This document shows, piece after piece, positions 1 to 64,000 of a stretch of DNA of 64,000 bases. Position numbers and translations under genes: made by a program. How positions within the stretch are numbered: the first letter of the stretch is position 1; each line of letters opens with the position of its first letter. Under the pieces are notes generated by a model. That model ran no database searches and had not been told where the DNA came from. It worked only from the letters and a program-made list of their open reading frames with translations. The DNA comes from Thermithiobacillus tepidarius DSM 3134. Its GTDB lineage: Bacteria; Pseudomonadota; Gammaproteobacteria; Acidithiobacillales; Thermithiobacillaceae. The stretch spans positions 1 to 64,000 of the forward strand of contig NZ_KE384096.1 in NCBI RefSeq assembly GCF_000423825.1, read 5' to 3'.

Positions 1-255
1 TGCGTCATGCGTTCCAAGGTCGAACCCATGAAGGAGGTCGCCGCCATGGTCCGTCGCCACCTCGAGGGCATCGTCGCCTGGGCCCAGACCCGCCAGACCA
101 ACGGCTTCCTCGAAGCGCTCAACGGCCTGTTTCAGTCCGCCAAGCGCCGCGCTCGCGGCTTCACCCGCTTCACCACTATCAGAACCGTCATCTTCCTGAT
201 CGCCGGCAAGCTCGACTTCGCAGTGATCAACCCTCATGCCCGGCAACCCACTTGA
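1..255 (+). CDS. ISL3-family transposase, C-terminal part (cut by window edge)
   Basis: This reading frame is open from base 1 and ends in TGA at 253-255, so only the last 84 codons of a longer gene are visible. The residues TRQTNGFLEALNGLFQSAKR followed by an Arg-rich stretch and FLIAGKLDF are typical of the extreme C-terminus of ISL3-family DDE transposases. That region carries the last catalytic acidic residue and a basic tail. The real start lies outside the window. The gene lies immediately before the remnant of another gene, so the element probably inserted there. The family assignment is from recalled motif similarity. Confidence 0.85.
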   Translation, partial: CVMRSKVEPMKEVAAMVRRHLEGIVAWAQTRQTNGFLEALNGLFQSAKRRARGFTRFTTIRTVIFLIAGKLDFAVINPHARQPT

Positions 256-318
256 AATTCAACAGAGCCCCTCGGTTGCATATGGCATAACGCTTTTCGC
301 TTGATTGAGAACAGACCC
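256..318. mobile_element. Candidate right end of the ISL3 element
   Basis: Two stretches could be the terminal inverted repeat, both read on the minus strand. One is GGGCTCTGTTGAATTTC, ending near 270. The other is GGGTCTGTTCTCAATCAAGC, ending at 318. ISL3 ends usually begin GGCTCT or GGGT. The second abuts the point where the following truncated gene becomes coding, so it is slightly favoured. The left end and target duplication are outside the window, so the boundary cannot be fixed. Confidence 0.4.
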
Positions 319-800
319 TAGAAGAAACCGGCACGCTGCCGCAGCCGGTGGCTTTTGCCGGCGGCAGCTTCGCCCCCGGCCAGCCGACCACGGCGAGCTA
401 CCGTTTCGATTCCTACCGGCTCACCTATCGCTATCTCTTCCATGACGGGCCCGACTGGCGCTGGCAGGTGGGCTTTACCGCCAAGATCCGCGACGCCGAG
501 GTGGAGTTGCGCCAAGGGGCGAACGTGGCGCGGGACAGCAACGTCGGTTTCGTGCCGCTGCTGCACCTGCACGGCGAGCGGCGCCTGGCCGAGCGCTGGC
601 GGCTGATCCTCGACTTCGACGGCTTGGCGGCGCCGCAGGGACGGGCTCTGGATTTCGCCGCCAAGGCCGGCTACGCGCTGACGCCGCAGTGGACGCTGGC
701 CGCCGGCTACCGGGTGCTCGAAGGCGGGGTGGACAACGACAGCGTGTACAACTTCGCCTGGCTCAATTACGCGGTGCTGTCGGCCGGCTACCGCTTTTAG
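309..800 (+). pseudogene. Outer-membrane-type beta-barrel protein, 5'-truncated
   Basis: The frame is open from just after a TGA at 306-308 and ends with TAG at 798-800. It encodes about 163 residues. Alternating aromatic strands such as SYRFDSYRLTYRYLF and the C-terminal YAVLSAGYRF, ending in Phe, are typical of an outer-membrane barrel inserted by the BAM machinery. No signal peptide or ribosome site precedes it. A GTG at 348 would start in mid-barrel. The 5' half appears to have been removed by the adjacent ISL3 element, so the product is very probably not made. I do not recognise a specific function. Confidence 0.65.
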
Positions 801-888
801 CTTCCCCGCGGCCTTGGCCATTCGGCCGATCGGATCGGCCGGACCGTCTTGCTATGCTGGCCCGGTTCTTCGTCAGCGGGGGATCGCG

Positions 889-1398
889 ATGGATCAGCTA
901 CAGCTGCGCAAGCGGGCGGCCACCGCCGCGGTGCTGATGGGCATCGGGCTCGGCGGCTTCGTCGACGGCATCATGCTGCATCAGGTCCTGCAGTGGCACA
1001 ACATGCTGTCGTCGGTGCTGCCGCCGGTCAACATGGCGCACATGAAGGTGAACATGCTGGCGGACGGCCTCTTTCACGCGGCGAGCTGGCTGGTGACGGC
1101 CTGGGGGATCTTCCTGCTGTGGAGCGTGGCGCGCCAACCGGTGGCGTTGCCGCCCACCCGCTGGTTCATGGGTCTGCTGGCGATGGGCTGGGGCTTCTTC
1201 AATCTGGTGGAGGGGCTCATCGATCATCAGCTCCTGGGCATCCATCACGTCAAATACGCCGGGAACATGCACTGGGACGCGCCGCTCATGGCCTGGGACT
1301 ATGGCTTCCTGGTCTTCGGCGGCTTGGCGCTCATCGCCCTGGGCTGGCTGTTGGCCCGGCGCAGCGGGCCGGAGGCGGTTTACGCGGGGCGGGATTGA
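889..1398 (+). CDS. DUF2243 family membrane protein
   Basis: The ATG at 889 is preceded by GGGGGA, a better start than the longer frame reaching back to 814. The 169-residue product has about four hydrophobic segments. It carries conserved histidine-containing motifs (GGFVDGIMLHQVLQWHNM, LFHAASW, FNLVEGLIDHQLLGIHHV) that I associate with the DUF2243 family of inner-membrane proteins. The regularly placed histidines suggest metal or haem binding, but that is inference. No function is established for the family as far as I know. It is followed convergently by a gene on the other strand. Confidence 0.75.
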   Translation: MDQLQLRKRAATAAVLMGIGLGGFVDGIMLHQVLQWHNMLSSVLPPVNMAHMKVNMLADGLFHAASWLVTAWGIFLLWSVARQPVALPPTRWFMGLLAMGWGFFNLVEGLIDHQLLGIHHVKYAGNMHWDAPLMAWDYGFLVFGGLALIALGWLLARRSGPEAVYAGRD

Positions 1399-1428
1399 GT
1401 TCGGCGTTGCCGGCAGAATGGCTGGACG

Positions 1429-2295
1429 CTAGGGCGTGGCGTCCAGGCGCAGCCGGGCCTGGGCGGCGATCTCGGGCACGCTGTCGCTGCTGAGCTTCCG
1501 CAGCAAATCCTTGCCGCAGTTGGGGTTGTATGCCACGGCCAAGCGGACCAGATACCAGGGGTCGCGGCTGAAGCGTGCCAGCTCGGCCTGGACGGTGTGG
1601 CGGTCCAGGGCGGCATAGGCCCGCTTGATGGCTGCCCGGGTGTCCTCGCGCCTGCCGGCGTGGAAGTACAGCGCGCCCGGCAGGTCGTATTCCTCCCGCT
1701 GCAGGATCCGGCGCATGTGGGCGAGATCGGGGTACTGCTTTTCCTCAGCGCTCATGGCCTGTTGCCGCTCGATGAATGCCGCGGCGTAGCGTTGCGATTC
1801 GATCACCACCGTCGGCAGGCCCCAGGCGCTGAAGTTTTCCGAAACGGCATAGCCGTCGGCCAGTTGCCAGTACAGCTTTTCGTAGCGCGGGCCGGTGCTC
1901 ACCTGCCGGGTGACGGATTTGACGGACTCGCCGAATTTCTCCTGCAGGGCGGCGAGCAGGGCGGGATAGCACGGCGCCTGGGTCGCCAGGATCACCGCCA
2001 TCAGCTGGTCCTGGATGAACAGGAATTCCACCCCCGAGCGGCACTCCAGCCTTTGCAGGCTGCCGTCCAGCGGGCGCAGATCGCCCGTTTTGGTGCAAAC
2101 CCGTTCCGCCCGGGCCTTGTACGACGGCTCGCAGCTCAGTTCCGGCAGGCCTCGGGCAACGCGCGCGGCGAGCGCCTCTTCCGCAATGCCGAAGCCGATG
2201 CCGCCCACTTGGAACGCCGTTTCCCCGGCCATGGCGCAGGCGCTCGCGCCCAAGGCCAGAATACCTGAAAACCACAGGGACCGGATGTTCGGCAT
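1429..2295 (-). CDS. Exported protein of unknown function
   Basis: The 288-residue product starts with a signal peptide (positive N-terminus, hydrophobic GILALGASACA, likely cleavage after AMAG near residue 24). It contains several cysteines (EPSYKARAERVCTKTGD, RLECRSG, APCYPAL) that could form periplasmic disulfides. The last 100 residues are helical, with the pattern RFSRDPWYLVRLAVAYNPNC, which resembles leucine-rich-variant or HEAT-like repeats. I do not recognise the family. The start ATG at 2295 is preceded on the minus strand by GGAGGAAG, which supports the call. Its neighbours give no functional clue. Confidence 0.6.
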   Translation of the reverse strand: MPNIRSLWFSGILALGASACAMAGETAFQVGGIGFGIAEEALAARVARGLPELSCEPSYKARAERVCTKTGDLRPLDGSLQRLECRSGVEFLFIQDQLMAVILATQAPCYPALLAALQEKFGESVKSVTRQVSTGPRYEKLYWQLADGYAVSENFSAWGLPTVVIESQRYAAAFIERQQAMSAEEKQYPDLAHMRRILQREEYDLPGALYFHAGRREDTRAAIKRAYAALDRHTVQAELARFSRDPWYLVRLAVAYNPNCGKDLLRKLSSDSVPEIAAQARLRLDATP

Positions 2296-2566
2296 GCCTT
2301 CCTCCCGGCTTTTTCAATCATTTTCACCAGCGATAAGCATTGGTATAGCACAAATGGGAGAAAGCGCATTGTTTAAGCTGCGGATTCTGCCCGTGAAATT
2401 CAGCATGCTTGCTGGAAATCGACGTTTTTGAAAAACCTGGCCCGGCGATCGCCGTCGGGCGGCGGGCTCCAGGCCGCGCCACGCTCTGCCCGCTGGCAAC
2501 AGCTACCGCCGGCCGCCGGCTGGTGCTAGATTTGGGCAACATTCATCAACGGTTGAGGAGGACAGC

Positions 2567-3589
2567 ATGGAAGCAGTGCTCATGAAGGCGGCGGGCGGCC
2601 CGGAGGTGCTGGAACCCGGCGTGTTGCCCAAGCCGGAAATCCAGGCGCCGACCGAGGTGCGGGTGCGCCTCATGGCCATGGGGATCAATCCCTTGGATAC
2701 CAAGCTGCGTCAGCGCGGCACCTTCTCCGGCCAGCTGCCGGCGGTGTTGGGCTGCGATGGCGCCGGGGTGGTGGAGGCGGTGGGGTCGGAGGTCAGCATG
2801 GTGCGTCCGGGCGACGAAGTGTTCTTTTTTCATGGCGGGCTGGGCATGGCGCAGGGCAACTACGCCGAGTACGCGGTGCTGGACCAGCGCTTCCTGGCCC
2901 ACAAGCCCAAGAATGTCGGCTGGGCCGAGGCGGGCGCCGCGCCGCTGGTGTGCATCACCGCCTGGGAGGCTTTGTACGAGATCGGTCAGTTGAGCCACGG
3001 CCAGCGGGTGCTCATCCACGGCGGCGCCGGCGGCGTGGGCCACGTGGCGGTGCAGCTCGCCGCCCTGCGCGGCGCCCGTGTCTGCGCCACCGTGCGGCGG
3101 CCGGAGCAGGTGAATTTCGTGCATGGGCTCGGCGCCGAGCGCGTGATCGTCACCGAACAGGAGGACTTCGTCGCTGCCGTGCGCAGCTGGAGCCAGGGGG
3201 AGCGGGTGGCGCTGGCCCTGGATACCCAGGGCGGCGAGGTCTTTGCCCGCACTGTGGAATCGCTGGCCTACTACGGCACCCTGGTCACGCTGCTGGACGT
3301 GCCGCTGGACGCCGCCGTCTGGAAGGAGGCGCGCGTCCGCAATCTCAAGATTGGCTTCGAGCTCATGCTGACGCCGCAGCTGCGCGGCCTCGCGGCCCAG
3401 CAGGAGCGCCAGACCCGTATCCTGCGCGACTGCGCCCGCCTGATGGAGAGCGGGGTGCTCAAGCTTCGTGTCGGCGCGCGCCTGCCCTTGCGCGAGGCGG
3501 CGGAGGCGCACCGGCGGCTGGAAAGCGGCGGGCTGCTGGGCAAGGTGGTGCTCCATACCCGAGCCCTGGACGGCGAAGCCGGCGCCTGA
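2567..3589 (+). CDS. NAD(P)H:quinone oxidoreductase-like MDR enzyme
   Basis: The 340-residue product belongs to the medium-chain dehydrogenase/reductase superfamily. It has the N-terminal GroES-like fold (ALGC-type segment GCDGAGVVEAVGSEV) and a Rossmann domain with the nucleotide motif HGGAGGVGHVAVQLA near residues 149-163. The cysteine and histidine set of zinc alcohol dehydrogenases is not evident, so a zinc-free quinone-reductase/enoyl-reductase type is likelier. It would use NADPH to reduce small electrophilic quinones or enones in the cytoplasm. GAGGAGG lies just before the ATG at 2567. It is convergent with the SDR gene downstream, with 14 bases between the stops. Confidence 0.8.
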   Translation: MEAVLMKAAGGPEVLEPGVLPKPEIQAPTEVRVRLMAMGINPLDTKLRQRGTFSGQLPAVLGCDGAGVVEAVGSEVSMVRPGDEVFFFHGGLGMAQGNYAEYAVLDQRFLAHKPKNVGWAEAGAAPLVCITAWEALYEIGQLSHGQRVLIHGGAGGVGHVAVQLAALRGARVCATVRRPEQVNFVHGLGAERVIVTEQEDFVAAVRSWSQGERVALALDTQGGEVFARTVESLAYYGTLVTLLDVPLDAAVWKEARVRNLKIGFELMLTPQLRGLAAQQERQTRILRDCARLMESGVLKLRVGARLPLREAAEAHRRLESGGLLGKVVLHTRALDGEAGA

Positions 3590-3603
3590 GCGGCCTGCCG
3601 GCT

Positions 3604-4302
3604 TCACCAGGGAATCTCGGTGCCGTCGTAGCGAAAAAAGCGGCCCGTATCGGCGAGGGTGAAGCGCTCGATGCTGGCGCGCATGCCCAGGACGCTCTCC
3701 TCGGGCAGGAGCGGGGCATTCGGGCCGCCCATGCGGGTGCGCACCCAGCCGGGGTGCAGGATCAGCACGCCGATGCCGCGCGGGCGCAGGGCTTGGGCCA
3801 GGCCCTTCATGGCGGCATTGAGAGCGGCCTTGCTGGAGCGGTAATAGTAGCTGCCCGGCGCGGCGATGTCGGTGATGGAGCCCATGTGGCTGCCGATGGT
3901 CACCACCAGCCGCCATTCGCTGCGGGCGACATGATCGAGGAAGGCCTCGGTGACGCGTACCGCGCCCAGGGTATTGACCGCGCAGGTGCGGGCCCAGCCG
4001 TCGTAGTCCAGCAGTCCCAGCACGGGTTCAGCATACTTTTCCAGGTAGATTCCGGCGTTGTTGAGCAGGATGTCCAGCGCCACGCCCCGCAGCGCGCCGG
4101 CGAGGCTGCGGACCTGGGCCGCGTCGGTGACGTCCAGCCGGTGCAGGCTGAGCTCGGGGAGGCGGCGGGCCAGCGCCTGCAGCTCATGGGCCGCTTCGGG
4201 CTGGCGGCAGGTGGCAAGGACCCGCCAGCCGGTCTCGGCGTATTGCCGCGCCCACTCCAGGCCAAGGCCGCGATTGGCGCCGGTGATCAGGATGCTGGGC
4301 AT
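3604..4302 (-). CDS. Short-chain dehydrogenase/reductase (SDR)
   Basis: The 232-residue product is a classical SDR. It has the cofactor motif TGANRGLG at residues 7-14, NNAG in the middle, a catalytic serine in TIGSHMGS and the YxxxK pair in YYYRSSKAALN. The substrate cannot be told; homologues are mostly annotated as oxidoreductases of unknown specificity. The initiator ATG at 4302 is weakly served by a ribosome site (GGAGCAAG). It faces the quinone-reductase-like gene tail to tail. Confidence 0.85.
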   Translation of the reverse strand: MPSILITGANRGLGLEWARQYAETGWRVLATCRQPEAAHELQALARRLPELSLHRLDVTDAAQVRSLAGALRGVALDILLNNAGIYLEKYAEPVLGLLDYDGWARTCAVNTLGAVRVTEAFLDHVARSEWRLVVTIGSHMGSITDIAAPGSYYYRSSKAALNAAMKGLAQALRPRGIGVLILHPGWVRTRMGGPNAPLLPEESVLGMRASIERFTLADTGRFFRYDGTEIPW

Positions 4303-4474
4303 GGAGCTTGCTCCGCGCCGCGGCCGGGCTGACCGGGCATCATGCTGCTTTAGTCCCGCCCGGCGGCCGGCGGGTTGCCGATCCTCCGTCTTTCAGCGGA
4401 TTCCCTTGCGCCCGTTGGACTGCAACGCTGCAGCAATGCGGCGCGGGAGCGCCGGTCCGGCAGCGGAGGTGGGT

Positions 4475-5410
4475 ATGGGTGAGCCTGATCCCGACGGCGA
4501 CGCGGCATGGCCTGAGCTGCCGCTGCCTGCTTGGCAGGAGACCTACGCCACGCTGCACATGTGGATGCAGGTGGTCGGCAAGATCCGGCTCCGGCTGAGC
4601 CCGATGCTGAACCACTGGTGGCAGGTGCCCCTCTACGTCACCGCCCGCGGCCTCACCACTTCACCGATGCCGTACGGCGCCCGCTTCGTGCAGATCGACT
4701 TCGACTTCCTCGACCATCGGTTGCGCATCGACGCCAGCGACGGTGCTCGCCGCCAAGTGGCCCTGATGCCGCGCTCGGTGGCCGACTTCCATGCGGAACT
4801 GATGGCGGCGTTGCATTCCCTCGGCATCGAGGTGCGTATCTGGACCATGCCGGTGGAGGTGCCGGACCCCACTCCCTTCGAGCACGACCACGCCCATGCC
4901 GCCTACGACGCCGCCGCGGTGCAGCGCTTCTGGCGTGTCCTGCTGCAGGCGGAGCGCCGGCTTCAGGTGTTCCGCGCCCGCTTCCTCGGCAAGTGCAGTC
5001 CGGTGCACTTTTTCTGGGGCAGCTTCGATCTCGCCGTGACGCGCTTTTCCGGGCGGCGTGCGCCAGTGCACCCCGGCGTGCCGGGCGTGCCGGACGCCAT
5101 GGTGCGTGAAGCCTATTCCCATGAGCTGAGCAGTTGCGGTTTCTGGCCCGGTGGCGGCCCAGTGCCCATGCCCGCCTTCTACAGCTACGCCTACCCCGAG
5201 CCGCCCGGCTTTCGGGCAGCGTCGCTCCGGACGGCGTCGGCCTACTACAGTCCCGATCTGGGCGAATTCATCCTGCCCTACGATGCCGTGCGCCATGCCA
5301 GGGAGCCCGGGCGGATGCTGCTGGACTTCTGCCAGGAGACCTACGAGGCGGCCGCCGAGCTCGGGCACTGGGACCGCGCCGCTCTGGAGCGCACGGCGCC
5401 AGTCTCCTGA
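4475..5410 (+). CDS. DUF5996 family protein
   Basis: The 311-residue product begins at an ATG at 4475 with GGAGGT at 4465-4470. The longer open frame back to 4058 is antisense to the SDR gene and is not used. Segments such as WQETYATLHMWMQVVGKIRL, LTTSPMPYG, FDFLDHRL, GKCSPVHFFWGSFDLAVTRF and the late AYYSPDLGEFILPYDAV match the DUF5996 family, common in bacteria and of unknown function. No signal peptide or membrane span is seen, so it should be cytoplasmic. It is not part of an obvious operon. Confidence 0.8.
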   Translation: MGEPDPDGDAAWPELPLPAWQETYATLHMWMQVVGKIRLRLSPMLNHWWQVPLYVTARGLTTSPMPYGARFVQIDFDFLDHRLRIDASDGARRQVALMPRSVADFHAELMAALHSLGIEVRIWTMPVEVPDPTPFEHDHAHAAYDAAAVQRFWRVLLQAERRLQVFRARFLGKCSPVHFFWGSFDLAVTRFSGRRAPVHPGVPGVPDAMVREAYSHELSSCGFWPGGGPVPMPAFYSYAYPEPPGFRAASLRTASAYYSPDLGEFILPYDAVRHAREPGRMLLDFCQETYEAAAELGHWDRAALERTAPVS

Positions 5411-5517
5411 ACGTCCTCCCTTGGACGGAACCGTTCGACGAACTCGGGTCGCGCCAGGCAATCGAAACTGGAACATCGCGTCGGATCAGGTGCCGTTGAG
5501 GCACGAGGAGGCATGTG

Positions 5518-6081
5518 ATGGAACAGTTGATGCAAAACTGGTGGCTGGTGGCGCTGCGCGGCGGGTTGGGCGTGCTGTTTGGCTTGATCGCCTTCCTGCT
5601 GCCCGGCGTCACGCTGGCGGTACTGGTGGCGTTTTTCGGCGCGTTCGCGCTGGCCGACGGCATTTTCCTGCTGTTTACCGGCCTGCGCTCGGTGCACCGG
5701 CGAGAGCGCTGGTGGGCGCTGGCCCTGCAAGGGGCCGTGGGCGTCCTGGCGGGCATCATCACCCTGCTGTGGCCGGCCATCACGGCCTTGGCGCTGCTTT
5801 TCCTGATCGCCGCCTGGGCTCTTGCCACCGGCGTGATCGAGATCGCCGCGGCCATCCGTCTGCGCAAGGAGATCCATAACGAGTGGCTGCTCGGTTTGAT
5901 CGGCGCCCTGTCCGTGCTGCTCGGCGTGCTGCTGGTCGCCTTCCCGGGCGAAGGGTTGCTGGCTTGGGTATGGGCCATCGGCGCCTATGCCCTGGCGTCC
6001 GGCGTGCTGCTGCTCCTGTTCGCCTTCCGGCTGCGTCGGCTGGACCACGAAGCGCATCACGGCACCCACGCCAACGCCTGA
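5518..6081 (+). CDS. HdeD/DUF308 family membrane protein
   Basis: The 187-residue product is almost wholly hydrophobic, with six membrane segments in three paired repeats. The pairs contain the turn motifs GLIAFLLPGVTLAVLV, GIITLLWPAITALAL and GVLLVAFPGEGLLA typical of DUF308/HdeD proteins. The Escherichia coli relative is linked to acid resistance at high cell density. The biochemical activity is unknown. GAGGAG at 5505-5510 favours the ATG at 5518 over the overlapping GTG at 5515. Confidence 0.85.
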   Translation: MEQLMQNWWLVALRGGLGVLFGLIAFLLPGVTLAVLVAFFGAFALADGIFLLFTGLRSVHRRERWWALALQGAVGVLAGIITLLWPAITALALLFLIAAWALATGVIEIAAAIRLRKEIHNEWLLGLIGALSVLLGVLLVAFPGEGLLAWVWAIGAYALASGVLLLLFAFRLRRLDHEAHHGTHANA

Positions 6082-6150
6082 GCGCGCACCGCGCCCCGAC
6101 CGTAGCCGAACACGTGCTTTTGGGCGCCCGCTGCGGGTAAGATAGCGCCC

Positions 6151-7248
6151 ATGTCCAGCCATGTCTCCGAATTCGGCCTCATCCGCGACATCATCGCCCG
6201 CCACGCCGGCGCCGCGCGCACGGACGTGCGCCTGGGCATCGGCGACGATGCCGCCGTGCTGGACGGGGGCTGCGGCGACGAGGAGCTGGTGGCGACCATG
6301 GACACGCTGGTGGCGGGCAGGCACTTCTTCGCCGATATGGACGCCGCGGCCCTGGGCCACAAAGCGCTGGCGGTGAATCTGAGCGATCTGGCGGCCATGG
6401 GCGCCACGCCGACCTGGGGACTGCTCAGCCTGGCCCTGCCGGACGCGCCGCCGCCCGGCCATGAGCGGCACTGGCCGGCGGCCTGGCTGGCGGCCTTCAT
6501 GGGTGGCTTGGATGCGCTGGCCCGCCGGCACGACTTCGCCCTGGTGGGCGGCGACACCGTGGGCACCGACGGTCCCCTGCAGCTCAGCATCACCGCCCTG
6601 GGTCGGGTGCCGGCGGGACGGGCGCTGGGCCGACGCGGCGCCCGTCCCGGAGATTGGATCTGGGTTTCCGGCACCCTGGGCGACGCGGCGCTGGCCCTGC
6701 ACCTGGCCTTCGCCGAGCGCGGCCGCGGGCCCGACCTGCCGCTGGCCCTGTCGGCGGCGGAGCGGGCTTGGCTGCAGGCGCGCCTGGAGCGGCCCGAGCC
6801 GCAGGTGGCCCTGGGCCGGCGGCTGCGCGACAGCGGCCTGGCGCACGCCATGGCCGACATCTCCGACGGCCTGCTGGCCGACCTCGGCCACATCCTGGCT
6901 GCCTCCGATGCCCGCGCCCGCGTCGACCTGGAGCACCTGCCCCTGAGCACGCCCCTGCGGCGCCTGGCCGCCGCCGATCCGGCGCTGGCGCGGCAACTGG
7001 CCCTGAGCGAAGGCGATGACTACGCGTTATGCGTGGTGGCGGCGCCGGCGCTGGCGGCGCACTTGGCCGAGCTGCAAGACGGCTTGCCGCCGGCGGCGCG
7101 GCTGACCTGCATCGGCGAGATCACCGCGGCCGGCGAGGCGCCGGGCGACCCCTTGGCCGATCCGCACTCGCTCATCACCCTGCACGCGGACGGACATCCC
7201 GTGCCGCTGCCCGCCCGCCTGGGGCATGAGCACTTTGCCGCGTCCTAG
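6151..7248 (+). CDS. thiL: Thiamine-monophosphate kinase ThiL
   Basis: The enzyme phosphorylates thiamine monophosphate with ATP to thiamine diphosphate, the last step of cofactor synthesis. The 365-residue product has the family landmarks FGLIRDI at the start, the metal-binding GIGDDAAVL, MDTLVAGRHF, the NLSDLAAMGATP loop, LVGGDTVGTDG and the late ADISDGLLADLGHI. It is longer than many ThiL proteins because of a C-terminal tail after residue 330. Its 3' end overlaps pgpA by 23 bases. It is therefore the first gene of a tightly packed thiL-pgpA-cinA-thpR run, an order common in Gammaproteobacteria. Confidence 0.95.
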   Translation: MSSHVSEFGLIRDIIARHAGAARTDVRLGIGDDAAVLDGGCGDEELVATMDTLVAGRHFFADMDAAALGHKALAVNLSDLAAMGATPTWGLLSLALPDAPPPGHERHWPAAWLAAFMGGLDALARRHDFALVGGDTVGTDGPLQLSITALGRVPAGRALGRRGARPGDWIWVSGTLGDAALALHLAFAERGRGPDLPLALSAAERAWLQARLERPEPQVALGRRLRDSGLAHAMADISDGLLADLGHILAASDARARVDLEHLPLSTPLRRLAAADPALARQLALSEGDDYALCVVAAPALAAHLAELQDGLPPAARLTCIGEITAAGEAPGDPLADPHSLITLHADGHPVPLPARLGHEHFAAS

Positions 7249-7732
7249 CCATTGGGCCCACTGGCTCGCCACCGGCCTCGGCAGCGGCCTGTCGCCCTGG
7301 ATGCCGGGCACCGTGGGCACGCTCACCGCCATTCCTCTCTATCTCCTGCTGCAGCCCCACTGGCTGCTCTACACCATGGTGCTGGTCGCCATGATCGCGG
7401 TCGGCCCCTGGCTCTGCACCCGCACCGCCCTCGACTTCGGCGGGGTCTATACGATCAACGGCTTCGGCCGCGCCAAGCTGGAAAGCGATCACCAGGCCAT
7501 CGTCTGGGACGAGTGGGTGGGACTGCTCATCACCCTGTGGCTGGTGCCCTACAGCCCGCTGCATCTGCTGCTGGGTTTTCTGATTTTCCGCTTTTACGAC
7601 ATGGTCAAGCCCTGGCCCATCTCCTGGGTGGATCGCCACGTGCACGGCGGCTTCGGCGCCATGCTGGACGACATCCTGGCCGGGGTGGCCGCCGCCGCCA
7701 CTTTGCAATTGGGTCTACACTACTGGTCATGA
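7226..7732 (+). CDS. pgpA: Phosphatidylglycerophosphatase A
   Basis: PgpA removes the phosphate from phosphatidylglycerol phosphate in the inner membrane to give phosphatidylglycerol. The 168-residue product shows the PgpA signature GSGLSPWMPGTVGTLTAIP at the N-terminus, WDEWVGLLITLW with acidic catalytic residues, and RFYDMVKPWPISWVDRHVHG. Several hydrophobic segments are present. It overlaps thiL by 23 bases and shares an ATGA junction with the cinA-type gene downstream, so translation is probably coupled. Confidence 0.95.
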   Translation: MSTLPRPSHWAHWLATGLGSGLSPWMPGTVGTLTAIPLYLLLQPHWLLYTMVLVAMIAVGPWLCTRTALDFGGVYTINGFGRAKLESDHQAIVWDEWVGLLITLWLVPYSPLHLLLGFLIFRFYDMVKPWPISWVDRHVHGGFGAMLDDILAGVAAAATLQLGLHYWS

Positions 7733-8583
7733 ATGCCGTCATCTTTTTGCCGCCGCAGCAGGTCATGGCCGCACCGCTGGCCCAGCGCCTAGCTGCCCGC
7801 CTGCGCCTGGCCGGTGCTGCCTGCCGCATCGAACTGACGGCGCAACTGCCCATGCCGCACGAGGACGCCTGGCACATCGCCCTGGGGGAGTTTCCCGGAC
7901 TCGGGCGCTGGCTGGACGGCAATGCGACGAAGATTGCCCTGTCGCCGCTGGATTGGCCGGCCCTGCAAGCCTTTTGCGACGCCCATTTCCCGCTGCGCGA
8001 GCCGGTCTACACCGTATTGGCCGACCGCTGCGAGGCGGGCCAGGCCGTGCTGCCCGGGGAGTTCTGGTCGACGGCGCCGCTGCCGGGAGCCCTGGCGCTA
8101 CAGGCGGCGCCGCCCGAATGGGCCCTTGGCCAAGCCTTGCTGGCCGCGCGGGCCCGCCTGGCGGTGGCGGAGTCGTGCACCGGCGGCGGGCTGGCGGCAC
8201 GGCTGACGGATCTGCCCGGCTCCTCGGCCTACTTCGACCGCGGCTTCGTCACCTACAGCAATGCGGCCAAGATCGCGCTGCTGGACGTGCGCGAGGAGAC
8301 GCTGGCACGAACGGGCGCCGTCAGCGAGGCGACGGCGCTGGAGATGCTGCGCGGCGCCTTGGGCCACGGCGACTTGGCTGTCGCCATCACCGGCATCGCC
8401 GGCCCGGGCGGCGCCGCGCCCGGCAAGCCGGTGGGCACGGTCTGCATCGCCTGGGGCCGGCGCGGCGGCGCGGTGGCGGCGGACACTTTCCATTTCCCGG
8501 GCGACCGCCTGGCGGTGCGCCACGCCGCCGGCAGCGTCGCCCTCGGCCGGCTGCTGGAGCTGCTGCATGGGCGGCCCGGGTAA
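7729..8583 (+). CDS. pncC: CinA C-terminal (PncC) amidohydrolase with unknown N-terminal domain
   Basis: The C-terminal half (residues about 125-280) is the CinA/PncC domain. It has LAVAESCTGGGLAARLTDLP, SSAYFDRGFVTYSNAAK and AITGIAGPGGAAPGKPVGTV. This domain deamidates nicotinamide mononucleotide in NAD recycling. The first 120 residues do not match the usual MoCF-like CinA N-terminal domain, which would be about 250 residues, and I do not recognise them. The ATG at 7729 overlaps the pgpA stop. The next gene, thpR, begins inside its 3' end. The symbol applies only to the C-terminal domain. Confidence 0.85.
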   Translation: MNAVIFLPPQQVMAAPLAQRLAARLRLAGAACRIELTAQLPMPHEDAWHIALGEFPGLGRWLDGNATKIALSPLDWPALQAFCDAHFPLREPVYTVLADRCEAGQAVLPGEFWSTAPLPGALALQAAPPEWALGQALLAARARLAVAESCTGGGLAARLTDLPGSSAYFDRGFVTYSNAAKIALLDVREETLARTGAVSEATALEMLRGALGHGDLAVAITGIAGPGGAAPGKPVGTVCIAWGRRGGAVAADTFHFPGDRLAVRHAAGSVALGRLLELLHGRPG

Positions 8584-9115
8584 CTACTTCATCGCCGCCT
8601 GGCTGCCGGCCGACCTGCGCCGGCGCGTGCTGGCCGAGGTCCTGCCGCAGATGGATCTGCAGCGCGCCGCACCGAGCGGCCTCTTTCTGGAAATGCCCGG
8701 CCGCTGGCACCTGACCCTGCGTTATCTCGGGCCCGTGCAGGCGGATCTCCTGCCCCCTCTGCAGGCTGGCCTGGCGGCGCTCTGCACGAGACAGTTTCCT
8801 GTTTTGCTGCAATTGGATACAATAGGCAAGTTTAAGGAGGGGCGCGTCTGCTGGCTGGGGTCGAAAACAGTGCCGGAGGCCCTGGAAAAGTTCATGGGTG
8901 GCTTGAACGAAACCTTGTTGCAGCATGGTTTTGCTCTTGAAAAAAGGCCATTTAATCCCCATATAACCCTGGTTCGCGCACCGCGCCCTTGGCCATGCAA
9001 GAAAAGCCCCGTGGCGGCGCTCGGGTGGACCATCGATCATTGCAGTTTGGTGCAATCGCGGAATGGACAATACCGACCCGTGGCCTCCTGGGCTTTCGGG
9101 GGCGGGTCGACATAG
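8567..9115 (+). CDS. thpR: RNA 2',3'-cyclic phosphodiesterase (2H family)
   Basis: The 182-residue product is a member of the 2H phosphoesterase superfamily. The two HxTx catalytic motifs are HLTL (about residue 47) and HITL (about residue 128), each in the proper context (WHLTLRYLG and NPHITLVRAPRP). The enzyme hydrolyses 2',3'-cyclic phosphate ends on RNA and is also known as a 2'-5' RNA ligase. The ATG at 8567 lies inside cinA with GGAG seven bases upstream. The distal half is noticeably richer in A and T than its surroundings, just ahead of recA. Confidence 0.9.
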   Translation: MGGPGNYFIAAWLPADLRRRVLAEVLPQMDLQRAAPSGLFLEMPGRWHLTLRYLGPVQADLLPPLQAGLAALCTRQFPVLLQLDTIGKFKEGRVCWLGSKTVPEALEKFMGGLNETLLQHGFALEKRPFNPHITLVRAPRPWPCKKSPVAALGWTIDHCSLVQSRNGQYRPVASWAFGGGST

Positions 9116-9127
9116 GAGAAACGAGCA

Positions 9128-10180
<1,053 letters not shown>

Positions 10181-10190
10181 ACCCCGACCC

Positions 10191-10217
10191 GCCCGCCCTC
10201 GTGGCGGGCGTTTTGTT
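10191..10217 (+). terminator. Terminator after recA
   Basis: A seven-base-pair stem GCCCGCC/GGCGGGC with a five-base loop is followed by GTTTTGTTT, ten bases after the recA stop. This is a standard factor-independent terminator. Confidence 0.85.
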
Positions 10218-10356
10218 TCAGGCCAAGCCGAGAGCCCAAGCGATGCAGCATGGATGGGTTTCCCGGGCCAGGTGCGGGCGGGGCGCGGAGCGGCGTTGGA
10301 TGGCATCGAGGCATAGCGCCGCCAGGACCGCAACGCTGCATCGAGGTCACAGACCC

Positions 10357-10872
10357 ATGGATGAGATGGACTCTCCGATGGACTCCTCCGGGGGCGGCGG
10401 ACAAAGCCCGCCCATGACGCCCGCCGAGGCCAGGCAGCGCGCCCTGGGCTGGCTGGCGCGGCGTGAGCACAGCGAGCAGGAGCTGCGCCGCAAGCTGGCC
10501 CGCCTGGACTGCCCGGCGCCGGTGATCGACGCCGTGGCGGCCGAACTGGTGGCCGAGGGCTTGCTGAGTGACGAACGCTTCGCCGAGATGCTGTCCCGCA
10601 CGCGCTTCGGGCGCGGCTTCGGCCCGGCGCGGGTGCGGGCCGAGCTGCGCCAGAAGGGCGTGGACGAGGATACCATCGCCGCCTATGCCAAGCTCGGCCA
10701 GGCTCAGATGCTGCGCCAGGCCCGTGAGGCCCTGAAGAAGCGCTTCGGCAGCCTGCCGGCGCGCGACCTCAAAGGCCGCGCCCAGCGCGCCCGCTTCCTG
10801 GCCTACAAGGGCTTTCCCGCGGACGTGATCTTCCGGGTGCTGGATGCCGATGATGGGGAGGGCTGCGACTAG
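10357..10872 (+). CDS. recX: RecX, modulator of RecA
   Basis: RecX binds in the groove of RecA filaments and limits their growth. The 171-residue product has the three tandem RecX helical repeats: ALGWLARREHSEQELRRKLA, LLSDERFAEMLSRTRFGRGFGPARVRAELRQKG and the last one ending in FLAYKGFPADVIFRVL. The ATG at 10357 has GAGGTC upstream. ATG codons at 10366, 10378 and 10414 are possible alternatives, because the first 19 residues are not conserved in type. It lies 176 bases after recA, beyond the terminator, so it may rely on readthrough or its own promoter. Confidence 0.93.
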   Translation: MDEMDSPMDSSGGGGQSPPMTPAEARQRALGWLARREHSEQELRRKLARLDCPAPVIDAVAAELVAEGLLSDERFAEMLSRTRFGRGFGPARVRAELRQKGVDEDTIAAYAKLGQAQMLRQAREALKKRFGSLPARDLKGRAQRARFLAYKGFPADVIFRVLDADDGEGCD

Positions 10873-10917
10873 CGCCCCTTATCGCCTGATCGCCTGCCTG
10901 GCCAGCTGCGACGCAAG

Positions 10918-10986
10918 TGTAGGAGCGAGCTTGCTCGCGATCACGGTGCCGATAGTGGCAAGATCGCGAGCAAGCTCGCTCCTACA
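10918..10986. repeat. REP palindrome pair
   Basis: GTAGGAGCGAGCTTGCTCGC at 10919-10938 and its reverse complement ending at 10985 face each other across 19 bases. Together they could fold into one long stem of about 25 base pairs. This is the classic head-to-tail REP arrangement, in the recX-alaS gap. The same unit recurs at about 14 other sites in the window. Confidence 0.9.
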
Positions 10987-11066
10987 GTCCCGTGGACCCG
11001 CCCGGTCCGGCCCACCCCTGTCCTTGCTCCCGCCAATCCAGTAAGATGCGCACGGGCTGCCGCCCG

Positions 11067-11107
11067 TTGGCAAGCGTTGCCAAATTTAGAGCCAGTTCAT
11101 AAACTGG
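11067..11107 (+). other. Two hairpins in the alaS leader
   Basis: TTGGCAA-GCG-TTGCCAA at 11067-11083 is a perfect seven-base-pair hairpin followed by ATTT, a weak terminator-like element for recX. GAGCCAGTT-CATA-AACTGGTTC at 11089-11110 is a second stem in the region just before alaS. They could be part of a translational control region, but no known element is recognised. Confidence 0.4.
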
Positions 11108-11154
11108 TTCATTGCCCGAAAATTACCGACCGCAACCGCTACCAGAGTCTACCT

Positions 11155-13788
<2,634 letters not shown>

Positions 13789-13834
13789 AGCCCGCCTTGT
13801 CTTGTCCGTCTGGCCGGATGGCCGACTTTGCTGT

Positions 13835-14548
13835 TCAGGTTTTTGTGGTGCCTTGACCCGGCGGGGCGTTTGTCGCTTCGGCGCGATGCCAGCCATGATC
13901 CAACATCAGGCGGCAGGCCGCATCGTCGAAAACGAAGCAGCCATGCGCTTGCGTCCGGTTCGCTGCCAGCGCGGCGGCATCCGCTGCCTCCAGCAAGCGC
14001 TGCAGGCAGAGCCCCAGGGCGCTGCTGCGTGTATAGTCCAGCCCGATGGCGCGCCAGTTTCGGCGCGCCATCGGCAGGCCCTGTGCCCCCAGTTCGTAAA
14101 AGCGCGCGACCAGCGCAGTGCGCAGTTCGACATGGCCGAACCGCTCACTGAGGTAGACGATCTTTTCCGCATTGGTGCCGATGCCCGGCGGCAGCAACCG
14201 AAGCAGGCTATCCGGCAGGAATTCCTCCAGCGGCGCGCCGAGCACGCGGCCTTGCATCAGGTCCTCGTCCACCATCTGTTCATAATCCGGCCGGATGTCC
14301 GAGCCGGTGCGCACAGCCAGTTGCGCCAAGGCCATCGCCTCAGCGCGATGGCCGCTGGGGCGGAATCCGCTCACGAAATGGTCCAGCATGTCGTGTATCA
14401 GCACCGAAGTCGGGATCCGGCCGCCGTGATAGGCGGTGCTGGCAATGATTTCCGGATCATCCAGGGTCACATCCAGCTTCCAACCTCGAGCACCGAAGCC
14501 GTCCGGCCAAGTGCGCCGGTAGGTGACAGGTATTGCAACCGGTTGCAT
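13835..14548 (-). CDS. Conserved-looking protein of unknown function next to merR
   Basis: The 237-residue product starts MQPVAIPVTYRRTWPDGFG, with AGGAGGAAT seven bases before its ATG. That clearly beats the longer frame back to 14635. The segment TSVLIHDMLDHFVSGFRPSG followed by HRAEAMALAQLAVRTG has closely spaced His and Asp residues that could bind a metal. I do not recognise the family. It has no signal peptide. It lies 112 bases downstream of the merR gene on the same strand, with a perfect palindrome in that gap, so it may be the regulator's target or the third gene of its operon. Confidence 0.65.
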   Translation of the reverse strand: MQPVAIPVTYRRTWPDGFGARGWKLDVTLDDPEIIASTAYHGGRIPTSVLIHDMLDHFVSGFRPSGHRAEAMALAQLAVRTGSDIRPDYEQMVDEDLMQGRVLGAPLEEFLPDSLLRLLPPGIGTNAEKIVYLSERFGHVELRTALVARFYELGAQGLPMARRNWRAIGLDYTRSSALGLCLQRLLEAADAAALAANRTQAHGCFVFDDAACRLMLDHGWHRAEATNAPPGQGTTKT

Positions 14549-14586
14549 CGTGATTCCTCCTAGATTTCGGGCTGACATGGAAAAGC

Positions 14587-14600
14587 TGTGCGGCCGCACA
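14587..14600. promoter_or_regulatory. Perfect 14-base palindrome upstream of the unknown gene
   Basis: TGTGCGGCCGCACA is a perfect palindrome lying about 40 bases before the start of the 237-residue protein gene, in the merR-to-unknown-gene gap. It could be an operator or a small stem. It does not resemble the ACGT palindrome upstream of the operon, so a different binding protein would be needed. Confidence 0.3.
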
Positions 14601-14660
14601 ACCTGAATCGATTCTGGATCCGGTGCGGCGCCCATCCCGCGCTGCTTCGCTGGATGTCCT

Positions 14661-15134
14661 TCACTCCTTCTGATCCCAGATCAAGTGGAGCAAGGATGCT
14701 TGCTCCATTCCCTGGGCCACGGGACAGCTGGCGCAGTCCTTGCGCGTAGGAGGGCGCTGGCAGCCGAAGCACTGATGCACCAGCGCCTCGGCGCGTGCGA
14801 TCTCCTGCTCCAAAGTCTCATAAGCGCGCCGCCTTTCCTCGGCTTCGGTGCGCATCGTGGCAAGCAACGCCGCCACCCGGCGACTGGCCTCGTCACCGCT
14901 GCGGCTCTGGGGCCGCGTGGTTGCCAAGCGATGAATCTCTTTCAGCGGAACGCCCAAGCGGGCCAGGTGCAGAATGACCTCAAAGCGCGCCACATCGGCT
15001 TCTGCGTACCGTCGCGTACCCTTCTCAGTGCGCGTTGCCGCTATCAGACCCTGCTCTTCATAGAAGCGCAGCGTACGTGCGGTGGTGCCCAGGCGCCGGG
15101 CGACATCGCCGATCTTGTAGAGTACTTCTGTCAT
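14661..15134 (-). CDS. MerR-family transcriptional regulator with C-terminal cysteine cluster
   Basis: The 157-residue product has the MerR helix-turn-helix and wing (MTEVLYKIGDVARRLGTTAR, TLRFYEEQGLI, TRRYAEADVARFEVILHLARLG). A long dimerisation helix follows, then the C-terminal cluster CFGCQRPPTRKDCASCPVA with four cysteines. The cysteines suggest metal or redox sensing, as in other MerR proteins, but the ligand is not known. The ATG at 15134 overlaps the stop of the upstream cysteine-rich peptide gene (ATGA), which fixes this start over the longer frame. Autoregulation through the palindrome at 15296-15311 is likely. Confidence 0.85.
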   Translation of the reverse strand: MTEVLYKIGDVARRLGTTARTLRFYEEQGLIAATRTEKGTRRYAEADVARFEVILHLARLGVPLKEIHRLATTRPQSRSGDEASRRVAALLATMRTEAEERRRAYETLEQEIARAEALVHQCFGCQRPPTRKDCASCPVAQGMEQASLLHLIWDQKE

Positions 15135-15268
15135 GCTGGCGGCTCGGACTGTTTCTGGATACAGCAGCACCCGCCGATCCCGCTGCAGCTGCTGAGCGCC
15201 TGATTCAGGGGGGTGATGGATCGAGGACGGCAGATGCCGCGCATGCCCATCTTGTGTGCATTTTCCAT
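15131..15268 (-). CDS. Cysteine-rich 45-residue peptide, first gene of the merR operon
   Basis: This is a short gene read on the minus strand from the ATG at 15268 to the TGA at 15131-15133. GGAGG stands six bases before the ATG, a very good ribosome site, and the stop overlaps the merR start (ATGA). The product starts MENAHKMGMRGICRPRSITP and ends SSCSGIGGCCCIQKQSEPPA, with five cysteines including three in a row. It has no signal peptide. It could be a metal-binding peptide, a regulatory leader peptide or a precursor of a modified peptide. No modification enzyme is recognisable nearby. Function unknown. Confidence 0.6.
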   Translation of the reverse strand: MENAHKMGMRGICRPRSITPLNQALSSCSGIGGCCCIQKQSEPPA

Positions 15269-15295
15269 GATTCGCCTCCGGATCTATTTTTACAT

Positions 15296-15311
15296 TTTAC
15301 GTGAACGTAAA
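15296..15311. promoter_or_regulatory. ACGT palindrome, probable MerR operator
   Basis: TTTACGTGAACGTAAA has perfect seven-base arms with a two-base centre. It lies 28 bases upstream of the ATG of the cysteine-peptide gene, where a MerR-type operator/promoter is expected. The recalled operator type of LiuR-like MerR proteins is also built on TTTACG/CGTAAA arms, which makes autoregulation by the adjacent MerR plausible. Confidence 0.6.
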
Positions 15312-15641
15312 TTTATTTGGATCCCATGTCTATGTAAAGTCACTGGGCTCCGCAATCATCACATGTGTGTATCTGGTGTGGATTTGGCGGGTGGACACCA
15401 GCCGATCATTTATTTTGTGCCATTTGGCTGAACTGATGGCGGCGTGAGCGCGATGGACAGTGTCCAGTGGTGTTTGTGGAGAGCGTGAGTCGCCTGAAGG
15501 GAACGATTGTGCCGCTGTCCGGCCGGGGTGAGGGGAAGTGCACCGTTCACATGTGCCAAAAGATGAATTGGAATTTTCGAGAGCGTTCTCAGCATCGCCC
15601 ACTGCATGGCCGATGTCCACGCCCGCGGATGTCGAAAAACC
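15312..15641. other. Non-coding gap
   Basis: About 330 bases separate the merR-operon operator from a terminator. Open frames here lack ribosome sites and recognisable products. A weak inverted pair GTGGACACCAGC / CAGTGTCCAGTGG (near 15392 and 15456) could be a worn insertion-sequence trace. The AT-rich part next to the operator probably holds the promoter of the merR operon. Nothing else is supportable. Confidence 0.5.
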
Positions 15642-15671
15642 AAGCGGCGCAGGATCGCTCCTGCGCCGCTT
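15642..15671 (-). terminator. Terminator of the small exported protein gene
   Basis: A 13-base-pair perfect stem (AAGCGGCGCAGGA with its complement) encloses a four-base loop. Read on the minus strand it is followed by GGTTTTTCG. It stands 14 bases after the stop of the 107-residue exported protein gene. Confidence 0.9.
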
Positions 15672-15685
15672 TGCCGTTTCAGGTA

Positions 15686-16009
15686 TCAACGCCGCTGCAG
15701 GTCGTGCTTCTGCCAGTAGATGTGTCGGTTGCTGCGATCCAGGTGACGGTCGAGGGCGAGCCGTTCGCGCCGGGTGAGGCGGCCGTCGGCCAGGAAGTTG
15801 TGCTCGAGATGGCGGATGCGAGCCTGTTCCCGATACAAGGCGCGGCCCTCGCGGGGTGTGAGTGCGCCGCTGTGCATTCCCTGCTGGATGCGGTGCTGCT
15901 GCATGGCCTCGCGCTGGTCGACCCAGGGGCTGCCGCTGTGGGCCAGGGCCGGGCCGGCCGCGGCGGCGCTCATGAACAGCAGGCTGGCGGTCAAAAGGAT
16001 CTTGTGCAT
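15686..16009 (-). CDS. Small exported helical protein
   Basis: The 107-residue product begins MHKILLTASLLFMSAAAAGP and has a signal peptide probably cut at LAHS. The start at 16009 has GGAGGT at the right distance; the longer frame to 16102 does not. The mature part is charged and helical, with the repeated theme LTPREGRAL...DGRLTRRERLALDRHLDRSN and IYWQKHD near the end. The two LT..E/D..L blocks resemble degenerate helical or EF-hand-like repeats. I know similar hypothetical proteins but no function. A strong terminator follows. Confidence 0.7.
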   Translation of the reverse strand: MHKILLTASLLFMSAAAAGPALAHSGSPWVDQREAMQQHRIQQGMHSGALTPREGRALYREQARIRHLEHNFLADGRLTRRERLALDRHLDRSNRHIYWQKHDLQRR

Positions 16010-16111
16010 GGAATACCTCCTATAATTATGGAGAACAGGCGACGTCGCCTGACTGGACAACGCGGCGGCGGTGGTTGCGGTTGACCGGCGAGCCGGCGGC
16101 ACGGAGGGGGT

Positions 16112-17245
16112 ATGGACAAGCGATGGCTATGGATGAGCCTGCTGGCGTTGTGGACCCTGCTGGCCGCGCGGCCGGCGGCGGCCCAGGCACCGGAGCCGGT
16201 GCCCGCCGATGACGTGTACGTGGCCGGCGGCGATGTCGTGCTGCCCGGCGAGGTGGCGGGGGACGCAGTGGCCGCCGGCCGGCGCGTCAGCGTCGGCCCG
16301 CTGGTGCGCGGCGACGCCATCCTGGCCGGCGGCTCGGTGGTGATCGGCGGGCAGGTCCTCGACGACGTGCGCGCCGCGGGCGGCGAGGTGCTCGTCAACG
16401 GCCCGGTGGGTGACGACTTGATCGCCGCCGGCGGTCGGGTCCGGCTGGCGCCGGGAGCCCGGGTCGGCGGGCGCGCCTGGCTGGCGGGCGGGGAGGTGGA
16501 GGTCGCCGGCGACGTGGGCCGCGAATTGCGCGCGGCGGCGGGGCGCGTGCGCCTCGGCGGGCGGGTGCAGGGCAACGTGGAGTTGGCCGCCGAGGAGGTG
16601 GAAATCCTGTCCACCGCCCGCGTCGCGGGCAATCTCACCTACCGCAGCGCGCGGCCCGCGCGCATCGCGCCGGGCGCGCAGATCGCCGGCCGGATCACCC
16701 ACATCCGCACCGAGCCGTCCGAAACGGCGTTGCGCACCGGGGTCGTGGCCTCCGGCATCGTTTTCATCGTCGGTCTGGCGTTGGCCGGCAGCGTGCTCTT
16801 CCTGCTCCTGCCCGGCATCACCCTGAGCGCCGCCCGCACCATCGGCAGCGATCCCTGGCGCAGCCTGGCCCTCGGCTTTGCGCTGCTGGTGAGCATCCCG
16901 TTTCTGGCCGTCCTGCTCATGGTGACCGTCATCGGCATTCCGCTGGGGCTGGTGCTCCTTGCCCTCTATCCCGTCATGCTGCTGCTCGGTTTTCTGGCGG
17001 CCGCGTTTTTCCTCGGCGACGCGGGCCTGCGCCGGCTGCGGCGCCCGCCGTCGAAGGGACTGCAGCTTGGCGCCTTCATCGGGGCCCTGGTGCTGCTGGC
17101 CCTGCTCAGCCAGGTACCGGGCGTGGGCGGCCTGGTCGCCTTTCTGGCCCTGCTCTTCGGGCTGGGGGCCTGGGGCCTGCGCCTCTACCGCGCCCTTGAT
17201 CCCCCGCGTGCCGGTTCAGGCGCCGGCGATGTCCTGCAGCCATAG
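16112..17245 (+). CDS. Polymer-forming (bactofilin-like) beta-helix membrane protein
   Basis: The 377-residue product has a signal peptide (residues 1-25, ending AAAQA). About 190 residues of short beta-helix repeats follow, in which GG, V and D recur every six to ten residues (VYVAGGDVVLPGEVAGDAVA and so on), as in polymer-forming cytoskeletal domains. Four or five membrane helices occupy residues about 205-365. The layout is a periplasmic beta-helix anchored in the inner membrane. A role as scaffold or envelope protein is inference. GGAGGGGG precedes the ATG. Its 3' end overlaps the converging transporter gene by 30 bases. Confidence 0.75.
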   Translation: MDKRWLWMSLLALWTLLAARPAAAQAPEPVPADDVYVAGGDVVLPGEVAGDAVAAGRRVSVGPLVRGDAILAGGSVVIGGQVLDDVRAAGGEVLVNGPVGDDLIAAGGRVRLAPGARVGGRAWLAGGEVEVAGDVGRELRAAAGRVRLGGRVQGNVELAAEEVEILSTARVAGNLTYRSARPARIAPGAQIAGRITHIRTEPSETALRTGVVASGIVFIVGLALAGSVLFLLLPGITLSAARTIGSDPWRSLALGFALLVSIPFLAVLLMVTVIGIPLGLVLLALYPVMLLLGFLAAAFFLGDAGLRRLRRPPSKGLQLGAFIGALVLLALLSQVPGVGGLVAFLALLFGLGAWGLRLYRALDPPRAGSGAGDVLQP

Positions 17246-17974
17246 TCCGACGAGGTAGGCCAAGGCAGCCGCGCCGCCGCCGACGAGCAGGGTCTCCAAG
17301 CCGGCGCGCAGCAGGGGACGCTTGAGCACCAGGCCCTTGAGCAGGCCGATGCTGAAGAAGGCGGTGGCAGTGGCGCCGGCACTGACGTAGAACTTGCCCT
17401 GCGGGCTGAGCGGCAGCGGCAGCACGAACGGCAGGAGCGGGATCAGGCCGGCCAGGAAAAAGCCAGTGAAGGTGGCCAGCGCCGATTTGAGCGGCGCTGG
17501 GCCCCGGGTCTGCAGGCCCAGTTCCTCGGTCAGCATGGTGTCGACCCAGCGCTGGCGGTTGCGGGTGATGATGCGGACGATCTCTTCGAGCACGGACCCG
17601 TGAAAGCCCTTGTCGGCGAAGATCTGGCGGATTTCCTCCCGCTCGCCCTCGGGCACGCGCTCGATGTGCAGCTCCTCCATGCGCCGGGCCTGGTCGAGCA
17701 GTTCCCGCTCGCTCTTGCTGCGCTGGTAGTTGCTGACGGCCATGCTGAAGCCATCGGCCAGCAGATTGGCCAGACCCAGGACCAAAGCGACGCGGTTGGA
17801 CAGGCTGGCGCCCTGCACCCCGGCCACCACGGCGAAGGTGGTCACGCAACCGTCGATGGCGCCGAGGACGGTGTCGCCCAGGTGACTTTGCCGCCTGCCC
17901 GCCGCCAGGCGGGCGCGAATGGCCGCCGGCCGGTGCTGTGCTTCGAGTTCATCACCGCTTTGGACTACACTCAT
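17216..17974 (-). CDS. VIT1/CCC1 family iron/manganese transporter
   Basis: The 252-residue product has the family hallmarks LGDTVLGAIDGCVTTFAVVAG, GLANLLADGFSMAVSNYQRS and the acidic cytoplasmic metal-binding helices (ERELLDQARRMEELHIERVP). Three hydrophobic helices follow. It would move ferrous iron or manganese across the inner membrane. The ATG at 17974 with GGAG upstream is better than the longer frame to 18082. The 5' region is shared with the divergent holin-like gene. Confidence 0.85.
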   Translation of the reverse strand: MSVVQSGDELEAQHRPAAIRARLAAGRRQSHLGDTVLGAIDGCVTTFAVVAGVQGASLSNRVALVLGLANLLADGFSMAVSNYQRSKSERELLDQARRMEELHIERVPEGEREEIRQIFADKGFHGSVLEEIVRIITRNRQRWVDTMLTEELGLQTRGPAPLKSALATFTGFFLAGLIPLLPFVLPLPLSPQGKFYVSAGATATAFFSIGLLKGLVLKRPLLRAGLETLLVGGGAAALAYLVGLWLQDIAGA

Positions 17975-18099
17975 AGAGTCTCCGGACCGGTCGCTGAGCT
18001 TTGGCGGCGCAATGATGCAGTGTAGCAACGCCAGCGCAAAAATGAAGCGGCCCAAGGGATGCCGGACCCCGATCGACAACAACCAAGCCTGGGAAAATC

Positions 18100-18444
18100 A
18101 TGCGACTACTGCTGCGCTGGCTGATCAACGCCCTGACCCTGCTCTTCGTGTCCTTCCTGTTTCCGTCCATCCAGATCGCCGGCATCGGCGCCGCCCTCAT
18201 CACCGCCCTGGCGCTGGGGTTGGTGAACGCCCTGATCTGGCCCGTGCTGCTGCTCGTCACCCTGCCCATCAACGTGCTGACCCTGGGGCTCTTCACGCTG
18301 GTGATCAACGGGCTGCTGTTCTGGTTCGTGTCGTCCTTCGTCCCGGGCTTCCAGGTGGGCGGATTCTGGTCGGCCTTCTGGGGCGCCCTGGTCTTCAGCA
18401 TCATCTCCTGGCTGGCCAGCGCCCTGATCCCGGACCGGGACTAG
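18100..18444 (+). CDS. Phage-holin-4 family (PF04020-like) small membrane protein
   Basis: The 114-residue product has four hydrophobic helices and the motif LPINVLTLGLFTLVINGLLF characteristic of the Phage_holin_4_2 family. The family is named after holins, but most members are ordinary chromosomal inner-membrane proteins of unknown function. No phage genes are nearby. The patatin gene starts four bases after its stop, so the two are probably cotranscribed. Confidence 0.85.
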   Translation: MRLLLRWLINALTLLFVSFLFPSIQIAGIGAALITALALGLVNALIWPVLLLVTLPINVLTLGLFTLVINGLLFWFVSSFVPGFQVGGFWSAFWGALVFSIISWLASALIPDRD

Positions 18445-18447
18445 CGC

Positions 18448-19419
18448 GTGCAGCGCTATCGCATCCTGTGCCTGGACGGCGGCGGCATCCGCGGCCTGAT
18501 CGCCGCCATCTGGCTGCAACAGCTGGAGCAGAAGCTGAATGCTCCCCTGCGCGAGCACTTCGACTTGGTGGCGGGCACCTCGACCGGCAGCCTGCTGGCT
18601 TGCGCCGTGTCCCTGGGCCTGCCGGCCGAACGCATCGTCGCGCTTTACTTCGAACGGGGCAGCGCGGTCTTCCCCGGCACCGCCGCCCGCCTGTGGAGCC
18701 GGGCCAGCCGGATCTTTTCCGAAGGCCTGAGCGCGCCCCGCTATGACGGCAAGGGCCTGGAAAAGGCGCTCAAGCGCGTCTTCGCCAAGACCCGCTTCGG
18801 CGAGCTGGCCATCAAGCCGACCCTGGTCTTCACCTACGACACTTTCAATCGTGAGCCGGTGGTCTTCAAGAATACCAAGCCCGAGCATCTGGAGCTGCCG
18901 GTGTGGGAGATCTGCAAGGCTTCCTGCTCGGCGCCCACCTACTTCCCGGCGCACGTGATGAAGCTCGGCAAGGCCAGGACGCCGCTGATCGACGGCGGCG
19001 TGGCCGCCAACAATCCCACCGCTTGCGCCATCGCCGAGGGAGTGCGGGTCAACAAGGGCCGGCCGGCGGGCGAGCGGGCGGAGATCGACGATTTCGTGGT
19101 GGCGTCCTTCGGCACCGGCGAACTCACCCGGCCCATCGACATTGCCGAGGCGCGGGAGTGGGGCGCGCTGGAGTGGGCCGTGCCCATCATCGACGTGCTC
19201 TTCGACGGCTCCACCGACGCCGTCAACTACATCGCCACCCAGATCCTGGATGACGACCGCTACTTTCGCTTCCAGACCCGGTTGGACGCGGCCTATGATG
19301 ATATGGATAATGCGGATGCGACCAATCTGAACGCGCTGGCCAACACGGCCCGGCGCTACCTGTCGGCGGGAGGGGGCGACGCGCTGCTGGATCGGCTGGC
19401 GGCGCAATTGCGACGCTAG
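18448..19419 (+). CDS. Patatin-like phospholipase
   Basis: The 323-residue product has a complete patatin dyad. The oxyanion loop is DGGGIRGL at residues 10-17, the nucleophile elbow GTSTG has Ser45, and the catalytic Asp is in LIDGGVAANNP. It should hydrolyse acyl esters of phospholipids or related lipids. There is no signal peptide or membrane span. It starts with GTG three bases after the holin-like stop. Some patatins are effectors of CBASS anti-phage systems, but no cyclase or accessory gene lies next to this one, so a housekeeping lipase role is as likely. Confidence 0.85.
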   Translation: MQRYRILCLDGGGIRGLIAAIWLQQLEQKLNAPLREHFDLVAGTSTGSLLACAVSLGLPAERIVALYFERGSAVFPGTAARLWSRASRIFSEGLSAPRYDGKGLEKALKRVFAKTRFGELAIKPTLVFTYDTFNREPVVFKNTKPEHLELPVWEICKASCSAPTYFPAHVMKLGKARTPLIDGGVAANNPTACAIAEGVRVNKGRPAGERAEIDDFVVASFGTGELTRPIDIAEAREWGALEWAVPIIDVLFDGSTDAVNYIATQILDDDRYFRFQTRLDAAYDDMDNADATNLNALANTARRYLSAGGGDALLDRLAAQLRR

Positions 19420-19456
19420 CGTTGCCGCCATCCCCGGGATACTACTGGGAACAGCC

Positions 19457-20590
19457 ATGATCCTCATTCTTGCGCCCAACATCGATCAAAACAGTCCCGA
19501 ATACCGGCAGCTCATGGACTACGTGAGCAAGCTGCCCAAGATCCAGGCCCGCGTGCACCAGGAGCACGGCGCCCAGCAGGTGCTGACCGAGGTGTACCTG
19601 GTCGGCGATACCGCCTCCCTGTCGGTGGAGGACATGAAGAGCCTGCCTTGCGTGGAGCGGGTGGTGCGCGTGTCCGAGGAGTACCGGGTGCTCGGTCGGC
19701 ACAAGGACGACCAGCGGCCGACCGCCTTCGAGTACAACGGCGTGCGCTTCGGCCAGGACAACCTCAACGTCTTCGCCGGCCTGTGCGCGGTGGACACGCC
19801 CGAGCACGTCGAGCTCATGATGAAGGCCCTGCGCGAGCATGGCCAGGTGTGCACCCGCATGGGCGCCTACAAGCCGCGCACCAATCCCTATTCCTTCCAG
19901 GGCCACGGCAAGGCCTGCCTGCCCTACGTCTTCGAGCTGGCCGGCAAGTACGGCATCCGCGTGATCGCCATGGAGATCACTCACGAGGCGCACGTGGACG
20001 AGATTCGCGAGGCCCTGCGCCAGACCGGTAACCCCACGGGCGTCATGCTGCAGATCGGCACGCGCAATACCCAGAACTTCGAACTGCTGAAGAGCGTCGG
20101 GCGCCAGCGCGAATTTCCGGTGCTGCTCAAGCGCGGCTTCGGCATCACCCTGGAGGAATCCCTCAACGCCGCCGAATACCTGGCCAGCGAGGGCAACACG
20201 CGCGTCATCTTCGGCCTGCGCGGCATGAAGACCAACATGGGTGACCCGCACCGCAACTTCGTGGACTTCGCCCACGTGCCGGTGGTCAAGCGCCTGACGC
20301 GCATGCCGGTGTGCATCGACCCGTCCCACTCGGTGGGCTCCCGCGAGCGCGCGCCGGACGGCATCCTGGACGTCATGCACGTGACCGCCCAGGGCGTGAT
20401 TGCCGGCGCCAACATGATCCTGGTGGACTTCCATCCCAACCCCCAGAAGGCGCTGGTGGACGGCCCGCAGGCACTGCTGCTGGAGGAGCTGCCCCAGTTC
20501 CTGGAGGACGTGGCCATCGCCCGCGCGGCCTACGAGCAGCGGGTCGCCTTGGCGCAGCGCCAGCGGGCGGGGTCGGCGCCGGCGGCATAG
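19457..20590 (+). CDS. 3-deoxy-7-phosphoheptulonate synthase (AroA-beta/KDPGal type)
   Basis: DAHP synthase condenses phosphoenolpyruvate with erythrose 4-phosphate, the first step of the shikimate pathway. The 377-residue product has a regulatory-type N-terminal domain (residues 1-90) ahead of the barrel. Barrel landmarks include RMGAYKPRTNPYSFQGHG, LQIGTRNTQNFELLKSVG, FPVLLKRGFG, IFGLRGMKT and CIDPSHSVGSRE. This places it with the type I-beta enzymes. The allosteric effector cannot be read from sequence. It stands alone between patatin and the intergenic repeats. Confidence 0.9.
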   Translation: MILILAPNIDQNSPEYRQLMDYVSKLPKIQARVHQEHGAQQVLTEVYLVGDTASLSVEDMKSLPCVERVVRVSEEYRVLGRHKDDQRPTAFEYNGVRFGQDNLNVFAGLCAVDTPEHVELMMKALREHGQVCTRMGAYKPRTNPYSFQGHGKACLPYVFELAGKYGIRVIAMEITHEAHVDEIREALRQTGNPTGVMLQIGTRNTQNFELLKSVGRQREFPVLLKRGFGITLEESLNAAEYLASEGNTRVIFGLRGMKTNMGDPHRNFVDFAHVPVVKRLTRMPVCIDPSHSVGSRERAPDGILDVMHVTAQGVIAGANMILVDFHPNPQKALVDGPQALLLEELPQFLEDVAIARAAYEQRVALAQRQRAGSAPAA

Positions 20591-20644
20591 CGCTGCCGGC
20601 GGGACCCGCAGTGTGGCGGGGAACGGCCGCCGCGGGGGAGTGAT

Positions 20645-20822
20645 GATCGCGAGCAAGCTCGCTCCTACATAGCTGCGCGCCAGCTGGCGATGGTGGCTTT
20701 CCCCGGCAATGCTCCTCTCCCGACGGGAGCGGGCCGGGTGAGGGGGGAATAGGGCGCCTGCCCGGGCATTGTCCCGGAGCACGTGGCCGTCGCCGGCTGT
20801 GGGAGCGGGCTTGCCCGCGATC
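20645..20822. repeat. REP copies and a second palindromic repeat
   Basis: GATCGCGAGCAAGCTCGCTC at 20645-20664 and GTGGGAGCGGGCTTGCCCGC at 20799-20818 are inward-facing REP units. Between them, about 20709-20745, lies CTCCCGACGGGAGCGGGCCG followed by GGTGAGGGG. This second palindromic family is seen again near 23230, 37506, 43372 and 50796. No gene is present in this 260-base gap. Confidence 0.85.
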
Positions 20823-20850
20823 ATCACGGCACGTGGCGCCGCCACCGCGC

Positions 20851-21582
20851 TCACATGCTGGCGTAATCCTCGACGAGCTTGTAGCCGCTGCCGTGCACCG
20901 TGAGCAGGTAGCGGGGGTTGGCCGGGTCCGGCTCGATCTTCTTGCGCAGGCGCAGGATGAAGTTGTCCACGGTGCGGGTCATGATCTCGCGCTGGTGCCC
21001 CCAGATATCCATCAGGAGCTGATCGCGCGACACCACCTGGCCGGCGTGTTCGACCAGGTATTTCAAGAGCTCGAACTCGCGGGCGCTGGCTTCCAGCTCC
21101 CGGTCGCCGCGCCGGATCTGCTGGCGCCGGAAATCCACCTCGCAGGCGCCGACGCGGATGGTTTTCACGGTCGGGGCGGCCGGGCGGGCGCGGCGCAGCT
21201 GCGCGTGGATGCGCGCCAGCAGTTCGCGCAGGCCGAAGGGCTTGACCACGTAATCATCGGCGCCCATTTCCAGGCCCAGCACCTTGTCGATCTCCTGGCC
21301 CTTGGCGGTGAGCATGATCACCGGCATTTGCAGGCCCTCGGCCCGCAGCGTGCGGCACACATCCAGGCCGTCGCCGTCGGGGAGCATGATATCCAGCAGG
21401 ATCAGGTCGGGCCGCTCGCGCAGGGCGGCCTCCACGCCCGCGCCCGCCGTTTCCGCGCCGAGCACTTCATAGCCCTCCACCTCCAGATTGTCGCGCAGGC
21501 CCATGCGCATGGCCGGATCGTCCTCGATCAGGAGGATGCGCTGCCGGGTCGCGGTTTTGCCCTGCTGAGTGCCGTTTTGCAT
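20851..21582 (-). CDS. OmpR-family response regulator
   Basis: The 243-residue product has an N-terminal receiver (acidic pair at residues 20-22, phosphoacceptor Asp64 in LLDIMLPDGDG, Lys in VVKPFG). A C-terminal winged helix is of OmpR/PhoB type (ASAREFELLKYLVEHAGQVV, DNFILRLRKKIEPDP, GSGYKL). It binds DNA when phosphorylated by the adjacent kinase. The ATG at 21582 shares a TGATG junction with the kinase stop, so the pair is translationally coupled, with the kinase gene first. The stimulus and regulon are not evident. Confidence 0.92.
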   Translation of the reverse strand: MQNGTQQGKTATRQRILLIEDDPAMRMGLRDNLEVEGYEVLGAETAGAGVEAALRERPDLILLDIMLPDGDGLDVCRTLRAEGLQMPVIMLTAKGQEIDKVLGLEMGADDYVVKPFGLRELLARIHAQLRRARPAAPTVKTIRVGACEVDFRRQQIRRGDRELEASAREFELLKYLVEHAGQVVSRDQLLMDIWGHQREIMTRTVDNFILRLRKKIEPDPANPRYLLTVHGSGYKLVEDYASM

Positions 21583-23162
21583 CACGCTTTCCCCTTGTAG
21601 GTCGGAAAACTCACCACCGCCTTGACGCCGCTGCCGCCGGCGGGCTGGTCCAGCACGAAGTGGGCCTGGTGGGCGGCGGCGATCTTTTCCACCAGCGCCA
21701 GGCCCAGCCCGCTGCCGCTGGCCGAGGGCAGGGCCTGGCCGCGGTAGTACGCCTTGCGGATGCGCTGCGCCTCATTGGCGGGTATGCCGGGACCGAAGTC
21801 GATCACCTGCAGTTCTACCCAGTCCGGGTTGCCGTGTAAATGGACTTCCACCGCTTCGCCGCTGGCGGCGTACTTGGCGGCGTTGTCCAGCAGGTTCAGC
21901 AGGATCTGGGTGATGCCGTTGCGGTCGTGGGCCACCGGCGGCAGATTCTCGTCCAGGAAAGTGCGCAGGGAGAGGCGCTTTTCCGCCAGATGGGGCGCGT
22001 AGCGCTCCAGGATGTCCGATATGGTGCGGCGCAGGTCCATGTCCGTCAGCTCGTAGACCTTGGCGCCCATGTCCAGGCGCGAAAAGTCGAGCACGTTGTT
22101 GATCATGCGGGTCAGTCGCTCCGCTTCGCGCAGGATGGTCAGATGGTACTCGTGCACGCGGCTCGGGTCCGTCACCCGCCGCAGGTACAGAGTCTCGGCA
22201 AACATGCGGATCAGCGCCAGCGGCGTCTTCAGTTCGTGGGAAACGTTGGCCACGAACTGCTTGCGCAGGTCGATCAGAGCGTGCTCCTGGCGCAGCTCCC
22301 ACCAGGCGGCCAGCACCGCCATGAGAATCACCAGCAGCACGCCCGCGGATACACCCCAGATGGTCCAGTTCTGGTGCTGGAGCTGGCGGCTGATGCGCTC
22401 GGGATCCGGGGTGTAGACGAGCTGCCAGCCCGGCAGATAGCGGCTCAAAGGAAAGTACAGGGCGTGCGCCAGCGGGCGGCTGCCCGCCGGCTCCAGGCGC
22501 ACCTGGCCGCCCTGTTCCTGGGTGAAGCCGGCCAGCAGCGGGGCCACGTAGCGGGCGGTCAGCACCGGCACATTGAAGCGCAGCACGATGTAGCCGTCCT
22601 CGTGGGTGGGGTCCAGGTCGGCAATGGGTTGGAAGGCAAAAAGGCCGAATTGCCCGCCCACCGGCTCCACGAAGGTGCGGGGCGCGAAGCGGTGCAGGCC
22701 GGCGGCGTGGCCTTGGCGGGGGGTGTATTCCTCCTGTACCCGCTGGGCCAGCCAATCGTCGAAACGGGCCCGCCGGGCCGAGAGCGGCACCGGGAAGCTG
22801 TGCTTCGCCGCGAAATTCTGGTTGAGCAGCAGCACCTGCTCCACGGACAGGAAGTGCTGGCGCATGAGCATGAGCCGTTCGTCGTCCACGTCTTCCAGCG
22901 GCACGTTTTTGAGCACCAGGAAGGGCGCCTGGATGGCGCTGCCCAGCGCCTCTTCCGTGCGGCTGGCCAGCAGGGCCAGGGATTGCTGCTGGTTGGTTTT
23001 GAGGGTCTGTTCGAGCAGGGCGCGCTCGCCGCGCAGCGAATAGATGGTGAAGCCCAGGACTGTCAGAATGGCCAACAGCAGCACCAGCAGGAGCAGAAGA
23101 GGGGAGCGCAGGCGGCTCGGGGACAGGGGCGTGGCTGGCTTCAAAGCATGTGTCCGGGGCAA
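21582..23162 (-). CDS. Membrane sensor histidine kinase, partner of the OmpR-type regulator
   Basis: The product of about 526 residues has a membrane span at about 21-43 and a periplasmic sensor of about 220 residues with no recognised domain. A second span lies at about 268-290. The HisKA domain has His309 in FVANVSHELKTPLALIRMFA and the HATPase has N, G1 and G2 boxes (NLLDNAAKYA, DFGPGIP, GSGLGLALV). No HAMP domain is apparent between span and kinase. The start is uncertain: the first in-frame codon is TTG at 23162, without a good ribosome site. Confidence 0.88.
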   Translation of the reverse strand: MPRTHALKPATPLSPSRLRSPLLLLLVLLLAILTVLGFTIYSLRGERALLEQTLKTNQQQSLALLASRTEEALGSAIQAPFLVLKNVPLEDVDDERLMLMRQHFLSVEQVLLLNQNFAAKHSFPVPLSARRARFDDWLAQRVQEEYTPRQGHAAGLHRFAPRTFVEPVGGQFGLFAFQPIADLDPTHEDGYIVLRFNVPVLTARYVAPLLAGFTQEQGGQVRLEPAGSRPLAHALYFPLSRYLPGWQLVYTPDPERISRQLQHQNWTIWGVSAGVLLVILMAVLAAWWELRQEHALIDLRKQFVANVSHELKTPLALIRMFAETLYLRRVTDPSRVHEYHLTILREAERLTRMINNVLDFSRLDMGAKVYELTDMDLRRTISDILERYAPHLAEKRLSLRTFLDENLPPVAHDRNGITQILLNLLDNAAKYAASGEAVEVHLHGNPDWVELQVIDFGPGIPANEAQRIRKAYYRGQALPSASGSGLGLALVEKIAAAHQAHFVLDQPAGGSGVKAVVSFPTYKGKA

Positions 23163-23315
23163 GGAAAAGCGGCCGTTCCGGGAATTGAGCGGGCTTGCGG
23201 CATTATAAGATCCAATCGGTGCCGGCAGCTACTCCCGACGGGAGCGGGCGGCGCCCCCACAACGCAGACGAGGGGCGCTGACGCCCCCCATCCGCTGCCT
23301 GGTCCGCGAGCGAAC

Positions 23316-23513
23316 TCAGTGCTTGGCGGCCGCCTTGTGGCTGGTCTTCTTATGGCTGGTCTTGTGGTGCACGGCCTTGCCGGCCGGCTTGCTGGCCGCT
23401 TCCTGCTTGGTGGCAGCGCCGCCTTGGGCGCCGGCTTTCGCGGCATCGGCGGCAAAGGCGCCGCTGCTGGCCAGGAACAGACCGCTCAGAGCAATGGCAA
23501 TGACTTTCTTCAT
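23316..23513 (-). CDS. Small exported Lys/His/Ala-rich protein
   Basis: The 65-residue product starts MKKVIAIALSGLFLASSGAF and has a clear signal peptide cut at AFAAD. The mature 43 residues are Ala-, Lys- and His-rich, ending in tandem KTSHKKTSHKAAAKH. Such tails could bind metal, nucleic acid or polyphosphate, but that is inference. AAGGAGA precedes the ATG at 23513. I do not recognise a named family, although similar short secreted proteins occur in other Proteobacteria. Confidence 0.7.
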   Translation of the reverse strand: MKKVIAIALSGLFLASSGAFAADAAKAGAQGGAATKQEAASKPAGKAVHHKTSHKKTSHKAAAKH

Positions 23514-23719
23514 CGTCGTCTTCTCCTTGAAGAGGTGGTGAACGTGTAGCCGAGCTACGGTATTTACTTTATGCTCCCCAGGAAAAAGCGCCATCACACA
23601 CCGGTCAACGAAGGTCAAAGGATGTCAAGGCGGCCGGCGCGCCGGAGACTCGCCGTGGGCGCGCAACTGTGCTTTAATTTGCGCTTTGAACCGTCCCCGT
23701 CGTCACGGAAATCCCATTC

Positions 23720-24940
23720 ATGGCATTGATCGTACAGAAGTTCGGCGGCACCTCCGTGGGCTCGCCGGAGCGCATCCGCAATGTGGCAAACAAGGTCCTG
23801 GCGGAGATGGCCAAGGGCAACCAGGTGGTCGTGGTGGTGTCGGCCATGTCCGGCGAGACCGACCGCCTCATCAAGCTGGCCAGGGAAATGCACGCTCGCC
23901 CGCCGGAGCGAGAGCTCGACATGCTCATTTCCACCGGCGAGCAGGTGACCATCGCGCTGCTGGCCATGGGCCTGGAGAGCCTGGGCCAGCCGGCGCGCTC
24001 CTATACCGGCGGCCAGGTTGCCATCCAGACCGACTCGGTGCATACCAAGGCGCGCATCGTCAGCATCGACGAGCACCGCATCCGCGAGGACCTGGCCGCC
24101 GGGCGCGTGGTGGTGGTGGCGGGCTTCCAGGGCGTGGACGCGGCGGGCAACATCACCACCCTCGGGCGCGGCGGCTCGGACACCACCGCCGTCGCCATCG
24201 CCGCCGCCCTCAAGGCCGACGAGTGCCACATCTACACCGACGTGGACGGCGTCTACACGACCGATCCGCGCATCGAGCCGCGCGCCCGCCGTCTCGACCG
24301 CATCACCTTCGAGGAAATGCTCGAAATGGCCAGCCTCGGTGCCAAGGTCCTGCAGACCCGCTCCGTCGAGTTCGCCGGCAAGTACAACGTCCCCGTGCGC
24401 GTGCTGTCCTCCTTTGCGGAGGGCCCCGGCACGCTGGTTACCTGTGAGGAAGCAGCCATGGAAGAAGCCAAGGTCTCCGGCATCGCCTTCAACCGCAACG
24501 AAGCCAAGATCACCATCGTCGGCGTGCCCGACCGCCCCGGCATCGCCCACAGCATCCTGGGCGCCGTGTCCGCGGCCAGCATCAACGTCGACATGATCAT
24601 CCAGAACGTGAGCGAGCACGGCAAGACCGACTTCACCTTCACCGTAGAGCGCAACGACTTCGACAAGGCCCTGGAAATCGTGCAGAAGATCGGCCGGGAG
24701 CTGGACGCCGAGGCGGTGCAGGGCGACAACCGCATCGTCAAGATCTCCATCGTCGGCGTCGGCATGCGCTCCCACGCCGGCATCGCCGCCACCATGTTCG
24801 AGACCCTGGCGCGCGAGAACATCAATATCCAGATGATCTCCACCTCCGAGATCAAGATCTCCGTCGTGGTCGACGAGAAGTACCTGGAGCTGGCCGTGCG
24901 CGCCCTGCACGAGGCCTTCGGCCTCGACAAGGCGGCCTGA
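23720..24940 (+). CDS. lysC: Aspartate kinase
   Basis: The enzyme phosphorylates aspartate, the committed step toward lysine, threonine and methionine. The 406-residue product has the kinase start VQKFGGTSVGS, the segment STGEQVTIALLAMGLE, GRGGSDTTAVAIAAALKADE and DVDGVYTTDPRI. Two ACT domains follow from about residue 265 (ITIVGVPDRPGIAHSILGAV and ISIVGVGMRSHAGIAATMFE). This is the monofunctional, ACT-regulated class. An internal start with its own ribosome site could also produce the ACT-domain subunit. Downstream is a methyltransferase-like gene one base after its stop, not csrA. Confidence 0.95.
   Translation: MALIVQKFGGTSVGSPERIRNVANKVLAEMAKGNQVVVVVSAMSGETDRLIKLAREMHARPPERELDMLISTGEQVTIALLAMGLESLGQPARSYTGGQVAIQTDSVHTKARIVSIDEHRIREDLAAGRVVVVAGFQGVDAAGNITTLGRGGSDTTAVAIAAALKADECHIYTDVDGVYTTDPRIEPRARRLDRITFEEMLEMASLGAKVLQTRSVEFAGKYNVPVRVLSSFAEGPGTLVTCEEAAMEEAKVSGIAFNRNEAKITIVGVPDRPGIAHSILGAVSAASINVDMIIQNVSEHGKTDFTFTVERNDFDKALEIVQKIGRELDAEAVQGDNRIVKISIVGVGMRSHAGIAATMFETLARENINIQMISTSEIKISVVVDEKYLELAVRALHEAFGLDKAA
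24444..24460 (+). promoter_or_regulatory. Possible internal ribosome site and start for an aspartate kinase beta subunit
   Basis: GAGGA at 24446-24450 stands seven bases before an in-frame ATG at 24458, just ahead of the ACT domains. Initiation here would give a 160-residue protein (MEEAKVSGIAFNRNEAKITI...). In Bacillus and Corynebacterium aspartate kinases the regulatory beta subunit is made in exactly this way. Confidence 0.45.
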
Positions 24941-24941
24941 G

Positions 24942-25592
24942 ATGCCTCAGCGCGATTGGGTTCCTACCGCCGACGGCACCGTCACCCTGCGCGCCGCCAA
25001 CGGCGAGACCTACAACGACCTGGAAGGCGGCGTGCACACCGCCTTCTCGGCCTTTGCCTACGGCGCCTCGCTGCTGATGGCCGGCGAGCGGGTCAGCGTG
25101 CTCGACATCGGCTTCGGGCTCGGCGTGAACGCCGCGGCCGCCTGGGCCACCCTGCGCGACATCGGCGCCCAGCTGGTGCTCACCGCCATCGAGCCCGATC
25201 CGGAGATCCTGGACTGCTTCGGCGACTGGCCCGCGCCCTTCACCCTGCGCGAGCCGCGCGAGGACATGGCCAAGGCCATGCGCGGCCAGCCGGTCAAGAA
25301 CCTGGAAATGCGCCTGCTGAAGGAAACGCTGCAGGACGCCGGCAGCGCCATCTCCGCCGGCTACCACGCCATCTTCTTCGACCCCTGGAGCCCCGCCGTC
25401 CAGCCCGAGCTCTGGCAGCCCGAGCTGCTGGCCGACCTCTACAAGCGCCTGCGCCCCGGCGGCCACCTGGTCGCCCGCAGCTACGGCACCGAGCCGCTGG
25501 CGCCCTTCACGGCGGCCGGCCTGGACGCCGAGCTGCTGCGCTGGCCCGGCGGGCGCGCCGAGAGCGTGCGGGTGAGCAAGCCCAAGCCCTAA
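24942..25592 (+). CDS. MnmD-like SAM-dependent methyltransferase
   Basis: The 216-residue product resembles the methyltransferase half of MnmC (MnmD). It starts with a DGTVTLRAANGETYNDLEGG segment containing the typical ...N-D...GG pattern. It has a SAM motif LDIGFGLGVNAAAAW and ends with a DPWSPAVQPELWQPELLADL motif. MnmD methylates the wobble uridine side chain of certain tRNAs, but the oxidase half of MnmC is absent here, so the exact substrate is open. It starts one base after lysC and lies directly before the tRNA genes. In many Gammaproteobacteria csrA occupies this place. Confidence 0.75.
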   Translation: MPQRDWVPTADGTVTLRAANGETYNDLEGGVHTAFSAFAYGASLLMAGERVSVLDIGFGLGVNAAAAWATLRDIGAQLVLTAIEPDPEILDCFGDWPAPFTLREPREDMAKAMRGQPVKNLEMRLLKETLQDAGSAISAGYHAIFFDPWSPAVQPELWQPELLADLYKRLRPGGHLVARSYGTEPLAPFTAAGLDAELLRWPGGRAESVRVSKPKP

Positions 25593-25662
25593 GCGGTAGC
25601 ATTTGCCGGCCGGCGGTGCTAGAATGCTGGCGGTCGCCGTGATCAGCGGCCCGTTGGTACCC

Positions 25663-25755
25663 GGAGAGATGGCCGAGTGGCTGAAGGCGCTCCCCTGCTA
25701 AGGGAGTATGGGGTCAAAAGCTCCATCGAGGGTTCGAATCCCTCTCTCTCCGCCA
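25663..25755 (+). tRNA. tRNA-Ser (GCU)
   Basis: The 93-base sequence has acceptor arms GGAGAGA/TCTCTCC, discriminator G and an encoded CCA. The anticodon loop CTGCTAA gives GCU, the serine anticodon for AGC/AGU. The long variable arm is typical of tRNA-Ser, and the T loop is GGTTCGAATCC. Confidence 0.95.
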
Positions 25756-25801
25756 TTCATCTTGACAGTTCGCCCAGATTCACTAAAATACACCGTCTCA
25801 C

Positions 25802-25878
25802 GCGCTCGTAGCTCAGCCGGATAGAGCAACTGACTACGAATCAGTAGGTCGGGAGTTCGAATCTCTCCGAGCGCGCCA
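25802..25878 (+). tRNA. tRNA-Arg (ACG)
   Basis: The 77-base sequence has acceptor arms GCGCTCG/CGAGCGC, discriminator G and an encoded CCA. The anticodon loop CTACGAA gives ACG, normally modified to ICG for CGU/CGC/CGA. It stands 46 bases after tRNA-Ser and is followed by a terminator. The accessory region to 37 kb starts after it, but no integrase gene was found. Confidence 0.95.
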
Positions 25879-25883
25879 TACAC

Positions 25884-25912
25884 AAAGCCGATCTCAACGA
25901 GATCGGCTTTTT
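25884..25912 (+). terminator. Terminator after the tRNA pair
   Basis: AAAGCCGATCTC and GAGATCGGCTTT form a perfect 12-base-pair stem with a three-base loop, and the run continues into TTTTT. It ends the lysC/tRNA transcription unit. Confidence 0.93.
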
Positions 25913-26106
25913 CATTTGCATCACTCGATCCAGTCTGTCTCACTCAGCGGCCCTAAGCGGTCCGGATTAGGCAGGCAACCGCGCCGCGCGAAGCTTGGCG
26001 ACGCTCGTGGCCCTTGCCCGGGCGTTTCCGCCACCGCGATTCACAGTGGGCCGGCAGCGCAGATGTCCGTTGCCCGTGCGGGTATCTGCCGGGCTCCGCC
26101 GCCTAG

Positions 26107-26637
26107 CTACCGCTGCTGAGCGGGAGGGAGCGGGGCGGGCACCCGGTTGCGGATGGGTTTGAGCGTCTGCAGATACGCGAAGATCGCCTTCAGATCGTCG
26201 TCCGTCAGCTTGGCGTAGTTGAACCAGGGCATCGGCGGAAGCAGGGGGCGTCCCGTCCCGCGGCGCTTGCCGTTGCGCATGGTCTTGATGAACTCCTCTG
26301 CCGTCCACTGGCCCAAGCCGGTGTCCTTGTCGGGCGTGAGGTTGGAGGCAAAGCTGGTGCCCCACGGCCCCACCCAAGCGGTCAGGTCGCCCGTGCCCAG
26401 GATCCATGGGCCGCTGTTGCCGGGCTTGGGTGGCAGCTTGGCCTTTTCCGGGTGGCCGGACAAAGACAGCGCGGGATTGGGCTGCATGCCGCTGAGCTTC
26501 GGCGCATGGCAATCGGCGCAGCCAATGGACTGGACCAGGTACTCCCCGCGTTTGACGACATCCGTTGGCGCCGCCCACGCGCCGCCGGCGCCGAGACATA
26601 AAAATAGAATGGTGCCCAGCTTCGCAGAGCCGTTCAT
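26107..26637 (-). CDS. Exported c-type cytochrome
   Basis: The 176-residue product has a signal peptide (residues 1-23, ending GGAWA) and one haem-binding CADCH at residues 40-44. The C-terminal part has PPMPWFNYAKLTDDDLKAIF and AYLQTLKP, as in the class I cytochrome c fold of alcohol/aldehyde dehydrogenase subunits. A second haem is not evident. It would carry electrons in the periplasm. GGAGG precedes the ATG at 26637; the longer frame to 26808 is rejected. No redox partner gene is near. Confidence 0.85.
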   Translation of the reverse strand: MNGSAKLGTILFLCLGAGGAWAAPTDVVKRGEYLVQSIGCADCHAPKLSGMQPNPALSLSGHPEKAKLPPKPGNSGPWILGTGDLTAWVGPWGTSFASNLTPDKDTGLGQWTAEEFIKTMRNGKRRGTGRPLLPPMPWFNYAKLTDDDLKAIFAYLQTLKPIRNRVPAPLPPAQQR

Positions 26638-26740
26638 GCGCGCCTCCTGCCGTTTTAGGAGCCTCATTCGACTGTAGGAGCCCGCGCGGCTTGTGCAATC
26701 CGACCTTCGGCACTTTGGCCGATGGGTCGATCCGGGTGCT

Positions 26741-27583
26741 TTATTCGATTGCCGTGGTGCCCCGGCAAGCGGGAAATGCCGAGCAGCCCCAGAACGCCCG
26801 GCCCGCATTGCCGCCCTGCCTAGCCGTGCGCCGGACCATGGCAGCGCCGCAGCGGGGACAGGCGGGGGCCGCAGGTGCTTGAGACGCGGCGGGGGTGGAG
26901 GCCTGGGTCATGCCGGCGCTTTTCGCGCCCTGGATCATGGCCAGCAACTGCTCGCCTTCGATCAGCTCGATGTTCCGCCCTTGGGCGAAGGCTCGCGCAT
27001 CCGCCGTGAAGCGCCCGGCCGTCACCACAAAGCCGCCAGTCGCGCCCCGGGCCGCCATGACGCCATACAGCGCGCGCACGACATCCACTCCAACCTTGAG
27101 CGCCTTCCATTGCTTGCACTTCACCAGGTAAAGCTCGCCGCCCTTGCGCAAGACTAGGTCCACGCCGCCATCCGGGCCATGGCCGCCGGTCTCGACCACA
27201 CCGTAACCCTTGCGCCGGCAGGCCTCGCCGACCAGCATTTCAAACTCCCGCCAGTTCATGTCCAGCAGAGCGCTCTGCTGGCCGCGGGCCCGGGTTTGCT
27301 CGACCAGTTGGCCACGTTGGCGCTGTTTGAGCGCCGACAAGACCGCGCCGATCAGAAAGGCGGCGGGGAGCAGGTACTGGCCGAACTGGGCCAGGGCCCT
27401 GATGAGTTGCGCGCCGGCCATGCTGCCGAGCTATTCTATATTGGCGGCCGTGGCTAGCTCGCGGGTCGCCATGGGATGCAGGAGCAGATAAGCGGCCCCC
27501 GCCAGCGCCACCCCCATCCACCAGGGCAGAGTGGCGGCTATCTCGATCAAATCATTAAAACCACTCTTTTTCCGGCATGCCAT
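26741..27583 (-). pseudogene. Mrr-like restriction endonuclease split by an in-frame TAG
   Basis: Two pieces lie in one frame. The first is a 50-residue segment starting MACRKKSGFNDLIEIAATLP with GAGGAGGAAA before its ATG at 27583. Then TAG occurs at 27433-27431, and the rest from the ATG at 27421 gives 226 residues. The whole is 280 codons: two hydrophobic spans, then a PD-(D/E)xK Mrr domain (HGPDGGVDLVLRKGGELYLV with catalytic CKQWK), then a C-terminal zinc ribbon with CPRCG and CSAFPAC. As far as I recall, homologues carry the N-terminal membrane segment in one chain. The stop is a nonsense mutation, a readthrough site or a sequencing error; the second part could be translated separately. 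Confidence 0.75.
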
Positions 27584-27622
27584 CTTTCCTCCTCATTGTT
27601 GTTTTAATTTGGCGAGAGACTT

Positions 27623-29106
27623 TCAGGCCTCTTCAGCCGCCGGCCCCAGATCCGCCAGAATCTCCCGGAACTGCGCCAGCGCCGCCTCCAGATCCTCCAC
27701 GATCTCCGCCGCAATCACCTCGGGCGCCGACAGATTGTCGGAGTCCGATAGCGAGTCGTCCTTGAGCCAGAAGATGTCCAGGCTGGCCTTGTCGCGGTTG
27801 ATCAGTTCTTCATAGTCATAGGCGCGCCAACGACCGTCCTGGCTTGTTTCCGACCATGTGGCTTGGCGTTGGAATCGGTTTTCCGGGTTGTAGCACTTCA
27901 CGAACTCATCCAGGTCTTCGCGCTTCAAGGGGTTGGTCTTGAGCGTGAAGTGCATGTTGGTGCGCAGGTCGTAGATCCAGAGCTTCCTGGTCCACGGGGT
28001 CTCGGAGGCGGGCTTCTTGTCGAAGAACAGCACGTTCGCCTTCACGCCCTGGGCGTAGAAGAGGCCGGTGGGCAGGCGCAGCAGGGTGTGGACGTCGCAC
28101 TCGTGCAGCAGCTTGCGGCGGATGGTTTCGCCGGCGCCGCCTTCGAAGAGCACGTTGTCGGGCACGACCACGGCGGCGCGGCCGTTCTGCTTGAGCAGGG
28201 TCTTCACGTGCTGGACGAAGTTGAGCTGCTTGTTCGAGGTGGTGGTCCAGAAGTCGCCGCGCTCGACGATGTCGCGCTCCTTGCTGACTTTTCCCTCTCC
28301 GCCCACAATCGTCGTGCTGCTCTTCTTGCCGAAGGCGGGTTGGTGAGCACCAGGTCGAAGCGGTCGGCGGCCAGCGAATCCTTCACCTCGACAGGCTCGA
28401 AGTCCTGGCTGCCGATGCCGTGCAGCAGCATGTTCATGGCGCACAGCCGCGCCGTGGCCTGCACCAGCTCCCAACCCTTGAAGGTTTCCTCCTTGAGCTT
28501 CTTGCGCTGATCCTTGGTGAGGTGCGGGTTGTGCTTCACCACATAGTCGTGCGCCGCCAGCAGAAAGCCGCCGGTGCCGCAGGCCGGATCTGACACGGTC
28601 TCGCCGGGCTTCGGCGCCATGACATCCACGATGGCCTGGATCAGCGGGCGCGGGGTGAAGTACTGGCCGGCACCGGACTTGGTGTCCTGGGCGTTCTTCT
28701 CCAGCAGGCCTTCGTAGGCATCGCCCTTCACGTCGGCGCTCATCGACACCCATTGTTCCTTGTCGATGAGATCGACCACCAGCCGCCGCAGCTTGGCCGG
28801 GTCCTGAAACTTGTTCTGCGACTTGTTGAAGATCAGCCCGAGCAGGCCCTGCTGGTTGCCCAGCGCCTCCAGGGTGTGGCGGTAGTGATCGAACAGCTCG
28901 TCGCCGTCCTGCTTGATGAGGCTCGGCCAACCGTACTGCTCCGGCACCGGGCTTGGCTGGTGGTAGGGCGGCTTCGTGCGCTCGTCGGCCATCTTGAGAA
29001 ACAGCAGATAGGTGAGCTGCTCGACGTAGTCGCCGTACGACATGCCGTCGTCGCGCAGGACGTTGCAGTAGTTCCAGAGTTTCTGGACGATGGTGGACGT
29101 ATTCAT
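27623..29106 (-). pseudogene. hsdM: Type I restriction-modification methyltransferase subunit HsdM, frameshifted
   Basis: The start at 29106 gives MNTSTIVQKLWNYCNVLRDD... with the SAM motif DPACGTGGFL. The frame breaks at about 28335, where LVLTNPPS should continue as NPPFGKKSSTTIVGGEGK. The distal frame resumes with FGKKSSTTIVGGEGKVSKER and runs to 27623. Adding one base restores 494 residues, the usual HsdM length. The deletion is in the CCC run of the catalytic NPPF motif. As read, the subunit cannot methylate adenine. The ATG overlaps the upstream nucleotidyltransferase stop (ATGA). Confidence 0.85.
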
Positions 29107-29810
29107 GCTTGATCCAATTGCGCAATCTGGTCGAGCCGCTCTACCAACAGCCTCACGCGGCCGGCAAGCGACTCGTCCGGGAACATTATGCCGGGCAAGG
29201 CGTTGATAAAGTCGGGCATCGCCAGCAGCGCCCGGCATTGCGCGGCGAGATACTGCCGCAGCTCGGGTTCGGTCGAGGCGATTTCTTTGACAAGCTCTAG
29301 CCGCCCATCCAGCACGTTAACGATGTCTTCCAGATCGTGGCTACCTAAAACATCACCATGGCCGCGATCGAAGAACGCCTCGAATTTTGTGGCTATGAAG
29401 GCAGGCGCGCTGACCAGGCGAATCGTCACGCCTGTCGAAAGCCTTAACGTCTGTGCCGTTTTCACCGCCAGCGGATACCAGCGATTGGCAAAACCGAGAA
29501 CACTGGAGTCCATCGGCATCAGGTCCACTTCCAGATTGTTGAAGCGCCAGCGGCAGATCGGCGCATCCCGCGCCATGTCACGCTTGAAGCCGAGCCGGGA
29601 GAACTCTTTTTCCAGTGCGTGATACCCGACCAGCGCCTCCACCCGCGCCACCAAGTCGACATCGTAAGTCACCCGCGCCGGTGCGGCCGCCGGGTCGGTG
29701 AGCAGCAAATCCACCGCGCAGCCGCCAACGAACACCAACTGATCCCGCAGCTCCCCCAATACATCCGCAATCAGTTCAATCTTCGCCAGGTTCGGATGCT
29801 CTCGCCTCAT
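29103..29810 (-). CDS. Nucleotidyltransferase-fold protein (AbiEii-like)
   Basis: The 235-residue product has the nucleotidyltransferase signature: VFVGGCAVDLLLTDP with the GG loop, then TYDVDLV with the metal-binding aspartates and a third Asp in NLEVDLMPMD. AbiEii-type toxins share this fold, so a toxin or nucleotide-transferring role is possible, but the substrate is unknown. ATGA junctions connect it both to the upstream winged-helix gene and to hsdM downstream, so all three are made from one message. Confidence 0.75.
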   Translation of the reverse strand: MRREHPNLAKIELIADVLGELRDQLVFVGGCAVDLLLTDPAAAPARVTYDVDLVARVEALVGYHALEKEFSRLGFKRDMARDAPICRWRFNNLEVDLMPMDSSVLGFANRWYPLAVKTAQTLRLSTGVTIRLVSAPAFIATKFEAFFDRGHGDVLGSHDLEDIVNVLDGRLELVKEIASTEPELRQYLAAQCRALLAMPDFINALPGIMFPDESLAGRVRLLVERLDQIAQLDQA

Positions 29811-30343
29811 TGGAAATAAGGCTCCAGCAACTTTTGCGCGGCGTCGCGTTCGCGGACCTGGCCGCTGCGGATCGCATCGAACAGCGCCAGCACGGCGTGT
29901 AACCGGGCGTCCTTCAGCGCGGCTTCCGGCACCGAAGGGTAAAGCGGCGCCAGACTCAAGCCCCGCACCGACCCCTTGGCATGCGGCCACACCGGCACCG
30001 GATCGCCCGACGGCGCGATCACGCTATTCAGCGGCGCCGCGCCATAAGCCGTGGGCACGCCGCGGGTAAGGGACCCCCACACCGGTGCAAACGCATACTT
30101 CGCGCCATGCAACACGAATTCCCGCAACTGCGGCTTGAGCACCACCGGCCGGCGGTCTTCAAACATTGCCAGCCGTGCCGCAGCCGCGCGCCTGAGCGCG
30201 CCATGCACGGCGGAGACCGCCAAGCCGGTCTGCTCTGCAAGCTCCGCGTAGCCGGCACTGCTGTCGCCGCGGCTGAGCAAAGCCAACAGCACATACAGAT
30301 CCTGTGGCTTCAGTGCTGTCTGACGATTACTTATTTTTGGCAT
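29807..30343 (-). CDS. Winged-helix DNA-binding protein
   Basis: The 178-residue product has a helix-turn-helix near the N-terminus (LKPQDLYVLLALLSRGDSSA, YAELAEQTGLAVSAVHGALR). A longer C-terminal part has several Gly/Pro motifs and no recognised domain. Paired with the nucleotidyltransferase gene it resembles a regulator/antitoxin and enzyme pair. It is the first gene of the downstream block and is probably autoregulated, since near-identical repeat sites lie immediately upstream. ATG at 30343 has a weak ribosome site. Confidence 0.7.
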   Translation of the reverse strand: MPKISNRQTALKPQDLYVLLALLSRGDSSAGYAELAEQTGLAVSAVHGALRRAAAARLAMFEDRRPVVLKPQLREFVLHGAKYAFAPVWGSLTRGVPTAYGAAPLNSVIAPSGDPVPVWPHAKGSVRGLSLAPLYPSVPEAALKDARLHAVLALFDAIRSGQVRERDAAQKLLEPYFQ

Positions 30344-30351
30344 ATTCTCTT

Positions 30352-30434
30352 TTCAAGAAATAAGAACAGTGTGATCAATATGCTATGCCGATCATACATT
30401 GAAAGTCAATGTTCTTATTTCAAGAATAAAGAAC
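30352..30434. promoter_or_regulatory. Two repeated operator-like sites upstream of the winged-helix gene
   Basis: TTTCAAGAATAAGAACAGT at 30352-30370 recurs almost unchanged at 30418-30436, 66 bases upstream of the gene. The distal copy lies in an imperfect palindrome, GTTCTTATTTCAAGAATAAA followed by GAAC. The region is AT-rich, unlike its surroundings, and is the natural promoter/operator of the winged-helix operon. Confidence 0.65.
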
Positions 30435-30439
30435 AGTTG

Positions 30440-30834
30440 CCCTGCATCCCAAGCCTGGCTATTATAGCCCCGCCACCGCCTCCCGGGTCGCCTGCTCCGG
30501 CCACAGTACCTTTCCGTGAATCGTCGTCGGCCGCTCGTTCAGCCAGCAGGAAACCTTGAGCGGGTTCAACTCCATCATATTGCTTGCCTGACACACCCAG
30601 GTCTCCAAATCCTGCTTCGCCACCCACAGCTAACCCTGTACCGAGCGGTCCACACGCCGTGTCGAAGCGCACCGGCCCCAGCGCCAGCTCTGCCTTTTTG
30701 ATCTGTGTGGCCGGGCAGCCGGCCGTGGCCAGCGTAGCCATGTACAGCAGGCGAAACCACTTGCCACCCAGTTTGGCGAACTGTTCCTTGCATCGTGACA
30801 GAGCATCACGCACTGCCGCCGGTCAAGAGTGAAC
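30440..30834. other. Gene-poor remnant between operator and IS3 element
   Basis: About 395 bases separate the operator region from the left end of the IS. No product is recognisable on either strand. A 38-codon minus-strand frame (30578 to 30462, MMELNPLKVSCWLNERPTTI...) has no ribosome site. Several other frames read as nonsense. The DNA is best seen as the debris of a disrupted gene. It contains no match to the missing half of hsdS. Confidence 0.5.
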
Positions 30835-30884
30835 TGAATCGCCCCGGGTTTTGAGGAGGCTCTGACATCTGAGAGAATGGAGCC

Positions 30885-31205
30885 ATGACCAAGACCAACA
30901 AGTTTTCCCCTGAAGTACGTGAGCGTGCGGTGCGGCTGGTGCAGGAGCATCGGGACGAGTATCCCTCGCTATGGGCCGCCGTTGAATCCATTGCCCCCAA
31001 GATTGGCTGTGTGCCCCAGACGCTGCTGGAGTGGGTCAAGCGGGTGGAGGTGGATTCCGGTACCCGTCCGGGCATGACGACGGCTGAAGCCCAGCGCATC
31101 AGGGAGCTGGAGCGCGAGGTCAAGGAGCTACGCCGTGCCAACGAGATCCTGAAGCTCGCCTGCGCGTTTTTCGCTCAGGCGGAGCTCGACCGCCGGCTCA
31201 AGTGA
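30885..31205 (+). CDS. IS3-family transposase OrfA
   Basis: The 106-residue product has the helix-turn-helix of IS3 OrfA ([40 protein letters not shown]) followed by a leucine-zipper-like helix ([20 protein letters not shown]). It binds the element's ends. The stop overlaps the OrfB start (TGATG), so OrfB may be made by reinitiation or by the -1 frameshift usual in IS3 elements. Confidence 0.93.
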
Positions 31206-32113
31206 TGTACGCCTTTGTGGATGCACATCGCGTTACCTATGGGGTCGAGCCGATCTGCCAAGTCCTGCAGATTGCCCCATCGGCATACTGGCGCCATGCG
31301 GCAAGGCAGCGTCATCCGGCATTGCGCAGTGCACGTGTCCTGCGCGATGCCGTGCTGATGTCAGAGATCGAGCGCGTCTGGCAGGCCAATCTGCAGGTGT
31401 ATGGCGCCGACAAGGTCTGGCGCCAGCTGAACCGGGAAGGCATTGCCGTGGCCCGTTGCACCGTCGAGCGCCTGATGAAACACCTGGGGCTGCAGGGCGC
31501 CAGACGGGGCAAGGTCGTGCGCACCACGATCAGCCATGCCAAGGCACCCTGTCCGCTGGATCGCGTGAACCGCCAGTTCCAGGCGGACAGGCCCAACCAG
31601 CTCTGGGTGTCTGACTTCACCTATGTCTCGACCTGGCAGGGTTGGTTGTATGTGGCCTTTGTCATTGACGTGTTTGCCCGGCGCATCGTGGGCTGGCAGG
31701 TCAGCCGTTCCATGCAAACAGACTTTGTGCTCGATGCGCTGGAGCAGGCCTTGTATGCCCGTCAGCCCGGGCGGGCAGATACGCTGATTCATCACTCGGA
31801 CAGGGGATCGCAATACGTCAGCATCCGCTACACCGAACGGCTGGCCGAGGCCGGTATCGAGCCCTCGGTGGGCAGTAAGGGCGATTCCTATGACAACGCC
31901 CTGGCTGAAACCATCAATGGCCTGTACAAGACCGAGCTGATCCATCGGCAAGGTCCCTGGAAGTCTCGGCAGGCCGTGGAACTGGCCACACTGCACTGGG
32001 TGCATTGGTTCAACAATCATCGGCTGCTGGAGTCAATCGGCTATATCCCGCCAGCCGAAGCAGAGGCAAACGACTACCAGCAACTCGCCCAAAAGGACAA
32101 GGTTGCTGCCTGA
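31202..32113 (+). CDS. IS3-family transposase OrfB
   Basis: The product of about 303 residues is the rve/DDE catalytic subunit. The acidic triad is in [23 protein letters not shown] and [20 protein letters not shown]. An HTH-like region is at residues 50-100. The frame is complete and apparently functional. A GTG at 31202 and an ATG at 31205 are both possible starts. Confidence 0.95.
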
Positions 32114-32150
32114 ACTTAAACCAATCTGCCTCTACGATTCCCGGGGCGAT

Positions 32151-32657
32151 TCATTGTTGTTGGTCGAGGGGTGCGACGGGAATCTCAAAACGGTGCAGAG
32201 CGGCAGTCTCGATACTGGCGACCGTGGTCCCCTGCTTTGAGCACGTATTCAGTATCTCGCGTGCAAAACAGCGAAGGGCCCAAGCCACATACTCGGGCAA
32301 TACGCCGTCATTCGGCGTTATGGCCTTCAAATCTTGATTGACCGTTACCGGCACAGTGGTGATCGCCACAGGAAGCGTGTGGCTCAAAATCCCGCTTCGT
32401 GTAACGACTAGCACGGAACCCGCTGGTATTAGCTTTGCAGTTGATTCGTCAACAGCGGCTTTGGTGATGTGGTCCTCACTGTCCGTGATGCGTTCTGTCT
32501 TCACATCCTTGGGGGAAACCCAAGGAATCGTGCCATTCGTCCAGAACTCTGGCTTTGCTTTCGACGGGGTACCGCCTCCCGACCATTCGCCGAGTTCTTT
32601 CAGTGGCACGAGTTGCCAGGTATCCGGGATGCTATGACTTTCCATAACTGCACTCAT
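32151..32657 (-). pseudogene. hsdS: Type I specificity subunit HsdS, truncated by IS3
   Basis: The 168-residue reading frame covers only the first target-recognition domain and the start of the central helix (IPDTWQLVPLKELGEWSGGG, TIPWVSPKDVKTERITDSED, TVNQDLKAITP, EIPVAPLDQQ). Full HsdS proteins have two such halves and 400 or more residues. The frame runs to the IS3 end, whose TGA closes it. Half-sized HsdS proteins of EcoR124/EcoDXX type can dimerise and still act, so loss of function is not certain. The ATG at 32657 overlaps a micro-ORF stop. Confidence 0.85.
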
Positions 32658-32728
32658 GCCGCCAACGCCTCGTTCAGTTCTTCAATGATCGTATTCAGTT
32701 TGTCGCCGAAATCCTGATACATGGTCAT
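32654..32728 (-). CDS. Micro-ORF repeating the hsdR 3' end, coupled to hsdS
   Basis: This 24-codon frame reads MTMYQDFGDKLNTIIEELNE then ALAA and stop. From FGDKLN onward it is almost the same as the last 19 residues of HsdR, FGDKLNTIIEELNETLAA. ATGA junctions join it to the RhuM-Fic stop upstream and to the hsdS start downstream. It looks like a duplicate of the hsdR tail left when the RhuM-Fic gene entered the hsdR-hsdS junction. It may serve as a translational coupler. A separate peptide function is not suggested. Confidence 0.6.
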   Translation of the reverse strand: MTMYQDFGDKLNTIIEELNEALAA

Positions 32729-33729
32729 TCGCCGCCATCCTGGAGCAGGTTCAGGATCAACCGGATCAGCAATTCTTTGTGCGCTGGGTCGCTCTCGGCG
32801 ACCAGCAGCGCGACGGCGACCAAGGCATTGTTGGCGAAGCGCGGTGTGCCGTCGGGCTTGATCGACAGGCCGTTGCGATCGAGGTAGAGCAGAAACAGGA
32901 AGCTGCCGATGCGCTTGTTGCCGTCGGAAAACGGGTGATCCTTGATAATGAAATACAGCAGATGCGCGGCGCGTGTCTCCACGCTTGGGTAGAGCGCTTC
33001 GCCGCCGAATGTTTGCTCGATGGAACCCAGGATGCCATCCAGTGCGCTACCCCGCTCCTGACCGAAGAGCGCCGTGGCCTCGCCTTTCGCCATCAAGGCT
33101 TGCTTGAGCGCCGAAATCGCCCGGCGACTCTCATCCGATGACAGGCCGGCGACGGGGCGGGTCGGATGCACCGGCGACTCGGGCAGGCGGTTCTCGTCGT
33201 ACTGCAACAGCAAGCGCCAGGAACGGGCGTAGCGCGTGACCACGTCCAGCACGGCCCGGCCCTGGTAGTTGACCAGCTCGTGGGCGGACAGCGTTCGCGC
33301 CAGCAGGCGCACGGCCTCCTCCATTTCGGTGAGACCTTTCTCCCGCAGGCGGCGTTCGTTGAGGGTGTAGCCCTGGACCAGATGGTCTCGCAATGTGCGG
33401 GTGGCCCAGATGCGGAATTGGGTGCCGCGAAGAGATTTGACGCGGTAGCCAACCGAGATGATGACATCCAGGCTGTAATAGATGACGGGCTTGTCGGAAA
33501 AAGGAATATGCATTTTTTGCATATTGCCTTCGGTCGGCAACTCGCCTTCAGCGAATACGTTGCGCACGTGCCTGGAAATGACCGACTGGTCGCGTCCAAA
33601 AAGCTCGACCATCTGCGCCTGTGTCAGCCAGACGGTTTCTCGCTCCAAGTGCACGTCCAGGAGAATCTGGCCGTCGGGTGTCTGGAACAGGGCGATCTCG
33701 CCGCCGGGCAATGGGTTGCTCTGTTTCAT
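32725..33729 (-). CDS. RhuM-family protein with C-terminal Fic/Doc domain
   Basis: The 334-residue product starts MKQSNPLPGGEIALFQTPDG at the ATG at 33729, which shares an ATGA junction with the hsdR stop. Residues about 10-200 are RhuM-like (ETVWLTQAQMVELFGRDQSV, RGTQFRIWATRTLRDHLVQGY). The C-terminal 130 residues carry HPFSDGNKRIGSFLFLLYL, a Fic/Doc-type motif. The final arginine of the canonical HxFx(D/E)GNxRxxR is replaced by Ser. Fic domains transfer AMP or phosphate to proteins. Such genes often sit inside type I restriction operons. Confidence 0.85.
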   Translation of the reverse strand: MKQSNPLPGGEIALFQTPDGQILLDVHLERETVWLTQAQMVELFGRDQSVISRHVRNVFAEGELPTEGNMQKMHIPFSDKPVIYYSLDVIISVGYRVKSLRGTQFRIWATRTLRDHLVQGYTLNERRLREKGLTEMEEAVRLLARTLSAHELVNYQGRAVLDVVTRYARSWRLLLQYDENRLPESPVHPTRPVAGLSSDESRRAISALKQALMAKGEATALFGQERGSALDGILGSIEQTFGGEALYPSVETRAAHLLYFIIKDHPFSDGNKRIGSFLFLLYLDRNGLSIKPDGTPRFANNALVAVALLVAESDPAHKELLIRLILNLLQDGGE

Positions 33730-36494
33730 GCGGCCAAGGTTTCGTTCAATTCTTCGATGATTGTATTCAGCTTGTCGCCGAACAGTTGATGTACTTTGCC
33801 GAGGCCGCCGTGTTGTGAGAACGGCGCGTACTCGAAGTCGTCCGACTCGATACCCAAATTGGCGGCGATGTGGTCGCGGATCATTTCCAGCCAGCGGATT
33901 TGTTCTCTGGTGAACTGTTTGCCCGCGCTTTCCTGGCTCGCCAGCCACACCTGGAAATTGGCCGCGACGCGCTCGGGGAAAGGGATGAGTTCATTGTCCT
34001 GGTGCATGGCGAAGCGCACCAGCGAGACGAGGTCGGTCAGGATGCGGCGGCCAGCGGCGCCCTTGACCCTGGACTTCTCCAGCGCGGCGTAGGCCTGCCA
34101 GAGCTGAGATTCGTTCCAGAGATAGGGTGGCTTTTCGATGGCGCTGGCGAGCTCCTGCACTGCCGCGAAGCTGAGGCGCTGCTTGTAGGGGCGGCTGTAG
34201 AGCACCTGCAGGGCGGTGATTTCGTCTTTGTGCTCGGCGATGAACTGCTCGAAGGATTGGACCATGCCCTTGGCGCGGTCGAGGGCATCTTGGGAGAAGC
34301 CGGCTTCGAGGAGTTCATCTGCGCTGATGATGTCGATGACGACTTCGTTTTTCTTCTTGATGGTGTCGATGGTTTCGCGCAGCTTGGGGTCGTGAAAGGG
34401 CTTGACGGCCTCCCGCACCCGCTCGTCCCGGTTGGGGGCATCGGGGTCGAGGGCGGCGATGATGCGGTGGCCGAGCTCTCGGACGCCGAACCCGCCGGTA
34501 ATCTCGCGGATCTTCTGGTCGTCCTCGGCGCTCATGCGGTGTTCCATGCGCGCCAGCCGCCCGGCCAGGGACGAGAGCACGTCGTCTTCAGTGTTGCCGA
34601 AGGCCACGGCCTGCATGAGTTTTTCGAAGCTGACGGTGGGCTTCTGCTCCATGGGGCGGGAGTCGGTCTTGTCCTGCCCGCAGACGCCGACGGCATCGAC
34701 GATGACGAAGTGGTCCTTGGCGCGGGCGTCGGGGGTGACGCTTTGCAGGTCGTCGGGCTTGATGACGCGCACGCCGCGGCCTTTCATCTGCTCGAAGAAG
34801 GCGCGGGATTTGACGGCGCGCATGAACATGACGACTTCCACCGCCTTGATGTCGGTGCCGGTGGCGATCATGTCCACGGTGACGGCGACCCTGGGCATGG
34901 GGCTGGTGCGGAATTCGTTGATGAGGTCCTTGGGCTTGGCGCCGGTGGTGCGGTAGGTGATCTTCTGGGCGAAGTCGTTGCCCTTGCCGAACTCCTCGCG
35001 CACGATCTCGACGATGTTCTCGGCGTGGGCGTCGTCCTTGGCGAAGATGAGGGTCTTGGGCACCCACTCGCGGCCGGGGAAGATTTCGGTGAAGAGCTTG
35101 TCGCGGTAGGTCTGGATGATTTTGCGGATCTGGTCCGGGGCGACCACGTCGCGGTCGAGCTGGTTGGGGTCGTAGCTGAAATCGTCGTCGAGCTGTTCCC
35201 AGCGCTTCTTGCGGGTGTCGCGCTCCATGACCTGCACGGCGTAGCCGGACTCCACCTTGGAGCCCTGTTCGGTGATGGCGGTGCGGATGCGGTAGACGTC
35301 GTAGTTGACGTTGACGCCGTCGGCCACGGCCATCTCGTGATTGTATTCCATCACCAGGTTCTGGTTGAAGAAGCCGAAGGTCTGCTTGCTGGGCGTGGCG
35401 GTGAGGCCGATGAGGTAGGCGTCGAAGTACTCCAGCACTTGGGCCCAGAGATTGTAGATGGAGCGGTGGCATTCGTCGGTGACGATGATGTCGAAGGTTT
35501 CGATCGGTATCGCCGGGTTGTATTCGATGGGTTCGGGCTGCTTGAACAGGCCGCCGAGCTGGTCCACCGATTCTTCTTCCAGCTCTTCGGGCAGGTCACG
35601 GCCCTTGAGCATGGAGTACATGCGCTGGATGGTGCAGATGCAGACACGGGCGGTGGTGTCGAGCGTGTTGCTGCTCAGGCGCTGGACGATGTACTCCTCG
35701 GTGAATTTGAAGTTGTTGTAGGGCGAGGCGTATTGCTGGAATTCCTTGAGCGTCTGGTCGCCGAGGTTGCCGCGGTCCACGAGAAACAGCACGCGCCGGG
35801 CACCGGCGAACTTGATGAGCCGGTAGATGAATGAGATGGCGGTGAAGGTCTTGCCCGAGCCGGTGGCCATCTGGATGAGGGCGCGGGGGCGGTTTTCCCT
35901 GAGCGACCGTTCCAGATTCTGGATGGCCTGGATCTGGGCGGGCCAGAGGCCTTCTGCCTTGAGCGGCGGCATGCGGTTGAGGCGGGCAAGGAAGCTGCCC
36001 TGCTCGGCATAGGCCGGCGGAGGCGCTTCCGCGGCCTGGGGCAGCGCGGCATCGGAAGCCGGCCCGCGCCCGCAAGCGCCGGATTCCAGCCACGCCGCCA
36101 GGGTGTCGGGCCGGTGAAAGGCGAAGACCGGGCGCGAGCGCGGCTCGGGGTCGAGGCCATTGGTGAAGCGGGTTTCGACGCCGGTGGACTGGTAAGAAAA
36201 GGGCAGGGGAGCGGCCCAGCGCGGCAGCCCGGCGGGCAGGCCCAGGGTGTACTTGGCGGCCTGGGTTTCCACGCCGGTGAGGGTGACGCCCTTTTTCTTG
36301 GCCTCGATGACCCCGGCGGCCTTGCCGTCCACGTAGAGCAGATAGTCGGCGAAGCCGTGGCCCGGCAGGGGGAATTCGCGGATGGCAACGCCGCGGCCGG
36401 CGAAGATGTTGGCCGCATTGGCGTCCTGCACGGCCCAGCCTGCCTGGGCAAGCAGCCGGTCGATAAGCTCCCTGGCTTCCTGTTCTTTTGACAT
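33726..36494 (-). CDS. hsdR: Type I restriction endonuclease subunit HsdR
   Basis: HsdR is the translocating and cutting subunit. The 922-residue product has an N-terminal nuclease domain (FADYLLYVDGKAAGVIEAKK, PD-(D/E)xK), Walker A MATGSGKTFTAIS, DECH in VTDECHRSIYNLW, SAT-like TATPSKQTF, helicase motif VTVDMIATGTDIKAVE and a helical C-terminal domain. It is apparently intact. The ATG at 36494 (MSKEQEARELIDRLL) is favoured over the frame to 36530. It needs HsdM and HsdS, both broken here, to be active. It is the first gene of the hsdR-rhuM-hsdS run. Confidence 0.93.
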   Translation of the reverse strand: MSKEQEARELIDRLLAQAGWAVQDANAANIFAGRGVAIREFPLPGHGFADYLLYVDGKAAGVIEAKKKGVTLTGVETQAAKYTLGLPAGLPRWAAPLPFSYQSTGVETRFTNGLDPEPRSRPVFAFHRPDTLAAWLESGACGRGPASDAALPQAAEAPPPAYAEQGSFLARLNRMPPLKAEGLWPAQIQAIQNLERSLRENRPRALIQMATGSGKTFTAISFIYRLIKFAGARRVLFLVDRGNLGDQTLKEFQQYASPYNNFKFTEEYIVQRLSSNTLDTTARVCICTIQRMYSMLKGRDLPEELEEESVDQLGGLFKQPEPIEYNPAIPIETFDIIVTDECHRSIYNLWAQVLEYFDAYLIGLTATPSKQTFGFFNQNLVMEYNHEMAVADGVNVNYDVYRIRTAITEQGSKVESGYAVQVMERDTRKKRWEQLDDDFSYDPNQLDRDVVAPDQIRKIIQTYRDKLFTEIFPGREWVPKTLIFAKDDAHAENIVEIVREEFGKGNDFAQKITYRTTGAKPKDLINEFRTSPMPRVAVTVDMIATGTDIKAVEVVMFMRAVKSRAFFEQMKGRGVRVIKPDDLQSVTPDARAKDHFVIVDAVGVCGQDKTDSRPMEQKPTVSFEKLMQAVAFGNTEDDVLSSLAGRLARMEHRMSAEDDQKIREITGGFGVRELGHRIIAALDPDAPNRDERVREAVKPFHDPKLRETIDTIKKKNEVVIDIISADELLEAGFSQDALDRAKGMVQSFEQFIAEHKDEITALQVLYSRPYKQRLSFAAVQELASAIEKPPYLWNESQLWQAYAALEKSRVKGAAGRRILTDLVSLVRFAMHQDNELIPFPERVAANFQVWLASQESAGKQFTREQIRWLEMIRDHIAANLGIESDDFEYAPFSQHGGLGKVHQLFGDKLNTIIEELNETLAA

Positions 36495-36572
36495 TATCCA
36501 GCATCCGCAACCTGTGGGGAATAATAGCACAGGATGGCCGGAATGCAGGCTGGCCGGGCATGGCCTTTCAGG

Positions 36573-36592
36573 AAAAGGGGCCCGCGGGCCCC
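36573..36592 (-). terminator. Terminator of the rhodanese gene
   Basis: GGGGCCCGCGGGCCCC is a perfect 16-base palindrome. Read on the minus strand it is followed by TTTTCC, eight bases past the rhodanese-like gene's stop. It separates that gene from the hsdR start downstream. Confidence 0.85.
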
Positions 36593-36599
36593 TGGCAGG

Positions 36600-37286
36600 C
36601 TAACGCTGGTAGTAGAGGTGGATGTAGGGCTGGTAGAGCAGTTGCGGGATGAGGCGGGTGGAGTAGGGGAGTTCCTGGTAGTTTTTCCAGCCGTCCTTGT
36701 CCGCGTCGGTGAGCTGGCCGTCGTGGTTGACGTCGAGCAGGTGGTTGGCGGTATCCACCTTGTAGTTGCCTTCGAAGCCTTCCCAGATGTTGCGCACCTT
36801 TTTGTAGCCCGGCACCTTGCCCTGGTATTCGGGAATGTAGCGGCCGGGGTCGGCGAGGATGTTGGCGGCGAGCACGCTGCGGTGGCCGGTGCGGCAGAGG
36901 GTGAGGATGGGAGTGTCGCGGTCCGGGATGCGCGAGGCCACGGTGTCGAAGAAGGTCTTGGGGTTCTGGGCGATGTATTGCGGGTCCTTGGTGTTGGTGG
37001 TGTTGATGTGCGGGTAGGGGATGTTGAGGGCCATGTCGGGGTGGCCGGCCACGTACTCGGGAATGGTGCGCACGTCGATGAGCACGGCGTTGCGGAACGC
37101 GTCGCGGCTGACGTTGCCGCGGTCGTAGTGCGTGAGCAGGAAAGCCTTGGCGGCGCTGATTTCGGAGTGATAGTAGCGCTCCAGGCCGTAGCGGTTGCCG
37201 TAGCTCGGGTCGGCGGCCAGGGCCGTGCTGGCGGCCAGCAGGGTGACGGCACAGAATGCGGCGCGGGTTGGGGCTCGGGTGTTCAT
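36600..37286 (-). CDS. Exported rhodanese-domain protein with EF-hand
   Basis: The 228-residue product has a signal peptide (cut near ALAAD, residue 27). A rhodanese fold has LIDVRTIPEYVAGHPDMALN and the active-site cysteine in LTLCRTGHRSVLAA. A late EF-hand-like loop, DVNHDGQLTDADKDG, is suited to Ca2+ binding. Rhodaneses transfer sulfane sulfur; a periplasmic calcium-binding version is unusual in my experience. GGAGGAAG precedes the ATG at 37286. It is the only gene of its strand here, ended by a strong terminator. Confidence 0.85.
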   Translation of the reverse strand: MNTRAPTRAAFCAVTLLAASTALAADPSYGNRYGLERYYHSEISAAKAFLLTHYDRGNVSRDAFRNAVLIDVRTIPEYVAGHPDMALNIPYPHINTTNTKDPQYIAQNPKTFFDTVASRIPDRDTPILTLCRTGHRSVLAANILADPGRYIPEYQGKVPGYKKVRNIWEGFEGNYKVDTANHLLDVNHDGQLTDADKDGWKNYQELPYSTRLIPQLLYQPYIHLYYQR

Positions 37287-37575
37287 GGGGCTTCCTCCAC
37301 GGGTGTTGTAGTGAACAGGACCGTGCACTCGCAAGCTGCTGTTTTGGCTGTGTTTTGTTGGGCAGCATACTATGGAGTGTAGACGCCGGCAGGGGCTTGG
37401 CTATGCGCCGATGGTCGTAGCATGGGACCTTGGGCGCTGGATTTCTCGGGACGGGTCTTTTGGGCGCTTTCGGCGCTTGCCGGCTTCTGGTAAGTAGATG
37501 AAGTATTGGCCCTCACCCGGCCCGCGCCCGGCGGGAGCCGGGGAAAGCCTCTGCCGCTTGCCCAACAGGTGCTTG

Positions 37576-39279
37576 ATGCTCATCTACCGCGAAGCGGATC
37601 GCCCGGGGCGGCCCGCCCTCTTGCTGGCGCAACTGGCCGACCGGCTGCAACGGTTGGCCGGGGGCGGGGCGTGTCCGCATGCCGCGCTGGTGGAACTGCT
37701 TATCGACTTCGGCGAGCTGGAGTCGGCGGTGGCCGATGCCGCGTGTCCGGCCGAGGACGAGCTGCTGCCGCTGCTGGATGGCTTCGGGCAGCTCAGCGTG
37801 ATGCTGGGGCGGCTGTTCTGGCAATCGTGGCGGCAGGGGCTGGACGGCGCCGCGCTCGCGCCGCTGGCACCGGCGCTGGAGCGGCTGGGCGCGGCGGCGC
37901 TGCCGGAGGCGGTGAGGCTGCGCGTGCCTGAGGGCTACGCCTACTATGCGCTCTATCCGGAGACCTACCTGGAGGCGGCGGAGCAGCTTCTCGCCGAGCT
38001 GCGCCCGCAGCGGGTGGTGTGCCTGGGCCTGCGCAGCATCGGCAGCAGCCTGTCGGCGGTGGTGGCGGGCACGCTGGCCATGCACGGCTGCCCGGTGCGG
38101 CGCCACACCCTGCGGCCGCACGGGCCGCCCTTCGAGCGCCGGCCCGTGCCGGGGCCGAAGCTGGCGGCGGCGCTGCGCGACTGGGCGGATGCCTATTTCC
38201 TGGTGGTGGACGAGGGGCCGGGGCTGAGCGGCTCGTCCCTGTGCGGCACGGCGGCGGCGCTGACGGCACTCGGGGTGCCGGAGGCGCGCATCGCTTTCCT
38301 GCCGAGCTGGGCGCCCGAAAGCCTGCCCTTTGCTTCGGCGGACACCCGGGCGCGCTGGCCGCGGCACCGGAAGTGGCTGGGGTCTTTCGAGGACCTGTGG
38401 CTGCGCAGCGGGCGTCTGGGGACGGCGCTGCGCGATCTCGGCGGCGGCGGCTGGCGCGCCGTGTTGTACGAAAACGAGGCGGCGCAGCCGGCGGTGCAGC
38501 CGCAGCACGAGCGGCGCAAGTATCTGGGAGCGGAGGGCGGTGTGCTGCTCAAGTTCGCCGGCCTGGGCCGCTACGGGGCGGCGAAGCGCGAGCTGGCGGA
38601 GCGGCTGGCGGCGGCCGGCTTCGCGCCGCCCGTGCAGGATCTGCGCGACGGCTTTCTGGTGTCGGACTTCGTGCCCGGCCGGCCGCTGGCGGCCGCGGAT
38701 CTGGACAGCGAGCTGCTCAATGCGGCGCTGCGCTACCTGGACTTTCGCCGGCGCGCGCTGCCCGCCGCGCGCACGGTGGACTTCGAGGCACTTTGCGAGA
38801 TGATCTCGGTGAACGCGGCCGAAGGGCTGGGGGCGGACTGGCGGGCGCGGCTGGCGCCCCTGGCGCGCTATCGCAGGCAGGTGGAAGCGGCGGCGCCGGT
38901 GGCCGTGGACGGGCGCATGCTGCCGCACGAGTGGCTGCGCACGGCGCGCGGCTATCTCAAGACCGATGGCGTGGACCACCACGACGACCACTTCCTGCCG
39001 GGCGCCCAGGACATCGCCTGGGATGTGGCGGGCTTCGCCGTGGAGTTCGGGCTCGGCGAGCCCGTGCTGCGGGATTTCGTGCAGCAGCTCGCGGCGCGGG
39101 CCGGGGATGGCGCCCTGGCGGCGCGCCTGCCGTTCTACCGGGTGGCCTACCTGGCCTTTCGCCTGGGCTATGCGCAGATGGCGGCCGGGGCGCTGGGCGG
39201 GACGCCGGATGGAGCGCGCATGGCGGCGTTGGCGCGGCGCTACGGGGGGCTGCTCCGGCAGGCCGTCGCCCGCCTGTGA
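37576..39279 (+). CDS. Phosphoribosyltransferase fused to a kinase-like domain
   Basis: The 567-residue product has an N-terminal helical part. A phosphoribosyltransferase-like segment with the PRPP loop FLVVDEGPGLSGSSLCGTAA lies at about residues 205-224. A C-terminal half (about 300-560) resembles aminoglycoside/choline kinase folds, with LKFAGLGRYG... and HHDDHFLPGAQDIAWDVAGF in place of the catalytic loop. The combination suggests a nucleotide- or sugar-modifying enzyme, but the substrate is unknown and I know no named family. The start is uncertain: ATG at 37576, TTG at 37573 or an ATG at 37498. No operon partner is apparent. Confidence 0.6.
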   Translation: MLIYREADRPGRPALLLAQLADRLQRLAGGGACPHAALVELLIDFGELESAVADAACPAEDELLPLLDGFGQLSVMLGRLFWQSWRQGLDGAALAPLAPALERLGAAALPEAVRLRVPEGYAYYALYPETYLEAAEQLLAELRPQRVVCLGLRSIGSSLSAVVAGTLAMHGCPVRRHTLRPHGPPFERRPVPGPKLAAALRDWADAYFLVVDEGPGLSGSSLCGTAAALTALGVPEARIAFLPSWAPESLPFASADTRARWPRHRKWLGSFEDLWLRSGRLGTALRDLGGGGWRAVLYENEAAQPAVQPQHERRKYLGAEGGVLLKFAGLGRYGAAKRELAERLAAAGFAPPVQDLRDGFLVSDFVPGRPLAAADLDSELLNAALRYLDFRRRALPAARTVDFEALCEMISVNAAEGLGADWRARLAPLARYRRQVEAAAPVAVDGRMLPHEWLRTARGYLKTDGVDHHDDHFLPGAQDIAWDVAGFAVEFGLGEPVLRDFVQQLAARAGDGALAARLPFYRVAYLAFRLGYAQMAAGALGGTPDGARMAALARRYGGLLRQAVARL

Positions 39280-39328
39280 GGCCGCTTTCTCGGTGCCGGG
39301 GTGGGCAACGCAGTGCTGAGGCCACCGT

Positions 39329-39510
39329 GATCGCGGGCAAGCCCGCTCCTACACCCAAACGCCACATTCCGTTGCAGGGACGGCCATGCAGCGGGTGGCC
39401 GAGCTGAACAAGCCCGCTCGTCACCCAAACGCCGCATCCCGTTGTAGGAGCGAGCTTGCTCGCGATTTTGCCGCCATCGGCACCGTGATTACGGGCAAAT
39501 CCGCTCCTGC
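39329..39510. repeat. REP cluster with a 71-base tandem repeat
   Basis: REP units occur at 39329-39352, 39444-39466 and, decayed, at 39487-39510. AAGCCCGCTCCTACACCCAA followed by ACGCCACATTCCGTTGCAGG at 39339 recurs as AAGCCCGCTCGTCACCCAAA etc. from 39410, a period of about 71 bases. This gap of 258 bases holds no gene. Confidence 0.8.
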
Positions 39511-39537
39511 GGAGGCGCGATTGCGGCCAGCCCTGGC

Positions 39538-40281
39538 TCACTGGACTGCGCCGGCCTGCCTGAGCAGCTGCACCATGACGGCATTGCGCTTGCGCTGGGC
39601 CAACTGCAGGGCCGTGGTGCCGTCCTTGGCGCTGGCGTTCGCGTCGGCGCCGGCGCTCAGCAGGGCCTGGGCGGTGTCGGTGCGGCCGAAGGCGGCGGCG
39701 TAGAGCAGGGCGGGCCAGCCGCCCACGTCGGCGGCGTGGACGTCGGCGCCGCGGGCGAGCAGCAGCCGGACGATTTCCACGTGGCCGCCGTAGGCGGCCA
39801 GCATGAGCGGCGTGGTGCCGTTGCGGTTCTTGACGTTCACGTCGGCGCCGCGCTGCAGCAGCGCCTGCACCAGTTCGAGCTGGCCCTTGCGCGCGGCGAT
39901 GGTCAGCGCGGTGGCATTGTCGTTGTTGCGGACGTTGGGATCGGCGCCGCCGTCCAGCAGCAGGCGGGCGATGTCCGGGCGGTCCTGCATGGCCGCGTAC
40001 ATGAGGGCGGTGAGGCCGTAGGCGGCCTGGGCGTTGGGATCGGCGCCGGCGCCCAGCAGGGCGCGCACCAGCTCGCCGTGGCCGCCGGCGGCGGCAAAGA
40101 TGAGCGGCGTCCCGCCGCCCAGGCGGGCGTTGACGTCCGCCCCCTGGGACAACAGGTCTCGTGCGGCGGCGCTGTCCCCGCGCCGGGCGGCGTTGATGAG
40201 CTCCGGGTCGAGCGGGGTGAAGCCGGTCAGGAGGAGACAGGCGCCGGCCAGCAGCAGGCCGTGCTTGAATTTGTCCATCAT
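39538..40281 (-). CDS. Exported ankyrin-repeat protein
   Basis: The 247-residue product begins with a signal peptide or lipoprotein-like leader (LLLAGACLLLTGFTPL, with a cysteine that could be a lipobox only loosely). It then has about six ankyrin repeats with the canonical G-TPL-AA--G---V--LL--GAD pattern (DVNARLGGGTPLIFAAAGGH, then further units). Ankyrin stacks bind other proteins. In secreted bacterial proteins the partner is normally unknown. It is alone on its strand, 70 bases before arfB. Confidence 0.87.
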   Translation of the reverse strand: MMDKFKHGLLLAGACLLLTGFTPLDPELINAARRGDSAAARDLLSQGADVNARLGGGTPLIFAAAGGHGELVRALLGAGADPNAQAAYGLTALMYAAMQDRPDIARLLLDGGADPNVRNNDNATALTIAARKGQLELVQALLQRGADVNVKNRNGTTPLMLAAYGGHVEIVRLLLARGADVHAADVGGWPALLYAAAFGRTDTAQALLSAGADANASAKDGTTALQLAQRKRNAVMVQLLRQAGAVQ

Positions 40282-40351
40282 GGTGTGTGCTTTCCTTCGA
40301 ACAGGGTTCCGGCCGGGTCAGCCCGGGGGAGTGATCCGGCCACGTGCGCCG

Positions 40352-40762
40352 CTAGCCGTCCGCGCGCAGGCGCTTGATCTCGCCGCGCCGGCGCTTGGCT
40401 TCCAGCCGGCGCCGCCGCGATGCCGCGGTCGGCCGGGTCGGGCGGCGCGGCTTGGGCGCTTCGGCGGCCCGGCGGAGCAGGTCGAGCAGCCGCGCCATGG
40501 CGTCTTCGCGGTTGCGTTCCTGGGTGCGGAAGCGCCGGGCGTCGATGATCAGCTCGCCGGCGGTGCTCAGCCGCCGGCCGGCCAGGCGCAGGAGCCGGGC
40601 GCGCACGTCCTCGGGCAGGGAGGGTGAGCGGGCGGCGTCGAAGCGCAACTGCACGGCGGTGGCGACCTTGTTGACGTTTTGGCCGCCGGGGCCCGAGGCG
40701 CGCACGAAGTACAGGCGGATTTCATTTTCATCGAGGGTGATGTCGGGCGTGACCTGGATCAT
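40352..40762 (-). CDS. arfB: Alternative ribosome-rescue factor ArfB
   Basis: ArfB releases ribosomes stalled at the end of truncated messages by hydrolysing peptidyl-tRNA. The 136-residue product has the catalytic GGQ in RASGPGGQNVNKVATAVQLR at about residues 22-41. A basic, Arg/Lys-rich C-terminal tail (SRRRRLEAKRRRGEIKRLRA) would enter the empty mRNA channel. It matches YaeJ/ICT1 in size and layout. Confidence 0.93.
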   Translation of the reverse strand: MIQVTPDITLDENEIRLYFVRASGPGGQNVNKVATAVQLRFDAARSPSLPEDVRARLLRLAGRRLSTAGELIIDARRFRTQERNREDAMARLLDLLRRAAEAPKPRRPTRPTAASRRRRLEAKRRRGEIKRLRADG

Positions 40763-40896
40763 GGATTCAGCTTACGCGCCGGCTCGCGCGGGCTCAAGCG
40801 CCAGGCAACCAAAGCCGGCAAATGGGGTCGGAGTGCATAGGGGCCGCGCGGGCGCGGCCCGGCCGAGCGCAGTCGAACGTCACAGAGGAGAGCGGC

Positions 40897-41289
40897 ATGG
40901 CGAAGATCCACAAATCCGACGAGGAATGGAAGGCGCAACTGACGCCGGAACAATACTACATCACCCGCCAGGGCGGCACCGAGCCGGCCTTCACCGGGCG
41001 CTACTGCCGGCACAAGGACACGGGCGTCTATCACTGCGTGAACTGCGGCGCGCCGCTGTTCAGCTCCGCGCAGAAGTTCGATTCGGGCACGGGCTGGCCC
41101 AGCTACTGGGCGCCGGTGGCGCCGGCGGCGGTGGAGATGCGGGATGATTACAGTCTGGGCATGCACCGGGTGGAGGTGAACTGCGCCAATTGCGGCGCGC
41201 ACCTGGGTCACGTCTTCGACGACGGCCCCGAGCCCACCGGACTGCGCTACTGCATCAACTCCGCCGCCCTGGAGTTCGAGGGCGATTGA
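40897..41289 (+). CDS. msrB: Peptide methionine sulfoxide reductase B
   Basis: MsrB reduces methionine R-sulfoxide in proteins. The 130-residue product has the zinc-binding pairs CVNCG and CANCG, the core FDSGTGWPSYW, the helper residues HRVEVNC and GHVFDDGPEPTGLRYC, and the catalytic cysteine in YCINSAALEFEG. The ATG at 40897 has GAGGAG upstream. SlyX follows 22 bases downstream on the same strand. Confidence 0.95.
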   Translation: MAKIHKSDEEWKAQLTPEQYYITRQGGTEPAFTGRYCRHKDTGVYHCVNCGAPLFSSAQKFDSGTGWPSYWAPVAPAAVEMRDDYSLGMHRVEVNCANCGAHLGHVFDDGPEPTGLRYCINSAALEFEGD

Positions 41290-41311
41290 CAGGAATGGCG
41301 AGGAGGCAGCC

Positions 41312-41494
41312 ATGGAAGAACGTCTGGTCGAGCTGGAAACGCGCGTGGCCTTTCAGGAGAACACGCTTCAGGAGCTCAACGATGTAGTGGTCAGGCAACA
41401 GCAGCAGATCGATCAACTCAAAAGCGATCTGGAGACGATCCGGGTGCAGGTCCTGGCCTTGACGCCGGCGTCCTTGGAGGAGAATCCGGCGTAG
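41312..41494 (+). CDS. slyX: SlyX family coiled-coil protein
   Basis: The 60-residue product is a single coiled coil: ERLVELETRVAFQENTLQEL then NDVVVRQQQQIDQLKSDLET. This is the normal SlyX layout. The function of SlyX is unknown. It follows msrB closely and is likely cotranscribed with it. Confidence 0.9.
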   Translation: MEERLVELETRVAFQENTLQELNDVVVRQQQQIDQLKSDLETIRVQVLALTPASLEENPA

Positions 41495-41513
41495 GGGGCG
41501 CGGCGCGTGGTGT

Positions 41514-41538
41514 AATCGCGAGCCAGCTCGCTCCCACG
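41514..41538. repeat. REP unit
   Basis: TAATCGCGAGCCAGCTCGCT and following CCCAC is a slightly diverged copy of the REP palindrome, in the slyX-peroxiredoxin gap. Confidence 0.8.
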
Positions 41539-41589
41539 GCTTCGGCGGCCGGCGCGGCGGATTGGTTGGCGAGTGCCGCGCCGCCCGGG

Positions 41590-42138
41590 CTAGGGCCGGG
41601 GGGCGTGGCCCTGCTGCAGGGCGCGCAGGTCCGCGATGATTTCCTGGCTGTGGCGGTCCGGCGCGACCTTGCGGTAGATGCGGGCGAGGCGGCCGGCGGG
41701 GTCGATGAGGAAGCTGCGGCGCTTGGCGAACTTGATGGGACCGAGGGACCAGAGGGAAGCGTAGGCCCGGGCCGTGTTGCCGCCGGGATCGGCCAGGAGC
41801 GGGAAAGGCAGCTGGTGCTTGGCGGCGAAGCGGGCGTGGCTGTCGCTGTCGTCCAGGCTGACGCCGAGGACCACGGCGCCGAGCGCAAGCAGGGCGTGCA
41901 GGTCGTCGCGGAAGCGGCAGGCCTCGCGGGTGCAGCCGGGGGTGTCGTCCTTGGGGTAGAAGTAGAGGACCACCCAGTGGCCGCGCTGGTCGGCCAGGCG
42001 CTGCACCTGGCCGTGCTGATCGCGCAGGGCGAAATCGGGCGCCGGCTGGCCGGGGGCCAGGGGAGCGGCCCGGGCGGTGGACAGCGGCAGGAAGGCCAGC
42101 AGAGCGGCGCAGATCCAGGCGGCGCTGTCCGTGGCCAT
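41590..42138 (-). CDS. Exported BCP-type peroxiredoxin
   Basis: The 182-residue product has a signal peptide (WICAALLAFLPLSTARA). The thioredoxin fold has peroxidatic cysteine in YPKDDTPGCTREACRF, where the second cysteine five residues later is the resolving one (BCP, Cx4C). The usual location of BCP is the cytoplasm, so an exported version is slightly unusual. The start at 42138 is separated by only eight bases from the preceding 56-codon gene. Confidence 0.85.
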   Translation of the reverse strand: MATDSAAWICAALLAFLPLSTARAAPLAPGQPAPDFALRDQHGQVQRLADQRGHWVVLYFYPKDDTPGCTREACRFRDDLHALLALGAVVLGVSLDDSDSHARFAAKHQLPFPLLADPGGNTARAYASLWSLGPIKFAKRRSFLIDPAGRLARIYRKVAPDRHSQEIIADLRALQQGHAPRP

Positions 42139-42146
42139 GGCCGCCC

Positions 42147-42317
42147 TCAGTTGCGCGCGGACACCCGCGGGGCGCGGGGGAAGGGGATCAGCTTGCAGGA
42201 AACCGGCTCCACCGCGACCAGGTGCCGCCGGGCCATGTCGCCCAGGCTCACGCCTTTGTAGTGCCGGGAACGCTTTGCTCGGAAAATGCGCTGCCAAAAC
42301 TGCCGCAAGACTTTCAT
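42147..42317 (-). CDS. Small basic protein of 56 residues, upstream of the peroxiredoxin gene
   Basis: Read on the minus strand from the ATG at 42317 to TGA at 42147-42149, with GAAGGT ten bases before the start. The product begins MKVLRQFWQRIFRAKRSRHY and ends PRAPRVSARN. It is rich in Arg and Lys and has no signal peptide. Its stop is eight bases before the peroxiredoxin ATG, and the junction GAGGGCGG acts as that gene's ribosome site, so the two are probably an operon. Function unknown. Confidence 0.55.
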   Translation of the reverse strand: MKVLRQFWQRIFRAKRSRHYKGVSLGDMARRHLVAVEPVSCKLIPFPRAPRVSARN

Positions 42318-42491
42318 TACTGCTTACCTTCTTGACAAGTGACGTGGACGACGATGGCGCCCTGGCGGGGCGCCGGTAAAGGGATGGGAGCGTCAGCGGG
42401 GAGATGATTCGATCCTGCGAACGAGCCGATCCGGATGCTTAAAGACCGGGCCGCGGGCGTGAAGTTCAACATACCCGGGCGTTGGACGGGA

Positions 42492-42986
42492 TTACGCCAT
42501 GGCGCTCTGGCGCAGGTCGCAAGTGCGGCACAGCGCCCGGGCCAATTGATCCTCCAGTTCGATGCGCCAGGCCAGCGCCTCGCCGAGCCGGGACAGATCC
42601 TCCTGCAGCTCGTCGGTGATGGGGCAGTGGTCGCCGCAGTTGTATTTGTCGTTGAAATCCAGCGCGATTTCGGTGGTCTCGGCGAGACCGGGATAGAGGC
42701 GCGCCGCCAGATCCAGGAGCTCCTGCGGGGCGTCCTGGGCATGCACGGCCTGCTCGTAGAGGCTGAAGTGGCCGGCGGCGATGTAATCCACCAGCACTTG
42801 GCAGAATTCCTGCAGCACTTTGGCGGGATCAGCCGCCTGGCGGCCGTCGGCGTAGGGTTCCAGGCCGGCTGCCCGGCAGAAGAGGACCAACGTTTCGTTG
42901 CGCTCGGCAATCAGCTTGCGCACCAGGGCCCGGGCGGGGGAATTGCGGTCTGCGGTGTCGACGAAGTCGTCGCTGGGCGTCGCCAT
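42492..42986 (-). CDS. rsd: Rsd/AlgQ family anti-sigma-70 factor
   Basis: Rsd/AlgQ binds sigma-70 region 4 and lowers its activity in stationary phase. The 164-residue, all-helical product has the family core VLQEFCQVLVDYIAAGHFSL followed by YEQAVHA and ALDFNDKYNC. AlgQ of Pseudomonas is also a regulator of alginate and siderophore genes. The ATG at 42986 has a GGAACTCC-type site. The upstream region (43000 onward) is AT-richer and holds the probable promoter. Confidence 0.85.
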   Translation of the reverse strand: MATPSDDFVDTADRNSPARALVRKLIAERNETLVLFCRAAGLEPYADGRQAADPAKVLQEFCQVLVDYIAAGHFSLYEQAVHAQDAPQELLDLAARLYPGLAETTEIALDFNDKYNCGDHCPITDELQEDLSRLGEALAWRIELEDQLARALCRTCDLRQSAMA

Positions 42987-43016
42987 GGGGAGTTCCTCGC
43001 TTACTACTTAAGTCGG

Positions 43017-43563
43017 ACTATACCCTTTTCCGGGGCGTTTGTTAACGGGTTTTGGGGCGGGGAAATTGGGCTGAGCGGGCGAGGTGAAGGGGGTTGCCCG
43101 ACCGTCGGTGAGATTGCCGCTCATGGCGTTCGTTCCCGGTGGTTGTGCAGCGCAGCAGCGAGCTGGCTTGCGATTGAGCGGCGGCCGAGGGGCGGAACGG
43201 CAAACCCCGACACCCAACACCCTAAAACCTGTTGGGCTTCGCGGTGCTCAGCCCAACCTACCCACTGGCCCACGGTGCCGGGGCGGTCAAGTTGGCGAAT
43301 CGCGAGCGAGCTCGCTCCTACGGCCGGTGGCGACAGCGCCACCCATGGGCACTGTCCGGGCGCCCCTTGGCTCTCACCCGGCGGGAGCGGGTACTCGGGG
43401 CGGCTGAGGTGCCGTGCCAAGCCTGGCGGGCTGGCATCGCAAGTTGTAGGAGCGAGCTTGCTCGCGATCAACCGTGTGGCCAGCGAGCCATCGCGGGCGA
43501 GACCGCTTCTACTCCAAAACCGTTGGGCGCCGCCCCCAACCCACCCAAAACCAACCCAACCCC
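43017..43563. repeat. Gene-free gap with REPs and a second hairpin repeat
   Basis: This 547-base gap holds three REP units (43297-43321, 43446-43469 and a decayed one at 43489-43512). It also holds a hairpin, GTTGGGCTTCGCGGTGCTCA followed by GCCCAACCTAC at 43231-43261, of a type common in Gammaproteobacteria, and CTCACCCGGCGGGAGCGGG at about 43374. Open frames here lack ribosome sites. The AT-rich start near 43010 is the probable rsd promoter. Confidence 0.75.
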
Positions 43564-45360
43564 TCACTCATACCCCCGAATCACCTCCAGAAAATCCGCT
43601 CCGTACATTTCCAGCTTGTGTTCGCCGATGCCGGAGAGCTGGCCGAGCCGGGTCAGGGTTTGGGGGCGGTGCTCGACCATTTCCATGAGGGTGGCGTCGT
43701 GGAAGATGACGTAGGGCGGCACACCCTGCTCGTCGGCCAGCTCGCGGCGGCGCCGGCGCAGGGCCTCCCAGAGGGCTTCGTCGGCGGGGTTGTCGAAGCG
43801 GGAGACGCGGCGGGTGCTGCGGGCTTTGGGACGCTTGCTTTCCTTGCGCAGCCGCAGGCGCTGCTCGCCGGTGAGCACCGGGCGGCAGGCTTCGGTCAGG
43901 CGCAGGGAACCGTAGCCTTCCGTGTCCACGGTCAGGAAGCCCAGGGCCACGAGCTGGCGGAACACGGAGCGCCACTGGGCGGCATCCAGCTCCTTGCCGA
44001 TGCCGAAGGTGCTCAGGCGCTGGTGGCCGAGGCTGCGGATGCGCTCGTTGTCCTTGCCCTGCAGCACCTCGATCAGATGCGTGACGCCGAAGCGCTGGCC
44101 GGTGCGGTAGACGCAGGACAGGGCCATCTGCGCCGCCTCGGTGCCGTCCCAGGTCTCCACCGGCTCCAGGCAGGTGTCGCAGTTGCCGCAGGGCGCCGGG
44201 CGCTCGTCGCCGAAGTAGGCCAGTAGCACCTGGCGGCGGCAGGTGGTCACTTCGCAGTAGCCCAGCATGGCCTCCAGCTTGCTGCGTTCCACCCGCTTGC
44301 GCGCCTCGCCCGCCTCGGAGGCTTCCAGCATCTGGCGCAGGGTGATGACGTCCTGCAGGCCGTAGGCCATCCAGGCGTCGGCGGGCAGGCCGTCGCGGCC
44401 GGCGCGGCCGGTTTCCTGGTAGTAGGCCTCCAGGCTCTTGGGCAGGTCCAGGTGGGCGACGAAGCGCACGTTGGGCTTGTCGATGCCCATACCGAAGGCG
44501 ATGGTGGCGACCATGACGATGCCTTCTTCCTTGAGGAAGCGGTCCTGGTGGCGCTGGCGCAGCTCGGCGGACAGGCCGGCGTGGTAGGGCAGGGCGTCCC
44601 AGCCCTTGGCGCGCAGCCATTCGGCGGTTTCCTCCACCTTCTTGCGCGACAGGCAGTAGACGATGCCGGCATCGCCGCGGTGCTCGCTTTCCAGGAAGCG
44701 CAGCAGCTGCTCGCGGGCATTCTGCTTCTGGGTGACGCGGTAGCGGATGTTGGGGCGGTCGAAGCCGCTGATGAAAAAACGCGCCTCCTCCAGGGCCAGC
44801 TTCTGGATGATCTCTTTGCGGGTGGGCTCGTCGGCGGTGGCGGTCAGGGCGATGCGCGGCACCTGGGGGAAGTGCTCGTGCAGCACGGTGAGTTGGTGGT
44901 ACTCCGGGCGGAAGTCGTGGCCCCACTGGGACACGCAGTGGGCTTCGTCGATGGCGAAGAGGGCGAGCCGGGCGCGCTTGAGGAGATTGAGCGTTCGCGG
45001 CGTCAGCAGCCGCTCGGGCGCCACGTAGAGCAGGTCCAGCTCGCCTTGCAGGAGCTGCCGTTCCACCTGCTGGGCGGTCTGGGCGTCCTGGGTGGAGTTG
45101 AGATAGGCGGCGCGCACGCCCGACTGCAGCAGGGCGCTGACCTGGTCCTGCATGAGGGCGATGAGCGGCGACACGACGATGCCGGTGCCCGGCCGCACCA
45201 GGGCCGGGATCTGGTAGCACAGCGACTTGCCGCCGCCGGTGGGCATGAGCACCAGGGCGTCGCCGCCGTCGATGAGGTGGCGGATCACCTCTTCCTGCTG
45301 GGCGCGAAAACGGTCGTAGCCAAAGACGGTGTGGAGGGCGTGCAGGGCGGGGTCTTGCAT
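43564..45360 (-). CDS. recQ: ATP-dependent DNA helicase RecQ
   Basis: RecQ unwinds DNA 3' to 5' in recombination and replication repair. The 598-residue product has Walker [22 protein letters not shown] in [16 protein letters not shown], motif TATADEPTR, motif [15 protein letters not shown], the RQC zinc cysteines ([19 protein letters not shown] with CGNCDTC) and a C-terminal HRDC domain. It is complete. Its start at 45360 is 142 bases from the divergent aldolase gene. Confidence 0.95.
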
Positions 45361-45502
45361 AGGTGCATTCTGCCCGAATCGCGGGCATCTGTCATGGGGC
45401 AGGGCGGCTCGGACCTAAGTCGCGGGCCGCTCAATTTTGACCGGTCCGGCCGGTCTAAGGGACGCGGGGTTCGACCGCGCAAGCCGGTTCAGGAGGGCTG
45501 CC

Positions 45503-46528
45503 ATGTCCATTCAGGAACTCGAAGCCACCGTGGCGGCGCTGACCGCGCCGGGCAAGGGCATTCTGGCCGCCGACGAAAGCTTCGGCACCATCGAGAAGCG
45601 CTTCCGGAAGATCAACGTCCCTTCCACCGAGGAGAACCGCCGCAGCTACCGGGAGATGCTGTTCTCCACGCCGGGCCTGGGCGAGTTCATCGGCGGGGTG
45701 ATCCTCTTCGACGAAACCCTCCGGCAGCGCGGCAGCGACGGCACGCCCATCCCGCAGCTCCTGCGAGCCCAGGGCATCGTGCCGGGCATCAAGGTGGACA
45801 AGGGCACGGTGCCGCTGCCCAACTTCCCCGACGAGGTGGTGACCCAGGGCCTGGACGGCTTGGCCGAGCGGCTGGCCGAGTACCGGTACCTGGGCGCGCG
45901 CTTTGCCAAATGGCGCGCGGTGCTGCGCATCGGCGCGGGCATGCCGAGCCGGCGCTGCATCACGGAGAATGCCAACGCCCTCGCGCGCTACGCCGCCATC
46001 TGCCAAGCCCAGGGACTGGTGCCCATCGTGGAGCCGGAGGTGCTCATCGACGGCGATCACAGTTTCGCCAGCGCCGCGCAGGTGACCGAAGACGTGCTGC
46101 ACCAGGTTTTTCATGCCCTGCACGAGCAGCGCGTGACGCTGGAGCTGATGCTGCTGAAGCCCAGCATGGTGGTGCCGGGGGCCGATTCGGGGGAGAGCGT
46201 TTCGGCGGAGGCGGTGGCGAGCGCCACCCTGGCCTGCCTGCGGCGCGCGGTGCCGGCGGCGGTGCCGGGGATTTTCTTCCTGTCCGGCGGCCAGGGCAAC
46301 GAGGAGGCCACCGCGCATCTGAACGCCATCAACGTCCAGGCCGGCCAAGCCGGCCAGGCACCGTGGGTGCTGAGCTTCTCCTACGCCCGCGCGCTGCAGG
46401 CGCCGGCGCTGGAGGCCTGGCGCGGCGAGGCGGCCAACCGGGAGGCGGCGCAACGGGTCCTGCATCAGCGGGCGCGGCTCAACAGCCTGGCGCGCCAGGG
46501 CCGCTACAGCGCGGCGCTGGAACAATAG
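45503..46528 (+). CDS. Class I fructose-bisphosphate aldolase
   Basis: The enzyme cleaves or forms fructose 1,6-bisphosphate through a Schiff base. The 341-residue product has the start GKGILAADESFGTIEKRF, the loop NRRSYREMLF and the Schiff-base lysine in LELMLLKPSMVVPGAD. The terminal region has FFLSGGQGNEEATAHLNAIN and LSFSYARALQAPAL. AGGAGGG precedes the ATG at 45503. The hydrolase gene follows almost immediately. Together with tkt and tal this forms a sugar-phosphate cluster. Confidence 0.93.
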   Translation: MSIQELEATVAALTAPGKGILAADESFGTIEKRFRKINVPSTEENRRSYREMLFSTPGLGEFIGGVILFDETLRQRGSDGTPIPQLLRAQGIVPGIKVDKGTVPLPNFPDEVVTQGLDGLAERLAEYRYLGARFAKWRAVLRIGAGMPSRRCITENANALARYAAICQAQGLVPIVEPEVLIDGDHSFASAAQVTEDVLHQVFHALHEQRVTLELMLLKPSMVVPGADSGESVSAEAVASATLACLRRAVPAAVPGIFFLSGGQGNEEATAHLNAINVQAGQAGQAPWVLSFSYARALQAPALEAWRGEAANREAAQRVLHQRARLNSLARQGRYSAALEQ

Positions 46529-46536
46529 CGCAGCCG

Positions 46537-47298
46537 GTGCGGGATGAGCGGGGCGTGCTCACCGGCCGCTGGACGCGGCTGCCGGGCGGCCTGCTCTATG
46601 CCCGCGCCAGCCTGAGCCCGCCCCCGGCGGCGCCGGTGGTGGTGCTGGTGCATGGCCTGGTGGTGTCCAGCCGCTACCTGCTGCCCACCGCCGCGCGGCT
46701 CGCGCCCCGTTGCCAGGTGCAGGCGCCGGATCTGCCGGGCTTCGGCAGGAGCTACAAGCCATGGCCGGTGCTCGATCTGGCGCAACTGGCCGACGCATTG
46801 GCGCAGTGGCTGGACGCCCTGGCCATCCCGCGCGCCCACTGGATCGGCAACTCCTTCGGCTGCCAGGTGCTGGCCGAATTCGCCTTGCGCCACCCGCGGC
46901 GGGTGGAGCGGCTGGTCCTCTTGAGCCCCACCGTGGACCCGGCTGCGCGCAGCTACGGTCGGCAACTCAGTCGTTTGCTGCGCGACACCCTGCGGGAGCC
47001 GCCCTCGCTCGGCGGGATCCTCCTGCGCGACCTGGCGGCCATGGGGGTGCAACGCGCCTGGGCGACGGCCGCGCTGGCCCTGGCCGACCGCATCGAGGAC
47101 AAGCTGCCGCTGATCCAGGCGCCGACCCTGGTCGTGCGCGGCGGCAATGATCCGGTGGTGCCGCAGCGTTGGGCGGCGCAAGCGGCCCGGCTCCTGCCCC
47201 ATGGCGAACTGGCGGTATTGCCGGGACGGGGGCATGCCCTGAACTACAACGCGCCCGAGGCGCTGGTACGCCTGCTGCGCCCCTTCCTTGGGCTGTGA
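46537..47298 (+). CDS. Alpha/beta hydrolase
   Basis: The product of about 253 residues has the alpha/beta-hydrolase triad: nucleophile Ser in HWIGNSFGCQVLAEFALRHP, Asp in VVRGGNDPVVPQRW and His in LPGRGHALNY. The HG motif is VLVHGLVVSS. The substrate is unknown; haloalkane-, lactone- or ester-hydrolases share the pattern. The start is uncertain: GTG at 46537 or GTG at 46555, both within 30 bases of the aldolase stop. It lies between aldolase and transketolase and is likely cotranscribed. Confidence 0.7.
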   Translation: MRDERGVLTGRWTRLPGGLLYARASLSPPPAAPVVVLVHGLVVSSRYLLPTAARLAPRCQVQAPDLPGFGRSYKPWPVLDLAQLADALAQWLDALAIPRAHWIGNSFGCQVLAEFALRHPRRVERLVLLSPTVDPAARSYGRQLSRLLRDTLREPPSLGGILLRDLAAMGVQRAWATAALALADRIEDKLPLIQAPTLVVRGGNDPVVPQRWAAQAARLLPHGELAVLPGRGHALNYNAPEALVRLLRPFLGL

Positions 47299-47404
47299 GC
47301 GCGGCAGGAAACTTTTCCCCGGACGGCCGTCCTAAAGGGATAAGGCTGGCGGCCGCCAGCCGGCCACGCCGATCCGGCGCAGCAGGAGTCGCAGAGGTTC
47401 GCCC

Positions 47405-49438
47405 ATGAACGACAAGGCCACGCCGCAGACAGCGGAATCCCTCGATGCGCTTTCCATCAACACCATCCGCACCCTGGCCATGGACGCGGTGCAGCAGGCG
47501 AAGTCCGGCCACCCCGGCACGCCCATGGCCTTGGCGCCGGCCGCTTACGTGCTGTGGACGCGCTATCTGCGCCACAACCCCCGCAACCCGCGCTGGTTCG
47601 ACCGCGACCGCTTCGTGCTGTCCAACGGCCACGCCTCCATGCTGCTCTACGCCCTGCTGCATCTGACCGGCTACGATCTGTCCCTGGACGAGCTCAAGCG
47701 CTTTCGCCAGTGGGGCAGCAAGACGCCCGGCCACCCGGAGTACGGCGTCACCCCGGGCGTGGAGACCACCACCGGTCCCCTGGGCCAGGGCTTCATGAAC
47801 GCGGTGGGCATGGCCATCGCCGAGGCCCATCTGGGTGCGGTCTTCAATCAGTCCGGCCAAGCCATCGTCGATCATCACACCTACGTCTTCCTGAGCGACG
47901 GCGACCTGATGGAGGGCGCCTCCCACGAGGCCGCGTCCCTGGCCGGCCACCTGGGCTTGGGCAAGCTCATCTGCCTCTATGACGACAATCACATTTCCAT
48001 CGAGGGCGACACGGACCTGGCCTTTTCCGACGACACCGCGCGCCGCTTCGAGGGCTACCACTGGCACGTGCAGGATCTGGGCGAACGGGCCAACGATCTC
48101 GACGTCCTGGACGCCGCCTTCGCGGCCGCCCGCCAGGAGACGGCGCGGCCTTCGCTCATCATCGTCCGCTCCCACATCGCCTACGGCGCCCCCAACGCCC
48201 AGGACACCGCCGAGGCTCACGGCGCGCCCCTGGGCGAGGAGGAGATCCGCCTGGCCAAGCGCCATTACGGCTGGCCCGAGCACGAGAAGTTCCTGGTGCC
48301 GGAAGCCGTGGCGGCGCACATGGGCCAGGCGGTGGCGCGCGGCGCCGAGTGGGAGCGGGCCTGGCACGAGCGGCTGGCGGCCTACCGGGCGGCGCATCCG
48401 GGCCTGGCCAAGCAGTTCGAGGCGGCCCTGCGCGGCGAGCCGCCGGCCGACTGGGACGAGGCGATTCCCGGCTTCGCGCCGGCGGACGGCCCGGTGGCCA
48501 CGCGCGTGGCCTCGGGCAAGGTGCTCAACGCCATCGCCGGGCGCCTCCCCTGGCTCATGGGCGGCAGCGGCGATCTGGCGCCGTCCACCAACACCCTGAT
48601 CAAGGGCGGCGGCGATTTCGAGAAGGGGCAGTATGCCGGGCGCAATCTGCATTGGGGCGTGCGCGAGCACGTCATGTGCGCCGCCAGCAACGGCATGGCC
48701 CTGCACGGCGGCGTGCGGCCCTACGCCGCCACCTTCCTGATCTTCACCGACTATGCGCGCCCGGCCATCCGTCTGGCGGCGCTCATGGAGCTGCCGGTGA
48801 TCTACGTGATGACCCATGACTCCATCGGCCTCGGCGAGGACGGCCCCACCCACCAGCCGATCGAGCAGCTCGCCTCGCTGCGCGCCATCCCGCACCTGTG
48901 CGTCATCCGCCCCGCCGATGCCAACGAGACGGCCTACGCCTGGCGCGCCGCCATCGAGCGCCGGCAGGGGCCGACCCTGCTGGCGCTGACTCGCCAGACG
49001 CTGCCCGTCTTCGACCGGCGCAAGGTTGCCGGCGCGGCGGGCGTGCTGCAGGGCGCCTATATTCTTGCCAAGGAGCCCTGGCAGACGCCCGATCTCATCC
49101 TGCTGGCCAGCGGCTCCGAGGTGCACCTGATCCTGGAGGCCCAGGCCCGGCTCGCCGCCGAGGACATCCACGCGCGCGTGGTCAGCATGCCGAGCTGGGA
49201 ACTGTTCCGCCAGCAGCCGCGGCGCTATCGCGACGAGATCCTGCCGCCGGCGGTGAAAGCGCGGCTGGCGGTGGAGGCGGCGGCGCCGCTGGGCTGGTGC
49301 GAGTGGGTCGGCGATGCCGGCGCCGTGATCGGCATGGACCGCTTCGGCGCCAGCGCGCCCTACCAGGAGAACTTCAGGCATTTCGGCTTTACCGTCGATC
49401 ACGTCGTCGAGCAGGCGAAAGCGCTGCTCGGCCGGTGA
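47405..49438 (+). CDS. tkt: Transketolase
   Basis: Transketolase moves two-carbon units between sugar phosphates with thiamine diphosphate and Mg2+. The 677-residue product shows the cofactor loop [20 protein letters not shown] and the active-site histidine region [20 protein letters not shown]. It also has the pyrimidine domain with [20 protein letters not shown] and [20 protein letters not shown]. The cofactor, thiamine diphosphate, is made by the ThiL of this window. The ATG at 47405 has AGAGG upstream. Transaldolase follows 27 bases after. Confidence 0.96.
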
Positions 49439-49465
49439 AGTGCCCCATCCCATAGGAGAACCGCG

Positions 49466-50635
49466 ATGAACCCATTACTGCAATTGCTCGAACATGGCCA
49501 GAGCTACTGGCTCGATAACCTGACGCGCGGCAAGATTCGCAGCGGCGAGCTGCGCCGGCGCGTGACCGAGGAAGGTCTGCGCGGGGTAACCTCCAACCCG
49601 ACCATTTTCAACAAGGCCATTTCCCAGAGCCAGGACTACGACGAGCAGATCCAGCAATTGATCGATGAGGGGCGCAGCAGCGATGAGATCTACGAAGCCC
49701 TGGTGATCCGCGACATCCAGGACGCCTGCGACGTCCTGCGCCCGGTCTACGACGAGTCGGGCGGGCTGGACGGCTACATCAGCCTGGAGGTCTCGCCGCA
49801 CCACGCCCACGACACGCTGAGCTCCGTCGCCGAGGCGCGGCATCTGCACAGTGCGGTGAATCGTCCCAACCTCTTGATCAAGATTCCCGGCTCGCCCGAA
49901 GGCGTGCCGGCCATCGAGGAGCTGCTCTTCGAGGGCATCAACGTCAACGTCACCCTGCTCTTCGCCATCGACAGCTACGAAGCGGTGGCCTGGGCCTACA
50001 TCCGCGCCTTGGAGCGGCGCGTCGAGATGGGCCTGCCCGTCCACAACATCGCCTCGGTGGCGAGCTTCTTCCTGAGCCGCATCGACGTCCTGGTGGACCA
50101 GCTTCTCAAGGAGCGCATGCAGTCTGGCGCGGCGCCGTCGGGCATGCGGCCGGAAGAACTGCTCGGCAAGGCCGCCGTCGCCAACGCCAAGCTGGCCTAC
50201 CAGCGCTTCCGGGCGATCCTGCAAGGCGAGCGCTGGCAGGCGCTGGCGGCCCGCGGCGCGCGCGTGCAGCGCATGCTGTGGGCCAGCACCAGCACCAAGA
50301 CGCCGGGCTACAGCGACGTCATGTACGTGGAGCCCCTGATCGGCCCGGATACGGTCAACACCATGCCCGACGAGACCATCGCCGCCTTCGCAGACCACGG
50401 CGTGGTGCGCGACACCGTGGCCGAGGGGGTGGACGAGGCGCAACGGATCATGGACGAGCTGGCCAGGCTCGGCATTGATTTTCGGCAGGTCACCGATCAG
50501 TTGCTGCGCGAAGGCGTGCAGAAGTTCGTCGAGCCCTACGACGCCCTCATCAAGAGCATCGACGACAAGCGCCGGGCCTTGCACGGCGCGGGCCGGACGG
50601 CATCGGCCGGCATGCGGCCGGGGGCGGGGAAGTGA
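49466..50635 (+). CDS. tal: Transaldolase (long, mycobacterial/cyanobacterial type)
   Basis: Transaldolase moves the dihydroxyacetone unit from sedoheptulose 7-phosphate to glyceraldehyde 3-phosphate. The 389-residue product has GLRGVTSNPTIFNKAI, the Schiff-base lysine in RPNLLIKIPGSPEGVPAIEE and WASTSTKTPGYSDVMYVEPL. This fits the longer Tal subfamily rather than the short Escherichia coli-type TalB. AGGAGAA precedes the ATG. It completes the fba-hydrolase-tkt-tal cluster. Confidence 0.93.
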   Translation: MNPLLQLLEHGQSYWLDNLTRGKIRSGELRRRVTEEGLRGVTSNPTIFNKAISQSQDYDEQIQQLIDEGRSSDEIYEALVIRDIQDACDVLRPVYDESGGLDGYISLEVSPHHAHDTLSSVAEARHLHSAVNRPNLLIKIPGSPEGVPAIEELLFEGINVNVTLLFAIDSYEAVAWAYIRALERRVEMGLPVHNIASVASFFLSRIDVLVDQLLKERMQSGAAPSGMRPEELLGKAAVANAKLAYQRFRAILQGERWQALAARGARVQRMLWASTSTKTPGYSDVMYVEPLIGPDTVNTMPDETIAAFADHGVVRDTVAEGVDEAQRIMDELARLGIDFRQVTDQLLREGVQKFVEPYDALIKSIDDKRRALHGAGRTASAGMRPGAGK

Positions 50636-50672
50636 CGGATCGGCGCAGGCGCTGTCCGGCCTGCCGCCGGCC

Positions 50673-50835
50673 GTAGGAGCGAGCTTGCTCGCGATCTTGT
50701 CCCCATCGGCACAGCGGATCGCGGGCAAGCCCGCTCCTACGGACTGGGAGGCCGGCCCGCCAGGCTTGGCACGCTACCGGGTTGGCGTTCCCCGGATATC
50801 CGCTCCCTGAGGGAGCGGGCAGGGTGAGGGGGCCG
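50673..50835. repeat. REP pair and second palindromic repeat
   Basis: Two REP units face each other at 50673-50696 and 50717-50740. Further on, about 50798-50832, lies CGCTCCCTGAGGGAGCGGGC followed by AGGGTGAGGGGG, a copy of the second palindromic family. No gene lies in the 247-base gap between tal and the kinase gene. Confidence 0.85.
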
Positions 50836-50882
50836 TGTGGGCGTTGTCCGGTTATCCGCGCTGGCCCCGTTGCTGCCCGCGC

Positions 50883-52532
50883 CTACGACCCCGTTCCCCC
50901 CAGGGTGAAGTAGAAGGTGGCGCCCCGGCCGACGGCGCCTTCGGCCCAGATGCGGCCGCCGTGGCGGGCGATGATGCGCGCCACCGTGGCCAGGCCGATG
51001 CCGTGGCCCTCGAACTCGCCGGGGCTGTGCAGGCGCTGGAAGGCGCCGAAGAGCTTGTCGGCATAGGCCATGTCGAAGCCGGCGCCGTTGTCGCGCACGA
51101 AGTAGACGGGCTGGCCATCCTGCTCGCGCATGCCGAACTCGATGCGGGCATCGGCCTGCTTGCGCGTGAACTTCCAGGCATTGCCCAAGAGGTTTTCCAG
51201 GGCGATTTGCAGCAGGCGGGCGTCGCCGTGGGCGATCACATCGGGAACGATGACGACCGTCACCGGCCGCTGCGGCTGCGTGGCCCGCAGGTGCTCGGCC
51301 GCCTGCCCGGCGAGCTCGCTCAGGTTGACGGAGCGGCGGTGCATCTCGCTGTGGGTGATGCGCGACAGGTTCAAGAGGTCGTCGATCAGCTCGGCCATGC
51401 GCTGGCTGGCCCGGCGCACGCGGGCCAAATGCTCCCGGCCGGCCATGTCGAGGGCCTCGCCGTAGTCCTCCAGCAGCGCTTGGCTGAAGCCGTCGATGGC
51501 GCGCAGCGGCGCGCGCAGGTCGTGCGACACCGAATAGCTGAACGCCTCCAGCTCCCGGTTGGCGGCGGTGAGTTCGGCGGTGCGCTCCAGCACGCGCCGC
51601 TCCAGCTCCTCGTTGAGGGCCTGCATGCGGACCTGGGCGATGGCCTGTTCCAGGCGTTCGCGCTGCAGGCGCTCGCGCTCCAGGCGTTCGGAGATGTCGC
51701 GCACGATCACCGCCACGCCCATGACCAGGCCACGCCAGTCCCGCACCGCCGCCAGCGACTGCTCGACCGGCAGCACCGTGCCGTCGGCTTTCAGGTGCTC
51801 CAGTTCGCACAATACATCCTCTCCGCCGCCCAGAATCCGCTGGCGCATCCGCGCGTGCTCCTCGCGCCAGGACGGGGCGATGAGCTGTTCCACGGGCGTG
51901 CCGAGCACGTTTTCCCGGGCGATGCCGTAAAGCTGCGCGGCCGCCCGGTTCCAAAAGGTGATGCAGCCATCCAGGTCCAGGAACAGGATGGCCTCCCGCG
52001 CGTACTGGAGGATGCTGGCCAGGTACTGGCTGTCCAGCTCGCGCCGCGGCGCGGCGGTGATCGTGGGCCGGGCGGCGGGGCGGGCCATGCCGTAGGGCGA
52101 GGCGAGCTTGAGGGAGCGGCGTTTGGCCGCCCGGCTATGCGCCTCCCGGAGCAGGGCCGGCCACTGTTCCGGCTGTTCCAGCTTGAGAAAGCTCCACTGC
52201 TCGCTCAGCACGCCCATGAGGATCAGCTTTTGCCGGATCTGCGCCAAGACCCGGCTGGCGCCGAGAAAGACCAACTGCGCCTGGGGCAGCCGCTCGCGGG
52301 CGGCTTGCAGCAGCAGGGCGAGATTGACGGCGGCGTCCGCCACCTCGATCACGGCCGCATCCACCACGGCGGCGGCTGCGTGCGGCAGGGCGTGCCAGTC
52401 CGCTGCGGCGCTGAGCCGGACTCCATTGCCCAGTACCCGGTCCAGCAGCGCAAGGTGCTGCGGCGCGGCGCCCAGGAACACCACTGTGGGCAGGGCGGAG
52501 GCGTTGGCGGCGGGGGTGTCGGCGGCTGACAT
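50883..52532 (-). CDS. PAS-domain sensor histidine kinase (soluble)
   Basis: The 549-residue product starts [20 protein letters not shown] and has no membrane span. An N-terminal 130 residues are receiver-like, without a clear phosphoacceptor. A PAS domain lies at about 168-285 ([20 protein letters not shown]). The HisKA domain has His337 in [20 protein letters not shown], and the HATPase has [18 protein letters not shown] and GHGIGLATV. No response regulator is adjacent. It starts just after the acyl-CoA dehydrogenase gene, so it shares that message. The longer frame to 53558 is antisense noise. Confidence 0.88.
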
Positions 52533-52540
52533 GGCTGCGG

Positions 52541-53653
52541 CTACAGAACGGGCAGGCCAAGCAGCGCACGGGCCGTCCAGCTTTTCAGCAGGTCGGTGGT
52601 GGGCGCCATGACATGGCTGGCCCGGGCGTCGCGCAGGAAGGTCCACAGAGTGCTGTTTTCCCGGTAGCCGATGCCGCCCACGCAAGTGAGCGCTTCGTTG
52701 CACACCTGCACCGCCACCTCGGCCGCGCTGGCCTTGGCCGAGAGGATGAAGGGCAGGGCGCCGGGATCGCCCAGATCGCCCCGTTCGGCGGCGTGGTAGA
52801 GGTGCAGCCTGAGCTGCTGCACCGCCGTCCACATCTCGGCGATGCGCGTCTGGATGGCGGGGATTTCCGCCAGGGACTGGCCCTTTTGGACGTGCACGCG
52901 CTCCTTGACATGATCCATGGCGAGATCCAGCGCACTCTGGGCGGCGCCCAGATAGGTGGCGGCCATGGCCATGAGAAAGTAGGGCGCGATCACGTGGAAG
53001 ACGTACCAGGTCTGGTCGCCTTCCTCGCCCAGCAGGTTGGCCGCCGGCACCCGGGCGCCGTCGAGCATGGCGCTGATGGACGAGTTGCCGCGCATGCCCA
53101 GGCCGCGCCAGGTGTCCTGCCAAGCCAAGCCTGGCGTGCCGGCATCGACCACCAGGCAGCTGAACATGCCGGCGGCGGTGGCGCCCTCGGCGCTCAGGGT
53201 GGAAACGACGTAGGAATCCGCGTGTCCGCCATTGGTGACGAAGGACTTGCTGCCATCGACCCGGTACGCGTCGCCCTCGCGGGTCAGGCGCGCCGTGGGC
53301 TCGTAGAAATGCGCGCCGGTGCCCGGCTCGCTCAGGGCCAGGGTGGTGAGGTGCTCGCCGCGGGCGATGGGCAGCAGATAGCGCTCGGCCTGGGCGTCGG
53401 TGGGCTTGGCGGCGATCACCGCCGAGCCGACCACGTGCATACAGAAGCACAGGGAGGCGGAAGGGCTGATGCGGCCCAGTTCCTCGCCGAAGCGTTCGGG
53501 CACCGCCAAACCATAGAGCCCCGCCTCCGCCAGCGCCCGCATGCTGCGCCCCGGCCACTGATATTCCTCGATGGCGGGGACTTCTTCCAGCACCACCGTG
53601 CGGGCCACTTCGGCGAAGCGCCTGCGCAGATCGCTATAGTCGAACATGGTCAT
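52541..53653 (-). CDS. Acyl-CoA dehydrogenase
   Basis: The 370-residue product has the N-terminal helical domain, the flavin-binding [20 protein letters not shown] and [20 protein letters not shown]. It also has the middle beta domain and the C-terminal [20 protein letters not shown]. The substrate cannot be told, and no other beta-oxidation gene is near. It is followed after eight bases by the soluble kinase gene. The start at 53653 (MTMFDYSDL) or the ATG at 53647 is open. Confidence 0.88.
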
Positions 53654-53787
53654 TGTTATTCTTCACGCGCCGTAAGCAAAGAGGCGAGGCATTTAAACTC
53701 ATTCTCATTCGCGAGGCAATCGGGCGAAGTGCCCCTTGCAGATGCGGGAAATTGCTGATGCCGTGCTGGCGCCGCATGCCCGGCAGC

Positions 53788-53898
53788 GTAGGAGCGGGCT
53801 TGTCGGCGATCGGTTTCCGGCCGGTGCGTTATCGCGGGCCAGCCCGCTCCTACAACAACCCGGCTGCGCTCAGTAGGAGCGGGCTTGCCCGCTCCTGC
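53788..53898. repeat. REP cluster
   Basis: Three REP units lie at 53788-53811, 53831-53853 and 53873-53898, the middle one inverted relative to the others. They fill most of the 290 bases between the acyl-CoA dehydrogenase and the large kinase gene. No gene is seen there. Confidence 0.88.
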
Positions 53899-53944
53899 AT
53901 TCATGACCGCGCCGGGACTGGCTCATCCCGCCTGGCCTGGCCGC

Positions 53945-56900
53945 TCAGCTCGCGGCCCCCAGAGTAAAGCAGAAAGTCGCCCCCCGCTCCACCGACCCTT
54001 CGGCCCAGACGCGCCCGCCGTGGCGGGCGATGATGCGCGCCACCGTGGCCAGGCCGATGCCGGTGCCCTCGAATTCGGTGATGCCGTGCAGGCGCTGGAA
54101 GGGCTGGAAGAGCTTGCCGGCGTAGGCCATGTCGAAGCCGGCGCCGTCGTCACGCACGAAATAGCTGCGCTCCCCGGCTTCCTCCCGCGCGCCGAACTCG
54201 ATGCGGGCGCGCTCATGCTTGCTGGTGAACTTCCAGGCGTTGCCCAAGAGGTTCTCCAGCACCACCTGCAACAGCCGGGGATCGCCGCGGACCTGCAGGC
54301 CGTCGGCGATAGTCCAGTCCACCCGCCGCAGTGGGGCCGATGCCTGCAGCTGAGCGGCGATCCTGCGGGCCATGTCGCTCAGATCGACGGCTTCGAACTG
54401 CATCTCGGTACGGGTCACGCGGGCCAGGTTGAGCATGGCGTCGATGAGCGCCGCCATGCGCTGGCTGGCCAGGCGGATGCGCTGCAGGCAGTCCCGGCCA
54501 GCGTCGTCCAGCCGCCCGGCGTAGTCTTCCAGCAAGATCTGGCTGAAGCCCTCCATGCCGCGCAGCGGCGTGCGCAGGTCGTGGGCCAGGGAGTAGCTGA
54601 AGGACTCCAGCTCGGCGGTGCGCTCCGCTACGCGCCGCTCCAGGCTGACGTTGAGTTCGCGGATTTCGTTTTCGATGCGCTTGCGCTCGGTGATGTCCTG
54701 GATGGTGCCGATGATCCGGCGCGGGCAGCCGCTGCCGTTCTCCTCCATGATTTCGCCCTGTACCGTCACTGTCCGCTCGCTGCCGTCCGGCAGCAGAATG
54801 CGGTAATCCACCTGCGGCAATTGGCCCTGTTCCAGCGTGGCGCCGATCACGGCTTCCACCCGGGCACGGTCGTCCGGATGCAGGCGCTCGCGCAGCACGT
54901 CCAGCGAGAACGGCTTGCCGGGTGTCAGGCCGAAGAGGCGGTACAGCTCGTCCGAGCCGCTGAGCTCGCCGCTGGCCGTATCCCAGACCCAACTGCCCAG
55001 GCGGGCGATGGCCTGCGCCCGGGCCAGGTTGGCTTGGCTTTCGCGCAACGCCTCCTGCGTCCGCTTCAAGGCGGTGATGTCCTGGGCGATGCCGATGGCG
55101 CCCAGTCCCTGGTCGGCGGGACCGCGCAGCGGCATGGCGGAGGCGAGGATGGTCCGGCGCGCACCATCGAAGCGCTCGATCTCCACCTCCTCATTGAGCA
55201 CCGTTTCACCACGTGTGACGGCGCGGGCCAGGGCCCATTCCTCCGCCCGCAGACGCCGGCCGGTGCCCGGCCACCAGCCCTTGTAGACATCGAACTCGGC
55301 CACGCCCACGTGCGGGCTGTCGCCGTAGAGCGTACGCGTGGCCGGGTTGCTGCGGGTGATGCGGCCGGTCTCATCGGTGATCCAGACCGCCACCGGCAGG
55401 GTGTCCAGTACGTTTTGCAGCAGCTCCTTTTCCTGCTGCAGGGCGACTTCCATCTGCCGGCGCTCGGTCACGTCCTCGGCGGTGGCCACGATGCTCACCA
55501 GCTTGCCTTGCTCGAAGAGCGGCGCGGCGCTGAAGTTCACCAAACGCCGGGCGCCGTCCTTGCGCAGCATGGTCGCCTCGCAGTGCGAGATGCGCTCGCC
55601 GTGCACCACGATCCGCAACTGATGCTCCTGTATCCTGGCGAGCTCCTCGGGCGGAAAGAGCATGCCGAATGGCTGGCCGATCAGTTCGTGCAGGCTGTAG
55701 CCGCTGATTTCGGCAAGGGCATTGTTGGCCAGCAGAAAGCGGCTGTCCCAGTCCAGGGCGAAGATGGCGTTGCTGGCGCTTTCCAGGATCTTCTCGCGGA
55801 AGGCATAGGCGCTGCGCACCGCCTCTTCCGCCCGCTTGCGCGGCGTGATGTCCTCGATCACGGCAATCACGTAGGCGGGACTGCCGTCGGCGTGGCGCAC
55901 CAGGGAGCGCGCCTTGTTGGCCCACACCACGCCGCCGTCCTTGCGCAGGTAGCGCTTCTCCCGGGTGTAGCTCTGGATCTCGCCCGACAGCAGGCGGCGC
56001 ATCTGTATCATGTCCCCTTCCAGATCGTCGGGATGGGTGATTTCCATGAAGGTCATCTGCAACAATTCCTCGACGGCATAGCCGAGCGTGTCGCAGAGTT
56101 TCTGGTTCACCTGCAGGAAATTGCCCTGGGGATCGGCATGGGCCATGCCGAATGCCGCCTGGTTGAAGGTGGCGCGGAACAGCGCTTCGCTTTCGCGCAG
56201 GGTATCCTCCACGCGCTTGCGTTCACTGATGTCCTCGACCACGGCGATGCGGTACAGGGGGACACCGGCGGCATCCCGCGCCACCGACAGGGTCAGGCTG
56301 CCCCAGACCACGCCACCGTCCTTGCGCAGGTAGCGTTTTTCGCGCGTGAGCTTCTGCATTTCGCCGGCCATGAGCTGGTCGATCAGGCGGATGTCCTCCG
56401 GCAGGTCGTCGGGGTGGGTGACGTCCATGAAGGTCATCTGCAGCAGCTCGTCGGCGCGGTAGCCGAGCATGTCGCAGAGCTTCGGATTCACCCGCAGCAC
56501 GCGGCCGTCGATGCCGGTGTGGGCGATGCCCACGCCGGCCTGCTCGAAGGTGGCGCGGAAGCGTTCCTCGGCCTCATGGCCCTCGCGGAAGAGCAGGGCG
56601 CTGTCCACCGCCAGGGCCACCAGATGGGCCAGGCGCTCGGCCAGGGCCGCGTCCCGCGCCCGGAAGCGCCGTGCACCGGTGAGGGTGAAGGAGACCGCGC
56701 CGATGGTGCGGCCGCGGGCGGTCAGCGGTACGGAGATGAAGGAGCGGATGCCGAAGCGCTTGATCAGGGCCCGCCGCTCCGGCTCGGGCACGGCGCTGGC
56801 CAGCAGCTCGTCGGTAATCTCCTCGACCCATTCGGTTTTGCCGGTGGCGATGGCCTTGCCGGAGCCATACAGGCCTCGCAGGTCGATGTGGTACTCCTGT

Positions 56901-57472
56901 TCCAGCCGCTGTGTCGTCTCCTGCTGCGCCGGGTCGCGGGCGGCCAGGGTGAGGGTGGGATGGGGCCGGCCGGGCTCGATGACGGCGATGAGGCACCAGT
57001 CGCAGAAGCGCCCGACGGCGAAGCGCGTGAAGTTGCGCAGCGCCTCGTTGTAATCCAGCGGTTCCGCCAGCAGGACGCCCGCTTCGGCGAGAAATGCCTG
57101 CTCCGCCTTCTCCATTTCGCTCTCCCGGAGCTGGCGGCGCATGCGGTCGCCCAGCCAGGTCACCAGCGCGGCCACCGCGACGAAGCTGAGCATCCGGATC
57201 AGGTCCGCGCGGTTTAGGAAGGTCAAGGTGTAGCGCGGGACCATGAGGAAGTAGTCCAGCGCCAGCACGCTCAGAACGATGGACAGCACGCCGGGCCCGA
57301 GGCCGCCCAGGAGCGCGCTCAGCACCACGGCGCCGAGAAAGAGCGGCAGCAGGTTGTAGGGGGCGATCACCGGCGCGAGCAGCAGGTTCATGAGCAGCGC
57401 CAAGGCGGTGAACGGTACGGCGAACAGGTAATTCCTCGCCGGAGCGCTATGAATTTGGCTGGTCAGGGACAT
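53945..57472 (-). CDS. Large membrane sensor histidine kinase with GAF and multiple PAS domains
   Basis: The 1175-residue product has an N-terminal membrane domain of about three spans (KdpD/DUF4118-like: LLLAPVIAPYNLLPLFLGAV). A GAF domain (about 130-300) follows, then five PAS domains in a row (motifs such as HPDDLPEDIRLIDQLMAGEM and SNPATRTLYGDSP) with PAC segments ending DITERKR. Then come HisKA (FSYSLAHDLRTPLRGMEGFS) and HATPase ([27 protein letters not shown]). Its kinase core is very similar to that of the preceding soluble kinase. No response regulator is adjacent. The start at 57472 is favoured over the frame to 57538. Confidence 0.88.
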   Translation of the reverse strand: MSLTSQIHSAPARNYLFAVPFTALALLMNLLLAPVIAPYNLLPLFLGAVVLSALLGGLGPGVLSIVLSVLALDYFLMVPRYTLTFLNRADLIRMLSFVAVAALVTWLGDRMRRQLRESEMEKAEQAFLAEAGVLLAEPLDYNEALRNFTRFAVGRFCDWCLIAVIEPGRPHPTLTLAARDPAQQETTQRLEQEYHIDLRGLYGSGKAIATGKTEWVEEITDELLASAVPEPERRALIKRFGIRSFISVPLTARGRTIGAVSFTLTGARRFRARDAALAERLAHLVALAVDSALLFREGHEAEERFRATFEQAGVGIAHTGIDGRVLRVNPKLCDMLGYRADELLQMTFMDVTHPDDLPEDIRLIDQLMAGEMQKLTREKRYLRKDGGVVWGSLTLSVARDAAGVPLYRIAVVEDISERKRVEDTLRESEALFRATFNQAAFGMAHADPQGNFLQVNQKLCDTLGYAVEELLQMTFMEITHPDDLEGDMIQMRRLLSGEIQSYTREKRYLRKDGGVVWANKARSLVRHADGSPAYVIAVIEDITPRKRAEEAVRSAYAFREKILESASNAIFALDWDSRFLLANNALAEISGYSLHELIGQPFGMLFPPEELARIQEHQLRIVVHGERISHCEATMLRKDGARRLVNFSAAPLFEQGKLVSIVATAEDVTERRQMEVALQQEKELLQNVLDTLPVAVWITDETGRITRSNPATRTLYGDSPHVGVAEFDVYKGWWPGTGRRLRAEEWALARAVTRGETVLNEEVEIERFDGARRTILASAMPLRGPADQGLGAIGIAQDITALKRTQEALRESQANLARAQAIARLGSWVWDTASGELSGSDELYRLFGLTPGKPFSLDVLRERLHPDDRARVEAVIGATLEQGQLPQVDYRILLPDGSERTVTVQGEIMEENGSGCPRRIIGTIQDITERKRIENEIRELNVSLERRVAERTAELESFSYSLAHDLRTPLRGMEGFSQILLEDYAGRLDDAGRDCLQRIRLASQRMAALIDAMLNLARVTRTEMQFEAVDLSDMARRIAAQLQASAPLRRVDWTIADGLQVRGDPRLLQVVLENLLGNAWKFTSKHERARIEFGAREEAGERSYFVRDDGAGFDMAYAGKLFQPFQRLHGITEFEGTGIGLATVARIIARHGGRVWAEGSVERGATFCFTLGAAS

Positions 57473-58035
57473 GCAACCTCTAATTCCGGCTGGGGGCAAA
57501 AACTTGAGTACTTTAAAGGCGCAGGCGCCGGCAGGCAATCAGGCCTATGCCCGTGCATCGCCTCATCGGTCGCAGGGTTTCGGCCCTTGGCGAGCTTGCT
57601 GAGACGCCCGTTGCAGATGCTTGACGGGGAAAGGAAATTTTTATTGGAAACGACGTGCCGAGCGGTCCGGCAGGAAAACGCGCTTGGCGGACTCCGATCG
57701 ATGGTCGCGCGCCTTCTTGGATGCCTTTCCGGAGCGGAAGTTCGCAAACATGGCCCGGCGCCGGACAGAAATCGCCGCCGGCACCCGGGCGGGCACCCGA
57801 CCGAAAGGCTGATATTTGGCCACCATTTTAGTTCCTAAGATGGTTTCGGGTTTACAGTCCCGCATATTGTCCTTAACATTTCCCGGCTTCCCATTCCGAC
57901 CCCATGGCGGGTTGCAGTTCAATTCGCGCGCTCGCACCGCCCGGAGAACGGCATGTTATATTTTTTCCGAGGAAGGCGCTAAGGCACCTATTTGTATAAA
58001 TAAATTTCCAAGATTCCTGCCGACAGAGACCTATC
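57473..58035. other. Divergent intergenic region before the stressosome operon
   Basis: The 563 bases between the large kinase and the RsbR gene hold no well-supported gene beyond one uncertain 61-codon frame. The last 90 bases are AT-rich (TTATATTTTTT at 57957, TTGTATAAATAAATT at 57992), unlike the surroundings, and are the likely promoter zone of the stressosome operon. The -35 box is not clear. No sigma-B-like promoter is evident. Confidence 0.55.
57641..57826 (-). CDS. Possible small basic protein
   Basis: A 61-codon frame starts MVAKYQPFGRVPARVPAAIS at the ATG at 57826, with AGGAAC eight bases before it. It ends in a Lys/Arg-rich tail (DHRSESAKRVFLPDRSARRF). The ribosome site is good but the composition is only weakly protein-like, and an overlapping frame exists on the other strand. 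Doubtful. Confidence 0.25.
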   Translation of the reverse strand: MVAKYQPFGRVPARVPAAISVRRRAMFANFRSGKASKKARDHRSESAKRVFLPDRSARRFQ

Positions 58036-58881
58036 ATGACCGATCCGAAAAAGCTGCTGAAATCCCATGAATCCGACGTCCTCGAGCGCTGGCTCGCCAA
58101 GCTGGACGAATCGGGTTCGCGCCTCAACCAGATGCTCACCGACGAGGAACGGGTCCGCTATTCCAAGGAAATTCTGGGCCGGCTCGTGCAGGCACTGAAG
58201 CCGGGCGCGGGGAAGCCGGTGGAGGACGAAGCCTTCGCCTCCCTTCGCGAATATCTGGCCGGCCTGTCCGCCGGCTTCGCCGAGCGCGGCTTCAGCCCCT
58301 CGGAAACCGCCACCTATGTGTTTTCGCTCAAGGAGGCGATCTTCGAGCTGTACCAGCGGGAACTCAAGGGCGAGGAGCTGGTGGCCCGCATCTGGGAAAT
58401 CAGCACGGCCATCGATCAGCTTGGCCTGCATACCTTCGAGGCCTTCAGCCTGAACCGGGAGCGCATCATCAAGAGCCAGGCGCAGGCGCTCTCCGAGCTG
58501 TCGACGCCGGTGATCCAGGTCTGGGAGGGCATCATCGCGCTGCCGCTGGTCGGCTCCATCGATTCCATGCGCGCCAAGGAGATCATGGAAAAGCTGCTGG
58601 ACGCCGTGATCGCCTACGAGGCCGACATCGTGATCATCGACATCACCGGCGTGCCGGTGGTGGACACCCAGGTGGCCAACCGCCTGATGCGCACGGTGGA
58701 ATCGGTGCGGCTGCTGGGTACCCGCTCCATCATCACCGGCATCAATCCCGTCATCGCCCAGACCCTGGTGCAATTGGGCGTGGACCTCAGCCAGCTCACC
58801 ACCAAGGCCTCCCTGCGCGCCGGCCTCCAGCAAGCCTTCCGCGACCTGCAGCTGACGGTGCGGCCGGCCGGGAGGGCCTGA
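58036..58881 (+). CDS. rsbR: Stressosome scaffold RsbR
   Basis: RsbR is the sensory subunit of the stressosome. The 281-residue product has an N-terminal non-haem-globin-like or RsbRD helical domain (residues 1-165) and a C-terminal STAS domain. The STAS domain has IDITGVPVVDTQVANRLMRT, whose Thr in VVDT matches the first phosphorylation site of Bacillus RsbR (Thr171). ATG at 58036 with a weak site (AGAGA). It is the first gene of a seven-gene unit. Confidence 0.88.
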   Translation: MTDPKKLLKSHESDVLERWLAKLDESGSRLNQMLTDEERVRYSKEILGRLVQALKPGAGKPVEDEAFASLREYLAGLSAGFAERGFSPSETATYVFSLKEAIFELYQRELKGEELVARIWEISTAIDQLGLHTFEAFSLNRERIIKSQAQALSELSTPVIQVWEGIIALPLVGSIDSMRAKEIMEKLLDAVIAYEADIVIIDITGVPVVDTQVANRLMRTVESVRLLGTRSIITGINPVIAQTLVQLGVDLSQLTTKASLRAGLQQAFRDLQLTVRPAGRA

Positions 58882-58882
58882 G

Positions 58883-59284
58883 ATGGCGAGCAATATCCCC
58901 ATCCTGCAGATCGGCCGCAACCTGATCGTGCCCATTCAGGGCGACCTGTATGACCAATTGGTGCTGGAGCTGCAGTCGGATATTCTCAACCGCATCGAGA
59001 AGACGGCCGCCGCCGGGCTCATCCTCGACATCAGCGCGCTGGATTTCGTGGACTCCTTCATGGCGCGGGTGCTCAACGACATCGCCACCATGGCCGGCCT
59101 CATGGGCACCCGCACGGTGGTGGTGGGCCTGTCGCCGGCCATCGCCATGATCCTCATGGAGCTCGGCCTGCAGTTGAGCAACGTGCCCACGGCCCGGAAT
59201 CTGGAGAAGGGCTTGAAGCTCCTGGCCGAGCTGCTCGGCCCCGAGCAGGACAAGGCCGGGGAGGATGTCCGCCATGACGAATAA
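58883..59284 (+). CDS. rsbS: Stressosome scaffold RsbS
   Basis: RsbS is the single-STAS-domain core subunit of the stressosome. It holds RsbT until phosphorylated. The 133-residue product has IGRNLIVPIQGDLYDQLVLE and the phosphoserine segment ILDISALDFVDSFMARVLND, whose DS Ser corresponds to the Bacillus RsbS site (Ser59). It starts two bases after rsbR and overlaps rsbT by 11 bases. Confidence 0.9.
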   Translation: MASNIPILQIGRNLIVPIQGDLYDQLVLELQSDILNRIEKTAAAGLILDISALDFVDSFMARVLNDIATMAGLMGTRTVVVGLSPAIAMILMELGLQLSNVPTARNLEKGLKLLAELLGPEQDKAGEDVRHDE

Positions 59285-59687
59285 GGGACGCGCCAAGGTG
59301 GTGGCCATCAACACGGAAGCGGATGTCATCATCGCCCGCCAGGAGGGCCGGCAATTGGCGCAGCAGCTCGGCTTCAAGGCGGTGGATCAGGCGCGCATCA
59401 CCACCGCCATTTCCGAGCTGGCCCGCAACGTGGTGGTCTACGGCGTGCGCGGGTCGGTGACGCTGCGCGAGCTGCAAAGCCCCGAGGGGCGGACCGGCAT
59501 CGAGATCCAGGTGGACGACGAAGGCCCCGGCATCGCCGATATCGACCTGGCCATGGGGCAGGGCTACAGTTCCAGCAAGGGGCTGGGCGCCGGCCTGCCG
59601 GGCACGCAGCGGCTCATGGACGAATTCGAGATCCGCAGCGCGCCGGGCGAGGGCGTGCACGTGACCATCCGCAAATGGCGCCAGTAG
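59274..59687 (+). CDS. rsbT: Stressosome switch kinase RsbT
   Basis: RsbT phosphorylates RsbR and RsbS on stress, is released from the stressosome and activates a partner. The 137-residue product has the ATPase N box AISELARNVVVYG, the G1 box DDEGPGI and the G2 loop SSSKGLGAGLPGTQRLMDEF. The ATG at 59274 has GAGG nine bases upstream; the alternative at 59265 leaves almost no spacing. It overlaps rsbS by 11 bases and the next gene by 13. Confidence 0.92.
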   Translation: MTNKGRAKVVAINTEADVIIARQEGRQLAQQLGFKAVDQARITTAISELARNVVVYGVRGSVTLRELQSPEGRTGIEIQVDDEGPGIADIDLAMGQGYSSSKGLGAGLPGTQRLMDEFEIRSAPGEGVHVTIRKWRQ

Positions 59688-60076
59688 CGGCATTGTCCCT
59701 GCCGGTCCGGCATATGGAGGACGTGCTGTGGGCGCGGCAGGAGGTCGGCCGCTTCATCGCCGGCCTGCCATTCACGGCCGAGGACCGCAGCCGCATCGAG
59801 GTGATCGTGTCCGAGCTGGCCAGCAACATGGTCAAGCATGCCGGACATGGCACCTTGCGGGTGGAGCGCCTGGATGCGCGGCCGGGGGTGCGCCTCGTTG
59901 CCGAGGACCACGGCCGCGGCATCGCCGACCTGGAGCGGGCGCTGCAGCGGGCCTTCTCCACGGCGGGCTCCTTCGGCGACGGCTTGCCGATGGTGCGGGA
60001 GATGGCCGACCGCTTCGCCATCGATTCGGCGCCGGGGCAGGGCACGCGGGTGGAGGTGGAAAAATGGGCCGTCTGA
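59675..60076 (+). CDS. RsbW/RsbT-like ATPase
   Basis: The 133-residue product is a second HATPase_c_2 protein of the anti-sigma-factor kinase kind: VSELASNMVKHAGHGTLRVE (N box), VAEDHGRGIADLE (G1) and STAGSFGDGLPMVREMADRF (G2). In other RsbRST modules a second ATPase of this kind occurs beside RsbT. Its partner may be RsbX-like or downstream kinases. The sequence shows no sigma factor or anti-anti-sigma factor nearby. It overlaps rsbT by 13 and the phosphatase gene by 13 bases. Confidence 0.85.
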   Translation: MAPVAALSLPVRHMEDVLWARQEVGRFIAGLPFTAEDRSRIEVIVSELASNMVKHAGHGTLRVERLDARPGVRLVAEDHGRGIADLERALQRAFSTAGSFGDGLPMVREMADRFAIDSAPGQGTRVEVEKWAV

Positions 60077-60641
60077 GCTGCGGCCTCGTGCACCAGCCGG
60101 TCATCGGCGAAACCCGCAGCGGCGACGACTACTGCGTCATCCATTCCCGCGACATGGTGCTGGTGGCGATGGCCGACGGGCTCGGCCACGGCCCGATGGC
60201 GCAGGCGGCGGCGCACCGGGCCATCGAGTACGTTGCCAGGCACCAGGAGCAGGACCCGCGCGCGCTGCTGGACGGCTGCCATCGCGCGCTGCGCGGCACG
60301 CGCGGAGCGGTGCTGGCGATCGTGCGCATCGACCTGCGCGCCGGCACCCTGGTGCACGCGGGGCTCGGCAACATCGAGACGCGCATCGTCGCCGCGGAGC
60401 GGATCTACCGCCCGGTCACCGTCAACGGCATCGCCGGCTATACGGCGCGCAGCTTCCGCGCCGAACAATTCGCCTTTTTGCCCGGTGACCTGCTCATCAT
60501 GCACACCGACGGCATCTCGGACCGCTTCGAGATCTCGCCCGCCGCCCGCGGGCGCGACCTGCAGATGCTGGCCAGCCAGATCGTGCATGAACATGGCCGC
60601 CACCACGATGACCAGCTCCTCCTGATTTTGAGGTATGAAAC

Positions 60642-60645
<4 letters not shown>
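60064..60645 (+). CDS. rsbX: RsbX-like PP2C phosphatase
   Basis: RsbX resets the stressosome by dephosphorylating RsbR and RsbS. The 193-residue product has the PP2C/SpoIIE pattern: GETRSGDDYCVI, VLVAMADGLGHGPMAQAAAH, AIVRIDLRAGTLVHAGLGNI and LLIMHTDGISDRF. The aspartates in these positions bind Mn/Mg. ATG at 60064 overlaps the preceding gene's end; the longer frame is rejected. A GTGA junction couples it to the kinase downstream. Confidence 0.88.
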
Positions 60646-61705
<1,060 letters not shown>

Positions 61706-61709
<4 letters not shown>

Positions 61710-63745
61710 GCGAGGCAGGCAAGCACATTCTGATCGTGGAGGACGACGCCGCCAGCCGCGAGCGGCTGCGGGATCACCTGACGATGGCGGGCTATGCGGT
61801 CACGACGGCAGCGGATGGCGACAGCGGACTGGCGCTGGCGCGCCGGGAGCGGCCCGATCTGGTGATCACCGATTTGATCCTGCCCGGCAAGAACGGCTTC
61901 CGCTTTACCGCGGAGCTGAAGGCCGACCCGGAGTTTGCCCGGATTCCGGTCATGTGGGTGACCGCCTTCTGCGGCGAGGAGGAGATCCGCCGGCAGGTTC
62001 AGGACACCGGGTTGGACGAGCGGCTGCCGGGCCTGACGGCGGTGCTGTACAAGCCCTTCCGCCACCGCGAGCTCCTGCAGCAGGTGCGCCAGCTGCTGGG
62101 GGAGGCGGACGCCGCCTGTCCCGCCTGCCGCGTGCTCGTCGTGGACGACGATCCGGCCAACCTGGAGCTGATCGAACGACGGCTGGAAGTGGAAAACTTC
62201 GCCACCGCCCTGGCGGAAACCGGCGCCGCCGCCCTGGAGCGCATCCGGCACGAGCGCTTCGACGCGGTGCTGCTGGACCTGCGCCTGCCCGACATGGATG
62301 GCCTTGAAGTGCTGGCCGCCATGCGCGAGCAGAACGGCGATTTTCCGGTGATCGTGATGACGGCGCACGGCTCCGAAGCCATCGCCGTGAAGGCGCTGAC
62401 GGCCGGGGCGACGGACTATCTGATCAAGCCGGTCGGCCGCCGCGATCTGGTGGCGGCCCTGCGCAACGCCATCGAAAAGCACCGGCTGCAGCTGGAAAAC
62501 CGGCGCATCCAGAAAAATCTCTTCGCCGCCATGCTGGCGCTGCAGCAAAGCCTGCAGACCATCGAGCGCGATCACCGGCGCCTGACCGACCTCCTGGAGA
62601 GCGTGGAGGTGGGCGTGCTCATCCTGGACGCGGCGGGGCAGATCGAGCTGCTCAATCCCAAGGGCGCCGAGCTGCTGCGCCTGGGTACGCCGCCGGTGGC
62701 GCGCGGCACGCTCTTTTCCGGCATCACCGCCGTGCGCGACGAGCGCGGGGAGGCGATGCCGCTGGAGCAGCTCTTCGCGGTGCCCGGCAGCAAGATCGTC
62801 GATGTCGTTTGCTTCTTCGAGTGGGCCGACGGCGTGGAGCGGGCGTTGCTGATGACCGCCAATCCCTTGCTGGACGAGGCCGGCGCCTGCGGCGGACTGA
62901 TCATGGTGTTCCGCGACATCACCGAACGCTACGCCCGCAACCGCCGCATCGAGGCCCTGCTGCTCGAGCAGGAGCAGGCCCTCAGAATGGCCGACCAGCG
63001 CCTGCAGCAGGAGGTGGCGGCGACCGCCGTCGCGGCCGAGCACATGAAAAACGACGTGCTTTCCGCCGTGTCCCACGAGCTCAAGACCCCGCTCAGCCTG
63101 ATCGTCGGCTTCGCCTCCCTGCTGGCCGAGGACAGCGACGGCAATCTCACCCCGGCCCAGCGGCAGATGGTGGAGCGCATTCGCATGGGCGCGGACCGGC
63201 TGTCCCAGAAGATCGAGGACCTGCTCGACTATGCCATGCTGACCGGCGGCATGCTCCGGCCGCAGCATGCGCCCGTGCCCCTGGCCGAGGTCGCCCGCGG
63301 CGTGGTCGAGGTCTACGCCGGCCGGGCGCAGGAGCGCGGCGTCTATCTGGGGCTGGACCTGCAGGTGCCGGACGCGCGGGTGCAGGGGGATGCCGCTCTG
63401 GTGCGCAAGATCCTGGACCAGCTCCTGTCCAATGCCGTCAAGTTCATCGGCATCGGCGGCCAGATCATGGTCAGGATCGGCATGTCGCCGGACGGCGCCG
63501 TGGTGCTGGCGGTGGAGGACACCGGCATCGGCATCGATCCCGAGATCCTGCCGCGCATCTTCGACCGCTTCTACCAGGCCGAGGGCCACAGCACCGGCCG
63601 CTTCGGCGGCATGGGGCTGGGCCTGGCGCTGGTGAAAGGCTTCGCGGATCTGATGGGTGCGCGCGTGGAGGCGGAAAGCAAACCCGGCCAGGGCAGCACC
63701 TTCCGGGTCGTTTGGCCGGCCGGGATGGCGCGGGCCGCCGGCTGA
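61706..63745 (+). CDS. Two-receiver hybrid histidine kinase
   Basis: The 679-residue product has two tandem receivers. The first has IVEDDAASRE with phosphoacceptor in LVITDLILPGKNG. The second, from about residue 140, has VVDDDPAN and AVLLDLRLPDMDG. A PAS-like domain (about 290-400) follows, then HisKA (VLSAVSHELKTPLSLIVGFA, His at about 457) and HATPase (LDQLLSNAVKFI, EDTGIGID, GGMGLGLALV). It lacks a DNA-binding domain. It is the last gene of the stressosome unit and the probable target of the preceding kinase. Confidence 0.9.
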
Positions 63746-63768
63746 GGGCAAAGCCAGCCACCAAGCAT

Positions 63769-63790
63769 GGCGGGGGCCGAAGCCCCCGCC
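63769..63790. terminator. Hairpin after the stressosome operon
   Basis: GGCGGGGGC and GCCCCCGCC form a nine-base-pair stem with loop CGAA, 24 bases after the last stop. No T-run follows on either side, so it is a weak terminator candidate for one or both converging genes. Confidence 0.5.
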
Positions 63791-63803
63791 TGTGCATGCG
63801 CCT

Positions 63804-64000
63804 TTACAGGCCGATCAGTTCGGCGTGCCTGCCGGATTGGACGATACGGCCCAGGATCTCCCCGGACGTGATGCAGTCGGGGTTGTACGCGACCAGCATG
63901 AGATGCGGCCTGGCCGCCGGGAAATGCGCACTGATGATGCCGTCATCCGCGCGCAACATGTCCTCGAGCCGCTCCAACTCCTCGCGGCCCAGCAACTCAT
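63804..64000 (-). CDS. Unknown protein, C-terminal part (cut by window edge)
   Basis: The frame is open to the right edge and ends at 63804 with TAA-type stop context after HAELIGL. The visible 65 residues include LEDMLRADDGIISAHFPAAR and MLVAYNPDCITSGEILGRIV, a pattern like a ferredoxin-fold metal-binding (HMA-like) domain in which a cysteine is conserved. The family is not identified. It converges on the stressosome operon. Confidence 0.5.
   Translation of the reverse strand, partial: ELLGREELERLEDMLRADDGIISAHFPAARPHLMLVAYNPDCITSGEILGRIVQSGRHAELIGL

Follow-up and report, generated by a model that had tools for sequence, protein, structure and literature searches.

A widespread and unnamed bacterial fusion of a phosphoribosyltransferase fold with a choline-kinase/APH fold, linked to a glycan-pathway gene set and present in Thermithiobacillus tepidarius

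The gene considered here occupies positions 37576-39279 on the forward strand of the window, i.e. the whole stretch of 64,000 nucleotides of Thermithiobacillus tepidarius DSM 3134 that was analysed. A 593-residue reading from an alternative upstream ATG at 37498 is unlikely, judging from the aligned sequences, because the relatives start at the same methionine as the shorter version: the start equivalent to 37576 is a methionine in 78 of 80 aligned relatives, whose starts were chosen by a script near that position. The G+C content of the gene (74.8%, and 91% at third positions, compared with 67.2% for the window) is as expected for a coding gene of this genome. Its neighbours in the window encode rhodanese-like, ankyrin-repeat, RF-1-domain, SelR/MsrB and Rsd/AlgQ proteins. 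A short REP-like palindromic repeat (GCGGGCAAGCCCGCTCCTAC and variants), often arranged as facing pairs, occurs in 15 copies in the window against 0.01 expected, at 39333-39352, at 39444-39463 and in 13 more places, and one facing pair lies directly downstream of the gene. On the reverse strand, 32725-33948 encodes what we take, from its translation, to be a RhuM-like protein with a Fic-type end, and the adjoining gene at 33726-36530 presumably encodes, again going by its translation, a type I restriction-like helicase subunit. The features of the gene and its product are the following (all on the forward strand).

37576..39279, +, fusion-protein gene; open frame intact, 567 amino acids, stop codon included
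37612..37890, +, N-terminal helical bundle, residues 13-105, before the phosphoribosyltransferase core (secondary structure of the model)
37939..38379, +, type I phosphoribosyltransferase-fold core, residues 122-268 (model; best match PyrR)
38026..38043, +, GLRSIG, residues 151-156, at the pyrophosphate-loop position following core strand 1 (putative role, from fold position)
38113..38139, +, RPxGxPFxR, residues 180-188, following core strand 2 (putative role)
38209..38238, +, predicted PRPP-binding loop DEGPGLSGSS, residues 212-221, after strand 207-211 (conservation and model)
38383..39276, +, choline-kinase/APH-fold domain, residues 270-567 (fold match and LicA profile match)
38440..38457, +, glycine-rich loop GGGGWR, residues 289-294 (W293 and R294 in 80/80 rows, G291 in 79/80)
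38518..38553, +, predicted ATP-binding strand pair, K315 to K326, with KF.G like the KFFG of LicA (LicA alignment)
38908..38931, +, predicted catalytic loop DGRMLPHE, residues 445-452 (LicA alignment)
38959..38979, +, KTDxxDH, residues 462-468 (K462, D464 and H468 in 80/80 rows)
39019..39024, +, WD, residues 482-483, counterpart of the WDLA stretch in LicA (LicA alignment; D483 in 80/80 rows)

The full-length protein was modelled with high confidence (mean pLDDT 95.5, pTM 0.94). Because the kinase half took up the first fold search, the N-terminal 268 residues were also modelled separately (model m9c2d82fd86f8, pLDDT 95.2). The best fold match of residues 122-268 is PyrR (Z 9.8, rmsd 2.8 Å over 131 aligned residues), in keeping with a phosphoribosyltransferase (PRTase) fold. 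The best 50 rows for this segment comprise 40 titled PRTase or PyrR, two with generic titles, two PRPP synthetases and six periplasmic binding proteins; since the last reach Z 8.2-8.8, not far from the 9.8 of the top PRTase, the fold match taken alone is moderate, and what decides the assignment is the PRPP-loop motif together with the two conserved loops that precede it. The PRPP loop of PRTases usually reads DDxxxTG, that is, a pair of acidic residues with a (T/S)G(x)(T/S) turn after them. The corresponding stretch here, VDEGPGLSGSS (residues 211-221), contains DEGPGLSGSS, which fits this motif with a spacing one residue longer than usual. D212, E213, S218 and G219 are invariant over the 80 aligned rows, and so are G151, R153 and G156 of the first conserved loop, R180 and R188 of the second, and E119. 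No Pfam family of any kind was recovered for the window protein at E-values up to 1, no PRTase is among the 12 Pfam families listed for the 80 members, and a profile of the N-terminal half searched against the PDB found no PRTase by sequence, so the assignment is carried by the fold and the conserved residues. The PRTase families of the Ter system (PRTase_2 and TRSP) were considered and dropped, the window protein having no match to them.

The C-terminal half (residues 272-567) superimposes on human choline kinase beta with Z 18.8 and rmsd 3.8 Å over 256 aligned residues, the kinase domain is matched by Foldseek at E 3.8e-6, and the 80-row profile matches the pneumococcal choline kinase LicA (4r77) at E 9e-4. 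The protein shares with the LicA/APH family the fold, the catalytic Asp, the ATP-site Lys and the WD.A stretch: K315 is kept in 80/80 rows, at position 326 there are 65 rows with Lys and 15 with Arg, and D445, which aligns with the catalytic Asp of LicA, is invariant (80/80). It differs from that family in a two-residue insertion, in the attached PRTase and in its catalytic loop. This loop usually reads HxDxxxxN in such kinases; the form found here, xxDGRMxPxE, is atypical in that it lacks the His and has Glu in place of the Asn (E452, which aligns with the LicA Asn; Glu in 77/80 rows). D464 is likely the metal-binding Asp, as it stands in the model directly after strand 459-462; the LicA alignment puts the gap elsewhere. 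E490 is a further residue kept in 80/80 rows. The curated APH profile (PF01636) matches one of the 80 members (best E 0.0023), and no curated kinase profile matches the window protein. Going by the aligned sequences, the strict conservation within each half argues that both are catalytic.

The relatives were sought in one genome per species across 84,980 species genomes, and 322 were found in many phyla, far beyond chance; 80 of these were kept for the alignment, the conservation counts and the neighbourhood counts. According to record titles, the relatives span 11 phylum-level groups. In the phylogenetic tree, the window copy pairs with Arenibaculum (98% SH-aLRT), and the copy of G001, the only other genome of the T. 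tepidarius family found, joins them next; this area of the tree, which includes Nitrospirota, Acidobacteriota, Chloroflexota and others, lies outside the main alphaproteobacterial branch. Within the order and class of T. tepidarius (57 and 369 genomes, respectively), relatives occur only in its own genome (G000) and in G001. Matches were also found in 89 plasmid records, mostly from Sinorhizobium (66), and those among the matches listed are annotated as hypothetical protein or not annotated. None of the 58 pattern matches in IMG/VR viral contigs is a relative, so there is no sign of a phage gene.

The first-pass annotation of this DNA had proposed a PRPP loop and a kinase-like C-terminal segment in one 567-residue chain, a phosphoribosyltransferase-kinase fusion, and this is borne out by the intact frame, the two confident models and the strict conservation of both halves over 80 rows. 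Structure prediction of the two halves, suggested there as a check, returned a PRTase fold and a choline-kinase/APH fold. A profile match to a known two-domain family, which it had named as the finding that would tell against it, did not emerge: Pfam, NCBIfam, PADLOC and PHROGs hold no family covering the protein or both halves, and the 80 members scanned singly gave only scattered weak Pfam matches. Single-sequence searches with the window protein gave nothing usable in the PDB and no PRTase or kinase family. Among open-licence PMC papers, we found none relevant to a PRTase-kinase fusion, to the gene cluster described below (TIGR04290, TIGR04295, rhizo-twelve and gene names), to the pSymB inositol synthase or to phosphoribosylation with neamine/butirosin. 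The fusion is a real, widespread and unnamed two-part bacterial enzyme; both folds are known, and no curated family with this pairing was found.

Some insight into the possible role of the fusion comes from its gene neighbourhood. Profiles built from recurrent neighbours were searched against every reading frame in the 80 loci; the names given to the partner families come in part from PGAP annotation. At least one of ten core glycan-pathway families occurs near the fusion gene in 62 of the 80 loci; the remaining 18, some of them on short contigs, have none. The most frequent partner is a GH39-like protein (49 loci), followed by glycosyltransferases of several families (c20 in 40, c19 in 28, c8 in 24 and GT4 in 20), a histidine phosphatase (33), the TIGR04290 methyltransferase (30), an epimerase (25), an NTP transferase (22), a Zn-alcohol dehydrogenase (21), the myo-inositol-1-phosphate synthase Ino1 (21), GNAT (19), Gfo/Idh (19), PIG-L (15), an MsbA-like ABC protein (10), PHP (9) and TIGR04295 (9). 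Directly adjoining the fusion gene (within 300 bp) are Ino1 in 13 loci, a PHP hydrolase in nine, the histidine phosphatase in nine and GNAT in eight. The partner content differs by lineage, Ino1 being mostly alphaproteobacterial. In Azospirillum brasilense the genes before the fusion gene encode myo-inositol-1-phosphate synthase, a histidine phosphatase, the methyltransferase TIGR04290 and a ‘beta-xylosidase’; TIGR04295 and glycosyltransferases are encoded close by. On pSymB of Sinorhizobium meliloti it is divergent from genes for myo-inositol-phosphate synthase, histidine phosphatase and a ‘beta-xylosidase’. Near a third plasmid relative, that of A. ramasamyi, none of these partners is annotated.

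Several local arrangements are worth recording in their own right. A pair consisting of a Zn-dependent dehydrogenase and a Gfo/Idh oxidoreductase occurs near the fusion gene in nine loci (L056, L063, L064, L066, L070, L072, L078, L086 and L090), which suggests that the same pathway oxidises a sugar or cyclitol. The GH39-like partner (L098, 13519-14466 on the reverse strand, and relatives) is unusually conserved across phyla, the T. tepidarius protein being 75% identical to that of an Ignavibacteria bin, and the S. meliloti-type member has, by eye, no obvious signal peptide at its start. In a Manganitrophaceae bin (L013, 1805-5867), genes for nicotinate PRTase and another PRTase are followed on the same strand by the fusion gene. 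In G001 (L101), a HAD-plus-PRTase gene (10741-11955, reverse strand) overlaps the end of the fusion gene (11946-13649, reverse strand) by ten bases, and contig C36 of T. tepidarius bears pieces related to that gene, the HAD piece having one internal TGA.

In T. tepidarius itself the fusion gene and the partner cluster are located on different contigs, C43 and C3, and the positions of the contig ends put at least some 80 kb between them. The cluster (C3:146905-158177) comprises the histidine phosphatase (146905-147504), the GH39-like protein (147521-148465), a TIGR04290 methyltransferase scoring over the cut-off (148501-149172), PIG-L, GT4, GNAT and an NTP transferase, with two glycosyltransferases flanking Ino1 at 154209-158177. 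Elsewhere on the contig, C3:122151-127697 encodes NAD-dependent epimerases and a TIGR04295 B12 radical SAM protein (E 4e-217). The phosphatase matches alpha-ribazole phosphatase at E 1e-35, below the cut-off of that family; the match to TIGR03848, the best it has, likewise falls slightly short of the cut-off. G001 likewise has the fusion gene (C5) and the cluster (C10) on separate contigs, and its GH39-like protein is 82% identical to that of T. tepidarius. Near the window, C43 also encodes an MsbA-like exporter (L100, 34% identical to the partner ABC family), which was not counted, such exporters being general. The first-pass statement that the gene has no obvious operon partners hence holds for the window and fails both for the family, whose neighbourhoods it had recommended checking, and for the bacterium's own genome; nor can its pathway still be called not evident, since both the relatives and contig C3 display its genes.

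The association extends beyond physical linkage. In a sample of 398 genomes taken across the phylum, the fusion occurs in eight and TIGR04290 scores over the cut-off in 14, and all eight fall within those 14 (Fisher p 2e-13, kinship ignored). Five of eight sampled genomes of the genus g372 have both and three have neither. Among 289 genomes of the class of genome G651, strong fusion matches occur in three (one split in pieces), all of them among the 14 genomes with TIGR04290, and two weak matches to the kinase part lie outside these 14. TIGR04290 genomes lacking the fusion make up 6 of 14 in the phylum sample (by the 80-row profile) and 11 of 14 in the class of G651, for which reason the fusion is not a fixed part of the pathway: it goes with the pathway, and the pathway does not always need it.

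Characterised systems offer several points of comparison. The parts of mycothiol and ribostamycin/butirosin biosynthesis include Ino1, a GT4 glycosyltransferase, a PIG-L deacetylase, GNAT and a phosphatase, as well as PRPP-dependent O-ribosylation followed by the phosphatase step; the resemblance of the fusion-linked gene set to these pathways is an analogy by parts only, and the set differs from them in having no identified thiol ligase or 2-deoxystreptamine genes. Alpha-ribazole phosphatase takes the 5-phosphate off a ribosyl adduct. It is established for the gPRT/PRP enzymes that a PRPP-dependent glycan phosphoribosyltransferase (gPRT) transfers ribose-5-phosphate to glycans and a HAD phosphoribose phosphatase (PRP) then removes the phosphate (PMC11127046), and the fusion resembles them in its putative PRPP-type donor site, its glycan gene context and the phosphatase in the gene set. 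Unlike them, it is joined to a kinase rather than a phosphatase and has no HAD domain, and the phosphatase linked to fusion loci is of the histidine type (PF00300), not HAD, except beside the G001 copy. Bcs3, the Hib capsule polymerase, is reported to perform the same two steps on its glycan, and its CriT domain likewise places a PRTase-like core on helical bundles, with PRPP as the donor and a glycan as the acceptor, both of which are only putative for the fusion; Bcs3 differs in being a three-enzyme polymerase with a ribitol-phosphate transferase (PMC10299916). No gPRT was matched by sequence, PDB searches gave no match to CriT, and no gPRT or Hib CriT chain is among the fold matches listed. 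For the kinase half, an amicoumacin-kinase-like domain is reported to phosphorylate the Klebsiella O7 glycan, and the terminator concerned (ORF6) is, by description, similar in fusing an antibiotic-kinase-like domain to another enzyme and in acting on a ribofuranose-containing glycan, its partner domain being a methyltransferase (PMC11231755).

Beyond the computed folds, conservation, gene linkage and co-occurrence, we infer that PRPP and ATP are used, and likewise which acceptor is involved, in what order the steps occur and what product results. The reading we favour, with a confidence somewhat better than even, is that the fusion is a bifunctional PRPP-dependent phosphoribosyltransferase and ATP-dependent kinase of a sugar, cyclitol or glycan in a conserved, uncharacterised oligosaccharide pathway. 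The N-terminal half would take 5-phosphoribose from PRPP and pass it, probably through oxygen, to a sugar, a cyclitol or a growing oligosaccharide; the C-terminal half would phosphorylate the acceptor or the product at the expense of ATP; and the CobC-like histidine phosphatase of the pathway would probably take off the 5-phosphate, as in other ribosylation systems. These steps are proposed because of the gPRT/PRP, Bcs3 and O7 precedents and the alpha-ribazole phosphatase match. The other members of the pathway would be the glycosyltransferases, a sugar nucleotidyltransferase, NAD-dependent epimerases, the GNAT acyltransferase, the PIG-L-type deacetylase, the TIGR04290 methyltransferase, the GH39-like protein, myo-inositol-1-phosphate synthase and the TIGR04295 B12 radical SAM protein. 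In T. tepidarius the fusion gene would have moved away from the cluster, its product working in trans. Candidates for the acceptor are inositol and inositol glycosides, given the linkage to Ino1 (21 of 80 loci, and its presence in the bacterium's own cluster). Di-myo-inositol phosphate synthesis and the bradyrhizose O antigen were considered as well and dropped, as the gene set and the spread do not fit.

Other explanations concern the activity of either half. The PRTase-fold half might be a sensor or regulator binding PRPP or a phosphosugar, in the way PyrR regulates with this fold, leaving only the kinase half catalytic. That the best fold matches are PyrR proteins and that the loop DEGPGLSG is one residue longer than DDxxxTG would suit such a role; R153, R180, R188, D212, E213 and S218-G219 are nevertheless retained in 80/80 rows, as in a catalytic site, and PyrR itself retains weak PRTase activity, and we regard this explanation as quite unlikely. 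Conversely, the kinase half might be a pseudokinase or a binding module holding the acceptor for the PRTase half, as the lost His and the Asn-to-Glu change of its loop could imply. A pseudokinase would, however, be expected to lose some of the residues D445, K462, D464, H468, D483, E490 and the ATP-site Lys/Arg, all kept in 80/80 rows, which makes this possibility decidedly improbable.

The pathway context is open to different readings too. The fusion might serve nucleotide salvage or the synthesis of a nucleotide analogue, the PRTase half making a nucleotide from a base and PRPP and the kinase half phosphorylating it further. A fusion of hypoxanthine-guanine PRTase with adenylate kinase is reported from Zobellia (PMC7326950), and the PRTase genes preceding the fusion gene in L013 and overlapping it in G001 point the same way. 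The recurrent partners are glycan genes, though, and the kinase fold is that of choline kinase/APH rather than of a nucleoside monophosphate kinase, so that we find salvage very improbable; of the two products envisaged by the first-pass annotation, a phosphoribosyl adduct fits and a nucleotide fits poorly. Finally, the gene in T. tepidarius might have no tie to the C3 cluster, having been acquired alone or kept for another role, with co-occurrence reflecting shared ancestry and lifestyle. It does stand by itself in each of the two genomes known for its family, and the co-occurrence figures ignore kinship; yet the nesting holds in two samples and within the genus g372, and the linkage recurs in many phyla, and we give this explanation hardly any credence.

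A bolder form of the favoured reading, a bifunctional phosphoribosyltransferase and kinase, is speculative, and we consider it unlikely as it stands: the family would mark an undescribed cross-phylum pathway for an exported inositol or cyclitol pseudo-oligosaccharide that is ribosylated, methylated and deacetylated, with the fusion phosphoribosylating and phosphorylating the same scaffold. If true, its parts list would lie between those of mycothiol and ribostamycin-type aminoglycosides, and it would combine two activities on one scaffold that are not known in one chain. The analysis connects two orphans, the enzyme and a gene cluster that goes only by the names TIGR04290 and TIGR04295 and whose range extends from megaplasmids of rhizobia to the Nitrospirota and Acidobacteriota. 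Because the fusion gene sits beside the cluster in laboratory species such as Sinorhizobium meliloti and Azospirillum brasilense, the product of the pathway and both reactions are directly testable.
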